32,675 nucleotides of DNA from a virus, in the IMG/VR virus record IMGVR_UViG_3300042502_000646, positions 1 to 32,675 of that record. One strand, 5' to 3'. The notes under the pieces were generated by a model, which was not told the DNA's origin, did no database searches, and was given only the letters and a program-made list of their open reading frames with translations. Shown here one piece after another: positions 1-32,675 of the stretch. Position 1 is the first letter of the stretch. Each line of letters begins with the position of its first letter. The position numbers were made by a program, and so were the translations under genes.

Positions 1-38
1 AAAATAATATTTTTTATGATGTAATGTTGTAGTTGTGC
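1..38 (-). repeat. Partial attC-like site, right arm only
   Basis: The core GTTGTGC at 32-38 is the R'' partner expected for the cassette carrying the 45-356 ORF, because its other end (TCGCACAAC, 397-405) is the inverse. The remainder of the site lies left of the window. Confidence 0.5.
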
Positions 39-44
39 GAGATG

Positions 45-356
45 CTACGAAACCTTTATATTTGACAACAGATAAAGTAAAGAATCAACAGTCGGTTCAC
101 ATATTAATTCCCAAGTGTCGGAATGAGTTGAGTATTTTCTACTGACAACTTTAAAATTAAGATGTGTAGAATTTCTAATCGTTTTATATTGTTTATCTTT
201 AAACCACGGTTTAATTCTAAAAGTAGCCTTCATAAAATCCTCTACACAAGTTTCTATTTCATCGCCAATTAAAGGCACGTAATTTAATTCTTTACATTGA
301 TTTAAAACGAACATTTTTTCGTTTTTTCTATCGCATCTAAACCATACTTTTGACAT
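45..356 (-). CDS. Hypothetical cassette protein, 103 aa
   Basis: Unrecognised small soluble protein, basic in the middle, with no signal peptide or membrane segment. It begins with MSKVWFRC and contains a Cys/Lys-rich N-terminus. The ATG lies about 40 bp inside the cassette start (core at 399-405) and the stop sits a few bases from the R'' core at 32-38. The ORF thus fills its cassette, the usual integron geometry. The upstream sequence is A/T-rich with no Shine-Dalgarno site, normal for Bacteroidota. No function can be inferred from sequence alone. Confidence 0.7.
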   Translation of the reverse strand: MSKVWFRCDRKNEKMFVLNQCKELNYVPLIGDEIETCVEDFMKATFRIKPWFKDKQYKTIRNSTHLNFKVVSRKYSTHSDTWELICEPTVDSLLYLLSNIKVS

Positions 357-398
357 AATTTTTAATTTTTAATTGTTAATATTTAAAAGCACCATCGC

Positions 399-528
399 AC
401 AACAGCGTGTTTGCAAAAAGGCGAATTTAGGTTCAATTTAATGGTCTGTGTGTGTTTTTAAGTTCAGTAATAAACTGAAAGTTTAGGTGTACTTTTTCGC
501 CTCTTCGCAAACACACGACGCGTTATAA
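399..528 (-). repeat. attC-like site A
   Basis: The outer cores are GCACAAC (399-405) and GTTATAA (522-528). Inside them the arm CGTGTTTGC plus a GGCGAA segment pairs with TTCGCC and GCAAACACACG near 497-516, leaving unpaired extra bases. This imperfect palindrome is typical of a folded attC. It separates the ORF at 45-356 from the ORF at 535-891. Length is about 130 bp. Confidence 0.7.
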
Positions 529-534
529 GTAACT

Positions 535-891
535 TTACTCAACATTGCGGTTAAAAATTCCGTTATCAACAATATCTAAATCAGAATAACAAAGATAATG
601 CCTTATAATTTCTTTTTGACCTATAACACGTATATCAATATGCTCAAATTTATCTACTCCTAAAACTTTTTTCATACCGGCTTTTACATCAACTTTTGAA
701 GAAGCTAAAAAACCATTATTGTAATATTTAATAAATTTCAGTTTATGTAATTTGCAATATTCTTTTATTTTTACTTTTAACATTTCTTTTTTGTTTATTA
801 TTTCTAATTCTTTTTCAACTTGTTTTTCTATTGCAGGATTACCGTTTTTTTCTAACCAATCTGTAATCATATTATTTTCTGAAAAATCCAT
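535..891 (-). CDS. Hypothetical cassette protein, 118 aa
   Basis: Lys/Glu-rich, probably mostly helical in its first half (MITDWLEKNG and a following EKQVEKELE stretch), a small-protein style I associate with Bacteroidota mobile elements. The ATG is 13 bp from the cassette's R' core (904-910) and the stop is 7 bp from the R'' core at 522-528, so the ORF almost fills its cassette. No catalytic motif, signal peptide or membrane span is visible. Function unknown. Confidence 0.75.
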   Translation of the reverse strand: MDFSENNMITDWLEKNGNPAIEKQVEKELEIINKKEMLKVKIKEYCKLHKLKFIKYYNNGFLASSKVDVKAGMKKVLGVDKFEHIDIRVIGQKEIIRHYLCYSDLDIVDNGIFNRNVE

Positions 892-903
892 AATAAAAGC
901 TAC

Positions 904-1037
904 TTATAACATCGGTTTTGTTCAATGCCTTCTCTTGGGTATTATCGGAAGTGTTTTTGCTATTCATAAGTTTGTTTTTTATTTGTGAACTTCAGTTTTG
1001 AATTACGGCACTGAAATAAAGCCGAGAACCGTTATGC
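904..1037 (-). repeat. attC-like site B
   Basis: The cores are TTATAAC (904-910) and GTTATGC (1031-1037). The inner arm TCGGTTTTGTTCAATGCC (912-929) pairs imperfectly with GGCACTGAAATAAAGCCGA (1007-1025). Both cores resemble Vibrio-type cassette cores. The site is nearly identical to site D over most of its length although the outer cores differ. The TAA stop of the 1032-1406 gene lies inside the right core. Confidence 0.75.
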
Positions 1038-1406
1038 AACAGCTAACTCGACACCGTTTAAAAAGAAAATCAAATTTTGTAATTCGTGAACGTATTTGCG
1101 TTTACCAAACTCCCAACTATCTGAAATTCTAATGCAATTATCGTCTAAATCATAAGCTACACTTCTATCTAAAATAAACCAACGATAAGAAGTATCATCA
1201 TCTCGGACAAATCCCATTTTTTCAAGCCATTTTTCGTTTAATTCAATTGGTTTTAAAGATGTAAAAGGTATTTCTCCAGTAGTAGAGTTAAAAATATCTT
1301 GATTTTTACTGCAAATTGATTCAACTAAAATAGGTTTCTCATCATACAAATCAGCAAAAACTATATTGCCAATTCTTAAATCTTGTGGTAAAATAGCCGA
1401 TTGCAT
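1032..1406 (-). CDS. LRIGN-type hypothetical protein (cassette gene)
   Basis: Recognisable by the N-terminal DLRIGNIVF motif, a central LKPIELNEKWLEKMGF segment and the C-terminal YVHELQNLIFFLNGVEL. I know this order of motifs from a widespread Bacteroidota phage and mobile-element family of unknown function. The length of 124 aa is full for that family. I chose the ATG at 1406 because it lies inside the cassette's own core (TTATGC), so it travels with the cassette. An in-frame ATG at 1460, inside attC site C, would add 18 residues. The stop codon TAA is part of the R'' core of site B. Soluble, no membrane segment. Confidence 0.8.
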   Translation of the reverse strand: MQSAILPQDLRIGNIVFADLYDEKPILVESICSKNQDIFNSTTGEIPFTSLKPIELNEKWLEKMGFVRDDDTSYRWFILDRSVAYDLDDNCIRISDSWEFGKRKYVHELQNLIFFLNGVELAVA

Positions 1407-1538
1407 AACAGCGGTTTTGTCGCATTGTGGCACTTTGGTATTTTTTGTAAGTTCTGTCATAATTTTAAAATTTGGTTATTATTTGTTAAGTTTGGTCTTA
1501 AATCGCCACAACGACGACAAAGCCACAAAACGTTAGCA
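1403..1538 (-). repeat. attC-like site C
   Basis: The cores are GCATAAC (1403-1409) and GTTAGCA (1532-1538). The arm TTTTGTCGCATTGTGGC (1416-1432) pairs imperfectly with GCCACAACGACGACAAA (1505-1521). The site contains an ATG at 1458-1460 that reads out in frame into the following cassette gene. Confidence 0.7.
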
Positions 1539-1544
1539 GTAATA

Positions 1545-1838
1545 CTAACCAATCTTTACTAAATCAAGCTTTGTTTCTCCGTATTGTCTATTAATTAATA
1601 AATGAAGTAATCGATATTCAGGAACTTCGTAATATTCTCCATTAACTAATATTTTATCACAAGATAACATTTGTATCATTGTTTTTTTATCTAACCTAAA
1701 ATAAGCCGATAATACTATTTTTGTTTCAAGTTTTTCTTGAATTTCTCTGTAGAAAGTCAAATCTAAAGTACTACTGCTAACATCGGTTTTATTCAATGCC
1801 TTTGCTTGGGTATTATCGGATGTGTTTTCGCTATTCAT
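1545..1838 (-). CDS. Hypothetical cassette protein with attC-encoded N-terminus, 97 aa
   Basis: The first ~20 residues (MNSENTSDNTQAKALNKTDV) are encoded by attC site D, and the cassette itself begins at about residue 20. No other ATG occurs until residue 54, so translation probably starts inside the neighbouring attC site unless a rare non-ATG start is used. The cassette-encoded part has an LDKKTMIQMLSCDKI helix and the C-terminal YRLLHLLINRQYGETKLDL. No known domain was recognised. The stop is 7 bp from the R'' core at 1532-1538. Confidence 0.65.
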   Translation of the reverse strand: MNSENTSDNTQAKALNKTDVSSSTLDLTFYREIQEKLETKIVLSAYFRLDKKTMIQMLSCDKILVNGEYYEVPEYRLLHLLINRQYGETKLDLVKIG

Positions 1839-1908
1839 AAGTTTAGTTTTAATTTGTTAATTTCAGTTTTTAATAACGGCACTGAAATAAAGCCGAGAAC
1901 CGTTAGTG
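1775..1908 (-). repeat. attC-like site D
   Basis: The cores are TGCTAAC (1775-1781) and GTTAGTG (1902-1908). The inner arms are almost the same as in site B: TCGGTTTTATTCAATGCC near 1783-1800 against GGCACTGAAATAAAGCCGA near 1878-1896. The ATG of the 1545-1838 ORF lies inside it. Confidence 0.75.
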
Positions 1909-1913
1909 GCAAC

Positions 1914-1943
1914 CGTAGGACACCCGACACCGAGCATCCTACG
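1914..1943. terminator. Possible hairpin after the 1956-2174 gene
   Basis: CGTAGGA (1914-1920) and TCCTACG (1937-1943) form a perfect 7-bp stem with a 16-nt loop between the gene stop and site D. It lacks a T-run on the minus strand, so a role as intrinsic terminator is doubtful. Confidence 0.3.
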
Positions 1944-1955
1944 AACCACAATTAG

Positions 1956-2174
1956 TTACTGTTTGAAAGAAAACTTTTCACCAAGTAACTCAATTCTTTG
2001 TCCAAGTATTTGTAAATACTCGTTCATTAATCTTGACTGTTTGTAAAGCAAATCTTTGTTTTGCCTGTCAAGGTCAACAAATTTTTGCGTTCTCATAAAG
2101 TCGTTTAAGGCGTTTGTTTTTGTCGCCAACTCTTGTGCTTCAATTAGAAGTCTGTCGAAAAATGTATTTTCCAT
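1956..2174 (-). CDS. Hypothetical cassette protein, helical, 72 aa
   Basis: MENTFFDRLLIEAQEL begins a protein that looks helical throughout, with regularly spaced Leu/Ile and charged residues. It may form a coiled coil of about 65 residues. No signal peptide or transmembrane segment. The ATG lies about 60 bp inside the cassette start (2233-2239) and the stop about 48 bp before the R'' core at 1902-1908, which leaves room for a hairpin. Function unknown. Confidence 0.7.
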   Translation of the reverse strand: MENTFFDRLLIEAQELATKTNALNDFMRTQKFVDLDRQNKDLLYKQSRLMNEYLQILGQRIELLGEKFSFKQ

Positions 2175-2232
2175 TTTATTTAATTGTGGGTTTTATAAAG
2201 GTCGCCCAAACCTGTATCGTGAAAACGGCAGC

Positions 2233-2358
2233 CACTAACACGGGTTTGGCAAAATGGCTGTTCAGTAATTCTATTTAACATTCGTTTTTAATTTTAAAGT
2301 TTAGTAATTCTATTTAGTTTCAGGTTCAGCCACTTCGCCAAGCCCGATAACGTTACCC
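2233..2358 (-). repeat. attC-like site E
   Basis: The cores are CACTAAC (2233-2239) and GTTACCC (2352-2358). The clearest of the set: GGGTTTGGCAAAATGGCTG (2242-2260) pairs with CAGCCACTTCGCCAAGCCC (2327-2345) with few mismatches. The right core overlaps the TAA stop of the HTH gene 2353-2559. Its inverse, GGGTAAC, was not found to the right up to the divergent promoters, so this junction has no visible matching cassette start. Confidence 0.75.
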
Positions 2359-2559
2359 AAATATCAAATGGATTTCTACTCCGTTAGCATTTCCTTTTAA
2401 TTCTTTTTTACCTAAAATCTTTGCGTAATTATACGCTGGTAATAATGGATTTTTTGACTTTACCTGTGCGTTAATTGTTTGCGGTGTTTCTCCAACAAGT
2501 TTTGCGAATTGATTTTTATTTTTCGCATTTTCTGAAATTAGTTTCTCTAATATGTTCAT
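2353..2559 (-). CDS. Small helix-turn-helix protein
   Basis: 68 aa, with a helix-turn-helix of XRE type at about residues 14-34 (NQFAKLVGETPQTINAQVKS). The C-terminal ELKGNANGVEIHLIF resembles the ends of small phage regulators in Bacteroidota. A longer in-frame ORF runs to 2667, but the ATG at 2557-2559 sits just past the stop of the upstream gene and gives a clean HTH protein, so I prefer it. Last gene of the minus-strand operon. Its stop codon lies in the core of attC-like site E. Likely DNA-binding regulator; target unknown. Confidence 0.75.
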   Translation of the reverse strand: MNILEKLISENAKNKNQFAKLVGETPQTINAQVKSKNPLLPAYNYAKILGKKELKGNANGVEIHLIFG

Positions 2560-2560
2560 T

Positions 2561-2773
2561 TTATTTCTTTTTAAATGTTTCTTTGTAATATTGTTCATCT
2601 TCATCATTAACACAAGTAAGTTTGTGTTCATCATATCCTTTACGATTACCCCATTCAACTGCATCAATTATCTGTTGCTTTTCCATTTCTTTGGCGTGGT
2701 AAAAATCAACTGGTGTTAATTTACCATTAGAGTTGTACTGATTCTCTAAAAATCCTACTGCTGTTTGTTTCAT
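2561..2773 (-). CDS. Hypothetical early phage protein, 70 aa
   Basis: Contains the stretch KEMEKQQIIDAVEWG, which I recognise from many small flavobacterial phage and prophage proteins of unknown function. It is acidic at the C-terminus (VNDEDEQYY). Its ATG overlaps the TGA of the mini zinc-ribbon gene (ATGA, 2770-2773) and its stop is one base from the next ATG, so it is translated as part of a coupled operon. No catalytic motif seen. Confidence 0.75.
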   Translation of the reverse strand: MKQTAVGFLENQYNSNGKLTPVDFYHAKEMEKQQIIDAVEWGNRKGYDEHKLTCVNDEDEQYYKETFKKK

Positions 2774-2883
2774 ATCTTATTTAATTTAGTGTGACAATCT
2801 TTGCATCTATAATACTTCTTTTTATAATTGTAAGTCCATCGGTGCTTACAAAATAGTTGTTTAAAAAATTCAATTATTTTCAT
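2770..2883 (-). CDS. 37-aa mini zinc-ribbon protein
   Basis: Begins MKIIEFFKQLFCKHRWTYNY and continues KKKYYRCKDCHTKLNKI. C12/H14 and C27/C30 (with H31) give a likely single zinc-binding site. It overlaps the upstream gene stop by 14 bases and the next gene start by an ATGA. A close paralogue lies at 3643-3744 on the other strand (shared KQLFCKHR, YNYK, KYYRCK, CH), so the short ORF is protein-coding. Role unknown; perhaps a nucleic-acid or protein-binding module. Confidence 0.75.
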   Translation of the reverse strand: MKIIEFFKQLFCKHRWTYNYKKKYYRCKDCHTKLNKI

Positions 2884-3061
2884 TGTTATTTTCTTTTAAT
2901 TCATTTGACCATTCTATTATATATTGTTCAATCGTAATAGGATGCCAAGTTAACGCCACAAGGTGCGATTTAAAAGCATCAAATAAATCTTCTAAAGATA
3001 CATCTGAATGTTTAAACTCTGTGATGTATAACTGGTCTTTTGTTTCTGTTGTGATTTTCAT
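2870..3061 (-). CDS. Hypothetical early phage protein, 63 aa
   Basis: First gene of the leftward operon, 63 aa, with SDVSLEDLFDAFKSHLVALTWH and an Asn/Glu-rich tail (ELKENNNENN). The pattern LEDLFDAFKSHLVALTWHPITIEQYI resembles short phage proteins of unknown function in Flavobacterium. The start follows the promoter at 3082-3089 by about 20 bp with an AAACTAATTAT leader. No membrane segment. Confidence 0.75.
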   Translation of the reverse strand: MKITTETKDQLYITEFKHSDVSLEDLFDAFKSHLVALTWHPITIEQYIIEWSNELKENNNENN

Positions 3062-3081
3062 ATAATTAGTTTTGATTTATG

Positions 3082-3089
3082 CAAATATA
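3082..3089 (-). promoter_or_regulatory. Leftward Bacteroidota-type promoter (-7 box)
   Basis: On the minus strand the box reads TATATTTG, an exact TAnnTTTG match, 21 bp before the ATG of the 2870-3061 gene. The upstream sequence is A/T-rich and no clear -33 TTG was seen. It can drive the four-gene operon and, if not terminated, the cassette array beyond it. Confidence 0.65.
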
Positions 3090-3136
3090 TAAATAACTTT
3101 TTTAATAAAAAAATTTTTTATAAAGTTTTTTCGTTA

Positions 3137-3144
3137 TACATTTG
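3137..3144 (+). promoter_or_regulatory. Rightward early promoter (-7 box)
   Basis: TACATTTG, an exact TAnnTTTG match, 20 bp before the ATG at 3165 and about 50 bp from the opposing leftward box. A regulator binding the A/T-rich 3090-3136 segment could control both directions. Confidence 0.65.
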
Positions 3145-3164
3145 CAATATCAAAATCAAACAAT

Positions 3165-3278
3165 ATGAAAACAATTATCTTTTTATCAGTTGCAACTATC
3201 GGAATGAGTACCGATAATTTTATAGTAATGTCAGGTGCATTACTTATATGTGGAATATTAATCTTTAAAAAACAATAA
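3165..3278 (+). CDS. Small hydrophobic protein, 37 aa
   Basis: First gene after the rightward early promoter. MKTIIFLSVATIG is followed by a short polar segment and then VMSGALLICGILIFKKQ, so it could span the membrane once or twice with the basic KKQ end in the cytoplasm. No homologue recognised. The stop is one base before the next ATG. Coding status rests on start, length and spacing. Confidence 0.55.
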   Translation: MKTIIFLSVATIGMSTDNFIVMSGALLICGILIFKKQ

Positions 3279-3279
3279 C

Positions 3280-3507
3280 ATGAAAACACTTTGGGAACGA
3301 TTATCAGGAGAACAGCAGTTAGTACTTCTTGAACAACAAACTACTTATCCATCTTTGTATGGTAGTATTATTTCAGATTTAAAAGATACTAACGGATGGC
3401 ATACATTAAGCGTAGATACTGCAAATCATTTAATTAATGATTTAACAAAAGAAAGAACTGATTTTATGACCGATTTATATAACATATTTAGAAATGAAGA
3501 AGTATAG
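3280..3507 (+). CDS. Hypothetical early phage protein, 75 aa
   Basis: MKTLWERLSGEQQLVLLEQQ begins a soluble acidic protein with DLTKERTDFMTDLYNIF near its end. I do not recognise a domain. It overlaps the next gene by 14 bases, as do most neighbours in this early operon, which suggests coupled translation. Confidence 0.75.
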   Translation: MKTLWERLSGEQQLVLLEQQTTYPSLYGSIISDLKDTNGWHTLSVDTANHLINDLTKERTDFMTDLYNIFRNEEV

Positions 3508-3649
3508 AGTTTATTACTGGAAATATAGAAATGATGAGTATCAAGATTTTGAAGTAGAAATATACGCTTCTAATTTTGATGAAGCATATAAGGCTTTTAG
3601 AGAGGCTTTTAGATTAGTGAAAATTAGAGATATAAGAGAAATATGTTAA
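3494..3649 (+). CDS. Hypothetical early phage protein, 51 aa
   Basis: MKKYRVYYWKYRN followed by FEVEIYASNFDEAYKAFREAF, a beta-then-helix arrangement seen in small phage proteins with a single-strand sheet and one helix. No function known. Overlaps both neighbours (14 bases upstream, 7 downstream), fitting the compact early operon. Confidence 0.65.
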   Translation: MKKYRVYYWKYRNDEYQDFEVEIYASNFDEAYKAFREAFRLVKIRDIREIC

Positions 3650-3744
3650 GATTTTTAAAACAGTTATTTTGTAAGCATCGATTTGCCTATAACTACAAAA
3701 GAAAATATTATAGATGTAAAAATTGTCACCTTAAAATAGAATAA
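3643..3744 (+). CDS. 33-aa mini zinc-ribbon protein, paralogue of 2770-2883
   Basis: MLRFLKQLFCKHRFAYNYKR then KYYRCKNCHLKIE. The Cys/His spacing (C10, H12, C25, C28, H29) and most intervening residues match the leftward gene at 2770-2883, so the two are duplicates on opposite sides of the divergent promoters. Conservation at this length supports a real gene. Probably binds one zinc; role unknown. Confidence 0.7.
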   Translation: MLRFLKQLFCKHRFAYNYKRKYYRCKNCHLKIE

Positions 3745-3745
3745 T

Positions 3746-3862
3746 ATGAAACTAACAATAGAAGTAATAGACGGAAAATGGCACGTAAATAAAAAATTAC
3801 TGCACGAGTTAAATCCAAACGAAAAAAATGCTCTCGACCAATTTATAAAATCATACGAATAA
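3746..3862 (+). CDS. Hypothetical early phage protein, 38 aa
   Basis: MKLTIEVIDGKWHVNKKLLHEL followed by NPNEKNALDQFIKSYE: a short beta hairpin plus one helix. The start comes one base after the preceding stop, and the TAA shares two bases with the next ATG (TAATG). No domain recognised. Confidence 0.6.
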   Translation: MKLTIEVIDGKWHVNKKLLHELNPNEKNALDQFIKSYE

Positions 3863-4269
3863 TGAAAACACCTACATTAGAACAAGTAAAAGAGTATTTT
3901 AAAAATGCTAAAGAAGTAATTGGTGTAGATGGCACATACGCTACTTTTAAATTTCAAGACAAAAGAGGAATACATGAACACAATAATAGTTTTTGGGTAT
4001 TTGCTGAAAATGGTAATTGTTTGTTGTGGGATTTTAATTCAAAAAAATACGCAAATATAATATCTTCCAAAAATAAATTAGAAACACCGAAACACTACGA
4101 TAATAGTAAAGGTAGTATTTACCAATTTTGCGAAAATAGAAACCTTAATTCTTACGAATTTGATATTATTAAAAGAGTTGTAAGATGTCGCAAAAAAGGA
4201 AACTTTAAAGAAGATTTACAAAAAACAAAATATTTAATAGATTTATATTTAAGTGAGTATGATAACTAA
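3862..4269 (+). CDS. Hypothetical protein with DUF3310-like C-terminus
   Basis: 135 aa. The N-terminal part (TPTLEQVKEYFKNAKEV) is a common flavobacterial phage opening. Residues ~85-130 (GSIYQFCENRNLN, FDIIKRVVRCRKKG, EDLQKTKYLIDLYL) follow the pattern of DUF3310-type proteins (phage proteins with an IIKYVxRxxKKxxxEDLxKAKxYLD signature), though the motif is divergent. The biochemical role of that family in Bacteroidota phages is not established. Overlaps the next gene by 11 bases. Confidence 0.7.
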   Translation: MKTPTLEQVKEYFKNAKEVIGVDGTYATFKFQDKRGIHEHNNSFWVFAENGNCLLWDFNSKKYANIISSKNKLETPKHYDNSKGSIYQFCENRNLNSYEFDIIKRVVRCRKKGNFKEDLQKTKYLIDLYLSEYDN

Positions 4270-4486
4270 AGATTTACAACTTAAAACTATTGCGGTTTGC
4301 TCCGATTTACTTTTAGAAGCTATTGATGATGGCAGACCGCTTAACGAAAATGGTATACTTTTAAAACAACTACTCGAAAAGCAATTAGAGGCTATTTACA
4401 GCCACGAAGTAGTAAGAAATAACCAAGCGTACCAAGAAACAAAAAACAGGGTTTTATACAACATTAACGCACATTTTAAAATATGA
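4259..4486 (+). CDS. Hypothetical helical protein, 75 aa
   Basis: MITKDLQLKTIAVCSDLLLEAIDD and LLKQLLEKQLEAIYSHEVV suggest an all-helical protein. I use the ATG at 4259 rather than the GTG two codons upstream. It overlaps the cytosine methyltransferase start by 4 bases (ATGA). No function recognised. Confidence 0.7.
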   Translation: MITKDLQLKTIAVCSDLLLEAIDDGRPLNENGILLKQLLEKQLEAIYSHEVVRNNQAYQETKNRVLYNINAHFKI

Positions 4487-5136
4487 AGATATTAAATTTA
4501 TATGCTTGTTTAGGTGGTAATCGTTACAAGTGGGACGAAGTAGCAAAAGAAGCTAATATTGAAATAGAAGTTACTGCTGTTGAATTAGATGAAGAAGCTG
4601 CTAAACTTTACCAGGAGCGTTTTCCAAATGATAAGGTAGTAATTGCAGATGCACACCAATATTTGTTAGATAACTTTAAAGAGTTTGATTTTATTTGGAG
4701 TTCTCCACCTTGCCCAAGTCATTCAAGAGCAAGGTTTGCAAGAAAAAATACTACAACAGCTATATATCCTGACTTAAAATTATACGAGGAAATATTATTT
4801 TTAGACAATTATTTTGATGGTAAATATTGTGTAGAAAATGTAATTCCTTTTTACGAGCCATTAATACCAGCTAAAAAAAGAGGTAGACATTTATATTGGA
4901 CTAACTTTAATTTACCAACTGATTTAAAAGAAAGAAAGTCATCAATAATGGAAAGTAAAGACGAAGTATCTCAATGGTGTAAATTTCACGATTACGATTT
5001 TAAAAAATACAAAGGTAAACAGTCAGTTCAAAAAATGGCACGTAATTTAGTAGACTATGAAGCCGGGAGAACAATTTTCGAAACATTTTTAGGAATAATA
5101 AAAAAATCAAACGTTAAACAAACTGAACTATTTTAA
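4483..5136 (+). CDS. DNA C5-cytosine methyltransferase, small phage type
   Basis: 217 aa. Motif I is a variant AdoMet site at residues 8-13 (ACLGGN), motif IV is PPCPS at 75-79 with catalytic C77, motif VI is ENV at 118-120, and RGRHLYW near 133-139 corresponds to motif VIII. The order matches the Dcm family, but the target-recognition region is short, as in compact phage enzymes. It would methylate the phage genome, most likely to avoid host restriction; the specificity cannot be read from sequence. It sits among tiny early genes and is one of three methyltransferase-type genes between 4483 and 7294. Confidence 0.85.
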   Translation: MKILNLYACLGGNRYKWDEVAKEANIEIEVTAVELDEEAAKLYQERFPNDKVVIADAHQYLLDNFKEFDFIWSSPPCPSHSRARFARKNTTTAIYPDLKLYEEILFLDNYFDGKYCVENVIPFYEPLIPAKKRGRHLYWTNFNLPTDLKERKSSIMESKDEVSQWCKFHDYDFKKYKGKQSVQKMARNLVDYEAGRTIFETFLGIIKKSNVKQTELF

Positions 5137-5138
5137 TT

Positions 5139-5372
5139 ATGAAAATGACCTTATTAAAAATGTCAAACGAATTAGGAGTTGACAGAGTAACACTAAAAGA
5201 AATTGCAAAAGCACACAAATTAGAATATATTGAAAGGGATGGAATGAAATTTTACAATGCTTTTGACCTTCAAAGATTAGTAAAAAACACAACAGTTACA
5301 ATTTATAGACCTGTTTACATTACAGAAACATACCACATTTACGAATCAAAGATGAATTATGAAACTAAATAA
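5139..5372 (+). CDS. Small putative HTH protein, 77 aa
   Basis: SNELGVDRVTLKEIAKAHKL and IERDGMKFYNAFDLQRL read like a winged or MerR/excisionase-type HTH, where a helix pair is followed by a short wing that ends in DLQRL. It could bind DNA as an early regulator or recombination directionality factor, but no integrase is present to support the latter. The C-terminal third (TVTIYRPVYITETYHIY) is beta-rich. Overlaps the XRE gene by 14 bases. Confidence 0.6.
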   Translation: MKMTLLKMSNELGVDRVTLKEIAKAHKLEYIERDGMKFYNAFDLQRLVKNTTVTIYRPVYITETYHIYESKMNYETK

Positions 5373-5556
5373 AATTATAAAGGAACTCCAGCAAAAAAGC
5401 GGAATGAATCAGCGAGATTTTGCTAAACATTACGGAATAAGTTACTCAACTTTAAACCACGTTATTACAAGCGAAAACCGATGTGGTATTGATTTCTTCG
5501 AAAAGGTATTAACAAAAATGGAATTAGATTATTATGTCGAAATTAAACAAGCGTAA
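5359..5556 (+). CDS. XRE-family HTH protein, 65 aa
   Basis: A compact XRE-type domain fills the protein: MNQRDFAKHYGISYSTLNHV supplies the helix-turn-helix (residues ~16-35), followed by FEKVLTKMELDYYVEI. It resembles the DNA-binding domain of phage repressor/Cro proteins or antitoxins, without a C-terminal dimerisation domain. It lies on the early operon strand, so a Cro-like or early-regulator role is plausible; this is inference. Confidence 0.75.
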   Translation: MKLNKIIKELQQKSGMNQRDFAKHYGISYSTLNHVITSENRCGIDFFEKVLTKMELDYYVEIKQA

Positions 5557-5707
5557 AAGCATAGTATTAGTAGGTAAGCGAATTCCAACAGCCTACGAAA
5601 TTCAAAAAGAAACTACTTTAAAAGCTAAAGAAGTTTTAGAGAAAACAAAAGAAATGGATCATATAAAAAATAAACCTGTACGTTATGACATTAAGAGAAA
5701 AGTTTAA
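5534..5707 (+). CDS. Hypothetical basic protein, 57 aa
   Basis: MSKLNKRKSIVLVGKRIPTAYEI then a Lys/Glu-rich helix (KAKEVLEKTKEMDHI). Its start overlaps the XRE gene by 23 bases and its end overlaps the next gene by 23 bases. Strongly basic. No domain recognised; may be a nucleic-acid-associated small protein. Confidence 0.6.
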   Translation: MSKLNKRKSIVLVGKRIPTAYEIQKETTLKAKEVLEKTKEMDHIKNKPVRYDIKRKV

Positions 5708-5879
5708 ACCAAAAGTAAGTATTAATACATATGGAGAGGCTGGAAGATATGCAAAAGAATGCGAACAAATAGCAGACGATTACGCTATTGAAATGTTAGA
5801 AAGTTATCACAATAGCTTATTTAATATTCCATTAAAAGAAGGAGAGGCAAAAGAAATATTAAAACATTTAAAGAAATGA
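5685..5879 (+). CDS. Hypothetical early phage protein, 64 aa
   Basis: MTLREKFKPKVSINTYGEAG leads a helix (KECEQIADDYAIEMLESY) and ends KEILKHLKK. I recognise this as a common short flavobacterial phage protein pattern but know no function. It overlaps both neighbours. Confidence 0.7.
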   Translation: MTLREKFKPKVSINTYGEAGRYAKECEQIADDYAIEMLESYHNSLFNIPLKEGEAKEILKHLKK

Positions 5880-6004
5880 AAACACCCGAACTACGCTTTG
5901 AACAAATAAAAAGAATTATGCGTAAACTCGAAAAAAGAGGTCAGAATAACGAAAAAATTAATAGTGAATATAAAAAACTTTTGAAAGATGAATTTAACAG
6001 ATAA
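5876..6004 (+). CDS. Hypothetical basic protein, 42 aa
   Basis: MKTPELRFEQIKRIMRKLEK and a Lys-rich helix to the end. It shares four bases with the previous stop (ATGA) and 17 bases with the next gene. Coding status rests on operon geometry and a clean start. Function unknown. Confidence 0.5.
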   Translation: MKTPELRFEQIKRIMRKLEKRGQNNEKINSEYKKLLKDEFNR

Positions 6005-6566
6005 AATAACAATAACAAACGAAGATAATATGTTATTAATGGCACGTTATCCTGATAACTATTTTGACTTGGCTATTGTAGATCCTCCTTATGGAATAGG
6101 TATAGATGGGCAAAAGAAAAGTATTAATAAAAATCCTAAACATAATAGAAAAGAACACGCTCAAAAAAATTGGGATAACTCAATACCTAATAAAGAATAT
6201 TTTGATGAATTAAAAAGAGTTAGTAAAAATCAAATTATTTGGGGTGCAAACTATTTTACTGAATATTTAAAACCTACAAAAGCTTGGATATTTTGGTATA
6301 AAGGTCAAAGAGATTTAACAATGAGTGATGGAGAAATGGCATGGACTTCTTTTGATACAGTTACAAGGCAATTTGAATTAAATAGAGCTTCTTTAATTTC
6401 TCAAAATACATTTCATCCAACAGAGAAGCCATATAAACTTTACAAATGGATTTTAGACAAATACGCAAAAGAAAACGATAAAAGAGTAATTAACTTCTAC
6501 TATAAAAGAGGCGTGAATTCTGAACGCATAAATACACTATATAAAAAAATATTAAAAAATAGATGA
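5988..6566 (+). CDS. Adenine/N4-cytosine DNA methyltransferase, C-terminally truncated
   Basis: 192 aa. Motif IV DPPYG at 32-36 and HPTEKP at 143-148 are typical of beta-class N6-adenine or N4-cytosine methyltransferases of phage type. In this class the AdoMet-binding motif (an ILDxxxGSGS-like loop) should follow about 15-20 residues after HPTEKP. Here the frame instead reads KENDKRVINFYYKRGVN and ends, and neither other forward frame restores the motif. Without it, cofactor binding is probably lost, so the gene may be decayed or its C-terminus replaced. Overlaps the next gene start by 4 bases. Confidence 0.75.
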   Translation: MNLTDKITITNEDNMLLMARYPDNYFDLAIVDPPYGIGIDGQKKSINKNPKHNRKEHAQKNWDNSIPNKEYFDELKRVSKNQIIWGANYFTEYLKPTKAWIFWYKGQRDLTMSDGEMAWTSFDTVTRQFELNRASLISQNTFHPTEKPYKLYKWILDKYAKENDKRVINFYYKRGVNSERINTLYKKILKNR

Positions 6567-7294
6567 AAAAAGTAATATGGAGTTTATTTGATTCTGAAAC
6601 AGCTATAACTCAACAATTAAATTCAGATGAATATATTGTTTATTCAATAGGTTTACCGAGTTCATCAGCTGTAACTGATAACTTTATTAAAATGGATTTA
6701 AGTAAAAGAAGTTGTTTAACTAAATTAGAAAAATTACCAAAACCTGATATTATTTTTGCAAGTCCACCTTGCGAAACTTGGGTTAATATGAATATTTGTA
6801 TTGTAAGATATTATAAAAGAAATTACAATGAATATAATTTGTACTGGCAAAAAAATTTTAAACCAAATAACTTTGCAAAACACCATAGAGATAATCGTTT
6901 GTTAGGTCAAAAAACAGCTTTTTATACAGCGGAAATAATAAAAAAGTTTAATCCTAATTTATGGTGCATAGAAAACGGAGCTACAAGTTTAATATTTAAG
7001 TATATTAATAAAATTAATAAATTAAATGGTTATAAGAACCTTTTATATTATGATAATTATGATTCAAATTTTTCTTTAAAACCTACTTATATTTTTAGCA
7101 ATAAGAAGTTATTATTGAAAAATAATAGAAATAAAATAAAAAATAATAAAAATAAAATAGCATATAGTTCAATAGATAAAAACAAAAAAAAAATTTATAA
7201 AAAAGACTATTGCGAGCGTTCAAAAGTTCCTATTGAATTGTATAAACACATATTAAATATTTATGAAGGTAAAGAACAATTAAATTTATTTTAA
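6563..7294 (+). CDS. Phage C5-cytosine methyltransferase-like protein
   Basis: 243 aa. PDIIFASPPC (61-70) carries the motif IV catalytic Cys, WCIENG (134-139) corresponds to motif VI, and RSKVPIELYKHIL near the C-terminus resembles motif X of phage-type enzymes. Residues ~185-212 are an Asn/Lys low-complexity run (KNNRNKIKNNKNK) that is unusually A-rich even for this window. It ends the early operon, and no further ORF follows before the promoter at 7333. Likely DNA methylation; the target is unknown. Confidence 0.75.
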   Translation: MKKVIWSLFDSETAITQQLNSDEYIVYSIGLPSSSAVTDNFIKMDLSKRSCLTKLEKLPKPDIIFASPPCETWVNMNICIVRYYKRNYNEYNLYWQKNFKPNNFAKHHRDNRLLGQKTAFYTAEIIKKFNPNLWCIENGATSLIFKYINKINKLNGYKNLLYYDNYDSNFSLKPTYIFSNKKLLLKNNRNKIKNNKNKIAYSSIDKNKKKIYKKDYCERSKVPIELYKHILNIYEGKEQLNLF

Positions 7295-7332
7295 AATATT
7301 ACATAAAAAAGTATAAAATAACAAAATAATGT

Positions 7333-7340
7333 TATATTTG
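7333..7340 (+). promoter_or_regulatory. Promoter (-7 box) of the 7363 gene
   Basis: TATATTTG, exact TAnnTTTG, 22 bp before the ATG at 7363. It lies in a 68-bp gap after the methyltransferase operon. Confidence 0.6.
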
Positions 7341-7362
7341 CATAACTTTAAAAATCAAAATT

Positions 7363-7812
7363 ATGGGAGCAAACTCAAACTTATTCCTGATGTTACAGGA
7401 GCAATCGGTAGAAACTAATAATTTTCTACCTTCAAAAAAAGAAATTCAACTTTCTGCAAAATCATTTGTTAGTAATCTTTTAGATGCTGGACAAACCGAT
7501 AAAATGGAACTTTACGCACAAGCTGTAAGAATTAACGAAGCGTTACAAATCGTAACAGATGAGTTAAAAAATTCAATTCCGCAAGAAAACTTTGAAGCGT
7601 TTGGAATTAAAGGAACTTACCGAAGTGGTGGAGAGTCTTTAAATTACAAAGAAGATTACGTTTATGCTGAATTAGAATCTAAATTAAAAGAACGTGCTGA
7701 ACTTATTAAAGTAGCTACAAAGTCAAAAGACACTATTTACGATAGTGAAGGTGTTGAAGTAACGAAAGTAAGTAGCACACAAAGAAAGTCAAGTTTGGCT
7801 ATTAGTTTTTAG
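7363..7812 (+). CDS. Hypothetical early protein, 149 aa
   Basis: Starts MGANSNLFLMLQEQ and is mostly helical, with ELKNSIPQENFEAFGI in the middle and KLKERAELIKVATKS towards the end. It sits alone under its own promoter just before an SSB-like gene. In other flavobacterial phages this slot often holds recombination or replication accessory proteins, but I see no motif that shows this one is such a protein. Soluble, no membrane segment. Confidence 0.75.
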   Translation: MGANSNLFLMLQEQSVETNNFLPSKKEIQLSAKSFVSNLLDAGQTDKMELYAQAVRINEALQIVTDELKNSIPQENFEAFGIKGTYRSGGESLNYKEDYVYAELESKLKERAELIKVATKSKDTIYDSEGVEVTKVSSTQRKSSLAISF

Positions 7813-7845
7813 TAAAATAAATTTTACTATTACTTTTTAATTTTG

Positions 7846-7853
7846 TATATTTG
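7846..7853 (+). promoter_or_regulatory. Promoter (-7 box) of the SSB-like gene
   Basis: TATATTTG with a TAATTTTG stretch just before it. The leader to the ATG at 7919 is about 65 nt and contains a small hairpin, GATGC (7870-7874) with GCATC (7884-7888). Confidence 0.6.
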
Positions 7854-7918
7854 ATAAATAATATTAACCGATGCAAGGTTTGAGCATCTTAATTTCAGAC
7901 CATAAATAAATAAATATT

Positions 7919-8596
7919 ATGAGTACTTCAAACAGACGTGGTGCATTTTCTCAACCACAAAGCAACCCCGCAACTAAATTCTTTGATTGGAAATCAAATG
8001 ACAAATGTTTTTCCTACTACGACAAAGAAAAGCAAGAAAATGTTTTAGTTCCGCTACCTTTTAAATTTTTAGTATTAGACGAACTTCACGCAATTAAAGG
8101 GTGGAACGATGCAACTTCAAGCGGTATTTTTTCAAACGAAGTAAAATTCATTTCTAAAGAGCCAATGACTGTTAAACCTTTTAAAGGTAATGAAATTGCA
8201 AAAGGACTTTATAAAGATATTAAAGAGAAAGTTCAAGCCGCTGGAGGGCATTATGTAAAATCTATTTACATTATGTTAGAAGATGGTTCACTTGCAAACA
8301 TTCAGTTAAAGGGTGCATCAGTTCAAAAGTGGGGCGAATTTACAGCCAAAACAAGACAACGTTTGCCTGATGAGTGGGTAATTGTTGAAAATGTAGTTGA
8401 TGGCAAAAAGGGTGCAGTTAAATTCTATACACCTGATTTTAAATTTGAGCGCTCACTTTCTGAAAGCGAAGCAGAGCAAGCTGATGAATGTTTTAATACG
8501 TTAGAAGCATACCTTAAAACGTATTTAGCAAAAGCAGAACCAGTTATTGAGGATATTGAAGTAGATGCTGAAATAATAGACAATTTAGAATTTTAA
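7919..8596 (+). CDS. Single-stranded DNA-binding-like phage protein
   Basis: 225 aa. The N-terminus (RRGAFSQPQSNPATKFFDWK) is polar, the middle is a likely beta-rich OB-type core (KFLVLDELHAIKGW, YVKSIYIMLEDGSLA, KKGAVKFYTPDFKF), and the C-terminus is acidic and ends DIEVDAEIIDNLEF. An acidic tail with a terminal aromatic residue is a hallmark of SSB proteins that recruit replication partners. It has its own promoter, precedes the replication genes and ends at a terminator, as expected of an abundant SSB. This is inferred from architecture, not from a canonical motif. Confidence 0.65.
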   Translation: MSTSNRRGAFSQPQSNPATKFFDWKSNDKCFSYYDKEKQENVLVPLPFKFLVLDELHAIKGWNDATSSGIFSNEVKFISKEPMTVKPFKGNEIAKGLYKDIKEKVQAAGGHYVKSIYIMLEDGSLANIQLKGASVQKWGEFTAKTRQRLPDEWVIVENVVDGKKGAVKFYTPDFKFERSLSESEAEQADECFNTLEAYLKTYLAKAEPVIEDIEVDAEIIDNLEF

Positions 8597-8617
8597 AAAA
8601 AAGGCTCGGCAAAGCTT

Positions 8618-8645
8618 AAACCACTCTTAACGGAGTGGTTTTGTT
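8618..8645 (+). terminator. Intrinsic terminator after the SSB-like gene
   Basis: AAACCACTC (8618-8626) pairs with GAGTGGTTT (8633-8641) around a TTAACG loop, followed by a TGTTTTT run. Confidence 0.75.
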
Positions 8646-8650
8646 TTTAC

Positions 8651-8757
8651 AAACGCAACGAAAAAACATGCTTTTTACTATACCCTTATATGTAGAAAAT
8701 ATATTTTTTAGGGGGGGGGTATTAAATTCAGTTTTTTTTTAAATTATCGTTGCGTTT
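8651..8757. other. G9 tract inside an 11-bp inverted repeat; intergenic, possible control or origin region
   Basis: AAACGCAACGA (8651-8661) and TCGTTGCGTTT (8747-8757) are a perfect inverted pair. Between them lies a second pair, ATACCC (8680-8685) and GGGTAT (8717-8722), the latter ending a run of nine Gs (8711-8719) in otherwise A/T-rich DNA. No gene is visible in 8597-8930. Its position before the replication genes suggests an origin or a regulatory locus; neither is shown. Confidence 0.5.
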
Positions 8758-8850
8758 TATTAATTTTATTTTTTAAATTATTGATAATTAGTGTATTGTA
8801 TATAAACGAAATTAAACGTTTACAAATGGATATTTTTAATTTATTTTAAT

Positions 8851-8858
8851 TACTTTTG
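8851..8858 (+). promoter_or_regulatory. Promoter (-7 box) of the replication operon
   Basis: TACTTTTG, exact TAnnTTTG, upstream of a structured leader and the 8961-12842 replication genes. Confidence 0.55.
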
Positions 8859-8867
8859 TATTATTGG

Positions 8868-8937
8868 AGTGGTAGCCAATTAGTAAACTTATTATAGAAC
8901 CCTGTTACCACGCAACTACCACTGCTGGTAATGGGGT
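8868..8937 (+). promoter_or_regulatory. Structured 5' leader with competing hairpins
   Basis: AGTGGTAG (8868-8875) pairs perfectly with CTACCACT (8916-8923), and ACCCTGTTACCA (8899-8910) pairs with TGGTAATGGGGT (8926-8937) with two mismatches. GTGGTA (8870-8875) could also pair with TACCAC near 8906-8911, so the folds are mutually exclusive. If translation starts at 8961 rather than 8931, the whole structure is untranslated. Confidence 0.45.
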
Positions 8938-8960
8938 TTAAATTTTTAAAACAAATTGAA

Positions 8961-9206
8961 ATGAAAATTTTACGTACAGATGGCGGAGGTGAAAACTACG
9001 CAAATGAAAGATTAAGAACTTTAAGAAAAATGCTTTTACATTTTGAAATTAAAAACATTTATTTATTACATGACCATAAGGGAATGTTAACTGTTATTTG
9101 GGATTCAGAACCTACTTTACAAGAAAAAGAAAAAGTATCAGATGCTTGGGAGTTTTTTCATGAATATGAAATTGAACATAAAATAGTAATTTTTAAAAAT
9201 TTATAA
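8961..9206 (+). CDS. Hypothetical protein preceding the primase-helicase
   Basis: 81 aa from the ATG at 8961 (MKILRTDGGGENYANERLRT). An in-frame ATG at 8931 adds ten residues but would place the start within a strong hairpin. The body is mixed alpha/beta (NIYLLHDHKGMLTVIW) with a KEKVSDAWEFFHEYEIEHK helix. It is separated from the helicase by two bases, so it belongs to the replication operon. No domain recognised. Confidence 0.65.
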   Translation: MKILRTDGGGENYANERLRTLRKMLLHFEIKNIYLLHDHKGMLTVIWDSEPTLQEKEKVSDAWEFFHEYEIEHKIVIFKNL

Positions 9207-9208
9207 TT

Positions 9209-11551
9209 ATGATAGTTACTATTTTTAAAGATTTATTTGAATCAAAAGACGTTCCTTTTCATGAACCATTAGAAAAAGTTATAAATAGAATTAAAACCGG
9301 TAATTCAATTGAATTAATTAATAAGATAAGACTTTGTAATTCAAAAAAAGAAACAGACCCACTTAAAAAGAAATTACCTTGTATTTTATTTAATGGTACT
9401 TTCTCTGAAAGAAACTCAAACTCTCTTGTTAATCACTCAGGTTTAATGATTGTTGATTTTGATGAATACCCAAATGATGATATAATGTTTGAACATTTAG
9501 AATCATTAAAACAAAACAAACACTTTATACTTTTGTTTATAAGTCCTTCAGGAAAAGGTATAAAAGGAGTAGTTAAGGTTTCAGACGAATTAGACAAAAC
9601 AACTCATCCTAAAATATTTACTCAATTTCAAGATGATTTTAATTTTGATTATTGGGATAAATCAAACTCAAATATTGATAGGGTGTGTTATGAATCTTAC
9701 GATCCTAATATCTATATTAATTTTGATGCAGAAGTTTACAACCCTGAAATAAAAGACAAAGGTTATGATGTAAGAGAAAGAACTCCACTATTACCAATTA
9801 ATGATGAGGAAAAAATTATTGAAAAGATAATGAAATGGGATTGGAAAAAAGATTTTAGAGAAGGAGAACGTAATTCTTTTATCTTTGATTTAGCTGGTGC
9901 GTTTTGTGAATATGGAGTTAGTCAATCAACAGCTGAAGCATATATTTTAAATAATGTTGTTATAGGAGATTTTTCAGACAGAGAAGCCACAACAACAATT
10001 AAAAGTGCATACAAGAAAAGAAACTTTGATAGTAAGTTTTTTGAAGATTACCAAAAGATTGATAAGATTAAAATAGACTTAAAAAAAGGTAAAAAAGAAG
10101 TAATAAAAAAATATGGTATATCGGAGGATACTTATGATGAATTAAAGGAAGCACAAGAACACGAAGACTTTTGGTTTTTAAACGATAAAAACAAAATATC
10201 AATAGACTTATTAAAGTATAAACTATTTTTAGAGCGTAATGGTTTTAAAAAGTTTTTCCCTGAAGATTGTCAAAAACCTACTTGGGTTAAAATTATTTCA
10301 AATAGAGTAACTGAAACTTCAGTAGAAAAGATAAAAGATTTTGTTTTAAATTATTTGTTAGTTAGGGGTGAAATAGATGTATGGAAGTATTGTGCTAACT
10401 ATCCGAATTTATTTTCTGACAAACTTCTTTTAATGTTAGATAGTGTTTCTTTAATGATGTTAAAAGACACTAAGTTTAAATCTTATTTTGCTTTTCAAAA
10501 TGGAATTTTAGAAGTTGACAAAAATCAATATAAATTAATAGATTATATTGATGTTAATGGGTATGTTTGGGAATCTCAAATAATTCAAAGAGAATGGTTT
10601 TCTTTAGAAGATTTTAATAATGAATATAAAACTTTTATTAGTAATATATCTAATAACGAACCATTAGCAATAGAGTGTTCAATTGGGTATTTATTGTCAA
10701 CTTATAAAAATAAGATGAATAATAAGGCTATAATTTTAAATGATGAGGTTATAAGTCAAAACCCTGAGGGGGGGACAGGAAAAGGATTATTTGTTCAAGG
10801 GTTAAGACAAATGCGTAAAGTTTCAATTTTAGATGGTAAAACATTTGATGACAAAAAATCTTTTCCGTATCAAACAGTTAGTCAAGAAACACAAGTATTA
10901 GTTTTTGATGACGTTCTTAAAAATTTCAACTTTGAAAATAAATTCTCTTTAGTAACAGAGGGAATGACTTTAGAGAGAAAGAATAAAGATGCTATTAAAT
11001 TAAAGGTTGAAGATAGTCCAAAGATGGTTATTAGTACAAATTACGCTATTAAGGGAGAGGGAAATTCACATGATAGAAGAAGACATGAATTAGAAATTGC
11101 TCAATACTATGGTAAAAACTTAACACCTTATGATGAATTTGGGAAACAATTATTTGATGATTGGGAATTAGCTGATTATCAAAAATTTGATAATTATATG
11201 ATTTATTGTTTACAAGCATATTTTAAAAATGGACTTATAAAACAAAATTCTAAAAACTTAAAACTTAGAAAATTAATTGCAGAAACTGCAATGGATTTTT
11301 TTGAGTGGATTGAAGATTCTGAAAACTTTCCTTTAAATAAAAGAAATTCTAAAACAGAATTTTATACAAAATTTATTGAAGAGTATCAGGATTTTAAAAA
11401 ATTTTTAAAAGTAAAAACCTTTACTATTTGGGTTGAGAAATATGCAAAGTTTAAAGGTTTTGAGTACAAAGAAAATAATACTAATGGCGTTCGTTGGTTT
11501 GCTATTGAAACAGATTTAATAGAAGAAGATGATAACGATATAATGTTTTAA
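9209..11551 (+). CDS. BT4734-type primase / SF3-like helicase
   Basis: 780 aa. Residues ~50-155 match the VirE/BT4734 N-terminal pattern of Bacteroidota (KKLPCILFNGTF, GLMIVDFDEY, LLFISPSGKGIKGVV), likely a primase-type catalytic fold. The C-terminal half carries a DUF5906/D5-like helicase: Walker A EGGTGKG near residue 520, an acidic Walker B LVFDDVLKNF near 570, and an SF3-style SPKMVISTNYAIKGEG segment around 610, probably sensor I. It would unwind and prime phage DNA. It heads a chain with the SNF2-type helicase and VRR-NUC nuclease. Full length for this fusion; no frameshift. Confidence 0.85.
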   Translation: MIVTIFKDLFESKDVPFHEPLEKVINRIKTGNSIELINKIRLCNSKKETDPLKKKLPCILFNGTFSERNSNSLVNHSGLMIVDFDEYPNDDIMFEHLESLKQNKHFILLFISPSGKGIKGVVKVSDELDKTTHPKIFTQFQDDFNFDYWDKSNSNIDRVCYESYDPNIYINFDAEVYNPEIKDKGYDVRERTPLLPINDEEKIIEKIMKWDWKKDFREGERNSFIFDLAGAFCEYGVSQSTAEAYILNNVVIGDFSDREATTTIKSAYKKRNFDSKFFEDYQKIDKIKIDLKKGKKEVIKKYGISEDTYDELKEAQEHEDFWFLNDKNKISIDLLKYKLFLERNGFKKFFPEDCQKPTWVKIISNRVTETSVEKIKDFVLNYLLVRGEIDVWKYCANYPNLFSDKLLLMLDSVSLMMLKDTKFKSYFAFQNGILEVDKNQYKLIDYIDVNGYVWESQIIQREWFSLEDFNNEYKTFISNISNNEPLAIECSIGYLLSTYKNKMNNKAIILNDEVISQNPEGGTGKGLFVQGLRQMRKVSILDGKTFDDKKSFPYQTVSQETQVLVFDDVLKNFNFENKFSLVTEGMTLERKNKDAIKLKVEDSPKMVISTNYAIKGEGNSHDRRRHELEIAQYYGKNLTPYDEFGKQLFDDWELADYQKFDNYMIYCLQAYFKNGLIKQNSKNLKLRKLIAETAMDFFEWIEDSENFPLNKRNSKTEFYTKFIEEYQDFKKFLKVKTFTIWVEKYAKFKGFEYKENNTNGVRWFAIETDLIEEDDNDIMF

Positions 11552-11552
11552 T

Positions 11553-12842
11553 ATGGAATTGAGAGAATATCAAACAAAACTTTCAAATGAAGCTACTGAA
11601 ATACTTAAACGTAAAAAGTTAGTAGCTTTGTTTATGGAAGTTAGAACGGGCAAGACTTTAACCGCTTTACAAGTTTGTAAAAATGTTAATGCAAATAGAG
11701 TTTTATTTATTACTAAAAAGAAAGCGTTTTCATCTATTGAAAAAGACTACGAAAATTTTAAGTTTAAATATGATATAACAATTGTAAATCGTGAATCATT
11801 GCACGTAATAGAAACAAATAATTTTGATGTAGTTATAATAGATGAGGTTCATGGTTATACTTCATACCCAAAACCTTCGAAATATTACAAAGATATTAAA
11901 CAACGTTTTGGGAATTTACCTATGATAATGCTTTCAGGAACTCCAACTCCTGAAAGCTACTCTCAATTTTATCATTTGTTTACGCTTTCAAATCATCATC
12001 CGTTTAATGATTTTAAGAACTTTTACAAGTGGGCGAATGAATATGTAAACATAACTCAAAAGCGTTTAGGTTATGCAACGGTTAACGATTATTCAGATGC
12101 TAATAAAAAAGATTTTTGGCACTTATGTAGATATTACATTTTTACTTATACGCAATCAGAAGCGGGGTTTACGTCTAACGTTAATGAAATGGTTTTAGAA
12201 GTTGAAATGCAACCTATAATTTATAAAATAATAGATAAGTTAAAAAAGGATTTAGTTGTAACTTCTTCAATAAGTGGTAAAACAATTGTAGCAGATACCG
12301 CAGTAAAGTTGCAGCAAAAAATACATCAACTTTGTAGTGGATCAATAAAATATGATGATGGCACAACTCAAATAATAGACAATTCAAAGGCGTTATTTAT
12401 TAAAGAAAAATTTAAAGATAATAAGATAGCTATTTTTTATAACTTTGTTGCTGAATTACAAATGTTAAAAGAAACGTTTGGCAATAAATTGACAACGGAT
12501 TTAGATGAATTTAATACAACTGATAAATGGATAGCACTTCAAATAGTTTCAGGGCGTGAGGGTATTAGTTTGGCGAAAGCCGATGCGCTTGTAATGTTTA
12601 ATATTCAATTCAGTGCAGTTAGTTACTTTCAAAGTAAGGATAGACTAACCACAAAAGATAGGCTTGTAAACAATGTATTTTGGATATTCTCAAAAGATGG
12701 AATAGAACAAAATATTTATAATGCAGTTTCAAAAAAATTAGATTATACCAACTCAATTTTTAAAAAACAATACAATGTTAGAATCAAAGATACAAACGAA
12801 AATCAAAAAGAAGTTAGAAGCAGAAGGATGGCTCGTTATTAA
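11553..12842 (+). CDS. SNF2/DEAD-like helicase
   Basis: 429 aa. LREYQTKLSNEA is the Q-like opening, EVRTGKT (29-35) the Walker A, IIDEVHGY near 95-102 the DEVH box, and MLSGTPTPES the SGTP motif III. IFYNFVAELQML and VSGREGISLAKADALV are the helicase C-domain motifs IV/V, and FQSKDRLTTKDRL corresponds to motif VI. ATP-driven DNA translocase or helicase of the phage SNF2 kind, probably used in replication or recombination. Starts two bases after the primase gene and overlaps the VRR-NUC gene by 68 bases. Confidence 0.88.
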   Translation: MELREYQTKLSNEATEILKRKKLVALFMEVRTGKTLTALQVCKNVNANRVLFITKKKAFSSIEKDYENFKFKYDITIVNRESLHVIETNNFDVVIIDEVHGYTSYPKPSKYYKDIKQRFGNLPMIMLSGTPTPESYSQFYHLFTLSNHHPFNDFKNFYKWANEYVNITQKRLGYATVNDYSDANKKDFWHLCRYYIFTYTQSEAGFTSNVNEMVLEVEMQPIIYKIIDKLKKDLVVTSSISGKTIVADTAVKLQQKIHQLCSGSIKYDDGTTQIIDNSKALFIKEKFKDNKIAIFYNFVAELQMLKETFGNKLTTDLDEFNTTDKWIALQIVSGREGISLAKADALVMFNIQFSAVSYFQSKDRLTTKDRLVNNVFWIFSKDGIEQNIYNAVSKKLDYTNSIFKKQYNVRIKDTNENQKEVRSRRMARY

Positions 12843-13035
12843 ATTAATACGAACTTCTGTAAATGGAATACCTGACATATTAGCTTTAAAAAATGGTAAG
12901 GCTATTTTTATAGAAGTAAAACAACCTACTGGTAAAATATCGGAAGTGCAAAAATTAAGAATTAAAAAACTTCAAGAACAAGGCTTTGAAGTTAAAATAT
13001 GGCAAGACTATGAATGTGATTTTAAAACTCCCTAA
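12775..13035 (+). CDS. VRR-NUC family nuclease
   Basis: 86 aa, the typical compact VRR-NUC length. LESKIQTKIKKKLEAEGWLV, GIPDILALKNGKAIFIEVK and KLQEQGFEVKIW match the conserved order, with likely metal-binding/catalytic residues in the GxPD...E-x-K core (PD near 33-34, EVK near 48-50). A Holliday-junction-resolvase-like PD-(D/E)xK nuclease, usually found beside the SNF2 helicase in phages, as here. Translated from a different frame within the end of the helicase gene. Confidence 0.85.
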   Translation: MLESKIQTKIKKKLEAEGWLVIKLIRTSVNGIPDILALKNGKAIFIEVKQPTGKISEVQKLRIKKLQEQGFEVKIWQDYECDFKTP

Positions 13036-13270
13036 AGGAAAAGAAATTTATACCGATTTACGTTTGCAAGTTGGTGATACCGGTAGACCATTCCGATTAA
13101 TCGGAGTAGTAAAAGAAACTCGCAAGCCTTCAAAGTGGATTAATAAGTCAGAGCATTGGCATTGGGTTTTAGAATATCGTTACACAGATAAAACACATTT
13201 GCAAGAGGGTTTCAATATTGAAATTGATTATAACAATGAATTTTTTTTATTCGAAAAAGTGATAGTTTAA
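13010..13270 (+). CDS. Hypothetical phage protein, 86 aa
   Basis: MNVILKLPKGKEIYTDLRLQ starts at an ATG overlapping the nuclease end by 26 bases; the longer frame begins with TTG and is less likely. The body is beta-rich with aromatic patches (KSEHWHWVLEYRYTDKTHL). No domain recognised. It closes the replication operon before the promoter at 13281. Confidence 0.7.
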   Translation: MNVILKLPKGKEIYTDLRLQVGDTGRPFRLIGVVKETRKPSKWINKSEHWHWVLEYRYTDKTHLQEGFNIEIDYNNEFFLFEKVIV

Positions 13271-13280
13271 AATAAATTAC

Positions 13281-13288
13281 TATATTTA
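13281..13288 (+). promoter_or_regulatory. Near-consensus host promoter (-7 box) before the sigma operon
   Basis: TATATTTA differs from TAnnTTTG only at the last base. It is followed by a ~105-nt leader with a small hairpin, TCAGG with CCTGA (around 13337-13356). It could give basal, host-driven expression of the sigma gene before the phage motif at 13382 acts. Confidence 0.4.
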
Positions 13289-13381
13289 CAAAAATAGCAA
13301 CGTTCTTACAATGGCTTATATTTAAGATTATTAATTCAGGTTTGGCTATTCCTGATTTATTTTAAAAAAAAATACAATAAA

Positions 13382-13396
13382 TTACGTTATACTAAT
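13382..13396 (+). promoter_or_regulatory. Candidate phage-specific promoter motif 1
   Basis: TTACGTTATACTAAT lies directly before the ATG at 13397. The TTWCGTTA core is exactly 15 nt before ATG, as at 16448, 23703 and 26346, with an A9 run upstream. It precedes the gene next to the phage sigma factor, so autoregulation is possible. Confidence 0.6.
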
Positions 13397-13615
13397 ATGA
13401 AAGCAACAGTACAAATATCTTTTAAAGATAAAGAAACAGGTTTACAATATAAACCCGGGCAAACATTTGAAGCGTCATCTGAACGTATCAAAGAAATTAA
13501 CAAAGCACTTAAGGGAGCTTTGCAAATTATTTTAGAACCTACTCCCGAGCAATTAGATTTGGAAGTTGAAACGGAAACAATTATTAAAAAACGTAGACGC
13601 TCTAAAAAAGCATAA
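13397..13615 (+). CDS. Hypothetical late-operon leader protein, 72 aa
   Basis: MKATVQISFKDKETGLQYKPGQTFEASSERIKEINKALK gives a small beta-barrel-like start, and a basic tail KKRRRSKKA ends the protein. This resembles short proteins before terminase genes in Bacteroidota phages. Its TAA overlaps the sigma gene ATG (TAATG), which ties the translation of the two. Role unknown. Confidence 0.7.
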   Translation: MKATVQISFKDKETGLQYKPGQTFEASSERIKEINKALKGALQIILEPTPEQLDLEVETETIIKKRRRSKKA

Positions 13616-14097
13616 TGTTAAACGAACTTGTAAAGTACCATAAAGAGTTATTATCTATGGCAAAGAAATTTGACCATCATAACTCCGACGACCTTTTACA
13701 AGACACTTACATTAAACTTTACGAAACAGGTAAACAATTTCACGAAATAGATTTCGGATATATTTATATCGTAATGCGGTCAATCTACATTAATAAAATC
13801 AGAAATACAAAAGAAATTCCAATAGATGACTTTAGTGTATTTGAAATATCAAATGAAGATTACCAGGAGCAGAAAATTAATTTAAACAAGCTCTCAAATG
13901 TTGAAAAGCAGTTATATTACGCTTACTTTGGTAGAAAGATTACGAATGATAAGAATGAAATAATAGCAGAAATAGATGGTGCAAACCTTTCAAAATTATC
14001 ACGTGAAACAGGGATACCTTACCGAACTATATACACACGATTTCAACGTATAAAATTAAAACTATGCAAGGACTTGGAGATGCAATCAAAGTTGTAA
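13615..14097 (+). CDS. Phage sigma-70-like factor
   Basis: 160 aa. SDDLLQDTYIKLYETG (24-39) is the characteristic region-2 helix, followed by FGYIYIVMRSIYINKIRN (47-64), the region 2.3/2.4 part. LSKLSRETGIPYRTIYTRFQRIKLKL (125-150) is a region-4-type HTH. The length and two-part layout match ECF-size sigma factors without extra domains. Its position just ahead of the terminase and structural genes is typical for a late-gene regulator. Inference: it directs host RNA polymerase to the TTWCGTTA motifs. Confidence 0.8.
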   Translation: MLNELVKYHKELLSMAKKFDHHNSDDLLQDTYIKLYETGKQFHEIDFGYIYIVMRSIYINKIRNTKEIPIDDFSVFEISNEDYQEQKINLNKLSNVEKQLYYAYFGRKITNDKNEIIAEIDGANLSKLSRETGIPYRTIYTRFQRIKLKLCKDLEMQSKL

Positions 14098-14399
14098 CGG
14101 ATGCTTTAGGAATAGAGCAGTGCGATAATTGTCAGAAAAGACAAAGCAAACTAAATAAATTATTCCCTTTTAAGAAAGCACAAAAGCCAACTGATGAGGA
14201 TATGATATTTTTAAACGATGTTTTTAGTTGGTATCAAGGTTTGCCAATTCCGAGAAGTAAGGTACAAGATATAATTTATTGCGAGGGTATTTGGTTAAGA
14301 TTATTCAATGTAAAAACTGACAGCTGTAGAAGTTGTGGAGCTACATATCAAAATAACTATATGAAAGATTTGAAAAGATTATGGGAAAACACAAAGTAA
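14064..14399 (+). CDS. Zinc-finger protein beside the terminase genes
   Basis: 111 aa. CDNCQKRQSKLNKLF (20-34) supplies one CxxC pair and SCRSCGATYQN (~88-98) another, so a single zinc ribbon is likely. A helical middle (TDEDMIFLNDVFSWYQ) separates them. A recurrent gene upstream of terminase in Bacteroidota phages; function unproven. Overlaps the sigma gene by 34 bases. Confidence 0.75.
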   Translation: MQGLGDAIKVVTDALGIEQCDNCQKRQSKLNKLFPFKKAQKPTDEDMIFLNDVFSWYQGLPIPRSKVQDIIYCEGIWLRLFNVKTDSCRSCGATYQNNYMKDLKRLWENTK

Positions 14400-14851
14400 T
14401 ATACGAAAGATATAAAGTTTACGATAATGGGAGTGTGTATGATAAACTTAAATGCAAGTTTCTTAATTATTATATAACTAAAGGAGGTTATGTAATATTT
14501 AATTTGTGTATTGGAAACAAGCATAAATCACATTATGCACATAGATTAGTTGCAGAAGCATTTATTAACAATTTAGAGAATAAAAGAACCATTAACCATA
14601 AAGACGGAAATAAACTAAATAATGATATATCTAATTTAGAATGGAATACACATAAAGAAAATATGGTACATGCGTTCAATAATGGAATAAAAAATAATGA
14701 ACATTCTAAAAGAAAAATAAAAGATTTACATACAGGAGATATTTTTTTAGGTGTTAAAAGTGTATCTGAAAAATTTGGAATATCTAAATATTCATTATAC
14801 AAGTCATTGTCAGGTTACAGAAATAATAATAAAAGATTTGCATATGAGTAA
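14381..14851 (+). CDS. HNH homing-type endonuclease with NUMOD domains
   Basis: 156 aa. A NUMOD4-like opening (YERYKVYDNGSVYDKL) is followed by HRLVAEAFI and NHKDGNKLNNDISNLEW (72-88), the HNH core with its usual NHxDGxKxNNxxxNLEW wording. Residues ~108-156 resemble a NUMOD1 DNA-binding segment (VKSVSEKFGISKYSLYKSL). It nicks or cuts DNA and is probably a selfish free-standing homing endonuclease inserted between the zinc-finger gene and TerS. It overlaps both genes only slightly, and neither is split. Confidence 0.85.
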   Translation: MGKHKVIYERYKVYDNGSVYDKLKCKFLNYYITKGGYVIFNLCIGNKHKSHYAHRLVAEAFINNLENKRTINHKDGNKLNNDISNLEWNTHKENMVHAFNNGIKNNEHSKRKIKDLHTGDIFLGVKSVSEKFGISKYSLYKSLSGYRNNNKRFAYE

Positions 14852-15245
14852 AAATAAATACATAGAAAATCCTGAAACATTACTTAATTTATGGAATGAA
14901 TATAAAAGTTTCATAGATAGTAATCCTGATATTCAAGAAGTAGCAACTGCGAGAGGAGTAGTTGAATTAAATATAAAAAAACCATATTTAAGGCAAGGTT
15001 TTGAGAGCTATGCTTATAATAAATTAGGGCATCATATTAGCCAATATATAGACAATCAAGAAAATGCATATACTGAATTTCTTGGAGTCATTACGCATAT
15101 ACGCAAGGAATGGGAAAACGACCAAATAAGCGGAAGTTTAACAGGAAGATACAAAGCACCTAATTTAGTGGCACGTTTAAACGGACTAACTGAAAAGCAA
15201 GAAATCAAACACGATATAACATCATTTGAATTTGGGAACGATTAA
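14844..15245 (+). CDS. terS: Terminase small subunit
   Basis: 133 aa from the ATG at 14844 (MSKNKYIENPETLLNLWNEY); the frame runs 31 codons further upstream but only through the HNH gene. The internal RGVVELNIKKPYLRQGFESY and YTEFLGVITHIRKEWE segments are a familiar Bacteroidota terminase-small pattern, and the C-terminus (NLVARLNGLTEKQEI) resembles the end that contacts TerL. It recognises phage DNA to start packaging. It overlaps TerL by 20 bases. Confidence 0.75.
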   Translation: MSKNKYIENPETLLNLWNEYKSFIDSNPDIQEVATARGVVELNIKKPYLRQGFESYAYNKLGHHISQYIDNQENAYTEFLGVITHIRKEWENDQISGSLTGRYKAPNLVARLNGLTEKQEIKHDITSFEFGND

Positions 15246-16428
15246 AGGTTACAATCCACACGATAAGCAAAAGTTAATACATCACTCGATAAATAAAGAA
15301 GAATATAAGTACTATATTTTAAATATTGGTAGACAGTTCGGAAAATCGATGTTAGGTATTAATCAGTTATTGTATTGGGCAATAAATGATAAAGGTTGCA
15401 ATATCGCTTGGGTAACTCCAATTTATAAGCAAGGTAAAAAAGTATTTGATGAAATCGAAAAGGCTACTTCTAAAAGTGGTCTTTTTGAGTTTAATAGAAG
15501 TGATTTAACTATTCAAGGTTTTGGATCTAAAATCAATTTCTTTTCAGGAGAGCGTCCCGATAATATTCGTGGTAATACATTTGATTATCTTATAATTGAT
15601 GAGTACGCTTTTACACGTTCTGAACTTTGGGACGAAGTACTTTCTGCAACCGTATTAGTAAAAGGCAAAAAGGTAATATTCATATCAACTCCAAATGGTA
15701 AGAATCACTTTTACAAAATGAGTTTAATGGCTAATTATGATAATCGATACAAGTATTTTAAATATACTTCTTACGATAATCCAATGATTAACCATTTAGA
15801 TTTAGATGAGCGTAGACAAAATTTACCTAAACATATATTTGAGCAAGAATACCTTGCCGAGTTTTTGGATAATGGTAGCGGACTTTTCACAAATGTAAAC
15901 GAGTGTATAAAATTAGCGAATACATCAACTAAATTTTATGGTGGTTTGGATATTGGGCGTGCAGATGACTACACAGTTTTATCAATAGTTAACGAAAATA
16001 ACGAAATGATATATTGCGATAGGTGGCGTCAAGATGAATGGACAAATATAATTGATAAGGTTGCCAATAAAATAAACGAATACAATGCTACAACTTATGT
16101 CGAAGTAAATAACCAGGGTGATGTGTTTTTTGAAATGCTAAAAAAGAAAGTAGGAAACAAGATATTCCCATTTGTAACTACTTCAAAAAGTAAACCGATT
16201 ATGATTGAAGATTTAGCGGTTCTATTTGAACAAAAGAATATATCTATTTTAGACATTAATTGGCTTGTAGATGAATTAAATGCTTTTACCTATATCTACA
16301 ACTCTCAAACAAGGAATGTTCAATATACTGCACCCGTTGGAGTTCACGACGATAGCGTTATAAGTTTGTCTTTAGCGGTGCAATCTTGCAAGCATTTGAG
16401 AAACAAAGGAAAATTAATGTTCGGATAA
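15226..16428 (+). CDS. terL: Terminase large subunit
   Basis: 400 aa. Walker A GRQFGKS (35-41), Walker B YLIIDEYAF (D125/E126), an FISTPNG coupling motif near 146-152, and a C-terminal RNase H-like nuclease with GLDIGRADDYTV (D near 242) and HDDSVISL (D near 375). Motor and nuclease that packages DNA into proheads. No ATG fits: the start must be TTG at 15226 or 15232, inside the TerS end. This is odd for such a gene and may indicate coupled translation. Confidence 0.9.
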   Translation: MNLGTIKGYNPHDKQKLIHHSINKEEYKYYILNIGRQFGKSMLGINQLLYWAINDKGCNIAWVTPIYKQGKKVFDEIEKATSKSGLFEFNRSDLTIQGFGSKINFFSGERPDNIRGNTFDYLIIDEYAFTRSELWDEVLSATVLVKGKKVIFISTPNGKNHFYKMSLMANYDNRYKYFKYTSYDNPMINHLDLDERRQNLPKHIFEQEYLAEFLDNGSGLFTNVNECIKLANTSTKFYGGLDIGRADDYTVLSIVNENNEMIYCDRWRQDEWTNIIDKVANKINEYNATTYVEVNNQGDVFFEMLKKKVGNKIFPFVTTSKSKPIMIEDLAVLFEQKNISILDINWLVDELNAFTYIYNSQTRNVQYTAPVGVHDDSVISLSLAVQSCKHLRNKGKLMFG

Positions 16429-16447
16429 TCAAAAAAAAAATAAATAA

Positions 16448-16462
16448 TTACGTTATATAAAT
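16448..16462 (+). promoter_or_regulatory. Candidate phage-specific promoter motif 2
   Basis: TTACGTTATATAAAT directly before the ATG at 16463, with an A10 run starting 17 bases upstream of the core. Same 15-nt spacing as the other three copies. Confidence 0.65.
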
Positions 16463-17101
16463 ATGGAAGTTACTATACCAACATCATTAAAAGAAATTAC
16501 TTGCTTACAACTTCATAAAATTACTGAAGCTGTTAAGCTAATTGACAATGATACGCTTTTAAAAATGACTATCGTGTCAATAGTTTGTGAATTGCAACTC
16601 GACAAAGTAGTTAAGTTTTCAATGTCAGATATAAACGAAATTGCAGACAGCGTTTTGAACTTATTAAACTCAAAGCCACAGATTGAACATTTTACAATCG
16701 ATGGTATAAAGTTTGGTTTTATTCCGAATCTTGACACGATGTCAGGATCTGAATTTTTAGACGCTGAAATGTATTTGAATGTAGATATATTTAAAGCTAT
16801 GGCTGTTTTATATCGACCGATTAAAAGAGAGAAAAACAAGTTGTACACGATTGAAAAATACAAGGGTAGTGATAAGTATGCCGAGTTAATGCGTAAAGCT
16901 CCTGCAAGTGCCTACATAGGTGCAAAGGTTTTTTTTTCGAATTTAACAATCGACTTATTGACAACTATCCCTCAATATACACTAAAAAGTCTAACGAGTT
17001 CGGAAGTAGCTCTTTTGGAGAAAAATGGAGTTGGTACATCACAATTGATGAACTCGCTGGAAATGATAGGTTACGATTTAAAGAGGTTGTATCACAACTA
17101 A
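16463..17101 (+). CDS. Tail assembly chaperone, short product (gpG-like)
   Basis: 212 aa. MEVTIPTSLKEITCLQLHKI and the C-terminal ...KNGVGTSQLMNSLEMIGYDLKRL match chaperone-like proteins upstream of the tape measure genes in Bacteroidota siphoviruses. The frame contains a T9 run (16929-16937) that gives the canonical slippery heptamer T TTT TTT at 16930-16936 in frame 0. It is part of a two-product system with the -1 extension that follows; the tape measure gene lies 4.4 kb downstream. Confidence 0.75.
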   Translation: MEVTIPTSLKEITCLQLHKITEAVKLIDNDTLLKMTIVSIVCELQLDKVVKFSMSDINEIADSVLNLLNSKPQIEHFTIDGIKFGFIPNLDTMSGSEFLDAEMYLNVDIFKAMAVLYRPIKREKNKLYTIEKYKGSDKYAELMRKAPASAYIGAKVFFSNLTIDLLTTIPQYTLKSLTSSEVALLEKNGVGTSQLMNSLEMIGYDLKRLYHN

Positions 17102-17202
17102 ATATTAACGAAATCTTGACGCATATCGATTATTTAAAAGATAAGGCACAAGAAGAAAAATTTAAACAAGAAAATGCGAAACGTTATTTTAGCAGGACTT
17201 AA
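16930..17202 (+). CDS. Tail assembly chaperone -1 frameshift extension (gpGT-like)
   Basis: After a -1 slip at 16930-16936 the reading frame continues from TTC at 16936 to TAA 17200-17202, adding about 88 residues and giving a product of about 246 aa. This frame reads through EFNNRLIDNYPSIYTK, SSSFGEKWSWYITIDELAGND and ILTHIDYLKDKAQEEK, a natural protein sequence that resembles the second-frame part of chaperones in related phages (a GKKWxWY-type motif). Both frames look coding over 16937-17101, so neither is a relic. Confidence 0.75.
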   Translation, partial: FFFEFNNRLIDNYPSIYTKKSNEFGSSSFGEKWSWYITIDELAGNDRLRFKEVVSQLNINEILTHIDYLKDKAQEEKFKQENAKRYFSRT

Positions 17203-17617
17203 TTTAATCGTCGGACATCTAAACGAAGACGATAGAATTAAAACTATATTTTCGGCGAATGAAGATGAATTAGATTTTAACAAAAAGGATTTATACCCTA
17301 TGGCAAACGTAAGGGTAAATTCAAACGATTTCAATTCTAACGATGTAACATTTGAGGTTACAGTTGTTGATCAACGAGATACAAATAAAAGAGCGATTAC
17401 GAATAAGTTTAATGGTAATGATAACCGATGGGATAATTGGAGTTTAGCTTACGACGTATTAAGAAGCATTATAAATAAGACTGAAAGATTACAGAATGAC
17501 GAAAACATTTCTTTTGTAACGAGTTCAAGTCCGTTATTAATAGATAACGCATTTGCTAACGGATTAGATGGGTATTCTGTTTTGATTACTTTGAACTTCC
17601 CTAATAGATTATGTTAG
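17174..17617 (+). CDS. Putative tail terminator protein
   Basis: 147 aa. MRNVILAGLNLIVGHL starts a helix-strand pattern, with PMANVRVNSNDFNSNDVTFEVTVVDQRD in the centre and LDGYSVLITLNFPN at the end. This size and a strand-ended alpha/beta fold suit tail terminator/completion proteins, and the gene lies between the chaperone and a gp10-like gene, though no signature motif proves it. It overlaps the chaperone extension by 29 bases. Confidence 0.5.
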   Translation: MRNVILAGLNLIVGHLNEDDRIKTIFSANEDELDFNKKDLYPMANVRVNSNDFNSNDVTFEVTVVDQRDTNKRAITNKFNGNDNRWDNWSLAYDVLRSIINKTERLQNDENISFVTSSSPLLIDNAFANGLDGYSVLITLNFPNRLC

Positions 17618-18153
17618 ATAGAACGGAAACAAATAAGGTACTTACTAAATTTACGAAATATGTCGTAAGTCAATCTCGTGCTAATTTAACACGTAAGAAT
17701 AAAAACGTAAAGGGCAAGCTATACGATAGCATAAAAGGAGAGGCTACTACTTCAAAAAATAGTATAGGACTTTACTTTGAAATGGAAGAGTACGGAGCGT
17801 ATCAAGATAGCGGAGTAAAAGGTAAAAGTAGCGGAAATTCATTAAGCACTTTTAAGCAAGGCGGTTTCAGATTCGGAACGGGTACGGGTAAAAAAGGAGG
17901 ACTAACAGAAGGCATTAACCAATGGGTAAAAGATAGACGCTTTCAATTTAAAGATAGAGAGAGCGGAAGGTTTTTAAGTTACGAACAAACTGCTTTTATT
18001 ATAACTCGAAGCATTTGGCAAAAAGGAATTGAGGCGACTCGCTTTTTTAGTAAACCTTTTGAAGTTGGTTTTGATAGGTTGCCTGATGAATTGGTAGAGG
18101 CTTATGCTTTAGACGTAGAAAAATTGTTAAAAGAAACAACATTTAAAAAATGA
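17611..18153 (+). CDS. HK97 gp10-like tail completion protein
   Basis: 180 aa, basic. LTKFTKYVVSQSRANLTRKN and KLYDSIKGEATTSKNSIGLYFEMEEYGAYQDSGV follow the HK97-gp10-like pattern (an N-terminal helix, then a strand ending in YGxYxxxG). Gly-rich linker GTGTGKKGGLTEGIN. Probably a neck/tail completion protein. Overlaps its neighbours by 7 and 4 bases. Confidence 0.6.
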   Translation: MLDRTETNKVLTKFTKYVVSQSRANLTRKNKNVKGKLYDSIKGEATTSKNSIGLYFEMEEYGAYQDSGVKGKSSGNSLSTFKQGGFRFGTGTGKKGGLTEGINQWVKDRRFQFKDRESGRFLSYEQTAFIITRSIWQKGIEATRFFSKPFEVGFDRLPDELVEAYALDVEKLLKETTFKK

Positions 18154-19136
18154 AAAAGATATTTATAAGAAGTCCGTATTTTATTGAAGTAGATGAGGTA
18201 GGGCAAACTTCTGCAAAGATAGAAGTATTTTTGTGGAATAAAGGAACTACTGAACCAACAACTCCAAACTATACTTTTACAAAGCAAGTACCGAGTCCGA
18301 CACAAACAAAGTTATCGTGGAATGTTTCTAATTTAGCACAAGGATTTATTAAGCCTATTGCACCATTTAACGTAATAGAACCATTAGAGGAGCAAGTTGA
18401 TACGTGGTGTTATATGCGAGTTATAAGCTATTCAGATGATGTTGAGGTATTAGATGAATTGTACATATGTTTAAACGGATATACTTCTTATTTGAGTGGT
18501 TATAATCAAGGCACAGACGCAGAAGTTATACTACTTGCGAATGAAGATATAAAAAACTACGTTAAAGATTTTGCAACTACTTATGTTAATGTTTTTTTTG
18601 ATGCTGGAACTTACACTTATGAAACTTCATCTGAAACATTTACAATTATAGTAAGTGAAGCAACTATGTATAAATTGCCAATTTTAGGTATAAACAATTA
18701 CATAGATGAAGTATTTTATATTAATGCTGAAGAACTTTGCGAGCCTATTTATACGCCTGTTGTTTGTACTTATATTAATCGTTATGGCGGTTGGCAGTAT
18801 CTTACTTTCTTTAAAGCTAATCAGCAAGGTATAGACGTAAAATCTAAAGACTACAACCTATTACCTTCATCAATCGATTATAATCCATTACAAGGCGTAA
18901 AACAGCGTTTTAACTTTCAAGGTACACAAAAGATAAAATGTAATACGGGGTGGGTAGATGAAAATTACAGCGAGTTAATTCAAGATTTAATGTTAAGTCA
19001 AGTAGTTTTATTAGATAACAAGCCAGCAATAGTTAAGAGTCAATCATTTGATATTAAAACGCATTTAAAAGATAAGAACATTAACTACGAAATTGAGTTT
19101 GAATTTAACTACGGACTAATAAACGATGTGATATAA
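18150..19136 (+). CDS. Putative tail structural protein, 328 aa
   Basis: Beta-rich. MKKIFIRSPYFIEVDE starts the gene and an Ig-like TQTKLSWNVSNLAQGFIKP segment follows, with many Tyr/Thr pairs. No enzyme motif. The position between the gp10-like gene and the large baseplate gene points to a structural tail protein. It ends one base into the next ATG (ATAATGG), and the start overlaps by 4 bases, so it is a tightly packed late gene. Confidence 0.6.
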   Translation: MKKIFIRSPYFIEVDEVGQTSAKIEVFLWNKGTTEPTTPNYTFTKQVPSPTQTKLSWNVSNLAQGFIKPIAPFNVIEPLEEQVDTWCYMRVISYSDDVEVLDELYICLNGYTSYLSGYNQGTDAEVILLANEDIKNYVKDFATTYVNVFFDAGTYTYETSSETFTIIVSEATMYKLPILGINNYIDEVFYINAEELCEPIYTPVVCTYINRYGGWQYLTFFKANQQGIDVKSKDYNLLPSSIDYNPLQGVKQRFNFQGTQKIKCNTGWVDENYSELIQDLMLSQVVLLDNKPAIVKSQSFDIKTHLKDKNINYEIEFEFNYGLINDVI

Positions 19137-21391
19137 TGGTAGCACTTTACATTTACATAGATGGAATAGCTAAACGTATTGAATTATTTGACGATGAAAA
19201 GATTTCAGTAACTTCATCGGTGCAGGATATTGCCGATGTATCAAAAGCTAAAACAGATTTTACACAAAGTTTTACTATACCGGCAAGCACTACTAATAAT
19301 GAAATATTTAAGCATTGGTACGAAAGTAGTTTAGATGGTGGCTTTGACCATAGAGTAAAGTATAACGGATATATTGAAATCGATACACGTACTTTTAGAG
19401 ATGGTGCGTTTGCTTTAAACGATGTGAAGTACAAAGACAATATGGTAGATTCATATTCGATTGTATTTTATGGTAAGGCAAAGAATATAAAGGACATTTT
19501 AAAGGAAGATAAACTTGCTGTTTTAGATTTCAGTAGTTTAAACCATACTTTTACAAGTACGGAAGTAATTAATAGAATTACAAGCAATACTTACGATGTA
19601 TCATATCCGTTATTTGCAAATGATAGAATTTATAATTATGGCGGTGGCGGTACTAACGACATTACAATTAATGCTGGCTCTATAAAATGGAATACATTAT
19701 TTCCAGCTATACCATTATCAGTTATTTTAGAAAAAATAGCGGACACTTACGACTTAAATTTTACGGGTGCTTTTTTAGATTATCCACAATTTACAAAGTT
19801 ATGGATGTTGTTTAAGAATGCACAAACATTTTTGCCAAAAATATCTCCAATAAAAGTTAATTTTACAGCAAAAAGTAGTACAGATTTTACTGAATTAGAT
19901 TTAACAACTGATGAGATAGGTTTTATGATAAGACCTGAAATTAACGATTTTAGATATATAGGTGTTTCAGTTGCTACTTCAAGTTCAGAGCCTTATGATA
20001 TTTTAATTTATAAAAACGAAGTTTTAATTAATTCTTTTGTTAATATTGTTGGTAATAGTGGAACAAGAGGATTCTTTAATGGAACAATTACAACGCAAAA
20101 TATAGAAGATAAATATACTATTTATGTGAGTTCAAGAGCTGGCTTTTCATTTACAACTCAAGTTGTTTATGATGGTGGTATAGGATTTGACAGCATTAAC
20201 TATACAGCAACAAGTCCACTTCAGACAGTTGTAGGGACTATTGATGTAGGTGGTTATGCTCCTGATTTGAAACTAATTGATTTAATTACTGGTTTAATAA
20301 AAATGTTTAACCTTGTTATTATTCCAACAGATGAAACAACATACGAGTTAATTCCTTTAGAGTTATACTACAACGATGGGCGTTACAATGATATAAGTGC
20401 GAATGTAATATCTGATGACATTGAGTTAAAGAAAACTTCGATGTATAAAAATATTAATTTTAAATATCAAAAAAGCGAAAATATATTAAACACAAAGTTT
20501 AACGACTTGTTTTTATCAACTCGAAACTTTGCTTATGGTGATTTGGCATACGAGCAAATTGATAGTTTAGAAAGTTCAACATTTAGCGTAGATTTACCTT
20601 TTGAAAATGCTATGTATGAAAGAAAATCAAATAGCGATTTTCAAACCATTACATTTAAAAAGATTGATTTAGCTAACTATTTACCGAAGCCTTTATTAAT
20701 GTATGATAATGGAGTGCAGACAGTAACTCCAAACATTAGAATTGATTTACTTACGGGTGGGCATAGTAATATAACACAATACAGAAGATTTTCAAACGAT
20801 TATAATAATGGAACTATTCTTACTTTAAATTGGGGTGAAGAAATATCTACTTGGTATTTAAGTTCAGCATCAAACGGACTATACAAAAGACACTACGAAA
20901 ATTATTTGGGTAATATCTTCAATATCAAAAGTAGATTAGTAATCGTGAAATGTTACTTCAATCCAGTAGAGTTAATTGATATTAAATTAAACGATAGAAT
21001 TATTATTCGTGATAAAAAATACACGATTAATAAAATGACAACCGATATTACAAGCGGAGAAACTACAATGGAATTGCTAACAGATTATCGTAGTGGAATA
21101 GTTCCAATAGGTAACCGATTCTCTTTTGAGCCATTTTATGAAGTTGATAATGCAGAAAGAACTATTGAGATTTTATTATTAAGGAATGTAAGTCCGTTAA
21201 TATCGTTGCAATCTTCTTTATATGGGTGGATTAACTACATTAATACGGACTATTATAATGACACAACCATAAGAGTAGATATATCACAAAATACAACAGG
21301 TTCGCAACGTATAGGATATATTACTGGAAAATGGAATAATGAATTTGGAGTTGCAATAAACATCGAAATACCAATTATACAAAATGCTTAA
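19136..21391 (+). CDS. Large tail/baseplate protein
   Basis: 751 aa. MVALYIYIDGIAKRIELFDD opens a beta-rich protein; SVQDIADVSKAKTDFTQSFTIP is the familiar Bacteroidota phage phrase seen at the start of baseplate or distal-tail proteins, where an FTQSFTIP element is followed by an EIFKHWY segment. Later segments (TIKYVNFKYQK-like strands) fit a tail hub of gp27 type, but the catalytic motifs of a lytic enzyme are absent. Located directly before the tape measure gene. Confidence 0.7.
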   Translation: MVALYIYIDGIAKRIELFDDEKISVTSSVQDIADVSKAKTDFTQSFTIPASTTNNEIFKHWYESSLDGGFDHRVKYNGYIEIDTRTFRDGAFALNDVKYKDNMVDSYSIVFYGKAKNIKDILKEDKLAVLDFSSLNHTFTSTEVINRITSNTYDVSYPLFANDRIYNYGGGGTNDITINAGSIKWNTLFPAIPLSVILEKIADTYDLNFTGAFLDYPQFTKLWMLFKNAQTFLPKISPIKVNFTAKSSTDFTELDLTTDEIGFMIRPEINDFRYIGVSVATSSSEPYDILIYKNEVLINSFVNIVGNSGTRGFFNGTITTQNIEDKYTIYVSSRAGFSFTTQVVYDGGIGFDSINYTATSPLQTVVGTIDVGGYAPDLKLIDLITGLIKMFNLVIIPTDETTYELIPLELYYNDGRYNDISANVISDDIELKKTSMYKNINFKYQKSENILNTKFNDLFLSTRNFAYGDLAYEQIDSLESSTFSVDLPFENAMYERKSNSDFQTITFKKIDLANYLPKPLLMYDNGVQTVTPNIRIDLLTGGHSNITQYRRFSNDYNNGTILTLNWGEEISTWYLSSASNGLYKRHYENYLGNIFNIKSRLVIVKCYFNPVELIDIKLNDRIIIRDKKYTINKMTTDITSGETTMELLTDYRSGIVPIGNRFSFEPFYEVDNAERTIEILLLRNVSPLISLQSSLYGWINYINTDYYNDTTIRVDISQNTTGSQRIGYITGKWNNEFGVAINIEIPIIQNA

Positions 21392-21524
21392 ACTAATAAT
21401 CGAGCTATTAAAGATAGCACCAAAAGGGGAATGCGAAACGATTGATTTCGCAAAAGGTAAATACAAATTTCCAGAGAATTTTAAAGAACTTAAAGACTAT
21501 AACAAATGGCGATTACAAAAGTAA
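21384..21524 (+). CDS. Hypothetical protein, 46 aa, before the tape measure
   Basis: MLKLIIELLKIAPKGECETI then FAKGKYKFPENFKEL and DYNKWRLQK. It overlaps the baseplate gene end by 8 bases and the tape measure start by 19, so its coding status rests on operon geometry. Small helix followed by a basic segment. Function unknown; possibly a tail accessory protein. Confidence 0.55.
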   Translation: MLKLIIELLKIAPKGECETIDFAKGKYKFPENFKELKDYNKWRLQK

Positions 21525-23581
21525 TAGAAATAGATGTTGACGAATTAAAAGCGTTAGGTGGACTTGACAACTTAAATAAGGCGGTACAACAAACAGACAA
21601 AAGTACAGCAAGTTTAAAGACTCAAATTAAAGAAGCTACTATTGAATTAGTAAACGCTCAAAAAGAATTCGGGGACTATTCAGAGGCTGCTTTAAATGCT
21701 GCTAAAAAAGTAGCAACTTTAAAAGACCAAATTCAAGAGGCTCAAGAAACTTCTAAATTGTTTGATCCCGGTGCAAAGTTTCAAGCCGCTACTGGTGCTA
21801 TTGCTGCGGGTGCAAATGCAATACAAGGTTATCAAGCATCTTTAGGTTTGTTAGGAGTTGAGGGAGAAGCTGCACAAGAAACTCTTTTAAAAGTTCAATC
21901 TGCTATGGCACTCTCTCAAAGTTTGTCAGGTATTGCGGATAGTGCTAAAGACTTCAAGCGTTTGGCTGCGGTTGCTCAACAATATACAATTGTTCAAAAA
22001 GCAATTACAGCGGGGCAATGGTTATGGAATGCAGCACAAGCTGCGAATCCTATCGGTGCAATTATAGCAGCGGTTGTAGCTCTTATTGCAGCGGGTGTAG
22101 CTTTGACAAAATACTTTATAGATAATTCAGAGGCTGCAAAACAAAACTCCGCAGCAGTTGAAAAAAATAGAGTGGCACTTGAAAGTCAAAATAAAACACT
22201 CGAAAGAAATTCAGAGCAATTTGATAAAAAGCAAAAGCAAGAGCTTGCACTTTTAAAAGCAAGTGGGGCAAGTGCCGAAGCTATAAGAAAAAATGAATTA
22301 AGACTTATTGACGAAAAAATAGCTTATGAAAAATCTGAACGTGCTATTCGTCAAAATACATATCAAAAAGAATTAAACTATTTAGCGAGTTTAAAAGCTG
22401 CGGGTGCTGATGAAGAACAAATTAAAAAACAAACTGAAATAGCAAGTGATGCAATTAAACAATATAACAAACAAAATCAAGATGTTCAAAAGGCACTTGA
22501 CGAAAAGAAAGACATACAAGATAGACACAATGTAGAAATTTTAACAGCTCAAACTTCAAGTGCAAAAGAAATAGCACAAAAAAGAAAAGAAGAAAGGGAC
22601 AAAGCACGTCAAGAGTTAAAAGACCAACAAAAGAAAGACCTTGAAGAAATAAAGAAAATTCAACAAGAGGCTGTTAAGGCAAACGACGATAGCGTACTTA
22701 CTGAACGTGAAAAGGAGCTTAATGATTTAAAAATTAAAAACGATGCTAAATTAGCACTTCTAAAGAAATACGGAAAAGATACTACCGAGCTTGAAATTCA
22801 AATGATGAATGAAAAGAACGATATCGAATTGAAGTATGATGAGCAAGAGCGTAATCGTAAAAAAGAGAAAGACGAAAAAGACGCAAAGGAATTAGAAGAA
22901 AAAAAGCTAAAAGACCAAGAAAAGAAATTAGAAGAACTTGAATTAAATAAAGAATTTGAAGCTTTAACTTTTGAGGAGCAAAGAGAAATTTTAGCCGAAA
23001 GAGAAACTGCATTAATTGAAGATAAACTTTTAAGCGAAGAGCAAAGAACTAAATTACAAGAAGAGTTTTCAAAGGCACGTGAAGAAATTGACAAAAGAGA
23101 AGCACAAGCTAAAAAGCAAAATTTAGAAGTTGTAGGTAGTGCGTTAAGTATGGCATCTGACCTTTTAGGAGAAACAACAGGAGCGGGTAAAGCATTAGCA
23201 GTAGCTTCAACAACAGTATCTACTTATTTAGCTGCACAACAAGCATACGCATCTCAATTAATTCCGGGCGACCCCTCATCTCCTGTAAGAGCGTCGATTG
23301 CGGCGGGTGTGGCTGTAGCGGGTGGACTTATGAATGTAAAGAAAATATTATCGGTTAAAACTCCGGGTGGTAAAGGTGGAGGTGCAACTGCTCCAAGTGG
23401 TGGTGGAGGTGGTACTACTGCTGCACCGAGTTTCAATGTAGTAGGTAATGCTGGTGTAAATCAAATAGCCAATACTTTAGGAGGAACGCAACCACCAATT
23501 CAAGCGTATGTAGTGGCAAATAATGTAACTACGCAACAAAGTTTGGATAGAAACATAGTAAGTAACGCAAGTTTAGGATAA
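21506..23581 (+). CDS. Tape measure protein
   Basis: 691 aa. Long Glu/Lys/Gln coiled-coil region (~210-545), an Ala/Gly/Ile hydrophobic stretch at ~181-205 (AIIAAVVALIAAGVALTKY) that may insert in the host membrane, and a Gly/Thr-rich C-terminal linker (GGKGGGATAPSGGGGG). Rough tail length can be estimated from size; 691 aa is at the short end for siphoviruses. It follows the chaperone pair and baseplate protein and ends at the terminator at 23586. Confidence 0.85.
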   Translation: MAITKVIEIDVDELKALGGLDNLNKAVQQTDKSTASLKTQIKEATIELVNAQKEFGDYSEAALNAAKKVATLKDQIQEAQETSKLFDPGAKFQAATGAIAAGANAIQGYQASLGLLGVEGEAAQETLLKVQSAMALSQSLSGIADSAKDFKRLAAVAQQYTIVQKAITAGQWLWNAAQAANPIGAIIAAVVALIAAGVALTKYFIDNSEAAKQNSAAVEKNRVALESQNKTLERNSEQFDKKQKQELALLKASGASAEAIRKNELRLIDEKIAYEKSERAIRQNTYQKELNYLASLKAAGADEEQIKKQTEIASDAIKQYNKQNQDVQKALDEKKDIQDRHNVEILTAQTSSAKEIAQKRKEERDKARQELKDQQKKDLEEIKKIQQEAVKANDDSVLTEREKELNDLKIKNDAKLALLKKYGKDTTELEIQMMNEKNDIELKYDEQERNRKKEKDEKDAKELEEKKLKDQEKKLEELELNKEFEALTFEEQREILAERETALIEDKLLSEEQRTKLQEEFSKAREEIDKREAQAKKQNLEVVGSALSMASDLLGETTGAGKALAVASTTVSTYLAAQQAYASQLIPGDPSSPVRASIAAGVAVAGGLMNVKKILSVKTPGGKGGGATAPSGGGGGTTAAPSFNVVGNAGVNQIANTLGGTQPPIQAYVVANNVTTQQSLDRNIVSNASLG

Positions 23582-23585
23582 CAAA

Positions 23586-23610
23586 AAAGCCACTCGTTAA
23601 GGGTGGCTTT
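23586..23610 (+). terminator. Terminator-like hairpin after the tape measure gene
   Basis: AAAGCCAC (23586-23593) pairs with GTGGCTTT (23603-23610). The T-run is weak on the plus strand, but an A-run at 23583-23588 would act on the minus strand, so it may be bidirectional. Confidence 0.55.
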
Positions 23611-23702
23611 AATGATTAATAACTAAAAAAATTCAAACTATGGAAAAATGTCTTTGCAAATATAAACATTTTTACAATTCAATATGTAAAATAAACTTTT
23701 TT

Positions 23703-23717
23703 TTTCGTTAAATAAAT
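23703..23717 (+). promoter_or_regulatory. Candidate phage-specific promoter motif 3
   Basis: TTTCGTTAAATAAAT directly before the ATG at 23718. The core differs at one base from the other copies (TTTCGTTA). It follows the hairpin at 23586-23610, and upstream it shares ATGTAAAA-TAAAC with motif 4. Confidence 0.6.
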
Positions 23718-24761
23718 ATGGACACATACGTAATTAGATTTAATCCAAAAAAAAACAAGGGCGTTTATGCAATTTCTTTAGTTGAAGATCCAGCTATTGA
23801 AGAGTATTTTGTGCAAATGTCAAAGGTTTATGAAGTAAAATTAGCAGAAATAGACAAAGAGAAACGTTTATTTATGACTCCTGTACTTATTCCTGACCAA
23901 AAAATATTAAGAATTGACGATAATGGCAACGCTTTTAATATTGTTTTTCCAAAAGAAACCATACAATTAGCACAACAAGAGTTTCAAAAGCGTGGTTTTC
24001 AAAATGAAAGTACACTTGAACACGATATAAATCTAAAATTAGAGGGTGTAACCTTTGTTGAAAGTTGGATAAAAGAAGATGATGTACACGATAAAAGCGT
24101 AATGAAAGGATTTAACCAACCTATTGGTACGTGGTTTACTATTTTTAGAGTTGATGATGATGAGGTTATGGCTAAAATAGAGGCGGGTGAAATCAAAGGC
24201 GTATCAATTGATGGAGCTTTTGAATTAGAAGAGAATGTAAATTTAAAAACAGATATGAATTTAGAAACTATTTTAACAGCGATTAAAGAAGGCTTTGCCT
24301 CTCTTAATCAAACACAAGTTAAGTTAGGAAAATCTATGACTATCGACGAGCAAGCGGTTTTCTTTGAAGGGGAAGCGTTAGCGGTTGATACAATGGTTTT
24401 TGCTGATGAGGCTATGACGGAAGCACTTACTGCTGGAACTTACGAAATCGACGAAATGATGGTCGTAGTTACAGAAGGCAAAGTTGCTGAACTTACTGAA
24501 AAAGAAGCTGAACAACCTGAGGCGGAAGCTGAGGTAGAAATGGCTGATGACTCGGTTGAAGCTAAAGTAAACGAAATTATGCAGGCTTATGTAGGCGAAA
24601 TTGCTAAAGCTGTAGCTGCACAATTAGAAGGGTTTAAAGCTGAAATGAAAAAAGAAGAAGCGGAAGTTATTTTAACTAAAGCTACTCCAATTCATACAGA
24701 GGTTGCAGAGCCTAAAAACTTGCAAGAGAAATTTTTATTAGAATTACAAAAACAAAATTAA
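23718..24761 (+). CDS. XkdF-like head maturation protease with scaffold-like tail
   Basis: 347 aa. MDTYVIRFNPKKNKGVYAISLVEDPAIEEYF and VESWIKEDDVHDKSVMKGF, then EIKGVSIDGAFELEE near 155-172, resemble PBSX XkdF-type putative serine proteases. The C-terminal third is acidic and Ala/Glu-rich (residues ~255-330), ending AEPKNLQEKFLLELQKQ, as a fused scaffolding domain would be. It stands directly upstream of the capsid gene, as expected for a head maturation protease. Confidence 0.75.
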   Translation: MDTYVIRFNPKKNKGVYAISLVEDPAIEEYFVQMSKVYEVKLAEIDKEKRLFMTPVLIPDQKILRIDDNGNAFNIVFPKETIQLAQQEFQKRGFQNESTLEHDINLKLEGVTFVESWIKEDDVHDKSVMKGFNQPIGTWFTIFRVDDDEVMAKIEAGEIKGVSIDGAFELEENVNLKTDMNLETILTAIKEGFASLNQTQVKLGKSMTIDEQAVFFEGEALAVDTMVFADEAMTEALTAGTYEIDEMMVVVTEGKVAELTEKEAEQPEAEAEVEMADDSVEAKVNEIMQAYVGEIAKAVAAQLEGFKAEMKKEEAEVILTKATPIHTEVAEPKNLQEKFLLELQKQN

Positions 24762-24762
24762 T

Positions 24763-25674
24763 ATGCCAACAACAGTAACTGTAGGTTCAAACTACAATGG
24801 TAAAGTAGCTGGTGGTCTTTTCCTAAAAGCGTGGAAAGAAGCTGACACTTTAAAAAACAATTTAGTAACAATTTATCCAAATGTAAACTCTAAACTTTCT
24901 TTAAGAAAATTAGAAACTACAAACGGAAGACGTGAGTACACTTGTGGACACACTCCAGCGGGTTCAATTACTTTAGCTGAAAAATCAATCACTCCTACAA
25001 AATTCAAAGATGATTGGGATTTATGTAAAGAAACTTTTAGAGCTACTTGGACTGCTGACGAAATGGGAGCAAGTGCTGCTAACGATGTTTTCCCTAAAGA
25101 AATCCTTGACGGAATTATTGCATCTAAATTAGCAAATGAAGCATCTTATACAGATGACAACATTTGGCAAGGTGTAGACGCTACAAATGGTTATGATGGT
25201 TTCTTAACTCAATTTGCTGCTGATGTTAATATCGTAACAGTTGATGGTGAGGCTATCGACAAAACAAATGTTATCGCTGAATTAGAAAAAGCGGTTGCAG
25301 CTATTCCTTTAGCAATTAGAAGAAGAACTTTAAACATTATGGTTTCTCCTGATGTTGCACAAGCGTATAACTTTTACCTTATCGACAAAGGAACTACTAA
25401 CGGATTAGGTGGTAACGCTAATACTGAATTAGTTTTCGGAAAACATAGATTAGTAGAAGTAGGTGGTTTACCTGAAGCTACAATTGTAATTGCTGAAACT
25501 GGTAATTTAGGATTTGTAACGGGTGCTTTAGAAGATCACAACTCAATTCAAGTAGTTGACGAAGATGCTATCGGATTGTTAACAGGAAAAGTAAGAGGTA
25601 CAATGGTTTATAACGTAGGTGTTATCTACGTTTATGCTCCGGAGATTGTATGGTACAGAATTCCTGAAGCTTAA
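24763..25674 (+). CDS. Major capsid protein
   Basis: 303 aa. It lies one base after the protease stop and ends at a strong terminator. The body is typical of Bacteroidota major capsid proteins: LSLRKLETTNGRREYTCGHTP near residue 45, LCKETFRATWTADEMGA, and a C-terminal segment with GNLGFVTGALEDHNSIQVVD, GLLTGKVRGTMVYNVGVIYV and EIVWYRIPEA. Codon usage is less A-extreme than in the early genes, as for a highly expressed protein. The HK97 fold is inferred from position and size. Confidence 0.8.
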   Translation: MPTTVTVGSNYNGKVAGGLFLKAWKEADTLKNNLVTIYPNVNSKLSLRKLETTNGRREYTCGHTPAGSITLAEKSITPTKFKDDWDLCKETFRATWTADEMGASAANDVFPKEILDGIIASKLANEASYTDDNIWQGVDATNGYDGFLTQFAADVNIVTVDGEAIDKTNVIAELEKAVAAIPLAIRRRTLNIMVSPDVAQAYNFYLIDKGTTNGLGGNANTELVFGKHRLVEVGGLPEATIVIAETGNLGFVTGALEDHNSIQVVDEDAIGLLTGKVRGTMVYNVGVIYVYAPEIVWYRIPEA

Positions 25675-25683
25675 TATTAACAT

Positions 25684-25709
25684 AAAGGCTCGTTAATTCG
25701 AGCCTTTTT
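25684..25709 (+). terminator. Intrinsic terminator after the capsid gene
   Basis: AAAGGCTCG (25684-25692) and CGAGCCTTT (25699-25707) form a perfect 9-bp stem with a TTAATT loop, followed by TT then A's. A strong stem; partial readthrough to 25726 is likely, since no clear promoter separates them. Confidence 0.8.
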
Positions 25710-25725
25710 AAAAACATATAAATAT

Positions 25726-26271
25726 ATGAGTTGTGATTTTATTACAAAAGGAAAAAAAGTAGCGTGTTTAGGTGCGGTTGCTGGTGTTAAAAATATATTT
25801 ATTGGTTTATATGCTGACTATGGAATTACTGCGACTGCTCAAGTTGTAGCATCTTTAGGAACGTTAGACGAAACCTTTAAATACGAATTTTCAAGTAATA
25901 CGCAAGGATTAACAGAAACGCCTAATATCAATTGGGATAACGGAACGAAATTTATTTCGCAAGTTTTAGTTGGTAATTTACCAATTTTAGACCCTGAAAC
26001 TCAAGAAGAGTTATCATTAATGATGCGTAACAGAATTGTAGTTTTCGTTGAGGACTATAATGGTAACATCAAATTAATGGGTTACAAAAACTCTGCTAAA
26101 GCTACGAATGGTAGTGCAGTTACGGGACTTGCAAAAGGTGACTTAAATGGATTTACATTTGAGTTCACAGCAGAAGAGCCTGACTTTGCTCCGTTTTTAA
26201 GTTCAACTGCTAAAACAGCATTGTTGGCAACGGTACAAAATTCATACATTGGAGAAACTCCAGTAGTTTAA
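25726..26271 (+). CDS. Putative major tail tube protein
   Basis: 181 aa. MSCDFITKGKKVACLGAVAG and IFIGLYADYGI, then a Thr/Gly/Asn-rich region (KFISQVLVGNLPILDPETQEEL, RIVVFVEDYNGNIKLMG) give a compact beta-rich protein of the size of siphovirus tube subunits. It sits between the capsid and portal genes, not in the tail module, which is unusual and weakens the call; a head decoration protein is an alternative. No enzymatic motif seen. Confidence 0.5.
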   Translation: MSCDFITKGKKVACLGAVAGVKNIFIGLYADYGITATAQVVASLGTLDETFKYEFSSNTQGLTETPNINWDNGTKFISQVLVGNLPILDPETQEELSLMMRNRIVVFVEDYNGNIKLMGYKNSAKATNGSAVTGLAKGDLNGFTFEFTAEEPDFAPFLSSTAKTALLATVQNSYIGETPVV

Positions 26272-26291
26272 TTTTATCTTCCATTTTTTTT

Positions 26292-26328
26292 AAACCGCTC
26301 TAATTAATTTTAGGGCGGTTTTTTTTAT
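26292..26328 (+). terminator. Intrinsic terminator
   Basis: AAACCGC (26292-26298) pairs with GCGGTTT (26315-26321), extended by CTAA/TTAG, with a run of eight Ts after the stem. Confidence 0.75.
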
Positions 26329-26345
26329 GTAAAAAAATTAAACTA

Positions 26346-26360
26346 TTACGTTATTAAAGT
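26346..26360 (+). promoter_or_regulatory. Candidate phage-specific promoter motif 4
   Basis: TTACGTTATTAAAGT directly before the ATG at 26361, after the terminator at 26292-26328. Same 15-nt spacing as the other copies, with an A7 run upstream. Confidence 0.65.
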
Positions 26361-26615
26361 ATGGACTATTTTATTACTTCAAGCGAAACACATAATTTAA
26401 GATTTTTACATAGGGTTTACGAGCCTATTGTAACATTAACTTTATGTCACGAACTTACAAATACTAAAAGCGTTATAAGTGGAATTGAGTGCGAATTATC
26501 AGACGGTTATAGTTTGATAACATTCGTTTTTGATTTTATCTTAAACGGAACGTATACGCTTGAAATTACAAATAATAGTACACTAATATACAGAAGTAAA
26601 GCAAAAGCAGTATGA
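26361..26615 (+). CDS. Hypothetical phage protein, 84 aa
   Basis: MDYFITSSETHNLRFLHRVYEP, then GYSLITFVFDFILNGTYTLEI and NNSTLIYRSKAKAV, a beta-sandwich-like sequence that reads like small proteins found beside portal genes in Bacteroidota phages. It overlaps the portal start by 4 bases (ATGA). No function recognised. Confidence 0.65.
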   Translation: MDYFITSSETHNLRFLHRVYEPIVTLTLCHELTNTKSVISGIECELSDGYSLITFVFDFILNGTYTLEITNNSTLIYRSKAKAV

Positions 26616-28216
26616 AATTAGAAGTTTTAAAATTAGCAAAGGAATATATTAGACCTGAAATTAAAGAAAGTCCAAACAAAGACTTTGTTATGAATGGGGA
26701 AAATAACCAAATGTATAAAGATATTATAGCGAGTTATTACGGAAGTCCGACAAACTCTGCTATTATCGATTCTTATGCACGTTATATTTATGGATTAGGT
26801 TTAAATATTAAACAAAATTTTATATCTAAAACGGATTTAAGAAAGATTTGTTTTGATATGGTATTGTTTGGCGAGGCATCATTTGAAGTAACTCCTAAAG
26901 GTAATCTTTACCACATTGAAAAGAATAAACTTTTACCTAATAAGGCAGAAGATGGGGAAATAAGAGCATATTGGTTTTGCTTTGATTGGGATAATCAACA
27001 AAAATACCCACCTAAAAGAATACCAACTTACGGATTCGGTAAGAAAACCGAAAATCAAGTCTTTGTTATTAAAGCAAATAATGTAGGGCAGTTCTATTTT
27101 GGTAATCCTTCTTATATTTCAGCGTTACCATATTGCGAAGTAGAGAGCGAACTTGCAAACTACTACGTTAACCATATAAAAAACGGAATGAGTTTCGGAC
27201 ACGTTATCAATGTGAATGGTGGCAAGCCTGAAAGTGAAGAAGATTTAAACAAATTTAGTCGACAAATTAGAAACCAATTAACTGGTAGCACAAATGCGGG
27301 TAAATTTCTTTTGTCTTTTAATGATAATAAAGAAAGTGAAACTACAATTTCAGCTTTGCAAGTTTCAGACGCACACAAACAATATGACTTTTTAACGCAA
27401 GAAGCTCAAAATAAAATATGTATTGCTCACAAAGTTGTATCGGGTGCTATTTTAGGTATTACAAAAAGTACAGGATTCAGTTCAAATGCTGATGAAATAG
27501 AAACCGCTTTTAACGAAACGTATTTAAATGTTATACAACCTATTCAAGAAAACATTATTGACGCAATAGAGTTTGTAAAAGGGTTAACAGGATTGGAGTT
27601 TTTGAGTTTAAGACAAAAGCAAACTCCTGAAACTGCATTAAGTTTATCAAAAAAAAAAGAGGGAACTGATTTAATAGCTGATGAGTTAATTAATTTAGGT
27701 GAAGAAATTAATGATGAGGAATGGGAATTGATTGATGAAGTTCCAATTAGTGGAGAGCCTACATTTGGAGAGTTAGAATTAAAACTTGCAAAAGTACCGA
27801 GTTCTTTTCCAAATGTAACAAGTGAACAAGATACAAGCCTTTTTAAAATACGTTATTCGTATGGTGGTAATCCGGAAGGTCAAAGAGAATTTTGCAATAA
27901 AATGATAAAAGCTAATAAGGTTTACAGAAAAGAAGATATTGAATTAGCAGGTAGTAAAGTTGTTAATCCGGGGTTCGGTCCTGAAGGTGCAGATACTTAT
28001 AATTTATTTTTCTACAAAGGCGGAGTTAATTGTAAACATTTTTGGATGCGTAAAATTTATTTAAGAAAAGGTAATAATTCAATTTCAGTAAATGAAGCTC
28101 GTAAAATGATTTTAGCTTTAGATCCAGCAGATAGGCCAAAGGCAAAGTGGGAAGAAAATGATAAGTTAGTAGCACAACCAGCACAAGCAAGTAATAACTA
28201 TTTTAGATTAGAATAA
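26612..28216 (+). CDS. Portal protein with extra C-terminal domain
   Basis: 534 aa. The N-terminal ~400 residues (YYGSPTNSAIIDSYARYIYG, ...LFGEASFEV, QNKICIAHKVVSGAILGITKS, ...YLNVIQPIQENIIDAI) have the order of phage portal proteins. Residues ~400-534 (RYSYGGNPEGQREFCNKMI, KVYRKEDIELAGS, NPGFGPEGADTYNLFFYKGG, NCKHFWMRKIYLRKG) form a separate domain that I know as a C-terminal extension in Bacteroidota phage structural proteins; its role is unknown. Ring at the head vertex through which DNA passes. Confidence 0.75.
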   Translation: MKLEVLKLAKEYIRPEIKESPNKDFVMNGENNQMYKDIIASYYGSPTNSAIIDSYARYIYGLGLNIKQNFISKTDLRKICFDMVLFGEASFEVTPKGNLYHIEKNKLLPNKAEDGEIRAYWFCFDWDNQQKYPPKRIPTYGFGKKTENQVFVIKANNVGQFYFGNPSYISALPYCEVESELANYYVNHIKNGMSFGHVINVNGGKPESEEDLNKFSRQIRNQLTGSTNAGKFLLSFNDNKESETTISALQVSDAHKQYDFLTQEAQNKICIAHKVVSGAILGITKSTGFSSNADEIETAFNETYLNVIQPIQENIIDAIEFVKGLTGLEFLSLRQKQTPETALSLSKKKEGTDLIADELINLGEEINDEEWELIDEVPISGEPTFGELELKLAKVPSSFPNVTSEQDTSLFKIRYSYGGNPEGQREFCNKMIKANKVYRKEDIELAGSKVVNPGFGPEGADTYNLFFYKGGVNCKHFWMRKIYLRKGNNSISVNEARKMILALDPADRPKAKWEENDKLVAQPAQASNNYFRLE

Positions 28217-28758
28217 TGATAGTACTTTTAAGAGATAACGAAATAACAGAAAATACTCCTTTAGGTGGGAATATTGATGTAGATAGATTGCGTCAATGTA
28301 TTATTGACGCTCAAATTACAAGGCTTGAGGAATTGTTAGGCGAAGATTTATACGACAAGATTTGCAACGAATACGACGCTGAAACTTTAGAAGGTGATTA
28401 CTTGACACTTTACGAAAATTACATTAAACCTTTTTTAATTCGTCAAGGTGCTTTAGAGTTTCTAAAGATTGGAGCTTTTACAATTGGAAACAATGGAATT
28501 GCTTTACCAACTCCCACTAATACTTCGGCAATTGATAGTAAAATGTTATCAAATTTAGTAAGCGAAATGAGAGCAAAAGCGGATATGTTTGCCGAACGTA
28601 TGTATAGATGGCTTTGTAAAAAGAATTTACCCGAGTGGCGTTGTAGTAGTGACAATGTAGTAAATCCAAACAAGCCGAGTTTTGGTAGTTGGTTTTTAAC
28701 AAACGAGTTTATCGACGAAGATATATATGTCAGAAATATTTTAAATAATAAATTATAA
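28216..28758 (+). CDS. Head-tail connector protein
   Basis: 180 aa. MIVLLRDNEITENTPLGGNIDVDRLRQCIIDAQITRLEELLGEDLYDKI matches the small helical connector proteins (DUF6712-like in Bacteroidota phages) next to portal genes. The start shares a base with the portal stop (TAATG). Helical middle, then a polar C-terminal tail (NNKL). Confidence 0.7.
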   Translation: MIVLLRDNEITENTPLGGNIDVDRLRQCIIDAQITRLEELLGEDLYDKICNEYDAETLEGDYLTLYENYIKPFLIRQGALEFLKIGAFTIGNNGIALPTPTNTSAIDSKMLSNLVSEMRAKADMFAERMYRWLCKKNLPEWRCSSDNVVNPNKPSFGSWFLTNEFIDEDIYVRNILNNKL

Positions 28759-28763
28759 ACAAA

Positions 28764-29057
28764 ATGAAACACAAAGATTATTTTAACGGAGCAAATCAAG
28801 GATTAGCTTCTTTCGGTCAATTTGGATTAAGATTATTAAATGCTGAAGCGTCAATTGAAAACGAAACTTTTGTAGCTATTCAAGTTTTAACAGATGCTGT
28901 TATTACTTCAAAATTAAAACCATATCCAACACCTGACAGCGAAATAATAGGAGATACAGATTTAACAAGTTTAGCACTTACTGCTGGAACTATTATATAT
29001 GGTAGATTTTACGATGTCGATGTAGAAAGCGGAAAAGTAATCGCATATAAAGGATAA
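28764..29057 (+). CDS. Hypothetical structural protein, 97 aa
   Basis: MKHKDYFNGANQGLASFGQFGLRLLNAEA and a beta-rich remainder (TLALTAGTIIYGRFYDVDVESGKVIAY). I know this pattern from short Bacteroidota phage proteins located before tail fibre genes; perhaps a decoration or fibre-attachment protein. Role not shown by a motif. Confidence 0.65.
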   Translation: MKHKDYFNGANQGLASFGQFGLRLLNAEASIENETFVAIQVLTDAVITSKLKPYPTPDSEIIGDTDLTSLALTAGTIIYGRFYDVDVESGKVIAYKG

Positions 29058-29060
29058 ATT

Positions 29061-30098
29061 ATGTTAGGATTAGGAAATAGTTTAATACATAACAATAGGG
29101 TAAAAAGAGGTGCTGTTTTGCCTTCAAATATTATAGTTCCTGTTGTAAGTGGTACTAATACTGTTGGAAGTATTTTAACTACTACTAACGGAACGTGGAG
29201 CGGAAGTACTCCTATTACTTATACCTATCAATGGTTAAGAAATGGTAGTAATATAAGCGGTGCAACTTCATCTACTTATACTTTAGTTACTGCTGATACT
29301 TCAAATGTTGTATCTTGTAGAGTAACTGCAACCAACTCTGTAGGTAATGCAAATGCAACTTCTAATAGTTTGACAATTTATGAAGCGGAATACAAATCTA
29401 TTTTAGATTATGCAACAACGCAAGGTTATACTTTGCCGAGTACTGCACAAAGGCTGAAACAAAATACTTTATTGAGTAGTTTGAAAACTTCGGGAGTTTG
29501 GAATAAACTTGATACGTTTGCAAATTTTGCTACAGATGGAAGTAGTTCTTTTGCCTTAATTGATTGGAAAAGAGTATCACTTTTAACTGCTGTTAATAGT
29601 CCAACTTTCACAACAAATGAGGGATTTACAGGAAATGGTACAAGTAGTCATATAAACACTAATTTTACACCATTTTTAAATGCTTCAAATTATCAGTTAA
29701 ATAATGCAAGTAGATATATTTATATTTTTACACCTACAGCAAATGACAGAGTTGATGGAAATGTTATAGATACTAATGGTATTAGATTAGGAAACTTTAA
29801 TACTCAAAGATTGAATTCAGGAAGTAATACTTTAAATAGCTCCTTTGAATATACTTCTGTAAGAGGTATGAAATCAATTCATAGAACAAGTTCTACTAAT
29901 TTAACTTTAGCTAACAATAAAATTTCAGCAACAAGAACTTCAACATCAACTGCTTTACCAAATTCAAGTCAATTTATATTAAGACAAGCTTTTATATATA
30001 GTACGTCTAAAGTATCTATGTATGCTATGGGTGCTTCTTTGGTTACTGAAAATAATGCTTTTGTTGATGCTTTTGATACTTATGTAAACTCTTTATAA
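29061..30098 (+). CDS. Ig-like tail adhesin / receptor-binding protein
   Basis: 345 aa. Residues ~35-110 are an Ig-like domain (TNGTWSGSTPITYTYQWLRNG, TSSTYTLVTADTSNVVSCRVTATNSVG), a type I recognise in many phage and bacterial surface proteins. The C-terminal ~235 residues (residues ~112 onward, from YKSILDYATTQGYTL) are Ser/Thr/Asn-rich with many short strands and end VDAFDTYVNSL, fitting an exposed receptor-binding region. Signal peptide absent. Likely binds the host surface; the ligand is unknown. Confidence 0.7.
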   Translation: MLGLGNSLIHNNRVKRGAVLPSNIIVPVVSGTNTVGSILTTTNGTWSGSTPITYTYQWLRNGSNISGATSSTYTLVTADTSNVVSCRVTATNSVGNANATSNSLTIYEAEYKSILDYATTQGYTLPSTAQRLKQNTLLSSLKTSGVWNKLDTFANFATDGSSSFALIDWKRVSLLTAVNSPTFTTNEGFTGNGTSSHINTNFTPFLNASNYQLNNASRYIYIFTPTANDRVDGNVIDTNGIRLGNFNTQRLNSGSNTLNSSFEYTSVRGMKSIHRTSSTNLTLANNKISATRTSTSTALPNSSQFILRQAFIYSTSKVSMYAMGASLVTENNAFVDAFDTYVNSL

Positions 30099-30099
30099 T

Positions 30100-30300
30100 A
30101 TGTTAGTACTACACCCAAACACAGAACAATATAACACATTAAATGGTTATAAGAATAACGCATCTGAACTACTTTTTGTAAAAGATGGTAGCGATAGATG
30201 GATAGTTGGAATTGAAGTCTTAAACGACGAAAATTTTACTGCAATTCATAACCAATTAGACGCATTAGAACGGATTGAATACACACCCATAATCGAATAA
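30100..30300 (+). CDS. Hypothetical protein, 66 aa
   Basis: MLVLHPNTEQYNTLNGYKNN then ELLFVKDGSDRWIVGIEVLND. A small alpha/beta protein between the adhesin and holin genes. It resembles short proteins found at this place in Bacteroidota phages, perhaps a tail-fibre chaperone or adhesin partner; this is inference. Confidence 0.65.
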   Translation: MLVLHPNTEQYNTLNGYKNNASELLFVKDGSDRWIVGIEVLNDENFTAIHNQLDALERIEYTPIIE

Positions 30301-30312
30301 CCTACTTAACCT

Positions 30313-30747
30313 ATGATTACCACTAAAACACTAATTATTATTTTAACAACATTCTTTATATTTATAACGCCAATACTCGGGCTATTGGCGTTAATATCGT
30401 TTGCTGTTTTGTTTGATACAATTTTCGCAATTTATGTAAGTATTAAATTAAAAGGAATTAACTCTTTTAAAAGCACAAAACTTTTCAATATAGTTGTAAA
30501 AACTTTCTTTTATATGGGAAGTATTATATTTGCTTTTATGATTGACAAATATATTTTAGAAGGAAAGCTTTTTGACATACCTTATTTAATATCAAAAGTA
30601 CTTACATTTGTATGGATTTATATTGAAGTTAAGTCAATAGATGAAACTTCTATGAAGTTGGGCAACCGATCACTTTGGGTAATTGTTAAAGAAATTATAT
30701 CTAAAGGAAAAGATTTGAAAAAGGATATTAACGAAATAAAAGATTAA
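30313..30747 (+). CDS. Holin
   Basis: 144 aa with membrane spans at ~7-42 (two helices, TLIIILTTFFIFITPILGLLAL and ISFAVLFDTIFAIYV), ~68-83 (FFYMGSIIFAFMID) and ~92-107 (YLISKVLTFVWIYI), and a basic, charged C-terminus (KGKDLKKDINEIKD). The span number and length match Bacteroidota phage holins. It would permeabilise the inner membrane for the endolysin. Its TAA overlaps the endolysin ATG (TAATG). Confidence 0.8.
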   Translation: MITTKTLIIILTTFFIFITPILGLLALISFAVLFDTIFAIYVSIKLKGINSFKSTKLFNIVVKTFFYMGSIIFAFMIDKYILEGKLFDIPYLISKVLTFVWIYIEVKSIDETSMKLGNRSLWVIVKEIISKGKDLKKDINEIKD

Positions 30748-31256
30748 TGCTTTCACAACTTTACGAAAATTTTAAGAATATGGATAAAATAACACTTGAA
30801 AGAATCAAAACTGCACACCCTAAAATTAAAGACGAGTTAAACGTATATTATACCGAGTGTAATAATATGTTGCCAAAAGGCGTAAGATTGCGTTTTAGTC
30901 ACGTTTACAGAAGTCCAAAAGAGCAAGATGCACTATTTAACCAAAAGCCGAAAGTTACCAACGCTAAAGGGTGGCAAAGTATTCACAATTACGGACTTGC
31001 TTTTGATTACGTTATACTTTTAGACAAAGACAATAACGGAACTTTTGAAAGTGTAGATTGGAACGTAAACAATGAATATCATAAAATCGTAATATCATAT
31101 TTTAAAAGCAAAGGTTATGAGTGGGGCGGAGATTGGAAATTTAAAGATACGCCACATTTTCAAAAGTCTTTCGGTTTTGATTGGAAAACATTAAAAGCAA
31201 GAGTAGATAAAGGTATCACAATTAGTGATGGCGGTATTATTTATCCTAAAATATAA
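30747..31256 (+). CDS. Endolysin, M15-family peptidase
   Basis: 169 aa. The M15 signature SIHNYGLAFDYV (residues 78-89) supplies zinc ligands H80 and D87, and H137 in DTPHFQK is the third. HVYRSPKEQDALFNQ (52-66) is the usual preceding loop. It cleaves peptidoglycan peptide stems (D-Ala-D-Ala carboxypeptidase or L-Ala-D-Glu endopeptidase type). It lies directly after the holin. An in-frame ATG at 30780 is possible, but the TAATG overlap favours 30747. Confidence 0.85.
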   Translation: MLSQLYENFKNMDKITLERIKTAHPKIKDELNVYYTECNNMLPKGVRLRFSHVYRSPKEQDALFNQKPKVTNAKGWQSIHNYGLAFDYVILLDKDNNGTFESVDWNVNNEYHKIVISYFKSKGYEWGGDWKFKDTPHFQKSFGFDWKTLKARVDKGITISDGGIIYPKI

Positions 31257-31278
31257 AATATTCGTCCCAAAAATGTGT

Positions 31279-31286
31279 TATATTTG
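31279..31286 (+). promoter_or_regulatory. Host-type promoter (-7 box) after the lysis genes
   Basis: TATATTTG, exact TAnnTTTG, 46 bp before the ATG at 31332. It implies that the exonuclease unit is expressed with host RNA polymerase, separately from the late lysis genes. Confidence 0.6.
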
Positions 31287-31331
31287 GAACAAAATAGCCT
31301 TTAATGTTCGTAATAACAAACATAAATAATT

Positions 31332-32237
31332 ATGAAACCAAACAAAAACAGACGTTATAGGTTAAATAATGCTGAAGTCAGAAAGTTAGGACTTGAATTT
31401 AATTTAAGAAATAGATACAGACTTTCAAAAGAGAAAGAAGTTGAACTACTAAAACTTCGAGAGCCACAACATCAAATAAGAAGATTGTTCTTTGATATTG
31501 AAACAAGTCCAAATATATGTTATGCGTGGCGTATAGGTTACAATTTATCTTTACAGCCTCACGATATAATCGAAGAACGAAAAATAATTTGTATATCGTA
31601 CAAGTGGGAAAGTGAAGATAAAATAAATAGTTTAACGTGGGATTCAAACCAATGCGATAAGCAAATGTTAATAGATTTTGTAAACGTTGCAAATACTGCT
31701 GATGAATTAATTGCTCACAATGGTGACCGATTCGACATAAAATGGATTCGAACACGTTGTATATTTCATAGAGTGCCAATGTTTCCACAATATAAAACTT
31801 TAGATACTTTAAAAAAAGCTAAAAATGGATTTAATTTTAACAGCAATAAACTCGATTACATAGCACAATTTTTAGGAGTAGGGGCAAAGGTTCAGCATAG
31901 AGGTTTTGATATGTGGAAAGACGTTTTAAAAGGCTCTAAAGAAGCAATGAAAGAAATGGTTGTTTACTGCGAGGGTGACATTATAGTATTAGAAGATGTA
32001 TTTTTGACAATGCAAAACTACATTAAACCAAATACACACGCTGGCGTATTAGGTGGTAACTTAAAATACAGTTGTAGTTGTTGCGGTTCAGAAAATGTAA
32101 CTTTGCTTAAAAACAATGTAACAGCTTTAGGTACTATTAAAAGACTTATGCAATGTGATGACTGCGATAGTACTAACGAAATAGGAAATTCTGCTTATAT
32201 GAATTATTTAAAATTTAAAACAAATAGCTTTTTATGA
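31332..32237 (+). CDS. DEDDy 3'-5' exonuclease with zinc ribbon
   Basis: 301 aa. DEDD motifs: DIETSP (D55/E57), IAHNGDRFDIKWI (Exo II, ~130-142) and YCEGD (Exo III with Tyr, ~215-219). The order and Tyr mark a DnaQ-like DEDDy exonuclease, probably single-stranded DNA or RNA 3'-5'. C-terminal Cys C248/C250/C251 and C275/C278 form a zinc ribbon (SCSCCGSEN, MQCDDCDS). An N-terminal helix-rich region (1-47) may mediate binding. No polymerase domain follows, so it is not a DNA polymerase I-type gene. Overlaps the next gene by 4 bases. Confidence 0.8.
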   Translation: MKPNKNRRYRLNNAEVRKLGLEFNLRNRYRLSKEKEVELLKLREPQHQIRRLFFDIETSPNICYAWRIGYNLSLQPHDIIEERKIICISYKWESEDKINSLTWDSNQCDKQMLIDFVNVANTADELIAHNGDRFDIKWIRTRCIFHRVPMFPQYKTLDTLKKAKNGFNFNSNKLDYIAQFLGVGAKVQHRGFDMWKDVLKGSKEAMKEMVVYCEGDIIVLEDVFLTMQNYIKPNTHAGVLGGNLKYSCSCCGSENVTLLKNNVTALGTIKRLMQCDDCDSTNEIGNSAYMNYLKFKTNSFL

Positions 32238-32380
32238 AAATACAAATCGAGGCACACAAAAAAAAGCATAGTTTTGAATGTGACTATGACGACATAACAA
32301 CAGAGGAAATAATTGAAATAATCACAAATTTACTGATTAGTGCCGGTTATGATTATCAAAATATTAAAGATGAATTATGA
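32234..32380 (+). CDS. Hypothetical protein, 48 aa
   Basis: MKIQIEAHKKKHSFECDYDD and TTEEIIEIITNLLISAGYDYQNI: a short strand-helix pattern of unknown function that I associate with Bacteroidota phages. Shares four bases with the exonuclease stop and four with the next start (ATGA). Confidence 0.65.
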   Translation: MKIQIEAHKKKHSFECDYDDITTEEIIEIITNLLISAGYDYQNIKDEL

Positions 32381-32675
32381 GTGATACAAAATGTAGCGGG
32401 TTTAATTGTCCGTTAAAAGACAACTGCAAAAGGTACAAGGCGATAGGTGGGAATTGGGAATATTATTTTACAGAAGTACCTTATAAAGATGGAAAATGTG
32501 AGTTTTTTTTAGGTGATGAATCTAAAAGCACATTAAAGAAAATAATTTTAGGTTGTTTAGTTTTACTTTTCGTTTCTTGCGGAACTATAAAAAAGTCAAG
32601 TTCAGTTGTCGAGGAAAACAAGACAACTGAAACCGATATAACAAAGTTTAGTAATTCGTTTACTTTAGAGCCTGT
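32377..32675 (+). CDS. Cys-rich protein fused to a lipoprotein-like segment, incomplete
   Basis: Runs off the window with no stop. The first ~50 residues (MSDTKCSGFNCPLKDNCKRY, ...DGKCEFFLGDE) carry four Cys spaced as in a small zinc-binding protein common in Bacteroidota phages. The frame then continues through STLKKIILGCLVLLFVSCGT, a hydrophobic segment with an LFVSC lipobox-like end, followed by a Ser/Lys region. The lipobox would normally open a separate lipoprotein (for example an Rz1-like spanin), so this may be two genes with the second starting at a non-ATG codon, or a true fusion. Confidence 0.6.
   Translation, partial: MSDTKCSGFNCPLKDNCKRYKAIGGNWEYYFTEVPYKDGKCEFFLGDESKSTLKKIILGCLVLLFVSCGTIKKSSSVVEENKTTETDITKFSNSFTLEP

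Follow-up and report, generated by a model that had tools for sequence, protein, structure and literature searches.

The sequence analysed here (the window) makes up one complete virus record in IMG/VR, 32,675 bases long, whose genes include those for a terminase, a portal protein, a protease, a primase, a holin and an endolysin-like protein. Judged by its genes and DNA matches, this phage groups with the virulent Baltic Flavobacterium phages of the genera Muminvirus and Lillamyvirus, which were described by Nilsson et al. 2020 (PMC7077304). The gene order in the Baltic phages is an exonuclease gene and gp002 on the plus strand, a small anchor gene on the minus strand (gp003), a long minus-strand run and then plus-strand early genes. 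Base 1 of the window maps immediately to the right of the anchor gene, and its last base falls in the gp002 region, so that about 0.6 kb of the phage is apparently missing from the record. An array of five cassettes occupies window positions 32-2352 (Table 1). The first-pass annotation had placed an integron-like array at 1-2358, in or beside a flavobacterial phage, with five ORFs, five paired cores and five palindromes of 126-136 bp. All of these elements are present and the array lies inside the phage genome, the relatives of which are Flavobacterium phages; the start at base 1 had to be given up, since the array begins at G32 of an attI-like site. This attI-like site, the reversed polarity of the cassettes and the recombinase linked to the arrays of relatives were absent from that annotation.

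Table 1. Coordinates of the cassette array and of the adjoining phage genes in the window.
Feature	Position	Strand	Description
attI-like site	1..41		insertion point G32|T33; AAAATAATATTTTTTATGATGTAATGTTGTA|GTT
Cassette 1	33..522		core GTTGTGCGA; matching inverted ends, palindrome, next G|TT
Cassette 1 ORF	45..356	-	103 aa, function unknown
attC-like site 1	397..528		132 bp; included in covariation alignment
Cassette 2	523..1031		core GTTATAAGTA
Cassette 2 ORF	535..891	-	118 aa, function unknown
attC-like site 2	904..1037		134 bp; 90% identity with site 4
Cassette 3	1032..1532		core GTTATGCAA
Cassette 3 ORF	1032..1460	-	142 aa; ATG within attC 3, predicted leader MTELTKNTKVPQCDKTAV
attC-like site 3	1403..1538		136 bp; 1405-1535 91% identical to Lillamyvirus phage sites
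Cassette 4	1533..1902		core GTTAGCAGTA
Cassette 4 ORF	1545..1838	-	97 aa as called; start within attC 4, leader ...ALNKTDVSS
attC-like site 4	1775..1908		134 bp
Cassette 5	1903..2352		core GTTAGTGGC
Cassette 5 ORF	1956..2174	-	72 aa; crAss001_48-related protein, PF21825, 4e-16
attC-like site 5	2233..2358		126 bp, array end; 2231-2355 95% identical to mumin/tooticki site
Leftward phage genes	2353..3061	-	HTH-like ORF 2353-2559 and small ORFs 2561-2773, 2870-3061; orientation only

All cassette ORFs in the window are encoded on the minus strand and read toward the attI-like site, and the mobile unit consists of an ORF plus the attC-like site on its start-codon side. The ORF of cassette 3 has homologues in two other arrays (L175 and L180). 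As had been annotated, the cores match within each cassette, and an exact count of the own-core match gave 9-10 nt. Among 62 distinct cassettes of the clade, this match extends over 10 nt, followed by a fixed mismatch at position 11 and about 4 further matching nucleotides, after which agreement drops to chance. Position 11 is an A at the 5' end in 62/62 of these cassettes, usually with a C opposite, and positions 12-15 agree in 95, 95, 89 and 79% of them, respectively; the cassette search itself imposed positions 1-8 only. The same rule for paired ends applies to 85 independent cassettes from arrays that are linked to a recombinase gene (see below). The two arms of one in-array site match over GTTA only. 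The cores of the 62 clade cassettes start with GTT without exception, and have an A at position 4 in 61 cases and a T at position 5 in 37.

Applied to 20 shuffled versions of the window, the detector gave no linked cassettes at all. It gave one linked array among 113 unrelated IMG/VR loci (1.04 Mb), a background taken from a search with a short attI pattern, most hits of which were due to chance. Four cassettes were detected in a class 1 integron that served as control, with own-core matches of 12, 10, 7 and 9 nt, which indicates that matching ends per se are a normal integron property. The TJE1 array was missed, and the detector is therefore to be regarded as tuned to long cores and arms of the kind found here.

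The attC geometry that had been proposed for the palindromes is supported by covariation and by a bias towards the bottom strand. A bottom-strand alignment of 32 sites revealed TAACG, followed by unpaired bases on that arm only and then by stems (4 pairs, 6 pairs and more), with compensatory changes in 13 of the 19 consensus pairs. In the form that the ends would take in a circle, the bottom strand is the more stable one for 61/62 clade cassettes and 84/85 recombinase-linked cassettes, compared to 12/67 control windows. The bottom strand folds better because it has T.G wherever the top strand has one of its fixed A.C oppositions. It should be added that three of the five window sites, taken singly, have modest folding z-scores. 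In aadA1, which we used as a yardstick, the extra base is located on the uncut arm, whereas the unpaired bases of the phage sites are on the arm of the cut core; this comparison of sites provides good sequence support for a putative mirrored arrangement.

The attI-like site is shared by the relatives of the window phage. The sequence ...TTTTTTATCATGTAATATTGTA|GTT beside the anchor gene is common to all 17 cultured phages examined, in which this flank is invariant and different cassettes begin exactly at G|TT. The window has the same sequence with two substitutions, and it is also present on several IMG/VR contigs. A search of GTDB genomes with the attI pattern gave one match, in Clostridium citroniae, which we judged to be due to chance.

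A comparison of relatives had been set beforehand as the test that could refute an integron-like array, and what it brought to light supports the original proposal: single cassettes have been lost, inserted, replaced and relocated cleanly at G|TT. The clearest case concerns lillamy9-1 and lillamy9-3, where a 439-bp cassette is found at 5638-6076 in one phage and in the attI slot at 2038-2476 in the other. The two copies of this cassette are without a mismatch, the 3,600 bp between the two positions do not differ either, and each of the four junctions falls at G|TTAT. This 439-bp cassette is also present in sniff9-1, whereas sniff9-2 lacks it. Likewise, a 506-bp cassette of mumin6-1 is missing in mumin6-3, and in tooticki6-1 the first cassette at attI is replaced relative to mumin6-3, the array being otherwise nearly identical. 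Compared to lillamy9-1, sniff9-1 has an additional 1,181 bp that correspond to exactly two cassettes, one of them encoding a DNA methyltransferase, and lacks one 476-bp cassette. In every move, the attC that flanks the start codon of the ORF was the one to travel with it.

The absence of IntI from the window, as first annotated, extends to all tyrosine recombinases: no PF00589 domain was detected in the window or in 19 other related records, of which 11 are complete cultured genomes. The Pfam and PHROG scans of the window proteins gave no recombinase of a known type among the matches listed, and an Rfam scan of the window gave 0 matches. Among further array-bearing contigs, two encode a tyrosine recombinase of 266-267 aa, located directly at that end of the array which carries attI. 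These two enzymes share 64% identity, and a scan of IMG/VR with both as queries yielded 33 relatives. A linked array adjoins the recombinase gene in 23 of the 33, compared to 1 of the 113 unrelated loci (Fisher p = 5e-18), and with a single fragment as the exception it lies upstream of the gene; of the 10 recombinase contigs without an array, 7 begin no more than about 0.7 kb before the gene. The attI of these loci has a conserved TAAC|TACTATATGTAAA... about 55 bp before the recombinase start codon, and the variable cassette stops exactly at TAAC. An invariant attI side and a variable cassette side were seen in this way upstream of about 30 recombinase genes. The clade attI and the recombinase-linked attI are similar only over TAAC|TAC.ATAT.TA.

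The catalytic residues R, K, H, R, H and Y are invariant in the recombinase family, whose closest matches are XerA and NCBIfam model NF040815. There is a resemblance to IntI4 in two separate stretches, but the IntI patch is missing, and the score against TIGR02249 is 139 bits at a cut-off of 265. In a small tree the phage recombinases form a clade of their own (100/99) apart from IntI1; the deeper placement of this clade is unsure because the branches are long. Members of the same family adjoin erm(F) and tet(X3) on plasmids. Based on these data, the enzyme that moves the cassettes is most likely the XerA-type tyrosine recombinase of about 267 aa encoded by other flavobacterial phages, its action on the arrays of the Baltic phages and of the window being deduced from relatives.

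With respect to cargo, 10 of 38 scanned proteins from the cassettes and neighbouring arrays matched DNA methyltransferase families (8 N6/N4 and 2 C5). One matched a crAss001_48-related family, HTH families were matched as well, and the rest had no assignment. The first in-frame ATG lies inside the cassette's own attC in 20/43 cassettes. The attC arm is open in the ORF frame in 47% of cases versus 7% for the other frames (p = 4e-7), and in the recombinase-linked set the values are 39% versus 19% (p = 0.003). These frequencies suggest that translation often includes attC, which would then provide a leader. The leftward phage genes are upstream of the cassettes and co-directional with them, and from this orientation they are the probable source of cassette transcription. 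In a search for a promoter, the Bacteroidota promoter motif matched no more often than expected by chance.

The features described above can be compared to those of a classical integron, as represented by class 1 and the Vibrio SCI. Common to both are a G|TT junction, an attI at which cassettes enter at this junction (here seen as an invariant left flank, a variable cassette and one relocation), and an attC that forms an imperfect R''L''L'R' palindrome with a better-folding bottom strand. Complementary ends on each cassette, the precise gain, loss and shuffling of single units, seen here by comparative genomics, and small ORFs that are mostly of unknown function are also shared. The phage systems differ from classical integrons in their linked recombinase, which is of the XerA type, lacks the IntI patch and is encoded co-directionally with the cassettes. 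An IntI with its specific patch was found neither in the window and 11 complete relatives nor in the array-linked recombinase. The phage ORFs read toward attI, and attC is upstream of the ORF and apparently often translated. ORFs pointing away from attI with attC at the 3' end were thus seen neither in the window, nor in the Baltic phages, nor in the recombinase-linked loci, whereas the class 1 control had the expected polarity. Furthermore, the own-end pairing of the phage cassettes covers about 15 nt with a fixed A.C position, and their core, GTTA followed mostly by T, appears not to be a strict GTTRRRY. With five sites and no PF00589 in the 32.7-kb record, the window has the at least two attC and no integrase nearby that define a CALIN. 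Because an IntI and the classical polarity are lacking, we classify it as a CALIN-like integron variant and not as a classical integron. Judged from these genome comparisons, flavobacterial phages possess an integron-like system of cassettes, and the copy in the window comprises array and attI without the enzyme.

Integrase-free attC clusters of virulent phages, with methyltransferase cargo like that of the present arrays, are described for TJE1, P12002L and PH101 in the main text of Qi et al. 2023 (PMC9892861), and the P12002L array has the same architecture as the window array. For virulent phages, neither natural movement of cassettes nor a dedicated recombinase is reported in that main text, and Flavobacterium phages are not mentioned in it. 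The Muminvirus and Lillamyvirus phages (PMC7077304) belong to the same phage group as the window, with the same attI anchor and near-identical attC sites; Nilsson et al. 2020 did not recognise the array, and they noted variable methyltransferases without a mechanism. In the xerD-tet(X)/XerD resistance clusters of Bacteroidota (PMC11194056), a related recombinase (41-49% identity) is located beside mobile genes, but these clusters are described as gene neighbourhoods and not as integron-like cassettes. The literature searched, outside of which were preprints and most subscription journals, contained no attI, natural movement or dedicated recombinase for virulent-phage arrays. Phage CALINs were already known (Qi 2023), and the remainder appears to be undescribed.

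We consider it very probable that the array is an integron-like gene-capture platform carried by the phage, with a folded bottom strand, leftward read-out and a XerA-type enzyme supplied in trans. A cassette would consist of one or a few small ORFs and one attC hairpin, bounded by G|TT and cut within G|TTA. Excision would yield a circle in which the two ends, once joined, restore a lower stem of about 15 bp (10 bp, one A.C or T.G position, 4 bp). The circle would then re-enter either the attI-like site, next to the anchor gene on the left, or some other site. The folded substrate is likely to be the bottom strand, on which the fixed A.C mismatches of the top strand turn into T.G wobbles. The captured genes would then be read by the leftward phage operon, toward attI. 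Other flavobacterial phages probably encode the enzyme about 55 bp behind their attI, and for the window phage and the cultured virulent phages, which have no recombinase gene, it may come from a co-infecting phage, a prophage or a host element.

The array could also be a plain CALIN, composed of classical cassettes that were captured and are moved only when a host supplies a classical IntI. Such a reading would fit the lack of a recombinase in the window phage, the similar core rule and ORF polarity of P12002L, and the integrons reported in Bacteroidota (PMC8618304). In addition, IntI1 in E. coli recombines five of the six virulent-phage attC for which tests are described in the main text of Qi et al. 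(PMC9892861), including attC2 of the Polaribacter phage P12002L. We nevertheless regard it as improbable, since the phages retain a conserved attI of their own, near-identical genomes differ in their cassettes, and arrays of the same architecture adjoin a dedicated non-IntI recombinase in the majority of phage loci with this gene; moreover, ORF polarity and the unpaired arm are the reverse of those in class 1. The host XerC/XerD might act on the hairpins as they do on CTX-type phage sites. Folded single-stranded sites are known substrates of Xer proteins from filamentous phages, and the array-linked recombinase is itself XerA/Xer-like. The fact that in other phages the arrays are accompanied by a dedicated recombinase with its own attI makes this very unlikely, and no dif-like motif came to notice.

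Even less credit is due to homologous recombination between similar palindromes combined with ordinary phage mosaicism. Neighbouring sites can reach 90% identity, and an exchange between two of them could delete one cassette, but repeat recombination cannot explain the relocation, because attI and the moved cassette share only GTTATAA. In the observed deletions the attC to the left is not the same as the one to the right, and a hybrid of the two does not form, the junction being at G|TTA. Junctions sit at G|TT and are not spread along the palindromes, and the fixed mismatch and the pairing of the circle form would have no explanation. That the palindromes are terminators or another operon structure with coincidentally matching ends is hardly conceivable: hairpins between co-directional ORFs would suit this idea, but the ends match to 15 nt with a fixed mismatch, cassettes move exactly, and the ORFs often begin inside the hairpin and read through it.

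For the integron-like platform, we lean towards an integron lineage of its own in Bacteroidota phages and plasmids, characterised by a non-IntI recombinase, reversed polarity, a start codon and leader supplied by attC, and enzyme-less phages that are served in trans. If so, virulent phages would have in common a pool from which methyltransferase and counter-defence genes can be exchanged, and the swapping of these genes may be the benefit of the system. The present data reveal cassette shuffling in natural populations of virulent phages, for which integrons have been known only as scattered attC clusters, and they point to an integrase-like enzyme that would be missed by searches requiring IntI features. 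They also suggest a site-specific route by which phages may exchange anti-restriction genes, as exemplified by the methyltransferase cassette of sniff9-1. According to Nilsson et al. (PMC7077304), plating on strain LMO6 is lower by three to four orders for some LMO9 phages. They also state that these lack a methyltransferase that others have, and that lillamy9-1, which plates poorly on this strain, was used together with morran9-1 to test for a last-host effect. A candidate for the methyltransferase noted by these authors is the methyltransferase cassette that sniff9-1 carries and lillamy9-1 lacks.

An architecture similar to that of the phage arrays was observed on a bacterial plasmid from Flagellimonas, in which CCGCATAAC is present as two copies, 60-90 bp ahead of an XerA-type recombinase gene whose product is 42% identical to the phage enzyme. 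The end of the erm(F) cassette on this plasmid falls at one of these two copies. On a Chryseobacterium plasmid (NZ_CP041688.1, 5105-7028), a recombinase of the phage-recombinase family is followed downstream by attC-like sites. On an Acinetobacter plasmid (NZ_CP104735.1, 2967-4988), tet(X3) is adjoined by a short tyrosine recombinase that shares 49% identity with the phage recombinase across 206 aa. Cassettes of the phage-array kind may have been the starting point of tet(X) spread.

Where the cassette 5 ORF starts (window 2165-2219), 55 bp match the elemo phages, unrelated Flavobacterium phages of host BAL314, at 87%, which suggests that genes come from a common pool. Genes annotated as "phage integrase" in Leef_1, Ingeline_1 and Freya_10 (34-38% identity) have a CTAAC motif a short way upstream, in Leef_1 together with cassette-like repeats; these may be other than lysogeny integrases. 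Virus contigs of greater size, namely L216 (99.6 kb), L188, L203 and L180, likewise carry arrays or attI-like sites; nine cassettes were detected in L180. In the window, the + copy of an inverted duplication codes for a small cysteine-containing peptide, KHRFAYNYKRKYYRCKNCHLKIE.

Coordinates of the plasmid cassette and the duplication
Feature	Location	Orientation	Basis or context
erm(F) cassette	within NZ_CP092416.1, 1886-3974		matching cassette ends around erm(F)
88-nt inverted duplication, 78%	window 2782-2869 and 3651-3738	opposite	flanks divergent region
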